In this document: positions 1 through 64,000 of the stretch, piece after piece | Position numbering within the stretch: the first letter of the stretch is position 1 | Layout: each line of letters opens with the position of its first letter | Source: Amphirosellinia nigrospora | Taxonomy: Eukaryota > Ascomycota > Sordariomycetes > Xylariales > Xylariaceae | Direction: 5' to 3' | Length of the DNA stretch: 64,000 nucleotides | Assembly: GCA_004123355.1 (NCBI GenBank) | Contig: SCHM01000003.1 | Span: 4,235,058 to 4,299,057 of the forward strand | The notes under the pieces: model-generated | Seen by the model: only the letters and a program-made list of their open reading frames with translations | Database searches by the model: none | Told to the model about the DNA's origin: nothing | Program-made: the position numbers and the translations under genes

Positions 1-220
1 ATTGGCACCAATCGGGGGGCAAAATTGCACACGAACGTTGGACGACCACAGTTAGTTCCATAACTTGATTCGACCTTGCCCGACGGGTACAGCCCGTTAC
101 TTAGCGAAGTCGACAGCTGATCAAATTTCCATCAGGTCTGGAACACTAAATCTTATTACATGTTCCCTAGCACGAGAAATCATGCCTCACACTCAGACAT
201 ACCCCAGATCTTTGTCTCCA

Positions 221-931
221 TCAGCGTTGGAGGTCACATAGCTCCTTGGTAAGCTGCACGATGCGCTGAGAAGCTTTCGTGAGATCCTTGGTCGCTGTAT
301 TTTTCCTCTGGCACTGGCGATTACTGATGTGACCCTGAAGCTCGAACTGCCGGAAGACGTCCTTGAGCAAATTCTTCGCGCGATCAAGATCAGCGAAGGC
401 GGTATCCAGCTGCTGTTGAACACTAGCTATGGCTAGCAGCCGAGTCACAGACCCGCTAAAGTTCTGCAGTCGAGTAACGATCTCGCTAAGCCTGGCGTGG
501 TTGCGACGTTGTATCGCGGTCGTTGGTCGAGCACCATCGAGAGCGCCCTGAGGCTCACACTGCCCGAGGGGGACTGCTGGACTGCTCGTGACAGCCACAT
601 GTTCAAGCGAGCTAAGGCTCGCATCTCCATCCTGCTACCTGTCAGTGTACGCTCAAGGGAATCGCTCGTAAGCGCCGGTTTCACCTACAACAGGTTCATT
701 CGAAACAGGATTATACTCCAAGACTGTATTTGAAACACTACCGTGAGTGCTCTCCTGCTTGAATCTAAACACCGGGACCTCTCCAGGCTCCAGCTCCAGG
801 GAATCATCTATTCCACTGCCCTCCTGGGCGGTCGCTCGAGGCTCCGACTCAGCTATGAAAAAGCTGGATGGCAGACCGGGGATAGGCAATTGGGGTGGAC
901 CACCCGGCGTCAACATTAGTTGGTTAGCCAT
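221..931 (-). CDS. Hypothetical coiled-coil protein
   Basis: Two exons on the minus strand: 931-689 and 631-221, joined across a 57-bp intron (632-688) with donor GTAGGT, branch-like CTGAC and acceptor CAG. The start chosen is the ATG at 931 (MANQLML); an in-frame ATG at 1024 could add 31 residues. The first exon is acidic and proline-rich (ELEPGEVPVFRFKQES). The second is helical and Leu/Gln/Lys-rich with heptad-like spacing (VQQQLDTAFADLDRAKNLL and downstream), so it probably forms a coiled coil. I recognise no family and see no signal peptide or membrane segment. The clean join of the two frames by a canonical intron is the main support that this is a real gene. Confidence 0.5.
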
Positions 932-1878
932 GATGTCTACTGCGAGGGAGGCCGAAAAAAGATAGGGAAGATGATGATCACCGGGAATCTCAGTCTTGTA
1001 AGGAAACGACTGCCTCGACTTCATGAATTAGGGTTCAACTTAACTGGTGCTTGGAACACATCAGCCTCTTCTGTACATAGCTGGCAAAAGGGGGAAGCTA
1101 AGGTAGGTTCTGAAAAAAAAAAACTCATGACTACTTGCTCTCTCGAGGTAGGCGCAAAGGTGCTCTGTAGTTCCCTCCATACATATTGTCAGGCTATAAT
1201 CAAGCTGTTCCTTCTACCTTCGATCACGCAAGTACTATACATAAGCAGATTACAAGAAGGCGCCCCTCCCTTCTATCACGGAATACGGCATCTACCTAAC
1301 TTGAGAATTACTGCCTGCAGGTGCGCCGATTATGTGCAAAGCGAGCATAACTACATGTGGGTAGGTATGAACTTAAAAGGTCCGGACAGATTCGTCAAGT
1401 GTTTTCTTCCTCAGCAAGCACCTACTTAGAGGCATTGTAATTAATCTCTCGCCTGAGAATCTCCTTACAGAACAGGTTCGGTTCACTCCTCAAGCAGCGT
1501 AAGAGCAATACGTACGAGTTTTATTAATCGAGATGGTCACACGCACAGTTTCTGGGCTTGTAAACAACTCTACTCAGCACTTGACAGTGTGGTGATACTT
1601 ATTGAATGGCTTTCATGTCGTTGTGTCTGTTCAGAGCTGTGTCCCCGCTCCCGGTCACTTGACCTACCTACTCTGTTAGTGTAGCACCTTGGTGAGGTAG
1701 CTGGTGCAGGATCTGGTTGCATCGCGTCTTGGCAGTTACCTACACTATGCAATATTATGTATTATGCGTGGCTTCTTTCAGGGCCCGGGTTCGTCATAGG
1801 AATCGGTTCGTGGAAAGGAAGGCCAGACATGGCCACGCCAAGATGTCAGCTGTATACCTTACTTACATAGTAGGGTTA
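932..1878. other. Intergenic, nothing recognised
   Basis: This stretch carries only an open frame at 920-1429 that overlaps the 5' end of the hypothetical gene on the other strand and resembles no family. No RNA gene or repeat was seen. Confidence 0.5.
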
Positions 1879-2333
1879 GGGTAGTCCATAGGGACAAAGA
1901 GGACAAAAGTCGGACTAGCACCTAACAAACTCCTTGCCAAGGGATTTTAGGTAGAATTCACAGTGCCTGATATATTATTAAGTATATGTTTTTTTATATA
2001 GTCCTCTTATTTTATACGCCGACAGTACATACAAACCTCCATATACCTACAAACACACACCTACAAACACACACCTATAAACACACACCTACAAACACAT
2101 ACCTACAAACATACACACAAACCTCTACATACCTACAAACACACGCGCAAACGTTAATAAACCTACGTATATAAAGATCTATTAACCTAGCCCTACGTAA
2201 ACCTTCTACATACTAAAAAAAAACCTAATATATATATTTAATAATACTTCAAGCACTATAAAATCCCTTAGCAAAAAATCTGCCAGGTGCCACTCCGACT
2301 TTTATCCTCTTAGTCCCTACCTATAGACCACCG
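1879..2333. mobile_element. MITE-like element with ~75-bp TIRs and TA target sites
   Basis: Positions 1879-1953 and 2258-2333 are imperfect inverted repeats: left GGGTAGTCCATAGGGAC, right (reverse complement) CGGTGGTCTATAGG followed by TAGGGAC. They stay alignable through AGTCGGA and on to AAGGGATTTTA. Both ends abut TA (1877-1878 and 2334-2335), as expected for Tc1/mariner/pogo-type insertion. The roughly 300-bp interior is AT-rich with no transposase, and contains an array of CCTACAAACACACA-like units (about 2035-2165). Most arm differences are transitions, as repeat-induced point mutation would leave. The element is non-autonomous; its family is not assigned. Confidence 0.7.
2028..2165. 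repeat. Degenerate minisatellite (ACAAACACACACCT units)
   Basis: Tandem, slightly varied copies of a 10-16 base A/C-rich unit (acctacaaacacac) fill the centre of the MITE-like element. An open frame through it translates to low-complexity Thr/His/Leu and is not a gene. Confidence 0.75.
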
Positions 2334-2547
2334 TAAGGGAGGTACCTACCTAGTCTAGCCTGCGCTGCCAGGAGTAGGCTACCCGAGGGTCAGCCCCACT
2401 TAAAAACTAACCAACAAAAAACACATCGACCAAGGTCACAGCGTCAAGATAGACCATTTCAAGCCGACTTGGAACCACGAGAGTCCGGCCGACATATATC
2501 GTCTACCGCCTCCCGCCCTAGCCCGGTCAATCGGCTTCGACAATACG

Positions 2548-3566
2548 ATGGCCGCCCCGCGCCTCATCCGCTCACCGACCTGCCTGAGCTGCCTGCGGCG
2601 ACTGGCGCAGCCCACCTCACTCTCGCCAATCTCGTGGACCCAGACCCGCACGAGGACGACGAAGGCCGAGCTCGAGGACTTGCAGGGCATTCCGGTGCGT
2701 CTGTTGCGCGATATTGCCACCTTTGGGCGAAAACGTACGTTGCCACGGAACCGAGATGCGGCGACCGGACTACCCTGCCAGAGGTACTCAGCCAAGCTGA
2801 CTCTTCTATGAAAACAGATGCCATCATCCGCGTCAAGCCTGGCCGGATGCGCAACATCTGGTTCCCCAAGGGCGCCGCCGAGTACATGACGAAGCAGCGA
2901 TTTATCGAGATGGGACTGAGTGAGGCCGCCATTGGCGTGCGCGACCGCACCTTCGGCACCCAGCTGGTGGTGGACGAGGACCAGGAAACCCAGGCGCCTC
3001 CCCAGAAGTCAAGAGCAAACGCAAAGAGGCTCTAACATTACCGGTAAGCAATATTTAGCGATCCACCTAGCTTCCTGTCATCCTGGCCCTTGAATGGAAA
3101 ATATAGGAAGTCCTGGGAGACCAAGGGGTAAAGAGAAGGACAGGACACGTTAACACAAAATAATAGGCCGAGGAAACACACGCCCTCCTCACGACACTCC
3201 TTCCCGAAACCCTGGTCTTCTCGCGTGCCCCCGTGCCAACGGCCCAGGCGGAACCAGCCGCCCCGCGCTCCCCCTCGTTGGCCACCAACGCCGTCACCTC
3301 TAGCGAGGTTCCCAAGTCCAGCTCAGTAAAACCTATTTTCGGCTCAGTGTCACGGAGCGACATCATAGTCCTAATCAAGGAGAGGCTGCTCGAGAGCCCT
3401 CAGGGTGGCCGCGTGGCGCTCGAGGTGGAATCCCTCGAACTCCTGGGTTGGACCCAGAACATGACGGTGAGAACCGTTTAAGAGGCTTGGCACCTTCGAA
3501 GTTCTTATTACACTTGGTGTTGATTCCAGCGGCAAGGAAGTGTCGAGCCTATACGTCGGACAGTAA
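2548..3566 (+). CDS. MRPL50: Mitochondrial large-subunit ribosomal protein bL9m
   Basis: This is a structural protein of the mitochondrial 54S subunit. Exon 1 (2548-2734) gives an Arg-rich presequence (MAAPRLIRSPTC) and GIPVRLLRDIATFGRK. Exon 2 (2818-3043) gives HAIIRVKPGRMRNIWFPKG, the family's most recognisable stretch; exon 3 starts at 3167 with AEETHALLTTLLPETLVF. Introns 2735-2817 and 3044-3166 are canonical. The family C-terminus (IFGSVSRSDI ... RLGTFEVLITLGVD ... stop at 3566) is present. Two single-base gaps, one in the CCCC near 3000 and one near 3475, must be assumed to keep the family frame; read literally, the frame stops at 3481. Family assignment rests on remembered fungal MRPL50 sequences. 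Confidence 0.75.
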
Positions 3567-4612
3567 AAGTTGTGGCCGAAAGTCGTAGTCCCACCTCAAC
3601 TAAAATTTACTGGCTACGGACGTTGGTTGTGCTTGGATAGGTATATAAAACATTCACGCCCCCTCTAACTGTAAGAATATGGGGTGCGGGGACGGAGCCT
3701 ATACCTCGAGGCCAGATGGAGGCCCCTGAAATGGTGACCAGGGTTATTCTAATAAGATGAAAGGGCAACAAAATCGCCCTATAACTTTTCAAAGGTTACA
3801 CCAAAAAGGGGACATGAATTGGACAACCTGTCGTATACCATACGTAGAGACTGGTAGCTGTTGGCCCATAAATGTACAACATGTATATTTCTAATGTCTG
3901 TCATGACTACCCAGATGCCTCCTATCATACATGACAGAGATCCCACACATGACCAAGTATTCATGGTACACTTAACTGAGAGATAATATTTAAAATTGTG
4001 CCTGCCTAAACGTCGGCTACCAACTAAACAGCCGACAAGGGGTATTTCATTCTATCGCCTCCGTTCCTGAAAATTAGGTAATATGAAGTCTCTATTACTC
4101 TCATTCCTCAAGTGCACCTAAGCTCTTGCTAAGCGCCATGCAAACTCCAAAGCCCTGTTTTTATTCCCATGAAAGGCTGGGGCATGGTGATATCGTCGTC
4201 ATATAGCATAAGCACTTCACATCCAAAATAACCCGAGAATCCTCGCAGCAGCACCTGAAACGCCATTGCTCCTTTCTTTATAAATCAAGGTGTAGTAATC
4301 AAGCAAGGATGTTTCTGTTGGCGTTGAGGTACGCCAACTGAGCAAGCATAGACGTGAGTGAATGATAGGGCGACGATGCCTGACTATCTCCTACTTTCCT
4401 GGATAACTGACATCCAAATTCCAAAGGGAATCCCAGACTATACTCCTCCGGCTTGGGGTATCGCTCGTGTCTCGCTGCAGCTGTGGTGGTGCATGATGAA
4501 GGTGGCGCGCGTGCCGAGAATGAGTCTGCCTTTGTGGACTTTGTTGTGAATGTGGGTGTGGCGTATGATCTGATTGAATATAGCCCTGGGATCCATCAGT
4601 CCCGCACTACCT
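3567..4612. other. Intergenic between bL9m and ATG11, nothing recognised
   Basis: The two genes converge, so this interval holds both 3' flanks. The short minus-strand frames here resemble no family. No repeats or RNA genes were seen. Confidence 0.5.
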
Positions 4613-7600
4613 TCAAGGACCCAAGAGAGTATCAACGGCGTTTCGCACCTCATTATGGTCTTTTGGTGGGACCGCCCCTTTGCTCTGGCCTTGATGATGC
4701 GATTTCATCATAGATTCTTCTTGCGTGCTACTAGGTCCAGCGATGCTGTGTTCCAAAGTCGGGCTTGCTTCAACCACCTGACTATCAGCAGGGGCAGCAC
4801 GCAAACTATTCGTTTCACTAGCCAATGCACTGCCTTTAGCCGCCATGGTGCCCGAGGCAAACGGCAAGGCTTTCTTAGAGCCTGAACTACTGCGTCTGCT
4901 CTCGAGACTTTTGCTCAGCGTTTTACTCACGCCTTCTATGCCACCATTAGGGCCAAGTTTGGACTTAGGCTTCCCAGGTCGTCCGTGCAAATGCATATCT
5001 GCCACCGCTTCGACTTTATTAGAGGCGACCGTTGACTTGCCAAGCCCGGGTGTAGAAGGAGCACCTGGTTTGTCTTCATGTGCATCTATCAGCCACCAAC
5101 GCAAGCCATCCGACAGGTCAAATGGATTATCATTATCATCACCTGTGGTGATAGAATCAGTTTCGCCTTCAGAAGCAGGCGCATTCGCGGGTTGCAGGTT
5201 CTTAGATAGATCGACAACACGCTCCTGGACACGAGTAATCCGAGCTACAAGCCACTCTCGGCTCCGCAGACGGTGACCTTCTTGCTCACGGAGGAAGAAA
5301 TGTGGACATCCGACGTTGAATGCTGCCCAAGCCCCAGCTTTGGTTTCTAGTAGGAAGAAATAATGCGAGGTCACCTTCTTTAAATGCTTAAATGCGATTT
5401 TCTCGTGAGCTTCTTTGGCAGCTATATGAGCGCGCTCGCGGAAACTACGCGCGTCGCGTGTCATCTTGCGAGCTGTGTGTTCAATCTCCCTTACGCGGCG
5501 ATATATTGCGTCGGAGAACGCATCAATGTCGAAGTTACCAGGTCCTGCCATAAAGGCTTGGTACTGCTCTTCTTCCGCACCAGAACTCTCCGCATTCATC
5601 CAATAAAGCAATCGAAGGTCATTACTATTGGTGGAGCGCTACTCCCAAACGACAACGACCTTTTGAAAGAGCTTCCGGGATCGGATGAATCATTTGGATT
5701 TTGCGATGATCGCTCTGACCGTGGAATTTTCTGGATAACCATCGATCTATCCGCCCGTGTGACTGAAAAGCTCAGACGCTCTAGGAGCCTTGTGAGACGT
5801 TCATTCTGAGTATACAAGCGCTGGGCTAGATCCTTTGAGCGGGCATTGCGATCTTCAAATCGTCTGTTCAAAGCTGCTAGGTTTGATTCAGTAGCCTGCA
5901 GTTTGTCTTGAAACATTCGAACCTCTTCTTCCAGGCTGCCCACTTGTGACTGCCTGGCTGCTAGCTGCTCTGTCAAGTCAGCGACCCTCTTCTCCTCTTC
6001 GTTAAGTTTCTTTCGTAGGGTCTCGGATCCGGTTTCCCCCTCTGTCATTTTGATCCTCAGCTCATTAAGCTGCTCACGGCCATCATTCACTTCAGTCTCT
6101 AGAGTTGCACATCTGGCCTTCTCGCTATCAAGCGACTCGTGTAGATGCACAACCGTCATCTCCTCGTTAGACAGCTTCTCTTTTGTGCGCGATAGTTCGG
6201 ATTGACTTCTCTGACGGTAGCATTGGCAAGACCAAGATCGGCCTTCATTAGAGAAAGATCTCGTTCATGAGATTGTAATTTTCCAACAAGATCAGCGGAT
6301 TTTGTTACGACAGCGTCTATCAGGTCCGCGAAATCCTCAGGCGCGGCCTCCGTTGGGACAGTTGTTCGTGAAGCTCCTTAAGCGATCGAGCCTGGACCTC
6401 TGTGTTTTCCTGCAAATCTTCTACTTGCTTGGTAGTATTTTTGTTCGCATCGCGGGCTTCGCGGAGTTCCCTCTCAAGAGAAACAACCCTTTCCCGCTGT
6501 ACCTTAGCTTCGTTGCGTAGAAATTCCAACTGCCCTTGCGTCTTAAGAGCATCATCTCGCTTCTCGTTGTTCAGGCGATCGATTTCATCTTGCATTGATT
6601 GAACCATTGCGTCTTCGGTATCTTCCAGCCGTGCTTTGAGCTGCTTGATCTCGTCTACATAGGACTTACGTTCTTCCATGAATTCTCTCTTAAGGGCTTC
6701 CATATTGCCCAAGAGGTCTTGCTTGGTCGAATTGGCCTCGTCTATATGTTCAGCATGTGCATCGGCCTCCTTCTGCAAACCAGCGGCACGTTCTTTTTGC
6801 GCATTAAGTTCAGTCTCGAGTTGAGCAATACGCTGCAAGAGAGTTTCGTTGGTTTCAGATGCAGATGACCGGCGGCGATCGTGGGAGGCACGCGAAGCCC
6901 GGATGGATGTCGAGGAATTATTCTGGTCTGTTTGTTGGGGAAATATAGATGGCCGCGACGCCTGTGTGTGTCGATGTAGTAAGTCTTCCAGTCGACGAAC
7001 ACGACTTTCTGCAGTCTTGATTCTACTTTCCAGCCTCGACTTATCGCCCTGCAGACTTCGGATGAGATCATCGTCCCCCTAATAAGAAGTCCACTTCGAC
7101 CTAAAGCTGCCTCGTGGACGCTGCCGTTCTTAAAAGCCTTGAGCCTTTTGTTCTGCTGTTTCGTTGGGTTGTTGAGGTCGCTGATCAGTTTTGCAACGTC
7201 AGCTACAACAGCCTCATCCGCGTTCTGATGCCGGATAATCCCCAAGAAATCGTCCAGTTCCCGTTTGACCACATCTGGCCATGTTTCTTCTTCGCCACGA
7301 AGGTTGACTTCAAGACCGAGAACATGATTTATCGTGTTCTCTGGACCATACGTGTTGCCGACCATTTTTTCCCACTTCCGTCGTCTTTTTAATTCCTCAT
7401 CCTGAAATAAGGCCATTTCGTTGACAAGGGTCGATGAGTCAGTCTTAATCTTCTCCGACCATTCTCGTCTTCTAATCGCCTCAACCATGAACGAAGCATA
7501 CATGAATGGGAGTTGGTGGATAAGTCGTAGATAATCAAAAGTAGTCAATTCCTCTTCCACTTGGTTAATCAAGTTCATCTGGGCTTTGACGTCGTGGTGG

Positions 7601-8880
7601 AGCGTCGTTATCTCCGCAATATTACGCATGAAGGTAAGAGAGTCAACAGCAACCTCATTACGAGCTTGGGTGGCATAGCGGAGCATTTCGTCCATTTCCA
7701 GCGCTCGATTATGAATGCTAGGTAAGAGCTGTTTAGTATGATTGACGGCAGTTTTAGAAGCTTGTAAAACATCTTTTGCTTGATTTGTATATTGTAGTGT
7801 GGCCTGATAATCTGTGTCAATTTTGTTCGTAACCGCCTCAATGTCCTCTAAAAGCTGTTGGCAGTCGTTCATGTGCTGCATTGCCGAGCGCGCAACGAGT
7901 TTGTTGAATTCTCCAAACAATTCATCACAGCCATTGAACAGCTTGTCAGCAGCCTTATCGAGATCTGATATTTTGGCGTTATATTTGCGCAAAGCTGTTG
8001 CCGCCAGCTTCCCTGCCTTGCGTGTCGGCTCGGGGTCGATTAAATCTTCCAGCGTAGATTGGCGAGGCTTCCGAATATCCTGACCCGTCATGAAGCGCAC
8101 CATGGCAGAAGATACAGGGACGCTGCGGGCTAGTTCGAGATAGCTTTCCCAGTTTGACGTCAGGTTTGCATATTCTTCCTGTGCTGGGTAGCCCACTTCT
8201 TGAATTCATTGTACTTCGGTTCGATGGGCTTTAGGGCAGTATCGAGGTTCGCGACGGCAGCATCCAAACATTTGAGCATCACGTCCATCTCCGCATAGCG
8301 GGCCGTTGCGGCGCTCGCCATATCTTGACAGGACTCCAAGGTTTGCAACGCCCAGTCACGACGCTTCTTGAAGAGATCCTGCCATGACCGAACAGAATGC
8401 GTATCTTCTATCGAATTTGGAGCACTCGATACTTGGTACTGCTTGGGCACGGGGCTTCGGAAACGAAGGACGTCGATGCACCAGGCGAAGAGGCTTGCGT
8501 TATTCTTATGTCATATACATATATCTCTTTCTGATAAGGAGGTATTTGAGCAATCTATTCGAAGGCCTGTTACGGTCGCGAAATAAGGGAAACTGACCTC
8601 AGATTGTATTGTCTGGAGCTTGACGGTCTTTCCCTGGGAGGTAAGCGCCACGACATTCTGGGCCGGTATAGCGCTTTGTTGAGAAACCCATTCTTTAAAA
8701 CCGGCAGGCTGGTAGAAAGAGCACCGGTTAGCCGACATGATTATTCCACATACTGCGGCGTGGACTGGTAGGCTTCAAGGCGCGCGGGAAGAGAATGGGC
8801 ACTCACTCGGAAAACTGTGAACTGTCGACATGCAGGCGCTGGCCCGTATGGGCGATCAACACCTGCGTCTGCGTAGACAT
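4613..8880 (-). CDS. ATG11: Autophagy scaffold protein Atg11
   Basis: Atg11 is the scaffold of selective autophagy (Cvt pathway, mitophagy, pexophagy); it binds cargo receptors and recruits the Atg1 complex to the pre-autophagosomal structure. Exon 1 (8880-8807) encodes MSTQTQVLIAHTGQRLHVDS, the ubiquitin-like start of the family. Exon 2 (8708-8598) gives GFKEWVSQQSAIPAQNVV and TVKLQTI; exon 3 starts at 8530 with KEIYVYDIRITQAS. A long middle follows with WESYLELARSVPVSSAMV, then extensive coiled coils (about 7080-5650). The C-terminal Atg11 domain has ECPHFFL-like and WLVARITRVQERVVDLS motifs and NPFDLSDGLRWWLIDA. Introns are 8709-8806 and 8531-8597. About seven one-base gaps interrupt the frame (near 8807, 8455, 8195, 7078, 6335, 6215 and 5612), each restored by one added base, so sequence error is likelier than loss of function. 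Confidence 0.9.
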
Positions 8881-9297
8881 GACGCTTATTGTCCATCCCT
8901 CGGATACCAAGGCTCGGGAGTAGCAACGACGAAGGAGACGGAGGCGGCGAGAGGGAGAGTCGGGAGAGCGATCGTTCGGCGCGTCACAGTATGAGGGTAT
9001 GAGGCTATCTCAAGTACCCATAGGGATGCGCATGAGACTTTTGCCTGTGCCGTTTTGGGAGCTGTAGGCAGGATGCGATTCGTTCCCAACTAGCTGGAGG
9101 AGGTCAGGCTCATAGATCCCGGTGACCGACGCAGCCAGACTCAGACTAGGTTAGAGCCAGGTCCCGGCCCACAATTGTAGTGTTATGTTCTAGCCTACTT
9201 CACCTAGCGTAGTCCTCCACACGACATTCAGCCAATGAATCAAGTTGGCTGCAGGGAATCTCCGGGAATCTCGAAGACGTTGTGACTACTATTAGTG
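8881..9297. other. ATG11 upstream region
   Basis: This is the presumed ATG11 promoter and 5' UTR. I see no further gene or repeat before the hairpin element that follows. Confidence 0.4.
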
Positions 9298-9489
9298 CTA
9301 TCTCTTTAAGGGTAACTCGGCACCAGTACATAAAATGTGGAAAAGCGGGACTACGCAGATAACCAGATCAACGAATCAGAATAATTCTACTTACTTGAAT
9401 AAAAGTCTGATTCGTCGATCTGGTTATCTGCGTAGTCCCGCTTTTCTACATTTTATGTACTGGTGCCGAGTTACCCCTTAAAGAGATAG
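9298..9489. mobile_element. Hairpin (foldback) MITE with ~83-bp near-perfect arms
   Basis: Positions 9298-9380 are repeated in inverted orientation at 9406-9489 with only about three differences, around a 25-base loop. The arms begin CTATCTCTTTAAGG and read through GTAACTCGGCACCAG and ACATAAAATGT. If the outer TA of each arm is the target site, the inverted repeats start at TCTCTTTAAGG with TA on both sides, fitting a mariner-type MITE. There is no coding capacity. High arm identity suggests recent insertion or strong hairpin-mediated conversion. Its RNA would fold into one long hairpin. Confidence 0.8.
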
Positions 9490-9499
9490 TAGCAGCAAC

Positions 9500-9587
9500 T
9501 GTAGGGGTGTGGAGTACTCATAGGCCCAAATAGAATATGCACCCTTGTCCTTCGGGACTATACACTATTGCTACAACACTTGGTACA
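9500..9587 (+). repeat. Direct repeat, copy 1
   Basis: This is an 88-bp block starting TGTAGGGGTGTGGAGTA and ending TTGGTACA. It recurs almost identically 375 bp downstream at 9875-9963. It lies just after the hairpin MITE. The block contains CCTTGTCCTTCGGGAC and no coding sequence. It may be part of an unrecognised dispersed element. Confidence 0.7.
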
Positions 9588-9874
9588 ATGGAAAGAGCTT
9601 GCAGATTCGAACCGTAACGCGCCGATTTCCCACTGCGGCCACACAACGCCACATTCAATTACGCCACAATTATAAGAACGCGAAAAGTCGAGGGTTCAAT
9701 TCCGACATCGAGCATGCTAAAGTCTCGTCGAACGCAGGCCAGACCCGTTAGTGGTCGCCATTCCGGTAGTGGTTAATGGTATTGGTAGTCGGGAGGGAGC
9801 TACGCATATGGATCGTATCAAATAGAACAATTGGTTTCGCCTTCGGGGTCTTTCGGCGAGGGAGTTTGGCCGGG

Positions 9875-9963
9875 TGTAGGGGTGTGGAGTATTCATAGGC
9901 CCAAATAGAATATGCACCCTTGTCCTTCGGGACTATACACTATTGCTACAACCACTTGGTACA
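9875..9963 (+). repeat. Direct repeat, copy 2
   Basis: This is the second copy of the 88-bp block, differing by one substitution and one inserted base. Sequence downstream of both copies keeps weak resemblance (CATTCAA ... GAAAAG versus CATTCAA ... GAAAG). This hints that a roughly 375-bp unit was duplicated in tandem and the second copy decayed. Confidence 0.7.
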
Positions 9964-10312
9964 CAACCAAAAATCCGTGTATGTGAAAACCTTATCAAGC
10001 TATCATTCCATTCAACAATCCACGATTCTAACATCGAAAGATGAATTTTTGAGGCTAGGAGATTGCGCGTCAATATTACTAACGCCATTTAAGAAAGTGG
10101 ATACCTACTACCTATGGTACCGGTATATTACCTAAGTAGTAGGGAAACGCCATAATTGCACCGCCACTTTGTCATTGAAGGCATATGCCCGTAGTATGAA
10201 GCATAGCATGCAAGAAGAATATCGCAACACTCCTACTAACCAACACCTAGGAACTAGACCGCTACGGTGCATATTAACATCTAAAGAAATAGTGTGCTAG
10301 CATTTCCGCAGA

Positions 10313-11175
10313 ATGGCAGAAGAAAGCGTAGAAGCCCCAACAACTCTGCCTCTCTCGGATGGGGAGAAGCTGGTCCTGGAGCTTCACGACAAGTTGCAGC
10401 AGCTTCAGCTGGAGATCGCGCTCCTGAATGCGCAAAGCAACTATGTTCCTGGTAGAAACCTCTTGCACTCTTTACCCTTTACTAATCATTTAGTTTTCTA
10501 CTAACTATCGCAATAGACACGAACTCGGGGCGTACCATAGAAGAAGCGCAAATAGAGCTCCTGGATTCGCGGGCTCGATACACGTTACGAAATGAAGTAG
10601 TTGCAAATGTCGTGAGCGCAAAATCCCATACTGCAAGCTGTACATCACGGGACGAAGGCCTCGCCTATTGAAAGGTGAGTCCTCTACATCTTGCTTCAGT
10701 TCCAAGTTGCCCGTTTATCATTTCATGTTGCACTCTCCCTATCACCTCCCTGCCCAATTTCTACATTATTAGTCTATCTAACATATCACAGAGACCTCCT
10801 CCCACTGCTCAAAGACCGAGACGCTGCGTCTAGCACGCTCGCGTCTCAAAATACGGAGTACCACTCTTTACTTTCTGACTTAACAGATGTCGAAAGCCGT
10901 TCCTTGCGTCTTAGCCGGGAGAATGTTGCCCTTGCGGAACGGCTACTTAACCTCGCGAAACAAACAGATCAGGGCAAGGCCGAACTTCTCTCTGGTGACT
11001 CGGATCACGCAGCTGAGATTGCAGGCCTGGAAGTTGAGTTGAAGGGCAGTAGACGGAAATGGCGCGTCCTCAAGGGCACAGCGAGCGCCATCATTGCGGG
11101 AAGTGGTGTGATTGGGCGAGGGATGCAGAGCTAAGGGACATAGTGCTAGACCCAGCGGAAGACGAAGAAGTTTAG
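10313..11175 (+). CDS. Kinetochore protein CENP-H (Fta3/Mcm16 type)
   Basis: CENP-H is a component of the constitutive centromere-associated network (COMA/CENP-H/I/K branch) at the inner kinetochore. Exon 1 (10313-10451) gives LSDGEKLVLELHDKLQQLQL. Intron 10452-10516 leads to exon 2 (10517-10674: TIEEAQIELLDSRARYTLRN ... NPILQAVH). Intron 10675-10791 leads to exon 3 (RDLLPLLKDRDAASSTLA ... VESRSLRLSRENVALAERLL). The whole protein is helical and coiled-coil, as expected. The family's C-terminal WARDAELRDIVLD is reached if one base is missing near 11108, and exon 2 carries one extra A near 10622. Read literally, the last frame ends at 11134. Predicted length is about 230 residues, normal for the family. 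Confidence 0.82.
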
Positions 11176-14100
11176 GGAACTGCCAATGGCTAGTGCACAG
11201 TAGTTGTCAACTAAAGATGTCGGATGAGGACAGGAGTGTGGTATACAGCTCCAACTGGTTTGTCTGCCAGCATATCCAGCGTTTATGGCACTCGGGTCGA
11301 CGTGATACCAGACGAGGCCCAACCAGCAGTCATAGATTGTTGAGCCTATTGCCAGGTAGGACGTGTGTCTTGACATGCCTCTCAAACGCGAGGGCCACGG
11401 CCCCAAATAATGTTGAACATCCAGTAGCAACACTTTATTTGGTAGGGAACCATCATACTTACAATTATCAGAAATACAAGAGGGTATAGCGTAGTCGACA
11501 AGGGGTAGTACGAGCAACAAGGCAGCCCAGGGAGATGATCTCCTGCAACGAGCATACCTAAACTTTAAGCCTTTCAGCTCATGCTTGAGGAGGATAGCTT
11601 CTCAGCCGCTTATTATTATGCAACCTGCGACGTAATTGCGTAACGAGCAGTAGAGATTATAGGTACCTCTTTCTCCCTACCACTGCATTTCCCTACGATG
11701 AATTAGAGATACCCGACCGTGGGCGTGTATTTATGAGTAGCGGTGTTGCACGTGACGGGAGGAATGGGGACAAAAATGCATAAATGATGGCAGTCTAATC
11801 ATTCGCGTCAAGTGGAGGCGGCGAAGCTTCCTGTTCTGTAACAAAAATGGCTTTGGCTTTTCCTGGATTCAAATCTGGCGTGGTTCTTTGCCGTGGTATC
11901 GTTGTCGGTGGAGCCACACAGACCTCAAGCGGGCAGGAAGCACAGTGTATGGCTCACTTACTAGCAGCCCTCTCAGGTCTCTCCCCGTGTAGCCAGTGCG
12001 GTACAGTGTCTGCTCTCTAGAGCGACCCAGGTCTCGGCACTGGTCTTTGGGCTTCAGCAAGATAGCCAAACATCTGATGAAAATGAACATCCCCTAGCAA
12101 ACAGCCCCTAGCATTGGGCTACTGCATAAACCAGCATGAATTCCGACCGTAGACCTGTGCACCTGAGCATCACAAATACAGGTACGCCCATCCTCCCATA
12201 CACTGAGATCTACTATGCATACGTTTTAGCATTGCCGTAAGCTTGACGCTCTAATCGTCATCGCCCATATGAAAAGGGCACGAAATGCGCCGATTAAAAG
12301 GACTTAGCTCGTTGAAGCGGGACCCGCTCATGCTTATGTTGCTCAGGAATGTGTCTCCAAATGCACACTCCTAGGTACAATAGTCTAGTACTTTACAATA
12401 TTACCTGCCTATTACTTGGCGACGCTTACGAATGGGTTAAGGTTTGCGGTCCGGTTGCACGGTCTTGATGGATGGCAGGACACACAAACTGCCCGACCAT
12501 CAGCATGCGCTATTAGGTACTTGTACAGAGGGTGCAAGTCCGGGTCCCGGAGGCGAGCAAGTTCAAGTTATTGGAAGACCATACCATACAGCCATAGTTT
12601 TGTCAGCCTCTCAAGAAGGCCCGTTGTTTAGAGTTAATCTAGTAACTATGTACATGCGCTGTCTGTTTTCCTTCCTTTTGGTGATATTGCTATTAGTGCA
12701 GAGCTAGTTGCTGCTCTCAACTGATTGGAATCCGGTGAACTAAACTACACATACATAGTATATATACTATGTATACCTCTATGTTTCTCCCAGCGAGGTG
12801 AATATCTATTTAATAGGCTGCTAGATTGTATTTAGAAAAGTACAGAAAGCCAGAGTACTCACAAGAAAATGCCAGAAGGTTGCTGCAGAAACTCGCTACC
12901 CTTGCAGAAAAGCCGTCGGTGGGGTTGGCTACACATAACCCAGCAGGCTAAGACATATGCATAGGCAACCTGAGGGCGATAGGGAGAAGGAAGAAAGGGA
13001 GGGAAAACGCAGGCACGCACCGCGATGGGGGGCAAGCAGACTCCCGCAATCCAATTGGGATTTTAGCCATGGTTGTAATCAGCTGCAGAGTGCGTTGCGG
13101 ACCAGCATGAATTGGGCAAGGCAAAGCAAAACACCCACCAGGGCCTAGTCAGGTTCAAGGCTAGGTGGGAAGCCGACCAGCACATGTACATCCACGCTAA
13201 CAAGGGGTGACGAGGTACATGACCCAGCCGTCTTCATCCAACCCTGAGCGTTACGTCTAGCAGTTCCAACTTTGGAGGCATGATGGCCATGCAGTTGTTA
13301 CTGTACATACTACCTAGGCCCGAACAAGGCTGGCTACCCGCCTGTCCGGCATAAGGCTGTACGCCCTTTCTGATAACGGAATGACCAGCAATGCCGTCAA
13401 AGTAGGAGACAACAAGCAACCCGTGTCAGAACCTACCTTTTGCGACTAGGTAAAAGTCAGCTTGGCACAAGCAAGACACCGTGAGATGAAATAAGGCCGC
13501 TTTAAGGAAAGAAAGGGGAACAATACAGAACCAAGCAATAAGGTTGATGTGAGCACCCCAAAACAATGAATCAGCGACGGAAGCAAATGCGTGAACCCGC
13601 CACAAGATTCCCAGTTCTCTTTCAGCTACCCGATGCTTTGTAGTATTACAAAATGCCTCGCTACTGTTGTGGCTTTTGTATGAATTTCCTTCTCCCCCCT
13701 CCTTGTCTCTAACAAGAAAGATGGGTGTCTAATGAAAGTATGCCGCATCCTATGCAGCGAAAGGGACAGAGCCCTGCAGTCCACTATGAACAAGAATACT
13801 GGTAAAGTACCACTGTCTTGGAGCCAGAAGGAACACCTTACAACTACAATCGTTACTGTTGTTTTAAGTACCAATTCGAGTCGATGCAAGTAAGAGGGAA
13901 TATGAACAGACGCTCAGGTCCTACCTAAGCTCCTACTTCATGCGATGCAAGTCAGTCCTTACGCATGCTACCATAAGGGACCTTACATTAGGCACGTATG
14001 GAATATCCAGTTACTCAAATTTCTCGGGTAGCCATGGGCCAGTATCGCAGGGAGGAATTTGCCAACATGTAATATAAATTTACAAGGCGATTGTCAAAAC

Positions 14101-15521
14101 ACAATGCGAAAAAATGATTTTGGGGGAAAGGAAAAGAGAATAAACAAGCGAAGCTACACACCTGCTTGGAAGAAAGGTGGCAGGTACCATTACTAAGTCG
14201 AGGTACCTACCCAACCTTAAGTAGCACCCAAGTACGTACATAGTAGTAGTATCATGGGTGGACGGACTTACAGCAATACATGTGACTCTAGTCAAGCGTG
14301 CTAAGAAAAGAACATACAGTGCTTGTCACACTGTACATTCCACCGAGCCTGCTGTATTTATCTAGTATCCACGGAAAGGGTCAAGAGGCAGAATTCACCT
14401 AGGCAGTTGAATTTTCTCACCAGCACAGCAAGCATTACAGTGCTCACTGTCCCTGCACTGGCAACAGTTGTACTGTGCCTCTCCCACCTCCACCCCAAGC
14501 CCAAGCGCCCTGACAGATGCTGGGCCTGCTGAAAGCCTGAGCCAGAAGCAGCAGGCACCCTCCCCCTTCCCCTCACACCACACTCACGCACGCACGCACG
14601 CCGCCCGCACGCACCATAGGCTCGCACCTCCCTCACAAATTGGAGGGCCCGTCTCTTGTCTCTCACACAATCACCCGCCCACTCTGAAAAGGCCATAGCC
14701 CAGGGCGCCCCCCATACAAATTCCCTCTCTTCTCTGCTCTCATAAATCTCCCACCCAAATCGTCTCCCATACAAACACTGCGCACACTCAACCTCACCGC
14801 ACATACACATCCATACGTACACCTAAGGTACGCTCTGCACCCGCGCATACAAATCGTGAGTACCTCTCCTTATATGGCCATGCACTGCAAACACCAAGTC
14901 ACCTCAACAACATCGCCTCCCCACCATCAATCTGCGCATTTAGTATTTTATACTGCACGCAATTCTAGTTGTTGCATTGATGATTACTATTTTATCTTGT
15001 TGATGCTTTCTATGTTCGCATTCCCAATGCACAGGCGCTCATCCTACCCAATGCCCTAGACTACCACCTATCATTCCATTACTTGTCGCCATCGCCATCG
15101 CAGTTATTGGCAACCAGATCCACTGACCACAGTTCAACACAACAGCATCATCAACACTTACAACGTACTTTGATTCCGCTGCAAAGCTTTAAAGGTATGG
15201 GTTTGCACTTCTCATTACCTATTCCGAGCTTCAAGACGCGGTTTTCACGCGTTGGCGAGCTCAATTGGATATGCGACAACATGCGCATCACATCTGTTGT
15301 CGATCCAACCTCGGCTCCCAGCATCAATTACACAATCTAACACTTGCACCAAATCTATTGCAACACAATCACAAACACTTCTAATCATCGTCGCTGTCTA
15401 AGCAGTCGCATCCATACCAATTCAACTTCCAACTCTATTCTACACAGTTTCGTATACTATTACATGCATGTTTTCAGACCTCATCAACTAACTTGCCTGT
15501 CCTGCACAGCCCTCAATCATC
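11176..15521. other. Long gene-poor interval before NHP6
   Basis: In about 4.3 kb I find no frame with family resemblance and no canonical intron chain. A 22-bp AT palindrome lies at 12752-12773. From about 14400 to 15520 the sequence becomes pyrimidine-rich (CTCACACCACTCACGCACG and CATC/CCAC runs), typical of promoters and long 5' leaders of highly expressed filamentous fungal genes. It probably belongs to the NHP6 gene downstream. Confidence 0.5.
12752..12773. repeat. 22-bp perfect palindrome
   Basis: TACATAGTA-TATA-TACTATGTA reads the same on both strands. It is AT-rich, lies in the gene-poor interval, and is not attached to a recognisable element. Confidence 0.6.
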
Positions 15522-15986
15522 ATGCCTAAGGAAGCCACCAGCGCGAAAGGCCGGTAAGGTCGAGAAGAGAAAGGGCAAGAAGGGTATGTAATTCAGCCTT
15601 GGAGCTAGCTACGCGATAGATGGGCTTGTTTCTAATTGGACCGACAGATCCCAACGCCCCCAAGCGTGGTCTCTCTGCATATATGTTCTTCGCCAACGAG
15701 CAGCGTGAGGAATGTTCGCGATGAAAACCCTGGCATTTCATTCGGTAAGGACTCATTGTAGTCTACAGTGCACAACTCGTACTAACAGCACGCTAGGCCA
15801 GGTCGGCAAGATTCTCGGTGAGCGATGGAAGGCCCTGAACGAGAAGCAACGGACACCATATGAGGCCAAGGCCGCTGCCGACAAGAAGCGATATGAGGAC
15901 GAGAAGCAAGCATACCAGGTAGGTTGCATGATCAAAAACGGTGTTCCTCGCTGCTAACTAACATGGCACAGGCCGAATCTGATTAA
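15522..15986 (+). CDS. NHP6: HMG-box chromatin protein NHP6
   Basis: NHP6 is a small non-sequence-specific HMGB protein that bends DNA and works with the FACT complex. Four exons: 15522-15583 ([10 protein letters not shown], basic tail KVEKRKGKK), 15648-15744 ([20 protein letters not shown] ... ENPGISFG), 15797-15918 ([18 protein letters not shown] ... [16 protein letters not shown]) and 15972-15986 (AESD, stop). Introns are 15584-15647, 15745-15796 and 15919-15971, all GT-AG. The single HMG box and about 96-residue length match the family. Two one-base insertions (near 15552 and 15711) break the literal frame; dropping them gives the canonical [10 protein letters not shown] long pyrimidine-rich leader precedes the start. 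Confidence 0.92.
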
Positions 15987-18166
15987 GATAAGGCGGCATT
16001 ACGGAAGGATTGATGCAAAGTGAGCATTTCAAGCTCAAGATCAACCGCCTCTGTATCTGGAAGTGTAAAGGAAGTTTCACGACGGGATGACTACCTATGC
16101 TCGAGGTCGTAGCCAGGGTGACAATAAGTTTCATTTTATCTACTGCGTATGGGTTTGGTCGGTGTTGTGAAGCATAGGAATGGTTTATGATGCTTCGTTT
16201 TTTGCTTTTCGATGGTGTCGTCTGGCTGGAAGGGCTGGGGATGCTCCAAATCCAGCAGTGTTGTCCTGCCTTAGCCTTCAGATATCTATGAAGGGCATTG
16301 AGAATTCATATTCTCAACGACACCGCGTTGTAAATTAGCTCACGCAAGAATTCGTGATGAAAAATTCCCCACGTTCATTAGATACGTGACGAACAATCAA
16401 TAAACGGTCACCGAGGATCGTCATCAATACGCAAATGACCCAAGTATGAGTTGCAGTGCCGTCTAGGTAGTATCAACAAATTTAGCTCCGTATATCGCAA
16501 ATATCAGAATACAATGCCGGAGTCAAATTCTTGTCATGAGCTGGACCAGGGAGAAACATGTTGGTTGTCGTGGCCGCTATTCAAACATGATCTTACATGA
16601 TTAAATGCTACCACATCCTTCTCTCTAGCTGGTATTATCAATCACACACACCAATCGCATTTCTCCATCGCTTGCCCCGGAATTCTGCAGAATCTCGCTT
16701 TGGCTGGTACATATGCAAGTTGTCATCGGTTGAGATGTCTGTCTCCAGCAATCCTGTTAAAGCTGATTGTTACCCAATCTCTACTGCCTGCTATGGTTGT
16801 ACTCGAATTGTATTGGCCCAGCAGCATGGGTGTCCTGTCTCCCCCACCTATTCTACCTTTTTTTTCGTTCAGAAGCGATGGTATCACAAGGACGCTGCAT
16901 ACATTACCCATCTATCATCTTTATTCCTTCCCCTTCCCCATCCCCATCCCCTACCCGTAGGTACGTTCTATCTCTACCCACTCTTGTCTATCTGCCACCA
17001 CTGCTCCTCCCAACTTGCTGTGTCGCATTCTTCTACAGTCTGAATTAGTGTGGCACTTTGCGACGTGCAAGATCCCGACACTGATGCCGCTTCGCGAGAC
17101 AAGGCTCACGTACACCCTTAAATTAAACGCACCACAGGCGCATATGCGACGTTGTTCGCCATCAACCATCAGCTGGAGTAGGCGAGTTCGTTAGCCGACG
17201 AAACAAGCCAGCAGCAACATGATATCCTGCCAACAGGTGTCTTGCAGATGATTTATGCACGTCGTCCTCTTCTCCGCATGGTGGGAAAGCCAGAAGCACC
17301 GCTGCCGGTCCCTGATCCCGCATCGTGCCATTTCCCCGGCGCCTGTGATTGCTTGAATCACAGTGCTGGCTTCGTGGCAATCCCTCACTGAAGCTGTCGG
17401 TTGTCCAACAGAAGACCAGACTGGAACTCGAAGCTACCCCCTTCAGGCATAGACATACTCCTAATAAGCCAACTATGCCGAATTTCCATTCCTTAAGCCA
17501 TCATCATATGTTGGGCTAGTGTCTCACCAGAGTAGATTAGATATGCCAGTAATACTTTGATCTATATAAAGTTGCCAGCAATGCGAGTTGCATACCTGCC
17601 TGTCCTTCCAATAACGGTTGAATGACGGTTGGTCGGATATCTCGCTATCGGATCAAACACCATCGCAGCAGCGGTAAGCTCGTGTATCCGCATACATAGA
17701 GCCTTATAATAATGCCCAATCATTGGTACATATCCAAGCGCCCATCGGCACGGTATGTCTTTGGTTCCCTTGCCTAGCTATTGTTCTGGATAGCTAGGTC
17801 ACAACTGACGGCGTCGTGCGAGCGAGCTCTAGCAGTGCGTCGTCCTGCAAACCCCCACCCCCATTGGGCTCCGACCACGTCAGATGAGCCGCATCTGGCA
17901 GTGAGGTCCTCGCGGAGTATTTCTTTGGCTTTCCAGTTCCCTAGCCGCTCTACGATCTTCCCCACACGGCCACCGCAACGGCCTCTTTGTGGAGGTGCGC
18001 TGCTCTTAAATAACCACCGTCGTGCCCTATTAGCTCCCCCTGCACTATCTCACTTCCGTTCTTTTGGCTTTCCTTGGCTTTCTCCCAACACCACTAGAAG
18101 GCGGATGGGAGGTCCTGAGAATAACTAATGCCGGCGCCATAATGGCAATGTAAGGTGCCCTACGCG
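15987..18166. other. Intergenic, nothing recognised
   Basis: This holds the NHP6 3' flank, C/T-rich tracts (about 16910-17010, CCATCCCCATCCCC) and a pyrimidine-rich stretch just before the next gene (17940-18100), probably promoter. Open frames at 16597-17048 follow the low-complexity tract and resemble no protein. Confidence 0.45.
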
Positions 18167-20232
18167 ATGGAGCCGATCCGAATCCGGGTAAGGACTCCGG
18201 TCCCCAGGGTGGCAACCCGAGACCTAGCGGCCCGCGACTTGGTCCGCGAGTGCTCGACGGTTGCTGCGTAGAGGCCGAGCGTGCCGATAGAGTTGGGTTC
18301 TGTCTGCAGGGACTACGAAATGCCCTACCGGAACACCTTCACCCACACCTCACTGCTGTCATCGACCAGCTCCAATTCACAAGCCAGCTTCTCCGAGATC
18401 TCGCCGATAAGTCCCAAGTGCACCTATCTCAAGTACCGGTGATGATCGATTACCTCAACGTCATTTTGCCGTGCCTATGCCGCACACTCCGAGATATAAT
18501 GAGCTATTACGATGACAAATATCTGAGCAAGGAACACCGCTGGCGGACCATGTATCATAATATGAGCAACGAGCTACCAGGTACCACCCTGCCAGCCAGA
18601 TTCGTTATGTACAATCAATTCCTAGGATCACTTAATTACATGTTGACGAGGTACGTGCTGGATACAAAAAGTGCTTGACAGAGCCTTACTTGTTGCTGAG
18701 CAGAGACCCGAACTTCGATGTGAATGCCATGGAAGCCCTTCGACTACGAATTCTTCAACTACGTGATGCGAGGAAAATCGGTTCGCCAGACAGTGCTGTC
18801 CATCTAGATAACCCCAGCTAAGCATAGTATCCAGACCCCCCGAGTCCCATACGGACAGACCTTGTCAGACGAGATACTGCGCTGGATTTCTGGAAGCAAG
18901 AAACGGTTAGTCTCGTTGTTATATTTTGAAGTTCTTGGTTGACCTTGGTAGGATTCTCACTGGGCCGAAGCTATATTCACCCAACCCCTGCCATCCCGGC
19001 GAGAATTCAGAAGACGCGGCAAGTAAGCGATTGCCATGATCTGCTCCCTATTGTAACACGGAGTTAATATCATATAGGTCTGATGCGTTTGGGCCGCTGG
19101 ATAGGATGGGCCATGCGAGTCCTTTCCCCGATAATGTTAAAATACTGGTGAAGCGGTACGGTTACACTTACGTTCTAAACCGGAGAAAATACCTAGTTTG
19201 CCAGCCTTTTCCTTCGTACGCTAACGGATTATCACGTTGTGAAACTGACGAATGGCTCAAAAAGGACTTTCGATAATGATCGGGTCTCTGTCATGGCATT
19301 TTTGCGAGAAGCCGACCAATTGCCTTTCATTCTCATCCGTACGCGTACTGCCAGTGGCGAGCCTTGGTCTCCATTCGTCCTATAGATAACCTCGCTATCG
19401 AAAGAGAATCAACGTCGGTTTTATATCTAACCTACTGGAATGCCATTGAAAGACGTAAAAAGGCTTGGGCAAGCCTCTCGTTCTTGACATGGGAAGGTCT
19501 GTCTCTCGTGTCGTATTATTCTGTACCAATGTTCATGGATTGATGATTCGGCTAATTCAAAATAGAGCTGGTCCTGTTTTACTGCACCTTCGTCTCCCTC
19601 AAGGCTCGTAGCGAATGGGCGCATGGCATTGACTCACGAGAATTCATCATAAGGAGGGAAAAACGTTTATTCCAAGCGTGAGTGCTCCTTGGTCTGTCGT
19701 AGGGCTTCTTGGTGACTGAATATTGAACTTATTTAGTCACATCAATGACGACGGGCTGGATCATTGCTTGGTTGTCATCGAAGATTTTCACACGAAAGGT
19801 CGCCGCCTACACGTCATAGCCGGAAACGGACCGCTCGCGAGATGCCCTGTCTGGACAGCTTTCAGTATGCCTTCTATATTCGTGCCTCTTTTCTGGTTAC
19901 GAGTGTCTACTTCCTTCGCCCTGATTCGTAGTTTGCTAACCTTCGCCGTTTCAAGTACCCCCGGATCCTCCCGAGGACTGGCTGATCCATAAAGCACCAC
20001 ACCGCGTCTGGCTACGGGATCTCCAGGTATATTCGTTCTGTGACGAGTATAGACCACATCATCAACGTAGGGGAGATTCGGTGCGTTCCAGATCAAATTC
20101 GCCCATGCCACGGCGGCCACGCGCTTCAAGCAGCTTTTCAACCCCATCCCCGCCCCATCAGTGGAAGATGCGAGCGAGGAACGCGATAATGATGGTGATG
20201 ATGATGGTGACTTTAGTCTCAGCGATGAATAG
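18167..20232 (+). CDS. Conserved fungal multi-exon protein of unknown function
   Basis: I recall this architecture as widespread, uncharacterised proteins of filamentous ascomycetes; no biochemical role is known to me. Recognisable pieces in order: a helical N-terminal region (18250-18650, VMIDYLNVILPCLCRTLRDI); PPSPIRTDLVRRDTALDFWK and a following exon SHWAEAIFTQPLPSRREF (about 18836-19017); SPFPDNVKILVKR; FLREADQLPFILIRTRTASG (about 19290); SVLYLTYWN and KKAWASLSFLTWE; ELVLFYCTFVSLKARSEWA (19560); EKRLFQA then HINDDGLDHCLVVIEDFHTK (19740); CPVWTAF; and FCDEYRPHHQRRG with a C-terminal acidic DDDGD tail ending at 20232. Introns include about 18905-18951 and 19496-19565. Several one-base gaps are needed. 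No membrane segment or signal peptide. Confidence 0.65.
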
Positions 20233-21609
20233 CCGCCTCCAGGGCAGCATACGAATCACTAGTCTCTTATCGGCGGTCTAGCACTAGTGACGGTGTTCTT
20301 TACCGCACCCCTTCCATACGAGTGTTCCCCAAAAGCGCATTAGATGCGCACCTGGAGCCCTGCAGAAGAGACGCCGAGCCGCCTACGTAAGTCCATGAAA
20401 AGCTGGTGAATGGACCCTACGATACAACTTACGCTTATTTTCCTTTCGTATTACGAGTCCATGATTGAACGCACACATTCGGATTTCAGTGGTGGAATGG
20501 CACATGACATCACATGACATCACGAATTAAACAGATTGATATTGCTGCCACGAATGATTTTAACGACTATCACAAATGAACGAAGTTGACGACAACAACG
20601 ATCTCCCGCTGCGAAAAGACGAGTTGATAGATCGCATGATACCGGCAGGACATTATGTCGCCTTCCTCTGATCCCTGATCGTTTCCTTATGTTTTTGTTT
20701 GTTTTGCGAGACATATCTCTCTTAATTTAGTGTTGGAGACTACAAAAGCATTCCGGCATTTGTGTGTTCATTCTGGGAGATGGATGGTGTACGCTACCGA
20801 GGTCGTTTTCTTTTGGTTATCTATTGAGTAATTGAACATGATTGCTATTAAAACATGACCAAAACGTACGGCGGTTTTCACCTTTGGTGCGTGTTAACTG
20901 CCAGCATGCTAGCGAGAAATTCTATGTCTCTTAGCTGGTATTGAGCACCTGAAGACTGCCTCACGCGAAGCCGACGAGTGTAATACCGCCGGTTGGCCCA
21001 GCCTCCTCGAGCCCTGTATTCATGTCGATCTACCCTACAGGCTTACTATCATTTCGCATACTCTATATTGCCTAATTATTGGCCAGGTATGGCAGGATAC
21101 AAATGCGTTCTTATGGCCTCAGCCACAAGCGAAGATCCCGGTCTTTTCAATGCGGAGTCAGTCTTGGAGTAGACCTAATCCCCAGTCCGGCTACTGTAAG
21201 GACCTTGCATATCATATGCCGCCGAAGGAGTTAGACTTACTGCCCCAGTCATTATCTCATGCAGGCGATAGAAGTTGAGTTACGGAAGCGCCCAATCAGA
21301 TGTAGTGAAGCTTGAAGAGTCGATTACGTTGTGCATGATCAATACTACCATACCGACAGCCGACCACCTGCCAATATTGAAAGAACGCCTGCACCTGGAG
21401 GCCCGAGTGAGGCTGAGTTGGGAGGAGGAGAGTTATCCATGTGCCCACCGTGACGTATTGATTGATGCGCAGCCGCGAAATATTGGGTTGCCTCTCTAGT
21501 AGGCGCTGCCGCATGTCCTTCATTCGCTTGTGTTCCGAATACTGTACTGCGTTTCTTGTCTTTTCTATCTCTCTATTCCCTAATTGAGCGATACGCTATA
21601 ATCTCACAT
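20233..21609. other. Intergenic, nothing recognised
   Basis: This holds the 3' flank of the unknown gene and the presumed promoter of the CorA-like gene. A 74-residue plus-strand frame at 21275-21499 has no family resemblance. A short tandem duplication CACATGACAT sits near 20503-20522. Confidence 0.4.
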
Positions 21610-24242
21610 ATGGACGACCAATCCTCTATTACATGGTTTCCAAGACGGGAATTCTCGGCAACTGATGGAATCGGGGCATCGCTAGCTTATATGTAGAATC
21701 GAACGAATCAGTTGAAACTGTAAATTCTTCAGTGCTTGGGTAAGGTGCACATTTGCCTTATGTACTTGTTCAAACGGAACCCTAGACACTTTAGTGCCAG
21801 GCTGACATGGTTAACCAGTGCTGAAGCCAGCAGTGCTGAAAAGGCTGAAATAAGTCATGCAGAGAATGATCCTTCCTTGACCCTCAGGCTTAATGGGGTT
21901 ACGAGAAAACGTAGCGAGGAAACACAGGCTCGGACGTCACTTCTAGTAGAGGAGGACTCCTATACGCCATTTGAAGACTGTCTTCCTACTGACGAGCGAC
22001 TAAGGAGTTTGCGTCAGAGATGGATTGATAGAAGTCATCTGCAGCGACGCCTGCTCTATTGTCGGCCCTTTTACATCGCGTATGAAGAGCAAGAGACTTT
22101 GAGAACTTCGCTTTGGCCACGGCGTTCTAAAGCGGAGTCCACTACTAAGCTCTTGCGCAAGAGCCATCACGAACTTGGTGAGATATTGCATGAAGGGAAC
22201 TCAGGAAGCTTTTCTGATCAGCTATTGGCTGCCTGGCCGGCTAGCTTTGGCCAGCTAATCAGTGTTGAGGGACAATCGCGACACTTCCGATGGCAGTTAG
22301 GCGTACCTCCAGGGGACGATGCCCTTATCAATTGTAGAAAGTCTCTAGCAGAGGGTAATCAAGACGTCCTCTTGATGGAGGCATCTCTTCGTCCTTCTGA
22401 TAATGTGCTGTGGTGAGTTCGACTACATGAACCCTATCCTTTGGTCATATATGGCCGATAGCATCGTCTAACTAAAGCTTTAAATTGGTAGGCAAATCTT
22501 GCCAAATATTTCGAACAGTATCATGTCGATGCGTACAGTCGCCTTTCTTGAGAGCCTGTTCGCGCCCACTCATAATAACTTGACCAGCTTTGGAACCATC
22601 AGCGATTGGTTCCCAGTTCAAAATACCACACCTGCTTCATACCACGGGAGTTTTGGCAGAGGAGACTGGCTATGTGTACAGCTTAATATGCGGCGTGCAT
22701 ACCTGACGAGACGGGCTATCGAGCGAGACGCTTCAAGGACGGCTGGGGCACTTCCCCGAAAGGTATTGGCTTCCCCTTCAACGACAAGCAGCTAGGATCC
22801 CGGACTTGGCTCGGGGACAGTTCAATTCGCTGTCGAATTCCTTCTGTCAGTGTCAATTGTACTCAAAAAGAGACCCCGAGTCGGTGCGCCATCGGCTCTG
22901 AATTACAACATCGTCGTTTGGCTGGACTATAATACGAGATTTAAAAGCCGGTCAGGACGCGGCTCGAGTTACCCCATGCTTTCGGACAGGGTTGATCTCG
23001 ATCTTGGTCTGGTGGACTGTGGAGCGGGTGGCGAAGGGTTCTTGCAGGTCTTGGTTGTTCTTACAAGGATTATCAATCACTGGAAAAAATGCTGGGATAC
23101 GATGATGGATAAGATTGATGAAATTATTAGCGTTCAGGTTTGTTATGTTTCTAAATTCCCGTTCGACTGGTATCCTGCTGTTAGTCAGACTAATAGTGTG
23201 AGCTCCCTAGCTCCAAGACACGCTTGACAGGAAACGATGGAGTAAATTGATGTTTGACGACTCGTTTCAATTGTCGGAGCAATACTTTACTGTCCTGCAA
23301 CTTCTGCGCATCTTCCAAAACTGGATTGGCGAGGGGGAGCGAGGTGTTCGAAACTTAGGAGAGGAGTAAGTATCCCCGATTATTTTGCGTTTTGGGATAG
23401 GCCTTGGGCTTGTATTACATATTCTCGCAAATGTGGAGGGGCTATAGTGCTTGATAGCTGAACCTGAACAGATTAGTAGAACAATGCGAATTATGGCAAT
23501 CCTGGCGCCAACAACATGCCGAAATGGACGAAGTCGAGTGGCCTTTGGATACGGAAACACTAAGACAGAATACCGAGAAAATCAACGATTTCTTTAAACT
23601 TCGAGTTACGCCCTTGAAAGAGCGCATCGAGAAGAAGAAGGAAGAAGTTACAAGTTTGCAAGACGCGGTATAGTAGCCTCTCTTCGAGTTTAACCGTTGC
23701 ATTTTGGGCTTTCGGTGAACTAAACATGCGTTCTCAATAGTTACTTAACGCGTCTTCGTTGCGCGAGGCTCTCAAAGCGAAGACTCTCAACCTATACATC
23801 GGCGTCTTCACGACTGTGACTGTGTTCTTTACGCCGTTGGGGTTTATAGCGGTATTATTCCCCCCCTATTATATCTTTATCCAACTGGTTTCATATTTGC
23901 CACTCTAGCATTAGCCGTAACATACGGGTGCTAATTCAGACTGAGCAGGCCTTTTGGGCAATACCATTCATGGACCCGAACTCAAAAGCACCTACACCGA
24001 GTGGATTCATAGGAAGCTTTGTGACCGTTCCTTTGCTCACTTACTTGCTATCAACGGCTATAGTGATATATTTCTGGACTCGCTCATCTCGGCGTCTTGA
24101 CGTTTCTTGGGAACTAGGGGATACGGCATGGCGATTCATACCTCTAGCAGTAGGTCAACTAACGAAGAGAGTTGATGTGATGTACCAAAGTCTCCTAGAC
24201 ACCTTGGTTCGCCGGCACCATCCTGAACCGACGATGGTGTAG
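21610..24242 (+). CDS. Fungal protein with CorA-like C-terminal membrane domain
   Basis: The start chosen is ATG 21610 (MDDQSSITWFPRREFSATDG). A short intron (about 21741-21818) leads to ASSAEKAEISHAEND and a roughly 200-residue region (QRRLLYCRPFYIAYEEQET). Intron 22413-22491 joins W to QILPNIS. Later exons give NYNIVVWLDYNTRFK, RIINHWKKCWDTMMDKIDEI, RKRWSKLMFDDSFQLSEQYF, a long helix EKINDFFKLRVTPLKERIEK, and two C-terminal membrane helices (LNLYIGVFTTVTVFFTPLGF and GSFVTVPLLTYLLSTAIVIY). The long helix plus two-helix tail is the layout of CorA-like proteins, but the canonical GMN motif is not seen, so transport activity is doubtful. The frame needs small corrections near 21695 and 22790. 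The gene is head-to-tail with the unknown gene before it. Confidence 0.6.
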
Positions 24243-24688
24243 GTCAAGACACCCTAAACGTTAAGAGACGAGTGTTGACTGTATATAGTTGACGCAGTCG
24301 GGAATTGCTAGATAATGCATAACAATATTTATTCCCGGTTCGCTGGTAGCTGGGGCTTAGAAATAGCAAGTTACCACTAAACTCGTGACGCCAAGGCCGA
24401 ATATCCGTAGATGTACATATCTCTAGGCGGGTTTTGTCATCGTTTCGGAGATATTACGGCAAGCTAGCCTAGCCCAGCCTACTATGCCTACTATGTACGT
24501 CACATACTAAGAAAAAGCAACGAAATCTCCGCTTCTCTCCGATGCTCTCAGCCTCGGACTTATCTTCCTCAGTAGGGCAGTGGTAATCAATCATCGGAAT
24601 CTATACCGCCATCCATACCAGATTCGAAAATGCAACAGAAGACCCCTAAATACCTAGGCTCCGTGCTTTAGGCTGAAACAAACGAGAT
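24243..24688. other. Intergenic, promoter region of the Zn2Cys6 gene
   Basis: No open frame or repeat was recognised. It presumably holds the terminator of the CorA-like gene and the promoter of the regulator. Confidence 0.4.
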
Positions 24689-26817
24689 ATGCCTGCATCA
24701 AGTCCCACCTCTACATCCAGTCACATGAGTGAGGGAATCGTCAAAACATACAAACGCCGCCCTCGCAAGCCGATAAGTTGCGAGCCTTGCCGGCATTCTA
24801 AGTTGCGGTGCGATCGGCAGAAACCCTGCGTGTCTTGCGTTAGGCGAAAATGTGCCGACTCATGCGTGTATGAGCGGCCACCTGTATCCCGGACCGGAGA
24901 GCCGCGAGCGCGTCCGGAGCTCGAGTCACGACCGGAGCCCGCCTCTGCGCCGTGTCAGCCAGGGTTAGAGCACAGTGCCATCGGGGTATCCAGGCGACAT
25001 CTGCAGCTCAAGGTCTACCGGACATAACTGCGGCGCCGAAAGAAAGGGGGCCTGACCCAGCAGATGTCGCTCTTCCAGACCTTCGAGCCCGGCATGCCCT
25101 CACTCACGAACGCTGGGAAGAAGTGTTGCAGAGGCCAATGAACCCAAATGAGCCATCGGCCTTCGCGCCCGACGATACGGCATCCCGCCCCTGGCATCTG
25201 TTTTCCGTTTCCTTCGGAGCCCCAGCTTGGCATGAATGATCTCTTAGCAATGCCCTCCGCTTCAGCATGCGACTATCCTATCCGGTTCTTCATGTATATG
25301 GCACCATACTTCCCTATTTTGCACGGCCCAACATTTCAAAAGGAGTATGCCACTTTCGTCGCGAACCCCTCCGCAGTTGACTTGTCGTGGTTAGCTGTGC
25401 TCTTCATGTTACTATCCATCGTCTTCATACTCTCGATTACGACGATGTTCTACCGATTGATATCAAGCCTAACACATCTCCGCTGCAGGATTCAAGCAAA
25501 CCTACCCGGCGATATCGCGAAGCGGCTATGACGTGTCTGTCGAAAGCTCAGTTCCTGACAAGATACCAGCTGAGCACACTACAGGCCTTGTTGTTCGTTG
25601 TCTACGAGATCTGTCATGAGGAGGGTGTTGAGCACGGTTGGACGCTTCTGGGTGTCGCGTTGAACATCAGCATCGCGCTGCATTGCAACGATGAAGCTGC
25701 CCCCCCTGGCTGTAAGGAATTATCGCACTAATTTCCTCTTCTCTCCTTGCAAATTTTAGAGTAAATGGCTCCTTTCGACCCCAGGTTGTGCCGAGAAGCT
25801 TTCGAAACTTATTCCCAAATCATGCTAAAATAGTAATAACTGACTTTGAGTATTCTTCTAGTGGCTCGCATCGAGATCGAGCGCCGACGGCGTTGCTGGG
25901 CAGGCCTTCTCAGCTTATATGCCTATCAAATGGTCTCCTACCCAGGTGTTGATATGTTGTTTCTAACCAATGTCACGGCAACAATGCCCGCTGACGTGAA
26001 TGATGACGACATACGCGAAAATTCAATATCGCAGCCTTCCGGGAGACTTACGCAAATGTCCATAATGATGTTTAAGATTCGTTTATTCCAGCTGTCGAGC
26101 AGAATATGCCGCCATCTGAAAGGACCAAACAAGTTCGACGAAAAGACGCGTGATCTGTTCCACGCCGAAATAACAGCGGAGCGGCGCCAATGGGATGCTG
26201 CGCTCCTTGTTGATGGTGACGAGGAACTACCCAGCGTTTTAGACTTCTCAAGCTTTGCACATTGGTCTTTGCAATTCCACGGCCACCACCTTTACCTGCT
26301 AATCCACCAGCCTTTTTGTCGGCCGCGTTCCAATTCGACTTGCTTTCGTCAACAGTCTAGGGCGCAGTGCATCGCTTCCGGTGCGGCTCTCTTGAAAATA
26401 CATCAGCGATACTGGGAGATTCCTCGGATACGGCCCTGTCGTTGGACGTTACATGGTTTACATAGCTTTTATGCTATACATGGCGCGGTGGCGTTAGCAT
26501 CATGTCTTCTGGAGGAAGAAGAGTCTCATGTTTCGGCCTCGCTGCAGTACAGAGACACCTTTATTACAGCGGTCAACCGTTTCGGGAAGCTACAACAGCG
26601 CAGCCCGATCAGCAGGAAAGCTTATCCTATTCTTTCTCAATTACAGTAGGTGAAAAGTTACCATGGAGTCTGATTAGTAAATTTGAATGACTGAAGAGCA
26701 TACAGAAACCTCCTATTCCCAGAGCAACATAAGTGGCCCAACCCGGCAAGCTCTACATTTCTAGAAACATTTGATACCTGGGTAGACAACCTCCAGTGGT
26801 TTAACCAGACACTATAG
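24689..26817 (+). CDS. Zn(II)2Cys6 transcription factor
   Basis: Residues 31-59 form a binuclear zinc cluster: C31-x2-C34-x6-C41-x5-C47-x2-C50-x8-C59, preceded by the basic KRRPRK. A weakly conserved linker follows, then the fungal-specific regulatory domain: IRFFMYMAPYFPILHGPTFQ (about 25280), WTLLGVALNISIALHC (about 25650) and, after an intron ending at 25861, IERRRRCWAGLLSLYAYQ. The C-terminus (NLLFPEQHKWPNP ... DTWVDNLQWFNQT) follows intron 26646-26705 and stops at 26817. One-base corrections are needed near 25010, 25230 and 25440. The MFS exporter follows in the same orientation 865 bp downstream, so it may be a pathway-specific regulator of that gene; this is inference. Confidence 0.82.
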
Positions 26818-27681
26818 ACTGGGTAAGTTGTCTCTCACAGCAAGACGAGCTCATACAGATTGCTCTAACGACTGAATAGAACTTTCTGGACGGCATACTG
26901 GGTAATAACACCTGATCATATACCTTTTTCAAGGCTAGCTTGGTTTGCTTGGCGACGGATGGAGGACTGACGAATACGATAAAATGATAGATCTAAGTTT
27001 CTCATCAAAGACCTAATAGAAGCCAGTTACGGATGACGTCCTAGAATCTTCCTGGAATGTGATACCTGGTAGGAACTGGGCAAATTTGCAACTTTTGAGC
27101 GACCGCCGGTGTTATTGGGCTTCTAATAAGCTGGGGAGAGTGGTCAATTAACTACTAGGAACCGGAGGCATGTCGACAAAAACGCTTACGAGTGAGTTCT
27201 CTGCATGTGGAGTTACTAGATAGCAACTTCGGTCTCGTTTGTTCGACTTATTTGATTTCAAATCTAACCAGTGGCCCTTGTCACAAAAGATAACGAAGAG
27301 TCATATTCACTCCCTTCTCCGAGATCCACAGCAAGGAAAAGAAGGTGTAACTCCTGGTCTGGCCCACAACGGAGTTAGCTGGATCCGCACTTAGACTCGG
27401 AGATGTACTCACTGTAAGATCACAGTTATTCGTAGTATGTTGGGAAAACTCTGCTCCTCAAAAAATGTTGTTCCAGGTGCTTATTTTGGTTATCTAGGCT
27501 GACATTGATGAGTTAGTCTGCTCGATATTATCAACCAAAGCTCCACCTCGGATCGCGCATTCGGGTTCCTGGAGGAGACATGGAAGGTATAAAAGAAAAC
27601 ATGAGCTGTGACTTTATAGTCCCGGCTCCAGATTCAAATCTTCATACTTTAACCATATTCGGCTCTTGATATCTTTTACCC
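26818..27681. other. Intergenic between regulator and MFS transporter
   Basis: About 860 bp without a recognisable gene. It is the probable promoter of the transporter. I identified no inverted CGG pair that could be called a Zn2Cys6 site with confidence. Confidence 0.4.
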
Positions 27682-29505
27682 ATGGCCTTCATCATACAGC
27701 GGCGAGCGCTTGCAAAGCAGGTCCAGCATCAGCTGGAACAGATAGAAGCCACCAAGGGACTCGGCATGATATCAGATGGCAGTGCAACGACGAGTACGAC
27801 GGCGATAGACATCGAAAAGGCGGAAACGACAGTGCCCTCAAGGGATGCGTACCTTGGGATTCCAGGAATTACTCGTCAAATAGATCGCGATGGGGAGTGG
27901 TATTATGATGTCGGATGGGTGGATGAGGACGACGGGTTTAACCCCAAGCGATGGCCTACGACAACTCGTCTGGTATCGACCTTCCTCGTTTGCGTCGTCG
28001 CTTTCTTTGCTACATCAGCTAGCTCCATCGACAGCGTCATCATCGGGAGAGCAGCCGCCGAGTTCGGTGTCTCCCATGTCGTCGAATCACTAGCAACTGG
28101 TCTATTCTTAATAGCTTTCGGCACTGGCGCACTACTTGCGAGCCCGCTGTCCGAACTTGTTGGACGACAACCGGTATACCTCGTCACCCTGGTGATCTTC
28201 GCGGTTGGACGGTTGGTTCAGCTCTATCTCCCAATATTGCCGCGCAGCTTATATTCCGGTTCCTGATGGGCATATCTTGTTCAGCCCCTCACTGTAGCTG
28301 GCGGCTCCGTCTCTGATATGTGGTCGCCCCTCGAGAGGACCTTCGCCTTTCCGTTCTATGCGATCCCGGGATTTGGTGGCGCTGTATTTGGTATGCAAAT
28401 AAAACAACAGAGACCTTGAATACATATTACACCGGCAGTGACTAATCGAAGGATCTTGTTCCAAATATAGGTCCCATCGTCGGAACATGGATTGGCAACG
28501 ACCCTAATTTGACCTGGCGATGGGTTGAGTGGCTTACTCTGATCTTGACCGGTTTCTCTATTACGTTGCTTTTCCTCTTCAAACGAGAGACATTCGCTCC
28601 GCGTATTCTGAAGATTAAAGCCGCTTCCTTCCGTAAATATACCGGCAACCCCCGATTCAAGACGAGCAAGGAAGCCTCTGACGCCAGTGACATCTGGCCG
28701 ATCCTAAAGCGAAATTTCGGCCGACCGTTTTTATTATGCTTCGAACCGATCGTTATAAGTTTTACAGTAATACTTGACGATAAACATATCATTCTTTTCA
28801 CCTTCCTTGACGGGTATGCATTCCCATTCCGCCCTTGATGGACTTGCGCTGATGTATCATCATCTAGTTACCCCTACATCTTCGCAGGCACCTATGGCAT
28901 CGAGAACTTGTCCAACACTGTGTTCTTTGGACTCCTAGTCGGGATCCTGCTTCCGGTAGTCCTCGTTCCCTGGATCTACCGCGGCACTGTTGAGCAATTA
29001 CGGCGTGATGGGGACAACGGGTCCGGCGAGATGCTGAACCGCGAAAACCGACTATATTTCGCAATGATTGGGGCACCCCTTGTACCCATTGGGTTATTTT
29101 GGATGGCGTGGACCGATTACGTGAGTCAGACCTGTCGTCCCACGTTGATTCTCTATTCTTCGTCACTGACGCTAACCCAACCCATGAAGTCATTTATCTC
29201 AATCTGGTCGCCGATTGTTGCTTCAGTCTTGATAGGTTTCGGGATGGTCTGCATCTTCATGTCGGCTTATATGTATATCATCGACTCTTACGAGACGTTC
29301 GCCGCCTCCGCCTTGACTTTCAACGCCTTGACCCGTTACATCGCGGCTGGGGTTTCACGGTGATAGGCATACCACTCTATGGAAATCTTGGCACACATTG
29401 GACCTTGACTCTCTTGGGGGCTATCAGTACGCTGGCTCTTCCATCCCTTTTGTTTTGTTTAAATGGGGCCCCAAGATCAGAGCAAGAAGCAAATGGGCGT
29501 TTTGA
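27682..29505 (+). CDS. MFS drug/polyamine exporter (DHA1 type)
   Basis: A proton-antiport major facilitator of the plasma membrane with about 12 membrane helices. The cytoplasmic N-terminus (about 80 residues) ends with DPKRW-like FNPKRWPTTTR. Helix 1 is LVSTFLVCVVAFFATSASSI; the loop 2-3 signature is LSELVGRQPVYLVTL; then RFLMGISCSAP, ERTFAFPFYAIPGFGGAVFG, and GPIVGTWIG after intron 28391-28470. Later come ILFTFLDGYPYIFAGTYG (intron 28814-28867), LFWMAWT (intron 29121-29189), IWSPIVASVLIGFGMVCIF and a last helix around WTLTLLGAISTLALPSL. This layout fits the DHA1 family (Flu1/Tpo1-like). One-base gaps near 28282, 29355 and 29450 interrupt the literal frame; the literal end is 29530. The Zn2Cys6 gene lies immediately upstream. 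Confidence 0.85.
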
Positions 29506-31425
29506 AGATTGCCATATTAAATCCATATAGAGTAGTATCATAGAAGACGCGCTCACGTGCGGCATGGTTGGCGGTATTAGACTGGGAAATTGTGCAAATA
29601 GACTAAAGTAAAGCTTGGTTGAATATTTCAAGAATTCTTTGCCAGTGGTCAGAGCTGCAATTGGGCAATGGAGTATATCGTATTTGTTTGATAACCAGTT
29701 ATTCTTTAGTACCCTAGGCTGTAATCTTGTGGATTCTATTCGGAACAAGAAGTTATTAGAAAAATTGTGACTTCGTACTTTACGTCTCCATGATTATTTA
29801 CTTAGGAGGAAGCTTGTAAGGGAGTCGGCTCTCATTATGAGTTAGGTATCCTGTGGGTGCTAAAGCCCCTAGACCTATAGGGGGCTATATGCTGTAGTCT
29901 AGAGAGTACGCAGCCCCTGTTCACTCTAGTTCACTGAAAGCACAGTGTACTTACTTGCTATAGTTTACTAACGCCTGCTAAGATCGCTATATTTATAGGG
30001 AGTGGTAACATCCGCAGAACCGTGTCTTAAGTACTTTTGAACTGTCTTAGATATACTATCATAAGAATGAAGTTGTCATAAGGCACACAGACTTAAACAA
30101 AGAGACTCACTGCATATAGTTAGATAGATAGTTTCCATGAGTGTAGTTTCGGAGACCTTCGTGTAACAAGGTCTATTACCTGCTACAAGCTACCGAGTTC
30201 CTGACCAGAACTAGTGACGAAAAGTCGTCTGGTCATTCTACGGGCATGCGAGATAATAAGTCTAAGCATGAAGCAGAAAGGAGTTTTAAATAGGATTGTT
30301 TGCCTTGCTTATTGTTTTAATTGTAGAATCGTGCGTAGTGTATCCGTATAATATACAAAAACTGTTGCATAGCAGAGGGCTAGACTTGCAGTAACGACGC
30401 GGAATGGAACCATAGGTTGTGGAAATTCAAGCTGTTATGATTGAGTTTTATGTCGTGGCATTCACTTATGTTTAGGGTAACTTTGTATTTGCATCCTCGA
30501 AGGATTATACTTCGCACACTGCGGAGATGGAATGAGTTGCAAGTCAATTATATATATATATATTCAGACGCTCTATAGCATCATCGCTTATTCAATATTG
30601 GGCCTTACCTCTCCTGGGCCCTCCTGGGTAGGAGACTAAACTGCACTCGACGACACCTGACAACAATGGTTCTATGTTGAAGGGTTACTATGACGGTCTA
30701 GCTGCGAGCATCTAGATAACTCTCTAGAGTAAGGCAACTGACCTCATTAACTCGTTCGAAACAACATGAATCTGCAACTTAGTTCACTAGAGTACGCTTG
30801 TACTTACTGCGTCATCGTATATAGTGCCGGTGTTTATGCCCAGAGCCTATCCCATACCTTGAACGGTCCCCGTATATACAGGAAATGTGACATGTTAGAG
30901 AGACATGACTTAGAACCTATGAATGGAGGGTGTCGAAACTCTCAAGTGAAAGCAATCAAATTATAACCGTGCAATAGCGCAAATTATGAAGAGTAAGAGA
31001 GAAATATTGCTCAATATACAGGCGTCAAAATAATGTGGAGATTGTTTATGTCACAGGTTTAGAAATGTCCCTGTTCGGTTGTTCTGACCATAATTAGCAG
31101 TACCTTAGGGAGTTAATGAATATTAGTGAAATCGCGCATGCAAGCTTGTTATTGACATTAAACAAGGTCTTGTTTAACATTGAACTAGAATGAACCTCGC
31201 TGTTTTTATAATGAGATTCTACCAACCTCAATGAAGAGTAGGGACAATGATAAGGTCGAGCCAGTAATGACGAATGATGACCTCATACATGCTCACCAAG
31301 GTACACACAGACTGAGCCGAGGAGATATAAAATGTATCGAAATACCACTTCAAAAAGCCAAAGTGACATAAAAACATACTGCACCAGAAATCCACTCCAA
31401 CAATTTCAATTATTTAAAAACAATC
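29506..31425. other. Gene-free, AT-rich interval
   Basis: About 1.9 kb with no supported gene. It contains a (TA)n run at about 30549-30562 and a small hairpin GCCCCTA/TAGGGGGC at about 29869-29889. A 66-codon frame at 30766 resembles nothing. Confidence 0.45.
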
Positions 31426-31789
31426 ATGTCATCTCACGAAGCTCCAACACGGGCAGCAAAACCCAAACCGGAACCGCATCGGCAACTACAACGCCCGCCA
31501 ACGCAGGTCTCGGCGAAGACAAGCCCAGAGCATTTGACGCCCAGGGCGCCATTGGGAAGCAATTCACAGGTAAGGAATCATTCTATCATTCAAATCTAAC
31601 TAAATGCACTGGTATACCTATTATTAACGCCCCTGGCACATAGAACAAGGCGCGCTCGGCGGTATGGCCCAGAAGATTGGCGGACCCTTAGATAAGGAGG
31701 GTATGGTGGGCAAGCAATTCACGACTGAAGGAAGTATCGGTGGTTCAGTGCAGGATTCGATGGGAGGTACCAAGGGGCGGAGTAACTAG
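31426..31789 (+). CDS. Small fungal protein with GKQFT repeats
   Basis: A protein of about 96 residues in two exons (31426-31569 and 31644-31789) around intron 31570-31643 (GTAAGG...TAG). It begins MSSHEA and has a Thr/Ser-rich head. The body has two tandem units: GAIGKQFTEQGALGGMAQKI and GMVGKQFTTEGSIGGSVQDS, the second ending MGGTKGRSN. Similar short repeat proteins are common and uncharacterised in filamentous ascomycetes, and the composition suggests a soluble, disordered protein. The initiator ATG connects to this frame only if one base is missing near 31441. No signal peptide. Confidence 0.65.
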
Positions 31790-31922
31790 GTGTTAAATCG
31801 GTCAATTCACGAACACAAGGAGGGCGGTTGTTATGTAGCATATGTACAATACCGCCAAACCAAGAAACCAATCAACACTGGAAGATGAATCTATCACGAT
31901 CTGAAATCAATGATAACCATGC

Positions 31923-32833
31923 TCACGCCTCAAGTGTAATATCCGCAAACACGGGCCGGTGATCGCTGATATACACACCACAAACATTATCAACCACCTC
32001 ATACCTCGTCACATCCCACGTATCCGCAGCGCTGGGGCCGACCCAGACGAAATCGATACGCTGGCTCACGTCGGGACTTCATCCGGCACGAAACCCGTGT
32101 AGGTCTCATACGGCCCGAAGCGCACCCCCTCATCAGCGAGCGTATACGACTCCTCGAGATACCCATCCGCGACCATGGCCGAATACGCATCCTGGCCCTC
32201 CGGTTCCGAATTGAAATCTCCCGAGAGCGTGACCGGCAAGTCGAGCCCCCACTGCGCCTGCACGTCGCCGATGACACGCAATATGATCTTGACGCCCTCC
32301 ACCCGCGCCTCCAGGCTCGCGTTATCGAGATGCGTGTTCGCAGAAATGAAGCGCGTGCCCGTGACCTGGTCCTCGAAGACGCCCACGAGGATATAGCGTC
32401 TGCTCCCGGCGCCGGGCCAGTACGAGGGCACGTCGGGGGTCGGGGAGAGCCACTTCTGGGTCGTATTCAAGAGCTTGAGGCGCTCCGGCTGGTAGAAGAT
32501 GGGGCAGTATTCGCCGGCCTCTTTCCCGTCGTCCCGCCCCGTGCCGATGTAGCTCCACGCCGAGCCCAGGCCGTCTTCAACATCAACCAATTGCTCGTGC
32601 AACACCTCCTGCATGCCGATGACGGGCACCGCGCCGGCGGCCGTGGCGTTCGCCGCTATGGCCGACACCGTGTCTATGACCAGTGGGCCGCGGACGCTCC
32701 ATGGTTTCTCGTACGTGCTGGCGCTTGCCGCGTAGCGAATATTAAAGGTGATGACGCGGAAATTGAGACGTTCTGTTGCCATGATTTGGGTTGTTGCCAT
32801 GAGTAGAGTTCCGACGTAGGTTAGCCAGCGCAT
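31923..32833 (-). CDS. Secreted endonuclease/exonuclease/phosphatase-fold enzyme
   Basis: An intronless gene of about 300 residues. A signal peptide (MRWLTYVGTLLMATTQIMA) precedes the EEP fold. Motifs in order: RVITFNIRYA, PVIGMQEVLHEQL (metal-binding Glu), a Tyr/Arg-containing YIGTGRDDGKEAGEY, FISANTHLDN, LPVTLSGDFNSEP (catalytic Asp/Asn), QRIDFVWVG and the terminal YISDHRPVFADI with its Asp-His pair. All catalytic positions of a Mg-dependent phosphodiesterase or phosphatase are visible. The closest remembered relatives are secreted fungal EEP proteins of unknown substrate. One missing C in the CCC near 32069 splits the literal frame after PDEVPT. The rest of the coding sequence is clean and GC-rich. 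Confidence 0.85.
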
Positions 32834-33804
32834 TGTGTCTGCAATTTATATCCAATAAGGCGAAGAGGATTGGCTTTCAGGTTGTCAATTGGCAAACACC
32901 TGACTCAAACAAGAAATTAGCTATTCTATATAAACTCGTGAAAAGAAAGCTGAACGACATTTATTTTAGTGCGGGTTTGTATGCGCCTACCTATACGAAA
33001 AAATAGGTAACCGAGTTCCAACCGTGAGTGTGATCCTTTCCGTGTCGTTCTTCACTTTTGAATTACTAGCATTTATTAATTACTCGTACGATCTTTATAA
33101 ACATCGTATTTGAGGCGGCGCGAACCGTACTATATATAAGTTTTGATCCTATGTATATTGTAACTCACGCCCCGGACCTAGATCGATCGACCTGCCTACC
33201 AAGGTAGGTTATGCTTATGATGAACCCGGGCATCTCCTCAAATAGCTCGCGTTGTAGCATTCGATAGAACGTCGGCCCCACGAATACAGTCTAATCCCTC
33301 GGCACGTGGACGCAAGATAGCGGGTATCCGTGGCTTGGCATAAGTCATCCCATAATCCGGCGTCATGTTTGATTCGGCGCTGATAAACAAGCCAAGCCGA
33401 ACTGCCTAGATGAGTTGATGGGTGCTGCCGAGTCGCGCGGGTTCTGCGACAAGCTGAGACATACATCGCAGAATTCTTTCGCCTTACAAAATAGGGGTGT
33501 TACAAGCGAGGAAAGGGCGTCCTTAATCCTATTCAGCATAAGAAGTTTACTCCTCGGGACGAGACGATCATTCGCGCCCCGAGGAGGTATATTAAGTAGG
33601 TGTAATCGCTACAAAGGGGCGTCGGAATGCCATCTATCTAGTTCGTCAGTTAAGCCACCAGCTTATGCATCCGTCTAATGCTGTTTGTCGTTTCTTCAAG
33701 ATTCAACCTTGTGATGGCCGGCCATAAATGAAAGTAGACAGAAACCTTAACGCCAAACGCCGCTACCACCCTGTTTATATATACCTAAGGCTTTGGACGC
33801 AATA
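32834..33804. other. Intergenic, nothing secure
   Basis: This is the EEP gene promoter side and the 3' flank of the channel gene. A minus-strand frame at 33215-33466 has protein-like composition (DAGLWDDLCQATDTRYLA) but no family I recognise and no splice partners. Confidence 0.4.
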
Positions 33805-36800
33805 TTACCACCCGCCCGATTGGTCACGTCTTGGCCTTCTCGCTTCTCGGAAATAGTTGTACTGCATCGGGTCATGATCGGGCGACGCGGTTTCTTCCTC
33901 CTGGGGTAAACCACCGTAACCCTGAGGTCCGCCACCAAGCATCCCGGCACCGCCCGGCGTTCTACCTAGTCGCTCCACACTGCGTTCTCGGTATCCAGAT
34001 GGGGTAGCGATTGGCATAGGGGCTGCGTTACCCACAAGATTGGAATTGCTATCATTTGCTTGCGAATATAATGGGCTTCGCCTTGGGCCCACATCCACGG
34101 GGGGAGAGTAAGGACTACCCATCGGTCGTGAATATCCAGACGGATAAGTCATTCCAGTCTCCGAAGCAGGTGATAAAATCCGACTAGGGCCAGGACTCGG
34201 TATACGAGGACTGGCGGCGCGGGACTTCCTGACCGGGAGGTAGGCTCACTGCCGTCCCACATGCTTCCAGGCGTACCGGGGCGCATAATATCATTAGAAC
34301 GTCCGAATAAATCCCCAGCACCGTGCTCAGCAGCAAACTCTGATCGATTCTTGTAGTATTCAAAATCAAGACGTGACTCTGGGACAATTTCAAATCCGGG
34401 TAGCCCCGCCACCTTGCCCGGTTTGGCAGAGTTCATGGGGTTCATAGCATACGCGTCTGAATAGCCAGATGTGGACATTGTATCTCCCGAGTCCGCATTA
34501 CGCCCATCGGATAATCGCCCCTTATAAATCGAGGCTAAGAGATTTTGTGCCTTGGCGTGTACCATCGGAGTGATCAGATTCCTGTAGAGCGCAGGGTGCC
34601 CAAATCGTGCAGCCAGGTTACTAGATCGTAAGGGATCCTTGAGAGCACCGGTATCGGGTGTCTATTGACAGATTGAGTTGTGTAAAAATGGATCTTGGCG
34701 TCAAAAGCTCGGGAGCAGTATATCTTGAAAATGATCATGATGAATGGCAGGGGAACTGTTGAATAGGCTTGGATATGTTGACCATCACCACGTTCAAAGA
34801 CAGCGAGGAAAATGACAAGATTTGACAGAATAGTACCAAAAACAAGGCGATTGAATACAACACGCCAGAACATTCCACCCGACTCGTTCTTGGTAACAAA
34901 AATATAAAGAAGTAAGTATCTCTTCAACCAGACGTCGATTGAGAAATAGAGTGCAGCGGCTGGGAGAACCAGCGGCTGAAGGCCTCCAAAGCAGAGCGCA
35001 ACAGTGGAATAGAACAGAAAGTAGTTGTAGTAACTTGCGTAATCGAATGTTGGTGGTGCCGTAAGCTCGATCATTTCTCTCGGTGTCGGACTCGAGAACC
35101 TCCGCATGAAGGAACTATAAATCAATGGCCACAATTGTGCGAGATCTATCGCAGCACCCAGGTTTCTTTGGAGAAGCCAAGTGATCCAGAATGCCGAGAT
35201 ATTACATAGCGAGATGAACAAGGTGTCAAAGAATTTACTGTTCAGAATGGCGCTCCCCACATCTGTTCCGTCAGTCGTAGTCTTAACGACTGTGACGACG
35301 AAGCTCCAAACCGTATTGAATAGCGAGAAGACGACGAGGTTGTTGAACACAAAGAAGGCGTATAATTTTGCGACAACATGACGGTCGCGGCCAGTTTTCG
35401 TGCGGTCACCGGCTCTAATAGAAAGGCGACGGAAAATGATTGGAAGGACCAGATAAGTCAAGGAAGTAATAGCCGGGGATACCACACCCTGAACGATGGA
35501 CCAAAATGCTGTATTGGCAGACAACTGTTTCTGAAAGTCGAGCCACACTAGACCCAGATTATTTAGATTGGCCACGAAGATGGAGATTAAGGCATTTGGA
35601 ACAATCCAAAGAAAGTCAAAAGAATAATCCAGAGGTTGATGACAAGTCTGCGCCAGCTTCGGGTTGATGGAGTGAGAGGCATGTTGTCCCAAATGATATC
35701 ATTCGGTTTGGGTGCGAGCACGATAGTGGCGCCGAGGGGTTCTTCTTGCGCAGTGTGTACGCAATGGCGTGGGCTTCCGAGATATCATCATAACTAGCGA
35801 AACCATAAGAAAAGGTGTTGCGTTTGTCGAGGTTACTGCGAACTTCCTTTATTTCAATTTCAAGTTCGCGGATTCGCTGCGTTAAGTAATCAATGGCATC
35901 AATCTTTTGGCCTTTAGGGTAAGTGCTGTAGGAAGGATCCTTCTTCGAAGGGTAGCACATAGGTCGGGCAGGAGGAAGATTTTGAGGATCTTTTAGATAC
36001 TTGGCCAAGACCTTCTCGAGATTCCGGACAGTATGATCATGTTGCTCAAGGAGGCTAGGTATAAGCTTGACGTTTCGCGCAATGACAGTCCTAGAGAAAG
36101 AAGACTGCGGGACCGCGCTGTCGATGATCCTAGCAACACCTTCATCCGACGCCATATTTTTCGGAATGTCATTTAGCTGCCGACACGTCAGTTACCGGCC
36201 ATTTCCTCAAGTCATATCAGCTTACCATCAAGGTTCTCGCGGAAAGGCTATGTTGGTACTCCTCGCTCTCGAAGTAAAGGCGTCGCAGCTGCAATACCTG
36301 CCTATAGTTCCACCACAAGAAGCCGCAGACAACGATGTTGAACAGGTATCCAATCACGACGAGTGCCCATATGTTTTCATTCCAGACGTTAGCAGGCGTA
36401 AACCTCAGCGACCACTTCTGGGCGCTGGCCTTTTCTACATTTTTCGTCCAATAGATGGGTAGAAGTATCGCACTTCCCAGTACGGCGATTACGAGAAAGA
36501 TGTTCCTGCACATGCTCATGATCCTTATGAAGATAGCAGCATCCATACCGGCGTGGGCCACGAGCTCTTTCTCCGATGTACGCCATAGTGGGAATATCCA
36601 GGCGAGGAATCCCTTCCCTATCGGTGGAGGTGCATGTTTCTCGTCGGCGTGCTTCAGTTTGGGAGCATAGATGACTGTATTATAGGGTCGGACGAAAGAG
36701 AAGATCAGGGCAGTGGCGGCGGTGATGCCCACCGATGTACCCAAAGCAGACCAGATGGCAGCATCCGTTAACTATACATATGTAAGCACGCCGTCTCTGG

Positions 36801-36895
36801 CCGAGGTGTTGTCTCTAGGGTAATCTTACGGGCTGCTTGAAAGGATTTTGTAATAAATCAAGGAGCTCTTCGGCTGGCGATTTGGGCGCAGACAT
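33805..36895 (-). CDS. CSC1/OSCA-like (DUF221) cation channel
   Basis: A multi-pass protein of the calcium-permeable, osmosensitive CSC1/OSCA/TMEM63 family (fungal Rsn1 group). Exon 1 (36895-36830: MSAPKSPAEELLDLLQNPF) is joined over intron 36772-36829 to LTDAAIWSALGTSVGITAAT, the first membrane helix. RSN1_TM and RSN1_7TM regions follow, with YWTKNVEKASAQKW and, after intron 36177-36225, the cytosolic loop (LNDIPKNMASDEGVARI, RPMCYPSKKDPSY, YGFASYDDISEAHA). The pore-domain helices run through SLCNISAFWITWLL, LPFIMIIFKIYCSRAFDAKI and PVLSRIPYDLVTWLHDL. The C-terminal tail (34560-33805) is Ser/Pro/Gly-rich and disordered. About five one-base gaps (near 35733, 35605, 34600, 34203 and 34180) break the literal frame. 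Confidence 0.88.
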
Positions 36896-39117
36896 TCTAA
36901 TACTAGTCTCGCGAAGACTTCCGTCTTCAGGATATCGACGTGGCCAATGGGTATCGAGCTAGGCGCAAGTAATCTAGATGTACCGAATATGCTGGTAGAA
37001 GTGACTGCTTCATGAAAGCTGAGCGAATCAAATGCCGTCCAGACCTACCATATCCAAAAAGTCAGATATGATAGTTTGCTCGGCGTTGCGATGTTTATCG
37101 TGTGTTTATATGCCAGGAAATTATTCGAACGCAATCTCGTGGATTCCGATCGGCCGTATACGAATCAAGTCGATCTTCTATGGGCAAGACAGAAGCTGAG
37201 ACGGAGAAGGTCACCTGATGCTGCAAAGCCGACGGTGATGGGGAAATGTCACAAAATGCGCTGAAAGATGCCGCGACCGTGGATTTAGCATTCAAGAGCA
37301 GGCGTTAATCGTCGGCGGTAGGGTCGAATCGATACACGGACACGGGTGAGCGGAGGTGTGGATTAGGAGGAAGACGCCAAGGGGTTCGGGGAATAAACGA
37401 ATGTGGGAGGGTATGGAACGGGATAGATCCGGCAAGCTCGTGGCCCTCACCGTCGGGCTGTTGGGAACTAGACAATGGACGAGCGGCGAGAGAGGAATAA
37501 GGATGCGGAGGATGGAGGACGAACCGAGAGAGCTCGAGGTCTACGCCATGGAAACTGATAAGTGAGAACAAACAACGTCAATGCTCGCGATTAGAGGGAT
37601 GTTTACGCTGCCGTCTAGAGAAGACAAGGGAGCGATTGGAATGATAAAAGGACTACTGTACGTAGCATCCACTATGGACATCCAGCGAGCTACACCAGGG
37701 AACAGGCAGTACTGGACGGGATAGACACGTCGAGGCCCAGCAGAAAATTTCTGTCGATGCTGATTGGTTTTTGCTACGTTGGTCTCATCCAAGGGGAATA
37801 GACTAGACTTGCCTGATTGGGAAAGTGCTCTAGCCTTATTGAAACACTAGCGCAAGGGTTTATCTACACGGTACCTTTTATACTTACTGAAGCAACCTTA
37901 ACAGACAGGTATTGCTAACAGGAACAGAGCAGAGTTCCAGCGAGTCATGCACTGGCCGGTCAGGGCAATTCTAGGTACCCATTAAGGGTAACTAGCCCTA
38001 TGCTGTAGGTACTCCTTAACGACCATTTATTTCAAACAAACCATCAAACAACAACATCCGATGTATGAGCCAAAAGGTGATGTTGCCCGTTGACCCTATC
38101 AGAGTAGATGCAGCTTACTTCGTAACAAAATATGTCTGCGCAGAGTACAAGGAAACAACAAATCTAAGATCGACTAGCCATTTTCAGGGACGGGGATGTC
38201 GAGGCTTAGTTCGGTTCCAACTCCCCGCCGCTAGCGTTATGGGTTGGTTGCCATGTAGATCAAGGGTTCTTCCCCATCAAATACGAGAAACTATTTTATG
38301 CACGCGGGAGCCTCCCTGCCAGCTGATCCCATAATTGTATAAGTATCTATTAGCATCAGCATCTGACCAACTTGGGTAGCGGATACGGATAGTTGAGGTA
38401 ACTTCTTACCAGATGATTTGTATACGAGTTCGATCTCTATTATCTCATGAAATGAATACAGGGGACAAAACTCTGGGGGAATACATAGATGACATATCTG
38501 TTTCGAGACGCTTGCCCCTTTCTTACCTTGGGCATATGTAGGTAGGTAATCTTGGCATGTTGCCATGTTGCCATGCATTTGTGGCTGATGACGTAATTCT
38601 TGGACTGCCCTATGACCCGAGACTAACATTGATGTGGTATCCGAAAGGCCTCCAATGCCATCTCCAAATGAAACGCTATCTAACGGCCCGCCTGCCCTGT
38701 TCATGCAATGCCTAGAGAACATATCGAACGAGGACAGCTCTAGTGTACCAGTAGATGATAAGCTGGGCATATCGCTATCGTCAGCAAGCTGGAAAGACTT
38801 TACACTTTCTGATCAAAATTCACCAATAAAAAAATGTCACATGTTCACCATACCATTATTATACTTAGTCCTAATCTTAGAAGCTTTTAGGGATCTAGGT
38901 AGGCTACTGTCACACGTCACGCGACCATCTGTGAGGGCTGTGTGAGGGCCTTCTCTGTGCTCACCATCACCTCTCTATATTCCAGCACCGTAGCTCAGCA
39001 TCTTCTGACGGATCGATACCTACACACTACTCCTTGCTAGTGCATGCCGGGATTCCTCGATTCATTTTTCGCAATTTTGTTGCGTAGCCTAACAGTTCTA
39101 CATCTTCTGTTGCCAAG
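36896..39117. other. Gene-free interval
   Basis: The first few hundred bases are the presumed promoter of the channel gene. Open frames at 37305-37571 on both strands are mutually overlapping, low-complexity Arg/Gly reading and are not supported. A short tandem GTTGCCAT repeat occurs at about 38558-38574. Confidence 0.4.
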
Positions 39118-39122
39118 GCACT

Positions 39123-39481
39123 TGTCACACGGACCCTGGCCAGTGCGCAATACAGTGCCACACAGGGTCACATACGGAGCTCGCGAAATACTACCCTACG
39201 AGGCTATGGCAGTCGTACGAGGTTATCGTGAGTCTCAGAAGCATATATCGAAGCTGAACTCGAACCCGAAACACTCGCCTCACCGGCTACAGAGGTCTTA
39301 CCTTTCGGTCCCGTGAAGAAGGGAAAGGAAAGGAAAGGAAGGGGAATTCTGAGCATAAAAGGCGGCGAATCCTCCCCTCAAACGGAGGAAGGAATTAGAT
39401 CTATATGGCCCCTTTGGCACCCTAGTCGTTTATTACTCAATTTGAACCTATTCCAAGCCCTCAATTAGAGCCCTTGTGACA
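39123..39481 (+). mobile_element. Solo LTR of an LTR retrotransposon (copy 1)
   Basis: A 359-bp fossil LTR with ends TGTCAC...GTGACA and a perfect 5-bp target duplication GCACT on each side (39118-39122 and 39482-39486). No internal retrotransposon sequence is attached, so it is a solo LTR left by recombination. It is closely similar to the copy at 41248, implying a fairly young family; superfamily unassigned. Confidence 0.85.
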
Positions 39482-39486
39482 GCACT

Positions 39487-41242
39487 CTACCTAGGCCTTT
39501 CCGCAGGTTCTGAGCTGTTACCTCTAATAGCAAATACTACGCTGACTTCCTTGATGACTTCCCCAACGACATGGATATAGCAATACGAAGCTCAATATTG
39601 TGACTAGCTATATAATAGGCAAGGAACCATACACGTGTCAGCCGGATTCACATAAACAGGTAATGCATAACTCGCCTTCACGTAGACGACTATGAATCTA
39701 CTACCGTCAGGATTTTGATGTGCGGACTTGGCAAGACCTAGTAGCCAAGGGCGCTAACATCACATACAGAAATCGATCGAGGGATATGGCAAGCAAATCA
39801 CCGTAAACTTGATAATGATCCGATATAAAGCCAATCTATAGTGGACTATACCTCTCATACCGACGTCCATAGCCGAGAGCCGGAGTGCTGTTTACGTCTA
39901 CTAAGAGCTGACCCTGAGTCGGCCTTCGGGCGTAGTTTCAACAGCTCCTAGAAATTAAGTCACAGTTTCAACCCCTTTTTGCAATAAAGCACACTCGAAA
40001 TCACAAAATAGAAATTATCTTGTTTATAGCTAGATTCGCCTACAAAGGCGTTTTTCGGACTTTCGGGCACCCCTGAGATGTTAGCATCCAGGCGGACCGC
40101 TCCAATGTAGTGCTAGGGGGCTAGTTCACAATATTTGTCAGGTATATAAGTCGGGTGTCAGTTTGCGATGTTAGGATATATGGCTATCTAAGTTTTAGTA
40201 CAAGTGAAACATCAGATAAGTAAGTAAACTTGCGGCCTCGAATTTGTTATGTCACACTAAGTCCAAGCCTTGAGTCCCAATTCAAGTTTACGGGATACTT
40301 GATTAGGATACGAGATATTGTGCAAGTTGCCAGGCGTCTCCCGATTTGATAGATTAGATTACCTAGTTATGACCAGGACTCGTGCTCAAGTGCTCGGAAC
40401 ATAGGCTTTCTATCCAGATAATAGTCTCTTTAGGGTTTATAGGGACTCTAACTCTTATTTCTCTCTACAATGCAACCTCGCCTATACCCCTTATTCATAA
40501 AATATCTAAAAGCTTCCTCCCTTAATGGGACTTTCAATTCCAACCCTTCAAGACAAGTCCATATTACACGAGGTTATTATAACCATTACTCCCCCTATCT
40601 CCAGCTATATGCTTTAAACCTTGTGAGGGGTCGGATACTGGTTAGTCTAGGGGTTCGGGTCGCTTGCGACCTTGTGGCTCACCTGTATCTCACTAGATCT
40701 ATACCTAATTACCTATATACTTGACCGATTTACGAGATCTCGGCATTTGCCATTTTTTCAAAATTCGTTTTGACCTTGTGCGAATGCGCGCGCAACCAAC
40801 ATATAATGCCAAGTTAATTTTTTCCCTCCAAGGTAGGAGTTCGCCTCGATGGAATCTCCGTCGACGTATTGTGCCCTTGTCGACTCGGAGTGTATCGCAG
40901 TCTCGATTATACCCCGATTTATTGCCATGTATACTTCGTCTTCAGCGACGAGGCCAAATTATCTCCTTCTACACTAGAACTATTATATTGAATATAAACA
41001 AATACTTCTCCAGTATTATAAGCCTTAATATCATGAGTCCCGCAGCACTGCGGCCATATTCCCATCTAACACTATTCATTAGTATTTGCTCTCGCATGGA
41101 TTCCAGGAAAGAAGAAAGCATTATGCTTTCCGACGACCGTTATACTATTATATCAGTAGGGCCATCAGCGCGTCGGTGACAAATCAGGAAAGTTAGTTAA
41201 GTTGCAGAGTCTTCAGCGCAACAGGATCAGCTATAACAACTA
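39487..41242. other. AT-rich gene-free interval between two solo LTRs
   Basis: No supported gene. Open frames at 40470-41179 resemble no family. Base composition (TA-rich, many TAT/ATA steps) fits decayed repetitive DNA, but no parent element could be named. Confidence 0.4.
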
Positions 41243-41247
41243 CTTAT

Positions 41248-41607
41248 TGTCACACGGACCTTGGTCAGTGCGCAATACAGTGCCACACAGGGTCCCATAC
41301 GGAGCTCGCGAAATACTACCCTACGAGGCTGAGGCAGTCGTACGAAGTTATCGTGAGTCTCAGAAGGCAGATACCGAGCTGAACTCGAACCCGAAACACT
41401 CGCCTCACCGGCTACAGAGGTCTTACCTTTCGGTCCCGTGAAGAAGGGAAAGGAAAGGAAAGGAAGGAGAATTCTGAGCATAAATAGGGCTCGAATTCTC
41501 CCCTCGAGGGAAAAGGAAACCTAGATCTATATGGCCCCTTTGGCACCATAGTCGTTTATTACTCAAATTGAACCTATTCCAAGCCCTCAATCAGAGCCCT
41601 TGTGACA
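41248..41607 (+). mobile_element. Solo LTR of an LTR retrotransposon (copy 2)
   Basis: A 360-bp fossil LTR in the same orientation and family as the one at 39123, with TGTCAC...GTGACA ends. It has its own perfect 5-bp target duplication CTTAT (41243-41247 and 41608-41612). The different duplications show that the two LTRs are separate insertions, not the ends of one element. Confidence 0.85.
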
Positions 41608-41612
41608 CTTAT

Positions 41613-43657
41613 TCTCTTATGTGCGGGAAGTTTCTGCTAGACAGCTCAAGACTAGGATGATAGGAGGACACAACTAACTAGGTACCCATGCAGTCCAACG
41701 TGTAAAGTCGGGCCAAGGTTGATGTAAATGCATGCGTCGCCCACCAAAAGCTATCGGAGACGAGTAATTTACCCCTCTGATTCAGTTCTCGGACTTCTTT
41801 CGGGACACCTTGTAAGTATGAAATGGAGCTAATACCTAACATATGATTCTTCGCAATGCTTTTGTAATATGCCCAAACAAGCAAGCCTAACCAATCTGGA
41901 GTTGAGTGATAAGAGAATTTGTTCTCTAAATCAATACTCTTTTCTCCATATAAACTGGCTCTAAAAAGGGCTAAGATGATTAACGAAATGTAATTGTGAA
42001 GTAAATATGGGATTGAAATCAGAGACGATTATCGAATACCACATTCAGGTTAAACGTTAAACTAACCCCTTTTACTAGGTCTCTCAGCACTGCTTCCCTT
42101 TCCCTTTCGTTATTTTTTTCTCCATCTGTATTGATATAGATGTTGGGCCTAATGCGCATATTAGACTCAGTTTATTTATTGTATTCCAAAACCCTCCTCA
42201 ACTCAAGTTCAACGACTGGGGCAATATCCCTACGCCGAAGGACTGTCCATGCTTCCATACGATAGACAGATAAGCGAGTCCAGCCGCATTTCTAGACACC
42301 AGGAGACATCCTTTCTTCACCTCCTAAATCTAACCTCAAGCTTATCATTTCTTTATATAACTAAAGGAACAGTGTTCACCTTAATGGCAGTGCGCAGCCG
42401 AAGAATACATGGATGTAGCCAGGGCTTCTGTGGAGGACCTGGAGGAGTATTCAAATTATAATAATCTTCTATGAAGTCAAGAAGACCATGGAGGTCTATT
42501 CCTGCATCTCTTCCCATGTAGGAGATTTCTAGTCTCTGCTCCAAATGTTTCGTCTTTTATTTCTTTATTCTCAATTGTCTTAGAAGTTAGAGGTTACGCT
42601 CAGAGATACTCCCATCGGCGTCCGAGGCATAGAGATTTAAGTCCGGGGCCTTTGCTTATGTTACTGATTCTAACATTCGTATGTCGTCAATCACTTACTG
42701 TTTCGCGGATAGTTTCTAGATTATCTCAGTATGTTCTTCAAGTCCCCAACTTAAATACCCCCTTGCTCTTCAAATGACGATGCGAACAAAATAGTGCTCC
42801 TTATCGTACTTCATAGACCTATTTAAAAAGGTAGGGCACCAAGCTCAACATAACGAAGTTGATAGCCTCGTCCAGGTTCTTGGACGTAAATTGCTTGCTA
42901 GATATGTTCACACCTCCTGCTACCCCTTTCTATATTCTCCTTCCTTTTACTCCTTCATAGCTACCAGGACCTTCGTGTGGGTTACTCTTAGGGTACAGTA
43001 TGACGTCTATTATTGCGGGGTGTATGTTCATCGAGCTATATACACAGATTCTAGTCCCCCTATCAAGTCCAGCGAGGCAGTGCTAGCGATCCACGAAGGT
43101 GGTGATAGTATTGCCAAAGGGATGTGTCTAACAATAGCTTTTATGGCTAGTCCGAGCTATGTTATCGGTCTCGGGGTTTTGCAGTTCTCCATACCTCGTG
43201 ATACCTGCTTTAAAATCACGCATTGTACAACTCGTCTGTTTATTTTAACTGTCCATGGCTTTTGCAATTCAACGATTAGACACATCGTAGACCGGTAAGC
43301 ATACAAACATTTAAGACTCCTAATACACACTGGACCGAACTTTTTACCATAAGGAAGTTGCATCATCAACACTATCAACATTATGTACAAAGTGTATACG
43401 GCGGCCGAGTCCAACATATACCTCTCAAACGGGTACAGAACCTCGCCAACTGATACTAAAGCCTTGGCCCTTCATTCGCCATCCCAGTTCAGAATCGAAG
43501 TTTTCCTTAAGTCGTGCGCGTTATAGTGGCGCACCATACCAAAAAGAACTCCAGAAGAAGCAAAAGGGATAGCCATTTGACCCTTTACAAAATACATAAA
43601 ATAGTTAGATTTGATGCTCCCTCATATTCAGTATAACGCAGCAATTTTTGCTTTCTG
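41613..43657. other. Gene-free interval
   Basis: About 2 kb without a supported gene. A minus-strand frame at 42353-42544 and a plus-strand frame at 42891-43298 have no recognised relatives. No terminal repeats were found. Confidence 0.4.
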
Positions 43658-44425
43658 CTAATCAGCGGTCCCTTGACTGCGCGTCTTCCGAGCTGTTCTC
43701 CCTACAGCTGGAACAGCTTTCTTGTCCTTCCTGGGCCGACCAGGTTTGCGAGGTGCGCCGTTAGTACCCGCGCCGTTAGTCTTCAATTTCTTCTCAGGCG
43801 GCGCTGGGTGCCCGTTCTTAATGTTGTTAGCCTCAGGTTCGGCCGCGTCTTCTACGGTATCCGCCTTGCGCTTGTTGTTAGGAGCAGTGACCCCATTCTC
43901 GGCTGAAACGGAATCAACAACGGGCGCCTTGGTAGCCTCTACGGCTGTTGTGGCAACGGGCCCTGTAACATCTATCTTAGGCGCCTCCTCCGCTTGCTTT
44001 TTAGAGTCTACGGGGTTTTCACGAGGGAGATCTTCGTCCGAGTTTCCTCAACTGAGACTGGCTTGGGTGGCTCCACGGTCTCATCTTTCGAACTTGTAAG
44101 CGCGCTGGATTCTATGCCGGATGCCACGGCCTCTGTGGGCGCAGACTCGGATTCTGGAGCAGGGGCCGGAGAAGGGCGGAGGGCTCCTCTGATTGTGCAT
44201 TTGAGCATCAGGCTCGCCCAACTTGTTGCTCGAGTCTTCCTGAGCGTCGGCTGCTGTGGGCCCCTCTGATTTTGTGGCGGTATTGGAGCTAAGTGCGACA
44301 GGCGCATCCGTCGCGGTTGACCCGGCCGGGACCAAAGGCACCATGGAGGCCTCTGCCGTGGCGGCAGGCTCCTTTGTGATGGGAGGTAGGCCGTCCGTAG
44401 TGCCAGGTGCTTTTGACCTCGTCAT
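43658..44425 (-). CDS. AT-hook protein, disordered, probably nuclear
   Basis: A single-exon frame of about 255 residues starting MTRSKAPGTTDGLPP. It is Ala/Pro/Glu/Thr-rich and disordered through most of its length. Its C-terminus has a classical AT-hook in KPGRPRKDKK plus basic patches NKRKAD and PEKKLKTN that could act as nuclear signals, and it ends RTARKTRSQGTAD. The AT-hook suggests binding to the minor groove of AT-rich DNA; no further domain is seen. Two one-base gaps (near 44170 and 44045) divide the literal reading into three frames. It is similar in style to small uncharacterised AT-hook proteins of other ascomycetes. Confidence 0.65.
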
Positions 44426-46114
44426 TAGCGGCCGGCGCTGAATTCGGTCAGGTGTTAGCGCACTGTATCATGTACTGTGTGTCGCGAAATGCTTCCACAG
44501 CTTCATCATGATGCGCAAGCCACAGTTACGTCAGGGCTTGCCAATTGGATGCGCATAAAGGTGCGCGGTATGTTGGCGACACACAAGTTACAAAATGGAA
44601 GGGGACTCTACCTTTGACGATGCTGTCGGGCGTTGCTATCAGACATGTCGATGACGTAAGGACGGCGAGCAACAAGCACGGATACAGTGCGATGGAAGAA
44701 AACTATAGAGTAAAGCAAAATGGGGACGATGAATGGAGTCTTAAGAGATGATGATTCGAAGATTTCGATGGGTGATAGAAGCTGAGGGTTTGACTGTGTG
44801 TAGTGGCTTCGGCCGACTAGAAATGAAGATGAAAGAAGATGAAGAGGAAGGAAAGGAAAGCCGGGCGACCAGATGAGGTTGGATCAGGTCAGAGAAAAGG
44901 GTAGCTCATTGCTCCATCTGCACAGAGTAGGACGAGCGGCCCGGCGAATCAGAGGCGGCGACGGCACGGGAAAACAATGAACAAGGAAGCTCCCATGCGC
45001 CTGCATCGCGTCCTGGGGAGGACGAGGTTTACCTAAGACAACACCCGTCGGGTTAATGGTAAAGCCCCAGGTCGCGGGGCCAGATCCATGGAGGAGGCTT
45101 GACGGATGGTGACACACGAGCGAAGATGGAGGTTCAGATGGTACCTAGGTACTGTCGGTGGATGCTACGAGGACCCGCACATTCCCCTGCTCTCCACGCA
45201 CAGGCCAGATACCGGATGCGTACTTTGGGGTAAGTGTATGGCATTAAATGCACACTGTATCTATCTAGGTAGGGAGGTACCCATTGTATGAATGGTAGAA
45301 GACCTGAGTCGCGGCCTGTTTACAAGCACATTCACCCCATAACTTCGTAATCCCTACCTATTCATAAAAAGATGATGTTCTACGTCGAAACTCAATGAAA
45401 AGGACATGTTTTCGACGAGTTTCTTGTGATATTCGCCACAATAAGAATTCTGAAGAGGTAGGCTTCTACCTATCGGCACTGTGATCTCGAAGGCGTGGAG
45501 AGGTACCTGTAATGTTACTCTGAACCCACCAGGCCCATCTAGCCGGCCTTTTGGTTGGAACGATCGGCTCCTGCATCTGACTGACGTCGGCCCAAGCTTT
45601 CATCATTGGATAAGGTCTAGAATTGCGTGCATGCAGTAGCGGCTGGGTATCGACCCCACAGAAGCTTTGACAGTGTTTCAAGCCGGCTCTTCAGGATTCG
45701 TCGCGTTTTCTACAGCGTTTCTATTAGCCTATAATTAGACGAAATAAAAAAGGCAAGTAAAACAAATTCTCCTAGTAAAATCCTAGTTTTAAAGCGCAAA
45801 AGGCGATGGACTTACACGGACGCTACAATTGTAGAGACTTTTACTTCAGAGATATAATTAGACCTGATGCGAAGCTACCTAACTGAGATGTCAATGCATG
45901 TTATTCGTTCTGAGCTTAACTGGGATAAGCTCTTCTGACACCGCAACCTCTAATTTTGGAATCATCATGGATACTTCTGCTGGGAAGTTGAGACTTCGCT
46001 GGTCTTGTTTAAATCAGGTGTTTGAACGCCTATAATTGATTCTGATTCTATGCTCTAACTTGAATTATGTCAATGGTGTAGTTAGATGGAAAATGAAGGG
46101 CCGCAGGAGTTCTT
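44426..46114. other. Intergenic, nothing recognised
   Basis: This holds the upstream region of the AT-hook gene and the 3' side of FAD1. A perfect 12-bp palindrome GTACCTAGGTAC lies at 45141-45152. Open frames at 44884-45117 and 45466-45681 are unsupported. Confidence 0.4.
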
Positions 46115-47640
46115 CTATAGGTGGTTATTTATCTCTCCCAGTCGTTCCTCGTCGTCACCTATTAATTTATAGGCTGGCAAGAAACCAACGCCATTCTTGT
46201 CATGCTTCTTTAAATTAGGATTTGGTTGCGTATCTTTTGTGCCGCCTAAACTTGTGTAGCCCTTATTGATTGCGTTAACGCATGCTCTACAAGGCCTGCA
46301 CAGGCCAGTGTCGCGAGGCAACTCACCTGGTCATATAATGGACAGTATGGGATTTCCAAGTGTCGGATGAACTGGGACGTGTTAGTTACTAAAAAAGAGT
46401 TGATACGGTCGTAGAACGCGGCTCGGGACGGGATTTCTTTACGCACCGCCCAGATTTCAGCTGTTCATCAAGATTAGCTCAGGTAATGAAATATCCGGGA
46501 ATTGACAACTCAATTCGAGCGTCTAGAGTAGAAAGCTGATACATGCGAAAGGAAGATGAGAGTGAAGAAGTTCGGCTACATACCATAATGCCAATCAATC
46601 ACCGGATGCACCCGCATGAAATCCGGCCATCCCCATCCGTCGGATCAAAATGCGTCAACTTCTCACCGTGCGGATCTGTCCTTCGCGTCCCTACAAATAT
46701 AGCTTTAATATCCCGATGGTCTGCCAGATATGCCTCTAAACCTTGTTTCATTCCTAACTCATAACGGGTGACCTCTAATCGATATTCGGCCGACGACGAG
46801 ACAACAAAATCGTCTATTTCGGAAAATGGATGCGGAGATACAATATATACAGCTCGGAATGCGTCGGGGAAACATATAGGATCAGATGTACCATTCGGGA
46901 ATTTGGATGACGAGTTCTTGTTCGGCGGGGGAATGCGATGCGCAAGACACGCGAGGATTATGATGAGAAGCACGAGGCCTTGAAGTCAAGCATTAGTATC
47001 TGCACTACATAATCGCACAACAGAGCGCAAGCCTTTCTACCTACAGTCTTTCCCGCCGTTATACGATATAGATATTTCTTGAGGCCTATATAGTACAGCA
47101 TCAGCGAATGACCGAAGCCCGAGGAAATTGTCTCTGGGGAGGGAGGCGTAAGACGTACTCGTAGCGCTGGAACGCCTCGTCTACTACCCCAATAGCCTCG
47201 CGCACTCGCACCTGTACATCTTGGAGTATAGTTCCCCTGTGATCCTCGGCTAGGAATGCGTCGACCTTGTTTCTGATTTTTTTACATACATCGTATAAGC
47301 AGTGAGGAGGCGAGGTGGCCGATACCGAGTTGGTGGGGTAGCTGTCGAGGATTGGTGCGGTCTGATGAACAGTGGAGGTAGGCGGTCGCTGGGATTTTGA
47401 GTCATCGCGAAAATAGCCAAGCGTCAAGCGCCGCAAGTCAGAGCCTCTTAGGCTTGGCCGCAATACTGGATGTTGGTTAGGTATAAGTGTCTTGGGAAGC
47501 CGAGTTGAGAACCCTCCAAGAGCCGTCGAAAAGCTGTCTGTCTGGATGGTGGGGTACTCGACTACCTTAAGTGGTAGGTGTACTAGGTAGATATTAAGCG
47601 GGCGAGCTCGGCACCAAGCAATCCTGCTCCTGGCGAGCAA
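46115..47640 (-). CDS. FAD1: FAD synthase (FMN adenylyltransferase)
   Basis: Transfers AMP from ATP to FMN to make FAD; a PAPS-reductase-like cytosolic enzyme. Exon 1 ends at 47045 with ISISYNGGKDC, the PP-loop-like signature, split by intron 46979-47044. Exon 2 (46978-46584) gives LVLLIIILACLA, AVYIVSPHPFSEIDDFV, YLADHRDIKAIFVGTRRTDP, HGEKLTHFDPTDGD and, after one missing base near 46634, WPDFMRVHPVIDWHY. Exon 3 is only 14 nt (46460-46447, AEIWA). Exon 4 (46371-46327) is FIRHLEIPYCPLYDQ. Exon 5 (46261-46115) is GYTSLGGTKDTQPNPNLKK ... FLPAYKLIGDDEERLG. The N-terminus is uncertain: the frame opens at a TTG at 47640, and ATGs at about 47655 lie in another frame. It is divergently arranged with the ENA ATPase across about 1 kb. 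Confidence 0.88.
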
Positions 47641-48685
47641 CCATGATCGACATGAAAAGTATTGAGAAAAAGAACGAATCCACTGATATCGACGAGATTG
47701 CGGATATTCGGCGTTTACCTATAATATGTAAGGAAGTCCTGTGAGGTTGGGACTGATGTAAGACTCCTATTCCGCATATTTCCTTGGGGCCTGATCATCG
47801 AACACGGTCGAACCGCGCCGATAACTGATAACCTTGGAACTTAGAGGACTAGGTAGGGAGTTTAGGGGCTCACCGACCACGGCAAGCGAGTCAAAATGTG
47901 GCTACGCCTGGCAAGCCGTCCGGCAGCTGGCCCGTAAACGTGCCGGATTCCCGATGATTAGACCACCACACCAAGATTAGCCAAGCTCGGGCCAAGCGGA
48001 TTAGCGCAGAGGCGTGCTAGGTCACGTGGTTGGTGGTGTCGCCTGGGCGCCATAAGAAATACCTAAGTCTGCTAGAGGTTAGAACTTGGCATTACAACTG
48101 CCAAGGTAGCGGTCGAGCTTGGGACCAAGCCTCTGATATGTCCAGTTGTTGGCCCAATAGAGCACAGTAGTTCTCAGCGATGGCCAGAGCCTTCAGTTGC
48201 GTTGCCCAGGTTTTGACTTTCTTCTGGTCGTACACTAAGGGCTTGTGAGATAGCCCGGCCCAATGAGACTATACAGATGGACGCCGGTGCATGCCCCAGG
48301 CTCTGGGTATGGGATCGGCTTTCTCGTTCTCACGCCACAAGATCATATGAATCCTTCATAATGATGATAACAACGCTCTTGGTACTCTTGGCGATGGCCA
48401 TGGCATGGGACAAGTATCTAACACCAAGTTATGGCAAGTCTATCAGTCGGCCGGGTACATAATACCAAGTCTCCCCTCTTCTTGGCATGACGAAATAACT
48501 CATGAAACAAAGTTCAGTGCTTCTTTTGTCCGTGCCTACGATCTCTATAATTATAGGGCGTCTCTCTGTATGTTCTCTATAAGGAAAAATAAGGCGTAAC
48601 ACAATCCACAGCACCATTGTACTCTTCATGAAGTTCCTTCACTCGCTTCCCTACGTAGAGTACCAGAACCACTTCTCACTTAACA
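47641..48685. promoter_or_regulatory. Shared upstream region of FAD1 and the ENA-type ATPase
   Basis: The two genes diverge from this roughly 1-kb interval. It contains a palindromic CACGTG at 48023-48028, a core bound by bHLH factors in fungi, and no open frame of note. Regulatory function is inferred only from position and motif. Confidence 0.4.
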
Positions 48686-51600
48686 ATGGCTACGCGATTC
48701 GACAAGCCTCCTTTCCTTTTGCCGATCGAGGACGTTGCAAGGCAACTGGACTCTGATCTTGAGAGAGGTCTTTCCTCCTCTCAAGTCAGTCAGCTGCACC
48801 AGAAATATCCTCTAAATGAACTGGACGTAGGCGGCGCCATACCGTGGTACAAGATCTTCATTAAGCAGTTACTCAATGCTATGATCCTAGTAGGTTCCCC
48901 CTGATTTACGTCTCACTTCGCCCAGCTGATCGGTAGATAGGTCTTTTCTTTGCTTTGGCGCTAAGCTTCGCCGTTGGTGATTACATAGAAGGTGGTGTCC
49001 TCGCCGCTGTCATCGTCTTAAACGTATCTATTGGCTTCTACCAAGAATATGGCGCTGAGAAAAAGATGGATGCGCTTCGAGCCCTATCCTCTCCTTCAGC
49101 AATGGTTTTGCGCGATGGCAAGACGGAAGTTATAGCGAAGTAAGTCTCTAAATTCGTGATTATCGACCCAGGGATAGTTCCGTATTAAGTAGCGATTAGT
49201 GCCGAAGTCGTACCCGGAGACATTGTCATTCTGAAGATGGGCGATACGGTTCCCGCCGATGTTCGCATATTTGAAGCTATGAATTTGGCGGCTGATGAAC
49301 AGTCACTGACTGGAGAGTCAGTGCCGGTCGAGAAGATCGTGGATTGCCTTGAGGACCCAGAACTTGGTATAGGAGACAGGGTCAATATTGCGTATGGCAC
49401 AACTACTGTCCAAAAAGGGCGTGGTCGTGGTATTGTCATCTCTACTGGTATGGAAACAGAAGTAGGCAAAATTGCTGCTGTAAGTCACAGTCATATCTTA
49501 TCTCTTACATCCCAGCATTAGCCTATATCGGTGTTATGAAAAAGGTCACCAACTCTCCAACACCTTGAGCCTCTTGACTGACGCCACCGTACTAGTCAAC
49601 CGCGAAAAACACCGTAAGGCAGGCCGTTCAATGAACTACAAGAAATACGGAAAACGGCAACCTGTTATTGGTCTGTCCAAGCGCATCTACGACTTCGTTG
49701 GTGGGTTCCTTGGCTTAACTGAGGGGACCCCCTTGCAAATTAAGTTATCGAAACTGGCCTACATCCTCTTTGGTTGCGCTCTCGTCCTGGCGCTTATCGT
49801 CTTCGGTGTTAATAGGTTCGGGAGTTTCGCAAGAAATTGTGATTTACGCTATATTCCACGGCATCGCCATCATTCCAGAATCCCTTGTCGCGTAAGTCGA
49901 ATAATCCCCATTCATAACTAATTTGCACCTGCTAATCCACCTATAGTGTCTTGACTATCACCATGGTTGTTGCCACCACAGTAATGAGGAAAGCCAATGT
50001 AGTCGTTCGCGATCTCTCTGCACTCGAAGCTCTAGGTTGGTGTGACCAATATCTGTCCGACAAGACCGGCACCCTAACTCAGGGTGCTATGATTGTTAGG
50101 AAAGTATGGATACCATCGAACACAATATACACAGTTCAAGATTCAAAGCATCCTAGCAATCCTACAGAAGGACGGGTAACTGTCTCCGAAGATAAAGAGA
50201 ACACCGCCGAGTCTGAAAAGAAACGAGATTTCGACCAAGGTAGTGCTGCCACGCTCAAATTTGATGTTCCAGAAGACAAGCTCCATCCACTGAAGGATGA
50301 AACCGGAACGGAGAAAGAGGCAGACATGACTCCAAAATTAGAGGCCTTCCTACTGTCCGCTGCCCTTTGCAATCTTGCGACAGTAAGACACGAGCCTGAG
50401 CCGAAGGATGACCAGCCTGAATGGCAGGTCACAGGCGAGCCAACAGAAATTGGCCTTGCAGGTATTTGCGCATAGGCTTGAGCGAGGCAAGAAAAGTATA
50501 GAGGCTAAGGGCTGGAAACAAGTTGCTGAATTTCCCTTCGACAGCAATATCAAGCGCATGTCAGTCATATACAACGATCTGGTAGTGACCATAGTATGGT
50601 TTTCACGAAGGGCGCTGTCGAGCGTGTCCTTGATCTGTGCACTGCAGTCGGTGCTGGAGATGATCAGGAACCAATGACCGACGAATACAAGGAAGAAATT
50701 CTCAAGCAAATGGATGCTTTTGCAAGCCAAGGCCAACGAGTTCTTGCCGTTGCATCGCGACCTTGGGAGGGTTTGTATACTAGCGCCAACAACACCGAGG
50801 ATGACAACGAACTACGCCAGCGTGTTGAATCTGGCCTCGCGTTCTTGGGCTTAGCTGGTATTTACGACCCTCCTCGTAGGGAGACCACACCCGCTATCGC
50901 AGAGTGTTCCTATGCAGGGATCCGGGTCCACATGTTGACTGGAGATCACCCGGCCACTGCTGAGGCGATTGCGAAAGAAGTTGGCATCATCCCACGCAAC
51001 CTCAGCGTGCTGAGGGATGATATTGCCAAATCGATTGTGCTTAAGGCGAGTGATTTTGACAAACTCACCGACCTAGAGATCGACGCATTGCCCGAGCTGC
51101 CTCTTGTTATAGCTCGATGTGCTCCTGACACAAAAACCCGCATGGTTGAAGCTTTGCGTCGCCGTGGCCCTTCATGGCTATGACGGGCGATGGAGTGAAT
51201 GATGCGCCGGCCCTCTCACGTGCCGATGTAGGCATCGCTATGGGTTCCGGTTCAGACGTTGCCAAGTCCGCCTCGAAAATCGTACTGACCGACGACAAGT
51301 TCAACTCAATCGTTGCGGCCATTCGAGAAGGTCGCCGCATGTTTGACAACATTCAAAAGTTCATCTTGCACTTGTTGACGTCCAATGTTGGCGAGGTTAT
51401 CCTGTTGATCGCAGGTCTTGGATTCCAAGATGGGGCTGGTTTATCGGTATTTCCGGTCTCCCCTCTCCAAATTCTATGGATCAATTTAGTCACGTCGAGC
51501 TTCCCTGCGTTCGGTCTCGGACGGGAGGCCGCGTCTCGCGAAGTTATGCGTAAGGCACCACACGACAAGCAAAGCGGTGTTTTCACGAGGCAAGTACTAG

Positions 51601-52217
51601 TTGACATGGTTGTGTATGGTACATTGATGGGCGTTTTGACGCTCCTCGACCTTCATCATTATCATATATGGTGCCAATGACGGTCAACTCGGCAGAGATT
51701 GTAACAAAGAATGGTCAGATATTTGTGCACCAGTATTTCGCGCCCGCGCGACTGTTTTCGCGGAGCTCACTTGGCTCATTCTCTTCAGTGCCTGGGAGTT
51801 CAAGGATATTCGACGTTCCATGTTCCGGCTCAATCCTGGATAGCACCAGCCGCTTCCCCTTGTTCAAAGACTTATATGAGAACAAGTTCTTATTTTGGGC
51901 TGTTTGTGATCGGCGCAGTGAGTGTCTTTCCGGTTGTGTACATTCCCGTCCTTAACAGAAAAGTGTTCAAACACACAGCTATAAGCTGGGAATGGGCACT
52001 GGCGATTGGGGCGCTAATCCTCTTTGTAATTGGCATGGAGATTTGGAAGCTCACCAAGCGCCAATTTGGTCTGCTTGAGGATCGTGCTGTTGTCCGTGGA
52101 GCATTCCCTCAGGGTGAAGAGAGTGGTCGGAAGTTCCATCGTACCTTTAGCATGGGTAGTCTTAAGAGTTGGAGGAGTATTAGGAGGAAAGACACGACTG
52201 ATACCAGAGACACGTGA
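48686..52217 (+). CDS. ENA-type (P-IID) Na+/K+-exporting P-type ATPase
   Basis: ATP-driven alkali-cation exporter of the plasma membrane, for sodium and alkaline-pH tolerance. It begins MATRFDKPPFLLPIEDVARQ. Motifs: actuator domain DEQSLTGESVPV (TGES, about 49310); PESLVAVLTITMVVATTV across the intron near 49890-49946, with Ser of PESL as in the ENA class; phosphorylation site SDKTGTLTQG (about 50058); nucleotide-binding MVFTKGAVERVLDLC; MLTGDHPATAEAIAKEVGI; hinge MTGDGVNDAPAL (about 51180); M5-M6 LLTSNVGEVILLIAGLGF and LQILWINLVTSSFPAFGLG; and C-terminal helices with FAELTWLILFSAWEF. Introns include 48890-48940 and 49140-49199. About nine one-base indels interrupt the literal frame, mostly missing bases. 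Confidence 0.88.
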
Positions 52218-52841
52218 GATGTGGAAAAGTCGGGTTAAGAATAGGATAGAAGGCAGTAGTCTTAGGGCAAGGCGTTGAGATATTCAAGCTGAGGTTTCTA
52301 GTCCAGTTGAGTTGGTACGAATAGGAGGTGGTAAAGCATATACACAAGTATGAGAAATGCGTATGGAAGAAACGCACCCATCCACCGGTGCCTAAAACGA
52401 TCACTTCTGTACTAGAAGCAACGATCTAGTATAGCTTGGTACGATACATAGAAAGCCGTGTTATCTCCGTTACTTCTAAATAACTTCGAATTCAATTTGC
52501 ATGCTTTGAGATTTAAGCATCCCACATTGAAATCCTGTTTGTAACTGTAGAGTACCTAGCTAGTGCGAGCCTTTTTACCAGGTAGGTAAAGTTAAACAGG
52601 GGTAGGCTACCCCACTTTACCATCGTGGTAACCCTGTACTAAAAGTATACTTAGGTACCTATCTAATTTACTCTAAGGTGCTGTCACGTCAAGACCGTGT
52701 CCATTTTTGATTCCCCCCAATGACCAAGTCATCCCTATCGCCAACTCAAATACGTTCCTTAAGACGACAACGCTCGAGTCTACTTCAATCCAGCGATTCC
52801 TATTTCAATTACCTTTTTAATAAACAACCTCAGTGACCACA
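52218..52841. other. Intergenic with hairpin
   Basis: This lies between the ATPase and DPM1. A nested inverted repeat GGTAAAGT...ACTTTACC around GGGGTAGGCTACCCC lies at about 52586-52622. The DPM1 promoter is presumably the last 200 bases, which carry C/T-rich tracts. Confidence 0.45.
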
Positions 52842-53656
<815 letters not shown>

Positions 53657-53968
53657 ATGGAGTGGAATTAAGTCACGAAATGCTTTGCGTGGGATTTGCA
53701 TGTCAGGGAAACCAAAAAGGGTTGGTATCAGCTCGATCCGGCGTTGTGGGTGATTTCGTCATTGTGTGAGTGTGTGTGTGTATAGCTTTATGAATTCATA
53801 ATACAGGCTGTTGGCATTACTCTGTGTCCTTGCCATTTTCAACGTTCTTCTACCTCCTAGAGACCCAGACGTTGGTCGACTGAATAGACTACACGCTCTG
53901 CAAAATCTCGTGATGCCCTACCATCCAAGAATCGCCCGATCATTACCTAACATCTCCCATTAAAATGC
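53657..53968. other. Convergent 3' region of DPM1 and SDR genes
   Basis: About 310 bp with a short (GT)n tract at about 53765-53782. No gene. Confidence 0.5.
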
Positions 53969-54949
53969 TCACATATTCCGGCCGCCAGTAACCATGATCG
54001 TCTGGCCCGTCACGTAAGAGAACAACGGGCTAGCTACCGCTAAGATGGCAGAGGCAGCTTCAGAGGGCTGGCCTGGCCTCCGCAGAGGGATGTCGGCATG
54101 TTGCTGCTCGGGCGGGACCTGCTTCGTTCCCTGCGGAATGCCGACATTGATGCGCTCGCCCTTGGGTCCGATGACGAAAGCGCCCTTCTCCTTCGCCTGG
54201 GTGAGACGAGTCTGTATGTGCCCGAACGCAATCGCGTTCGCGCGCACCCCGAAACTCGGACCCCACTCCTTCGCGATCGTCTTGGTCATGCCCGCGACGC
54301 CGGCTTTGGCCATGGCGTAGTTGATCTGGCCCGCGTTGCCGTGGATACCGCTCGTCGAGCTGATGTTGATGATGCAGCGCGGCTCGCCGTCCTTCACGCG
54401 GAAGTACGGCGCCGCGGCCCGGGTGAGTTTGAAGGGCGCTGTGGTATGTAGGTTTACGATCGTGTCCCACTGCTCGTCTTTCATCTTATGAATCACGCCA
54501 TCCCAAGTGTAGCCTGCGTTATTGACGAGAATGTGTAGCTTGCCGCCGCCGAAGTCGGCCGCCTGCTTGATGAGCGACGTCTGGTATGCCGTATCCAGCA
54601 CGTCGCCTGGGACGGCTAGTGCACGGCCCGGCGAAGTCTTGTTGATGCTGTCTGCGACGGCTTGGGCCTTGGCTGTGAGGGTGTAAGTAAGCTGCGTTAC
54701 GCTAGTTTAATGGGACATAAATATCGCAGCCCAATAGTATATGTATGTCTCGGGTTGATGGTATAAAGAATCGTGGATCTTACTAGCGTCAATATCTGAA
54801 ATAATTACTTTCGCGCCCTCATTTGCGAAAAGCCTGGCGGTTTCTGCTCCGATTCCTTGACCGCTGCCCGTGATGATTGCCGTCTGACCGGCCAGCATAC
54901 CCTTCGGGTAGTTTAGCTGAGCCGCAAGTTGAGATACGCGTTCTGACAT
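53969..54949 (-). CDS. Short-chain dehydrogenase/reductase, FabG-like
   Basis: Two exons, 54949-54784 and 54672-53969, with intron 54673-54783, read without any frameshift to 289 residues. The Rossmann start is QTAIITGSGQGIGAETARLF (TGxxxGIG). Then NNAG (LHILVNNAGYTWDGVI), the catalytic Ser region INISSTSGIHGNAGQ, and YAMAKAGV with the Tyr-x3-Lys pair. The C-terminus VTGQTIMVTGGRNM matches 3-oxoacyl-(acyl carrier protein) reductase-type members. An insertion between helices (GAFVIGPKGERINVG ... PEQQHADIPLRRPGQP) is longer than in bacterial FabG. The substrate cannot be predicted. Coding DNA is notably GC-rich and clean, in contrast with the genes to its left. Confidence 0.88.
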
Positions 54950-55515
54950 CTTGAATAGATAATAGGTGTGTTAACAGTCTTCGAATAAAGGTCCGTATAT
55001 TATAGCACTACAAATATCCCCAATCAGCGGAAGATTCCCTTCGTTGGAAATATTATAATCTTAGTCTAGATGTGAAGTGGAGATGAGCTTTGTCTAGTCT
55101 ACTGTAATGAGCTTACCCCAGGTTTTAAACCGTCTAATACCGAGGTTCCCCAGTCGTTAGTCTTACTGTACTACCTAACCCTTTGGCTTACCAAAATGGG
55201 TAATATTATGAAGAGCCAAATTAGGACATGTACTGACAGCTTCTCTTGGCTTACAAAAAGGCTGGTCCGCTGGCCAGTTCATACATATGGAAGTTGAAGT
55301 CTAAATAATTTCATCAAAAAGTGAGTTGAGCTAGTCATATTGAACCCTTGTTAGAAGTTGTCATTCCGGATATAGCAATGATAGGCTCCCAGCTCTTATA
55401 CCAGTGCTTTTATTCTGCAACTATCTAGCACCAAAGACTTGACGACCCTCGGGATGTGTTGCTCACCAAATAGATTAGGCGTAGGTAGATGGTTCCTGTT
55501 AGCTTAGCCCGATGT
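54950..55515. other. SDR upstream region and AT-rich DNA
   Basis: No open frame of note. The sequence grades from the SDR promoter into the decayed repeat that follows. Confidence 0.4.
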
Positions 55516-55680
55516 TGTCACAAGAGCTCAGATAGAGAGCTCGGAAATAGTTCAAGTTGAATAATAAATAACTATGGTCCCAAAGGTGCCATGAAGATCT
55601 AACTTTCTATTCTCTAGGCAGGAGGATTCTGTGCACTTTTATGCTCGAATTTTCTCCCATCTTTCTAAATTATTTTTCGC
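55516..55680 (-). mobile_element. Decayed partial LTR, same family as the solo LTRs at 39 and 41 kb
   Basis: An old fossil in reverse orientation beginning TGTCACAAG. It shares the order of landmarks seen in the inverted solo LTRs (AATAATAAATAACTATGG, CCAAAGG, AGATCT, TTTATGCTC). Only the 3' part of the LTR is recognisable and it is much more diverged than the other two copies, so it is older. Confidence 0.65.
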
Positions 55681-56016
55681 TGTTAAATTAGTCCACACAA
55701 TTTCAAGTTGACCGCTATGGGCTCTGGCATCAAAGAAATTTCATTCAACGGTTAATATTACACAGGAGGGCATATATGCGACTTGGTATATATTGCAATT
55801 ATATCTACGTCCTGCGTTTCGATTTCCGTGCCAGCGGAACTCTTATGTACATAGACTAGAATTTCCTTATAGAATATTCCAATATCATATTTACTGAATA
55901 GGCCGCCGCTTACCAGCACCGTTGTAGTCTAATGATGATTAAGCGCTGTTCATCATGGCGTCTTTCGTGCACATAGGCAAAAGCTTCAAACATCAACTTT
56001 TTACATGAGCAACTCA

Positions 56017-58487
56017 TCATACGTTAAGCGCGGCGTCGTGTGTGTCTCTGTATCCTCGGATCATGAAAGGGTCGGTCCAGTCAACCTTGCCGTCTAGCTC
56101 GGGGTATGCGAAATAACCGTCCCGCGACCGAGATATAAACCAGTCCATGTCGGCTCTGTTGAATCCTATTAGATGAGGATAACTTCCATCCAATAAGTGC
56201 TGTATGGTATCGCGGAAATCTTCCGGGGTTGAGTCTCTAGCGAAAATTACAAGGCGCTCACAAATGCTAGCCCACTTCCAGATATGCTCAGCGTCAAATG
56301 TGCCCTGCATTAATCTAAACTCTAGCGTTTGTGTCGTCTCAAAGCGAGAGAGTGGCCGAGACCGTTTGTTTCCGTGAATTCGCCAACGGACGCAGCCCTG
56401 GCTTAGATTCCCAGAACCCATGGCGGCATTGAGGTCACTTATCGCCGCGTATTGCCAAATGTTACTGAAGAATTGAAGTAGCTTAGGGCGCTGTATAGGG
56501 GGAACATACCTCTGCATTTGGGCTTGGTACGCCTTCATCAATGGTCCCGTAGTCCTGGATAGATATTGAGTATTCCCACTCATCGTAAACACGCAACTGG
56601 CTAAACGGCACGTAGTAGCCATTGGCGAACACCAGACATTGCTAATACGATCCTTCCGATGAAGTTGATACATGCCCGGCTCCATTAGGTGCCAGAGAGT
56701 TGCGATTTTTTTCAGGTGTAGTAGCGTCCAGCCCGCCTGCTGGCCAATATGAATGTGCACGCCCGTCTTTACCTCTGCCATTGGCTTATGGATTCTCAAC
56801 TCTTCCCTGAGCGTCGTACAGGCTGTCCTCACTACAACACTTGAAGTTAGTTATCTCTATCGAAGCTATAATTTGGAGGTTCTTTGGGAGTTCTTTGTTT
56901 GAAAAAGGACATTCCAGGCCTTGAAGTTTGGCAAAACAAAAGAAAATTAGTTTTAAGAATTACTCACGTGCTTGCCGCGTTAGCGGGTTGTCGTAATCTA
57001 GAATGGGAGATACGACTTCAGCGCCGAACCACTTGTACAAATCTGGCGGATCAGCCCACGTAGCTACGGAGTTTGGGATGAAGGGCACGCTGCCGTGCGG
57101 CACTATAATGCTCGAAGTTAGTTACTGCTATTTAAGATGTGAAGTAGGAGGGTTTCGGAAGCTTCTGGGCATCATCGCGTCCCAAAAAGGAAACATTGTA
57201 CTCTGACAATTGCTGAAACGGGAAGAAAATAGTTCCGAGAATTACGCACCTAAGTAGTCATCGGAATCTTGGAAAGGGTCTTGGATTGAGATATCGTCTG
57301 TGCACGACCAGGCGGCATATGTCTTGCTTGCTCCAGGTAGGGGTACTGAAATTGGATCCCGATAATCTTCGCTTGGGGAATAATGCTTCCGTTTTCTTGC
57401 CCTAACAAGTGAGCTTACTGACGCGTACCATTGTTCTACTACCATTTTTCGGCCTGAGGTGGTGGATAGACCCTGTATCATGAAAAAGAGGTTGTCTCGG
57501 CATTGCTTTATAACGTCCTCAGTAGTCAAATACAATTCTATATTGTTGTTCGCGTGGTATTCGACGAACTGGCCTTGTAGAACCTTGACAGCCTCGTTGA
57601 CATTGTAATCATCGCTTTCAACCCCACTATATTATAGTTAGTAGATATTTTGAGCACTGTCTTTAGCTTGCTGATTCTTTAAGGGGCTTGTAGATAGAAC
57701 TTAGTTTGTACTTACTTCCACTGGTACTCTCCAACCCAGTTCAATACGACTTGGTCATTCTGATTGGGATTTTCATATTCTAAGCTGTCCCACATTTCAA
57801 AGTTCTCTCCCTGTACGGCATCCCCTATCGTGAGAGTTAGTGATCCGGTATGGTAGCAAACACCAGTATGGTAGCAAACACCGGTTTGAAGAGAATAAAG
57901 GATGGATAATAAACGCCTTAGACTTACACCAGGTTTCGTCCGTTTTGTGAGCATAAAGACCGCCCGCAAGAAGCTGGTCAATAATCTAGCACTGGAGTCA
58001 GTCATCTCCACTCGTGGTAATAATTACCGAGGGTCTTGAGAGTTTCTAAGAGTTAAAAAAGTAAAATTTGTCGTAATTTGTCGTCTCTAAAACATGTAAA
58101 AAAGGGGAATAAAGGAATTTAGTAACTAACCTTATTTCTCACAGTATATTTGTAAGAAAGGGAATTGTGGTCTTTGTTGATAAGGCGATCTGACAGCCAA
58201 CGTCCGTCATTTGGGTGCGGATCCGGAAAGTTTTCTTGAGCCCTAGCAACAGCGACTAAAAGCTCAAACTCGAACCCCATCGTTGTTGCATTGGGGCCGG
58301 CCTCTGCAGGTGGATTATCGATATCTTGCGCTAATATTTCTTGCCATCCGGTGAAAGGATCATCTCCGTCGTCCTCATCAGAGTCCTCCTCAGATAGTTG
58401 TCCAAAAGATTCGTCTACTTCTTCCTGTTGCTCTTGGCCCTGCGTACTACTGATCTCACTAACAGTGGTGTACTCAACACCGTCCAT
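56017..58487 (-). CDS. Amidoligase-family (COOH-NH2 ligase fold) protein
   Basis: Predicted to join a carboxylate to an amine at the expense of ATP, like other members of the Amidoligase_2 superfamily; the fungal substrate is unknown. Exons 58487-58131, 57985-57928, 57824-57716, 57626-57250, 57102-56968 and 56831-56017 stay in phase throughout and give about 616 residues; an extra 18-nt exon near 58040 is possible. An acidic, disordered N-terminus precedes MGFEFELLVAV, the family's GxExE strand. Then GLYAHKTDETW, WFGAEVVSPILDY (about residue 330), GVHIHIGQQAGWTLL (HxHxG-like metal or nucleotide site) and QTLEFRLMQGTFDAEHIWKW, the TLEFR/GT signature. The ATG at 58487 is closely preceded by an in-frame stop. 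No frameshift is needed. Introns 4 and 5 look like sister copies (see findings). Confidence 0.85.
56832..56967 (-). repeat. Intron 5 of the amidoligase gene, sister of intron 4
   Basis: A 136-bp intron beginning GTGAGTAATTCTTAAAACTA and ending GATAACTAACTTCAAGTGTT followed by GTAG. It matches intron 4 (57103-57249) at both ends, with a more diverged centre. The branch site ACTAAC is shared. Confidence 0.7.
57103..57249 (-). repeat. Intron 4 of the amidoligase gene, sister of intron 5
   Basis: A 147-bp intron beginning GTGCGTAATTCTCGGAACTA and ending AGTAACTAACTTCGAGCATT followed by ATAG. Its similarity to the next intron over roughly 25-30 bases at each end is far beyond the usual splice consensus. 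The 135-nt exon between them does not resemble its neighbours, so only the introns appear copied. Confidence 0.7.
57848..57881. repeat. Short tandem duplication inside intron 2 of the amidoligase gene
   Basis: The 17-base unit GTATGGTAGCAAACACC is present twice in direct tandem, differing at most at the unit edge. It lies within intron 57825-57927 and does not affect coding. Confidence 0.75.
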
Positions 58488-59567
58488 TGGGTCACCTTCA
58501 CCCGGGGGGTCTCGCGTCTATAGGCATGCATGCTCCCCATCTTCTTTGACAGGTGGCTGTATTTTCTGCAATTAAAGAGCTATGTTTATAGCTGAGTTGG
58601 TGTAATTCTTTCAAGTTGGTTCTGAATTCAGACTGGTGTGCAAATTGGGTCTTCTGCAGTTCATAAGGATCATATCTCATGAGACGTTCCTTGGATTTAA
58701 ATATATGCAACACAGGCACTCAATGAAAATTTACGTTCCATCTGGTGCTTTATCATTTGCCTATTGATCACTCCTTTGAGATGCAATTTTCTATGTTGAC
58801 ATTGTTATAATAACTCTTTATTATTTTTGAATGTATATCAGTGGTCAAAGTCTCAAAGAGAGCCTACAATGTCAATATAGTTCAAAGGATGCTCCACTGG
58901 TGCTTGTTAATCACGAATAATTTGTTTAGCTAGGCATATAGCAATCAATTCATTCTATCTTGCCGTCTGAAAGCTGATGTACAACATAAAATAGGAGGAT
59001 TTATCTTTGGCTATCATGGGAACTAGTGCGCTCTCCTGAGACATTTGGTTCACGATGCCATAATAAGTACCACATCACCAACGCTTTCAACACAAGTGTA
59101 GGGCTTGAGTAATTATTGATAACCTAGCTAACTCGGCAGCCGTTCCTCCCAAATTTAGTGATGTTCTTTTTTGAAGATAATGATCCTCCTGTAACTTCAT
59201 TAGGGATGAAGAAGAAGAAAAGATCAAAGGTTCAACTTTAGCACAACGTAGTCTTGTAATTCATCTTCACCTTGAATTTTATTGCCTTTATTCAGCAAGT
59301 AAACAATTACTTACCTCCCTACTTCTTGTTTAAAAGGTTTCAAAGGACTTACTAAGGTATTGATACTTTATCTATGTAAGTTACCTAGGTGGGCCTTAGT
59401 GCGAAGGTCGGCTGGCAGGCAGGTTGCGGCAGGTGGGGCTCAGTCCGGCATCGTCACACCTACCCCTACCTCCCTACCCCCATCCCACTCATCCCAACAC
59501 TCCAACAACCCTTTGTACCTGTCTGCTGTAATGTCTGCTTCTCTTACTTGCTTATTGACATGACTTG
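58488..59567. other. Divergent upstream region of the amidoligase and PCI-like genes
   Basis: About 1.1 kb without a supported gene. A minus-strand frame at 58498-58719 borders the amidoligase start but is cut off from it by a stop. The last 170 bases are C/T-rich (CACACCTACCCCTACCTCCC), typical of a promoter or leader. Confidence 0.4.
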
Positions 59568-60620
59568 ATGATGCGTGGACGCGGAGGCGCTCGAGGCGGC
59601 AGAGCACCCTCTACGCCATGGAGCCGACTGAAGCCTGTGGAGCTCGATCCCCTCGAGTCAATGGGCTTGCCCTCGAAAGGTGACAATAGGTATGTTCCAC
59701 CTCCGCATCCATCATGAACCTGGGCTGTGTTGCTGGCCCGTATTATGAGTCTCTCGGCTATGGAACGAGAGTGAAAATATAAATCAAACCTTCCATCCAT
59801 GCTCGCAAAGATTCTCATCATATGACGCCATCATAGGTTACTGGACTTCAAAACGCAGGAACGCTACTACACCAAAATCGTCGAGCGATACATGACCTTC
59901 TGCTCCGATGCTGGCGAGCGCGACGAACTCCTGCGCCGATTCGCGTCGCTTCATCTAACTTGCACCAACAACGCTGTCGGTCCGTCCGTCCCAGGTAGTT
60001 TCAAGCCTACCGGCCCCACGCAAGACAATTCGAAGGCCCTCACCGATGTGCTCTCGGCGCTGAGGAAGTTACGGGAGGGCATCGTCGCCTCCAAACGCAT
60101 CGATGACTTCGCTATTCAAGCATACCTCTTTTGCATCCGGTTGTCCGTTCTAGTCAAACACTCCGATTCCTACCATCCCGCCATACTTCATCTCCTCCGC
60201 CGTATACAGCCATTTCATAGCATGACCACGGTTGAGCTGAGCGAGGTGACATCCTACCTTGTGCTGGACACAGCTTGTAGGCGGAATAATCTAAGCGAAG
60301 CCTTTGCGCTTCGGCACCGATACCGGCTGAAGGATTCTAAGGTCGATGCCGTACTTGATGCCCTCACTCACGACAACTACGTTGAATTCACACGATTGAA
60401 GCAGAGGGCAGATGGACATCGGGCCAAGCTGCTGGAGTATGCTGAGGAGCCTATGAGGAGGCACTTGTTAAAGTGCTTTGGTAGAACGTATCTTAGCGTG
60501 GATTTGTCCTTCTTGGAGACTTGCGCCAATTCCTCTTGGGCTCGGCTCACTGCCGAAGACGGCGTGGGCTGGGAATTAGATGGGAATAAAGTTGTCATTA
60601 GGAAAGTCAAAGCAAGGTAA
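59568..60620 (+). CDS. PCI-type protein, CSN8/PSMD8/EIF3K-like
   Basis: Two exons, 59568-59689 and 59837-60620, around intron 59690-59836 (GTATGT...TAG), read cleanly to 301 residues. A Gly/Arg-rich head (MMRGRGGARGGRAP) is followed by PVELDPLESMGLPSKGD, LLDFKTQERYYTKIVERYM and DELLRRFASLHL. An all-helical core follows: LRKLREGIVASKRIDDFAIQ, AYLFCIRLSVLVKHSDSYHP, VTSYLVLDTACRRNNLSEAF. It ends in a winged-helix-like part (HLLKCFGRTYLSVDLSFLE, GVGWELDGNKVVIRKVK). I recall relatives annotated as CSN8/PSMD8/EIF3K-family proteins in filamentous fungi. A COP9 or proteasome-lid role is possible but not shown by sequence alone. The RGG head could bind RNA. Confidence 0.7.
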
Positions 60621-61011
60621 CTATTTCGATTATTGATACCCCGTTTGCAGATAATGAGACGACGAGCTTTGGGGCATGCTCGCCGATTAACTGCCCAATT
60701 TATTACTCGTTCCTTTCGAGTCCAGAACATGGTTTTTTACCTATTGGTTATGATTATCTTCTGGCGGTGACTGTAGCTAGGCGTTATATAGTACGCTTTT
60801 CTTGGTCTACTCTCTTTGAAGATCATAGTGAGGCAATATGTACTGTGCATTACTGTTCTACTCTGTTGCAAGCCTACGATTTTATAACCCGGCCGGTAAG
60901 GCTTTCAGAGGGTTGATACCTACACTGGTCATCTAATATCCCATATATTCATAGTATATTGACTCGTGAGTTGGAGCAGGCCTTGTCTCAGCAACAATCT
61001 TGTCGCCAGAG
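60621..61011. other. Convergent intergenic region
   Basis: About 390 bp between the PCI-like gene and the secreted-protein gene, whose 3' ends face each other. Nothing recognised. Confidence 0.5.
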
Positions 61012-61718
61012 CTAATAGTCGTAGGTGAGCTTTAAGAAACCGATCGTGTCTCTTTTGTCAAGTTCCCATCTGGTGAAATTTTCTGTGCCCATGAGTCTCA
61101 AAAGATAATATTCTCCAGCAACGCCCGCCCAGTTATCAACAAAGCCAAACGTCGAGGAGCCCTCTGCCCCAATGAACACACCCGGTATCTGCTGGTCATC
61201 GATGAAATGCCAATATGGCTGCAATGGTATGTTCGCGTACTTGTCTTCCAAAAACCCGAAACCCAGTGCCCCTTCAAGGGTCGGGTCGCCGGAGATGACC
61301 AGCTCTTGCCATGTCGCCTCAGCACCGGGTCGTCGTGCTCAGCTGCGCTTGCAGGGTGTTATTAAAACAGCGCATCGTAATGTTCCGTGTGGCTACGGAG
61401 GCTGGGGCCATGACCTGGAAGCCAGTCAGTCGCTTCCTCATGGACATGATGGTTCCTCTGATTCTGATTGACTGGGCTCACATATCCGTATTGATGTGCC
61501 CCGTCGACATAGTACGCGGCGTTCAGCGCGATACCGTCGACCGCCCGGCCGGTCGAGTCTGCCACAGCGATAAATGGACCGGCATTGCTGCCGTCGAATC
61601 CAGGATATGACGTGCACGATGTGCCGATTGGGACCGCCGTGACGTTTGGGGCGGCCACAGCTATTGCAATGTGCGAGCACAGCACGACGGCCGTTATCTT
61701 GGTTCTCCAGATCTTCAT
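61012..61718 (-). CDS. Secreted protein of unknown function
   Basis: The start at 61718 encodes a signal peptide (MKIWRTKITAVVLCSHIAIA, then VAAPN). The mature part begins with a glycosylation site NVT and TSCTSYPGFDGSNAGPFIAV, DSTGRAVDGIALNAAYYVDG. The C-terminal half (61251-61012) reads PLQPYWHFIDDQQIPGVFIG, AEGSSTFGFVDNWAGVAGEY and NFTRWELDKRDTIGFLKLTY. The segment between can be read as NITMRCFNNTLQAQLSTTTR if one base is missing near 61459 and another near 61328; alternatively an unrecognised intron lies there. Total length is about 230 residues, with few cysteines and several N-glycosylation sites. I recognise no family; a secreted structural or host-interaction protein is possible. Confidence 0.6.
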
Positions 61719-62558
61719 GTTGACGGTCGCATGATAAAAATTAGAGATGGAATCTCGTCGTATCTAGGAACAAAGGTTAATGGCTTCGGTTTTTCCTGAT
61801 GTCGCTTATCACCCGGATGCTTGAGACCCCCAATGTATGGTGCGCGTAATCCCTCGATAGCCGCCCGAGATTGGCTGGATAATACGGTTGTACTATATTA
61901 TAGAGTGCGATCCAGGCATCAACCGCGCATTCTAGAATCCTAGGTCTTTGTAATTCCTAAGACGTCTTCATTTACCGATGTATCATCTCATGGCCTTGGA
62001 TGGAGTGGCCGCCTCAGGCGTGTCGGTATATTATAGCTAAGTACATATCCATTCTAGGGAGTATCAGTGGCCAACAAAGAAGCGCATGAACTTTGTAGCG
62101 CGCCTACTGCACTTCTTGCGAATGCGATGAAAAAATATGACATGATAATATCGGAGTATCCATCTGCAGTTAGTGAAGTATACAGCTCCTCGTCGTTACT
62201 GACACGACATAACGAGCAAACATGACTCCTCGTCTATTCCTTTTTATAAGCCGATGCGATGATAGGTTATCGTCACTCATAAACTTCGCATTCCGGCCTT
62301 CCAACCCATCTTGCTCCTCATCGTGATCTGTCTGATTTGTTCTCCCCAATCCAAGTATAGTACGAATTTATGCCATGCCAGCCAAATCACATCATCGCGT
62401 GCTTCTCATCGAAGTGCCGGCCGTCGAAGAGTATAATTGTTTGTTTTTGGAGATGTCAAAACTATTTGAACCGTTAGTTCATAATCCACAGCCATCGAGA
62501 TCAAAACTCGAAGAAAAACACTAACCGGATCGTCTTGCGCATAACTTGACAGCCTTTC
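61719..62558. other. Intergenic, nothing recognised
   Basis: About 840 bp, mostly upstream DNA of the secreted-protein gene. No open frame or repeat stood out. Confidence 0.45.
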
Positions 62559-62759
62559 TTAATCCGACCAATAAGGGCAGTCGTTGCCATTACAATACTG
62601 GTCCTTTAGCCAACGTGGCAGTCCCATCGTGATCTTCTCACAATACCGCGGCCGACGCTGGGCCTTCTTGCACTTCACCAGCTCGAACTTGTCTTTTCCC
62701 CTCTCTGGGTCCTGGACACGACAGCCACACATGTAAAAGAAATCGTGCTGCTGACACAT
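62559..62759 (-). CDS. Cysteine-rich miniprotein, 66 aa
   Basis: A single-exon frame from ATG 62759: MCQQHDFFYMCGCRVQDPER, then a basic middle (KFELVKCKKAQRRPRYCEKI) and a tail ending CNGNDCPYWSD. Seven cysteines, including CGC and CNGNDC pairs, and no signal peptide suggest a small cytosolic metal-binding or knuckle-like protein. It resembles in style the short Cys-rich hypothetical proteins common in ascomycete genomes, but I cannot name a family. Its coding character is supported only by composition and cysteine spacing. Confidence 0.5.
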   Translation of the reverse strand: MCQQHDFFYMCGCRVQDPERGKDKFELVKCKKAQRRPRYCEKITMGLPRWLKDQYCNGNDCPYWSD

Positions 62760-64000
62760 TTTCCCTTCCTGATATGCTCTCCTCCTTCCGCTCTTTCACG
62801 TCGTAAGCGCGTGGGATCTCAGTGTTACCGAGAGGTCAAAGCTCTTGCTTTTTCCAACGAAGCAGATCGCGATTTGGGTATGTATTTTTAGATAATGAAG
62901 CTGGAAACCGTGCCTGGAATTCACACAAAGAGGCGCCTCGTGATGTTGCAGCTTTGTTGCTGTTTTCTTTATCCCTTTACACTGCGCAGAGTCGCTGGTG
63001 GAAACTAGTGGAAAAGCCGAATCTTGGCCAACGACTTATTTAAAAGGGTGCAACAGTTGGTGCATGGCGGCACAAGACGGAACTCGGCATCGCACAGAGA
63101 GTTATTCCACCATGTAAGGGAGTTGCGCAGATGATTGCTTGCCCATTTATATCCCTGATGACACCCTTTCAATTTCAGGAAGGGTGGACGGCTGGATAGA
63201 GTTCAGCCCTATGTTAGCGTATGTTAGACTCAATATATAAGGATCATAGTTATGTATAAATTGTTCACTTTTGATGTTATTGGCCCCTCCTACGTTTAAT
63301 TAAGTTGAATCAGAAGATGCTGCAGCGTTACCCGCGTTACTCGGCGTGCAGTACCACAGAGCTGTGGGTACTGTTGTTTCAAACCAGCGCATTGCGCGCC
63401 ACTTGATTTTTCAAAGTTGCTTGTTAAATTCAGTGCTTAGGGAGATATAAATTGCAATAATTTTGTATAAAGTAAGGGGCCATCAAAATGTATCCCTACT
63501 TAATGTAGGCGGGAAATAGTTACGTACGATACCTTACGCTCATCTAGCTATATTCATGACCTAGTCTCGAGTATGTGTGACACGCGATAGATAATAAAAC
63601 ATGTTTATTTCGATACCGAAGTACTTTGATCAGGTAAAGGGGTACCCAACCTTTGTCACTATGCATCTGAATATGAATATTATCGCTTGAAGGAATGGGG
63701 GACTTCTGGCTAGGGATAGAAAACTAATAACAGAAAATTACCCTTCATTATAGAGATATTTTTATACCATTTGATCTTGATTCGTCGTTTCAACCGCTAG
63801 TTCCACGGTCGCTTTTTTGCTTGATGTTCGCTTCAATTCAAACATCCTAGTATAGTTGAAGAAATAATCCACCATGTTGGAAGAGTTTATCACATTTAGT
63901 AATCGGGTGGTCTTGTTCCGAAAGTCTGGGCTTGTTAGGTCATAGGAACTACTGAATAACCTTCCCCTGATAATCTTGATACAGAGTGGCTGTCAGAAGA
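62760..64000. other. AT-rich window end, no gene seen
   Basis: About 1.2 kb upstream of the miniprotein, AT-rich toward the window edge. A 73-codon plus-strand frame at 62822 has no recognised relatives and the sequence carries no terminal repeat that I could find. Confidence 0.4.

Follow-up and report, generated by a model that had tools for sequence, protein, structure and literature searches.

The window, that is, the whole stretch of 64 kb from Amphirosellinia nigrospora that was analysed, carries an amidoligase-like gene on its minus strand. The part of this gene considered here comprises two predicted introns, numbered 4 and 5, and the coding exons bordering them, which are given in gene order:

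57250-57626, minus strand: coding exon 5' of intron 4; its upstream end was judged by eye
57103-57249, minus strand: intron 4, 147 bp, GTGCGTAATTCTCGG...ATTATAG; phase 1 (G|TG); full-length family copy of the GTnC subfamily
56968-57102, minus strand: coding exon of 135 nt separating introns 4 and 5; frame open over both junctions
56832-56967, minus strand: intron 5, 136 bp, GTGAGTAATTCTTAA...TGTTGTAG; phase 1 (C|TG); GTnA-like at several columns
56017-56831, minus strand: terminal coding exon 3' of intron 5; ends with the stop codon

The subfamilies GTnC and GTnA are groups of family copies distinguished by column 4. Joined without introns 4 and 5, the three exons form a single open frame up to the stop codon, and the spliced product of 441 aa matches the Pfam family PF12224 (Amidoligase_2; E 2.5e-12). 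The coordinates and lengths of both introns and the 135-nt exon had been given correctly in an earlier note on this DNA, in gene order on the minus strand. Further upstream in the amidoligase-like gene, two 18-nt units are arranged head-to-tail at 57845-57880 (94% alike) in a presumably intronic part, and positions 57990-58048 (minus strand) show a marginal match to positions 83-141 of the family profile described below (E 0.017), which is perhaps a decayed additional copy. No Rfam family was matched in the window at gathering scores.

The earlier note had stated that introns 4 and 5 share their first and last bases far beyond the splice consensus. The shared ends are confirmed, and in the 5' part the likeness extends well beyond the donor. 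A 5'-end pattern derived from both introns (≤3 mismatches) was found at these two places only within the 64 kb, and two or more matches occurred in 8 of 100 shuffled controls. The corresponding 3'-end pattern (≤3 mismatches) detected both introns and one further place with three mismatches, three or more matches being obtained in none of 100 shuffles. By itself, however, the shared 3' end is the weaker evidence, since its AACTAAC and TAG represent branch point and acceptor.

A search profile that was derived from 78 other copies of the family and excluded both window introns recovered intron 4 with E 5.6e-37 and intron 5 with E 3.5e-14. Both matches cover profile positions 1-147, and intron 5 is thereby recognised as a diverged yet full-length copy. 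The reversed window gave no match to the 78-copy profile. Besides introns 4 and 5, the profile search revealed one further family copy in the window:

25712-25861, plus strand: third family copy, 150 bp; profile match at 25712-25854 (E 4.7e-14), acceptor end placed by eye

The exon following this copy starts with TG. Some 0.7 kb further upstream, this strand encodes a Zn(2)-Cys(6) domain (E 8.8e-6); the exons adjoining the copy have no Pfam match, and together with the domain they presumably form one gene.

The proposal that the two introns are introner-like is borne out by many more copies in the genome, located in unrelated genes where this was tested. Searches with long patterns yielded 93, 152, 107 and 108 genome matches, compared to 0, 0, 0 and 0 for the reversed patterns. 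A shorter, 20-nt 5' pattern derived from both window introns (≤3 mismatches) matched 494 places versus 304 in the reversed control, so that only its near matches are informative; these have a clear common consensus. A genome BLAST search with one window intron as query (56832-56978, including 11 exon bases) detected only the query itself, which made the patterns necessary. With one consensus-like copy as query, 40 scored matches were obtained among 104 candidates, and 35 of the 40 span the whole element (the query itself included in both counts). The copy number was estimated from one list per element end, containing 100 of 108 and 100 of 107 matches, respectively. The 32 elements common to both lists correspond to about 312 copies, a figure that is a lower bound because both lists pick up the consensus-like copies. 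The search for further copies recommended in the earlier note thus points to a family of at least about 310 members.

The set of model matches was assembled from 105 of 116 hits, the 11 weakest being left out, and comprised 101 sequences after removal of identical ones. The family consensus is about 147 nt long and conserved in its interior as well, and the median copy measures about 146 bp. Past the middle of the element, consensus positions 84-93 form a 10-nt palindrome, AGAAGCTTCT. Eight exon pieces beside copies, drawn from 14, were compared with Pfam. Four scored above the cut-off, one below it (GDSL lipase) and three were without match; the four families above the cut-off are unrelated to each other (NAD_binding_4/PP-binding, phosphomannose isomerase, short-chain dehydrogenase and alpha/beta hydrolase).

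All 61 full-length model matches begin with GT and end with AG, in a selected set obtained by a search that itself favours GT...AG. When the copy was removed and 90 nt of flank were joined from each side, the frame was open in 49 of 72 copies in the sense direction. In the controls with the same 72 copies it was open in 22 antisense, in one unspliced, in 31 after removal of one extra base at the junction and in 27 after removal of two; the random open-frame rate in this test is 0.247. As the spliced flanks were closed in 23 of the 72 copies, some copies may lie outside coding exons. Most of the tested copies lie in sense in a coding context, and judging from the sequences they are presumably spliced out like ordinary introns.

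A scan for extra copies covered 79 of 95 loci, the other 16 being duplicate places already contained in the set or in the window. Extra copies inside the 3-kb loci have the same strand as the anchor copy in 19 of 19 cases (70 loci, identical rows removed). Opposite-strand copies about 1.3 kb apart in the overlapping loci L031 and L066 were lost from this count by the removal of identical rows. Several loci have more than one copy (two to four) on a single strand; neighbouring copies in one gene are therefore not unusual in this family. At L006, four full-length copies with weaker matches in between are located within about 1.06 kb (1375-2431, minus strand), and L019 has four same-strand copies (model matches of at least 30 bits) as well as one weaker match.

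With respect to the mode of insertion, three amidoligase paralogues (L032, L034 and L035; 21-32% identity) are contiguous, gap-free and intron-less at the site of intron 5, and L032 also lacks an intron at the site of intron 4. In the paralogue L034 (2535-2625; about 1569-1685), part of the family element is matched (E 7e-9) at a place that holds no copy in the window gene, and an intron of unrelated sequence lies close to the position of intron 4. Furthermore, the spliced phosphomannose isomerase (L015, codon A|TG) and the spliced alpha/beta hydrolase (L011) align to solved relatives without a gap at the junction. The gap-free junctions in the paralogues and in both enzymes indicate that insertion was seamless in the genes checked.

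A target-site duplication was not detected: per-copy matches between the two junctions equal the column expectation at shifts from -2 to +2 (61 copies). We also considered a shifted YAGTG repeat common to both junctions as a duplication, for which the matches are as expected from the column make-up, and an element that carries one exonic codon (A + TG), which is ruled out in three genes by the gap-free junction alignments.

The exon flanks of the family copies favour YA|TG. In the 100 flanks compared, position -1 is A in 56 (p 2e-11) and position +1 is T in 71 (p 4e-24) and G in merely six. At position -2, C (44/100) and T (27/100) are frequent, and position +2 is G in 47 of 100. No preference of the AG/GY type was seen, with AG at positions -2 and -1 in 3 of 100 copies and G at +1 in 6 of 100. 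The match to CA|TG averages 2.60 of 4 in the 30 best-scoring copies and 1.94 of 4 in the remaining 31 (p 0.008). This difference agrees with a preference at insertion that is gradually lost, rather than with a requirement of splicing. Ordinary introns used as a control showed no YA|TG bias; with 30 candidates against 8-17 decoys, or 15 against 0-4 under stricter selection, this is a poor set that carries little weight.

Near the ends of the element, the bases at positions 7-16 complement those at -14 to -5 in register, with 7.53 of 10 possible pairs on average (58 copies) compared to at most 5.24 in slid registers. The corresponding arms of the two window introns are:

57234-57243, minus strand: 5' arm of intron 4, AATTCTCGGA; duplex z -0.99
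57107-57116, minus strand: 3' arm of intron 4, TTCGAGCATT; sits between branch point and acceptor
56952-56961, minus strand: 5' arm position of intron 5, AATTCTTAAA; pairing mostly gone, duplex z +0.75
56836-56845, minus strand: 3' arm position of intron 5, TTCAAGTGTT

L083 and L057 have strong end duplexes (z -5.5 and -5.3, respectively); the average is weak (mean z -0.88, 57 copies), better-scoring copies having the more stable duplex (score versus energy, r -0.40). The earlier note had named predicted RNA hairpin formation as a check. Only a short stem near the ends is seen repeatedly in the family, whereas folds of whole introns are no better than those of shuffled sequences (z -2.05 to +1.97 in 12 sequences; +0.90 and +1.97 for the two window introns) and RNAalifold returned no consensus pairs in 20 copies.

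The stem shows no covariation either, since the pairing of arms from the same copy (7.53) equals that of shuffled arms (7.55, p 0.65) and duplexes across copies are as stable as own ones (-7.75 versus -7.61). What look like compensatory changes in intron 5 thus do not count as evidence. The strongest couplings between columns mostly track the two subfamilies. Given the missing covariation, the weak mean z and the lack of a consensus fold, any part played by the stem in copying is conjectural. The stem may be a trait of the copying element which is not kept after insertion.

The introner-like elements of Dothideomycetes (Fulvia fulva, Dothistroma, Zymoseptoria) are presented in the accessible parts of PMC4457414 as multi-copy spliceosomal introns in unrelated genes that fall into several families, with two adjacent copies in each of four genes and 98-99% identity in active families. 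An AG/GY insertion preference of these elements is attributed to van der Burgt in the accessible text of PMC8469720. So far as these texts describe them, the present family resembles the Dothideomycetes elements in its occurrence in many unrelated genes, in its subfamilies and in the two adjacent copies in one gene. Unlike those elements, it has YA|TG instead of AG/GY flanks and no exceptional whole-intron RNA fold (12 copies), and, in contrast to the active families, its most alike pair among 80 sampled copies reaches 93.7%.

A second group for comparison are the sister stwintrons and cropped sister introns of Hypoxylaceae and Xylariaceae, for which the accessible parts of PMC8469720 and PMC12403724 report terminal symmetry and near-terminal 10-nt repeats (NTIRE-10). 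The same parts describe the stwintrons and cropped introns of Xylariales as seamless and without nucleotide bias in the bordering exons, and PMC8469720 mentions a central palindrome in the cropped sister introns of Hypoxylon. On this basis the present family shares with the NTIRE-10 elements the inverted repeats of about 10 nt just after the donor and between branch point and acceptor, a 10-nt consensus palindrome, seamless insertion without target-site duplication, and a symmetry that is weaker in diverged copies. It differs from the NTIRE-10 elements, as they are described there, in the sequences of its arms and in the strong exon bias. Unlike the nested sister stwintrons ([D1,2]), the inspected copies are single introns, among which none was noticed to be nested.

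In a survey of 175 genomes, ascomycete introner families lack target-site duplications as well as terminal inverted repeats, according to the accessible text of PMC9860276. The present family agrees with introners at large in being an intron-generating repeat, and with those ascomycete families in the missing duplication, but differs from them in its short near-terminal inverted repeat. The missing duplication also distinguishes it from the DNA-transposon introners with terminal inverted repeats and target-site duplications. A 14-nt string from the 5' end of the element was not found among the open-access matches listed, and the family was not identified among the matches listed for introners and insertion preferences in open-access main texts (supplements excluded). 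As far as the published relatives are described in these texts, the family fits the known introner-like kind and is set apart by its preference for YA|TG and by a short repeat near its ends.

The family seems to be a fungal introner-like one whose spread was probably RNA-mediated. We consider it likely that introns 4 and 5 are separate insertions of one introner-like element of about 146 bp, which was copied through RNA and multiplied to hundreds of places. Such an element would be a spliceosomal intron that itself supplies the branch point and both splice sites. Each copy would insert in sense into a coding exon, at a YA|TG-like site and without duplicating target bases; codons would neither be added nor removed, as in the genes checked, and the copy would then be spliced as an ordinary intron. 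The two copies in the amidoligase gene would stem from separate branches of the family. Copying may proceed via the excised intron RNA, either by reverse splicing or by insertion of the intron RNA during break repair. The near-terminal stem may assist by holding the element ends together, and would decay once the copy needs splicing alone.

The near-palindromic site bias can be read as easily as a DNA-level target. We put forward, as a tentative and less probable reading, an introner family with near-terminal repeats and without duplication whose two-sided near-palindromic YA|TG rule means that the site is chosen by the exon sequence. Sites would then be neither AG/GY-like nor random as in the fungal relatives, and integration would possibly be blunt and at the DNA level, in a manner not known for introners.

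That the family is copied as DNA altogether appears unlikely. The element would have to be small and non-autonomous, possess imperfect terminal inverted repeats and insert into near-palindromic CA|TG without duplication, its genic copies on the sense strand persisting because they are spliced. Such an element agrees with the inverted repeats close to the two ends, which are strong in copies such as L083 and L057, and with the two-sided site bias, which reads as the palindrome C-A|T-G. The absence of a duplication at the shifts compared argues against it. The two target halves, moreover, show no clear coupling within copies (0.66 for the innermost pair versus 0.60 expected, 32 copies), and the coding context of the tested copies is biased towards sense, whereas DNA elements should leave intergenic and antisense copies, too.

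A local duplication within the gene, with intron 5 copied from intron 4 or the reverse, is highly improbable. The two introns are neighbours with equal phase and similar ends, and the earlier note had regarded them as sister copies that suggest local or recent gain. Neither claim is upheld by the comparison with the other copies. Introns 4 and 5 share 58% identity; intron 5 ranks 77th of 79 among the neighbours of intron 4, with 76 copies being closer, and intron 4 ranks 36th of 79 among those of intron 5. They also differ in the columns that characterise the subfamilies: intron 4 has the GTnC state also at columns 76, 78, 107 and 111, and intron 5 has the GTnA state at columns 73, 84 and 107 and other states elsewhere. 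The copy closest to intron 4 (locus L044, 80% identity) is located on another contig (C1, the window lying on C5), and sharing a locus scarcely raises the similarity of a pair (mean identity 0.692 in 17 same-locus pairs versus 0.661 in pairs from different loci).

Intron 4 groups with L044 in a tree built from 75 rows and intron 5 is placed elsewhere, eight of the 72 inner branches being well supported; a clade of introns 4 and 5 was, though, not rejected by the AU test (p 0.117), which speaks in favour of a sister pair. The identity, the ranks and the subfamily columns suggest that both introns entered the gene independently, neither being copied from the other.

That both are ordinary old introns, alike merely through splice-site and branch-point consensus, can practically be dismissed: AACTAAC and TAG at the shared 3' end are possible in any intron of this fungus, but the full-length profile matches obtained with the window introns excluded and the many genomic copies against none for reversed patterns each refute this explanation, and the likeness runs through the intron interior.

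The introner-like reading of introns 4 and 5 is right, and the reading as sisters arisen by local gain is unsupported. The origin of new spliceosomal introns is a long-standing open question. For fungal introners, the debate between reverse splicing and DNA insertion hinges on target-site duplications, terminal repeats and exon bias. The present family joins the absence of a duplication with short near-terminal repeats and a strong two-sided exon bias, which allows sharp tests, and its YA|TG site rule is the part that specialists would want to follow up. Its diverged copies show, furthermore, how introners may fade to ordinary introns.
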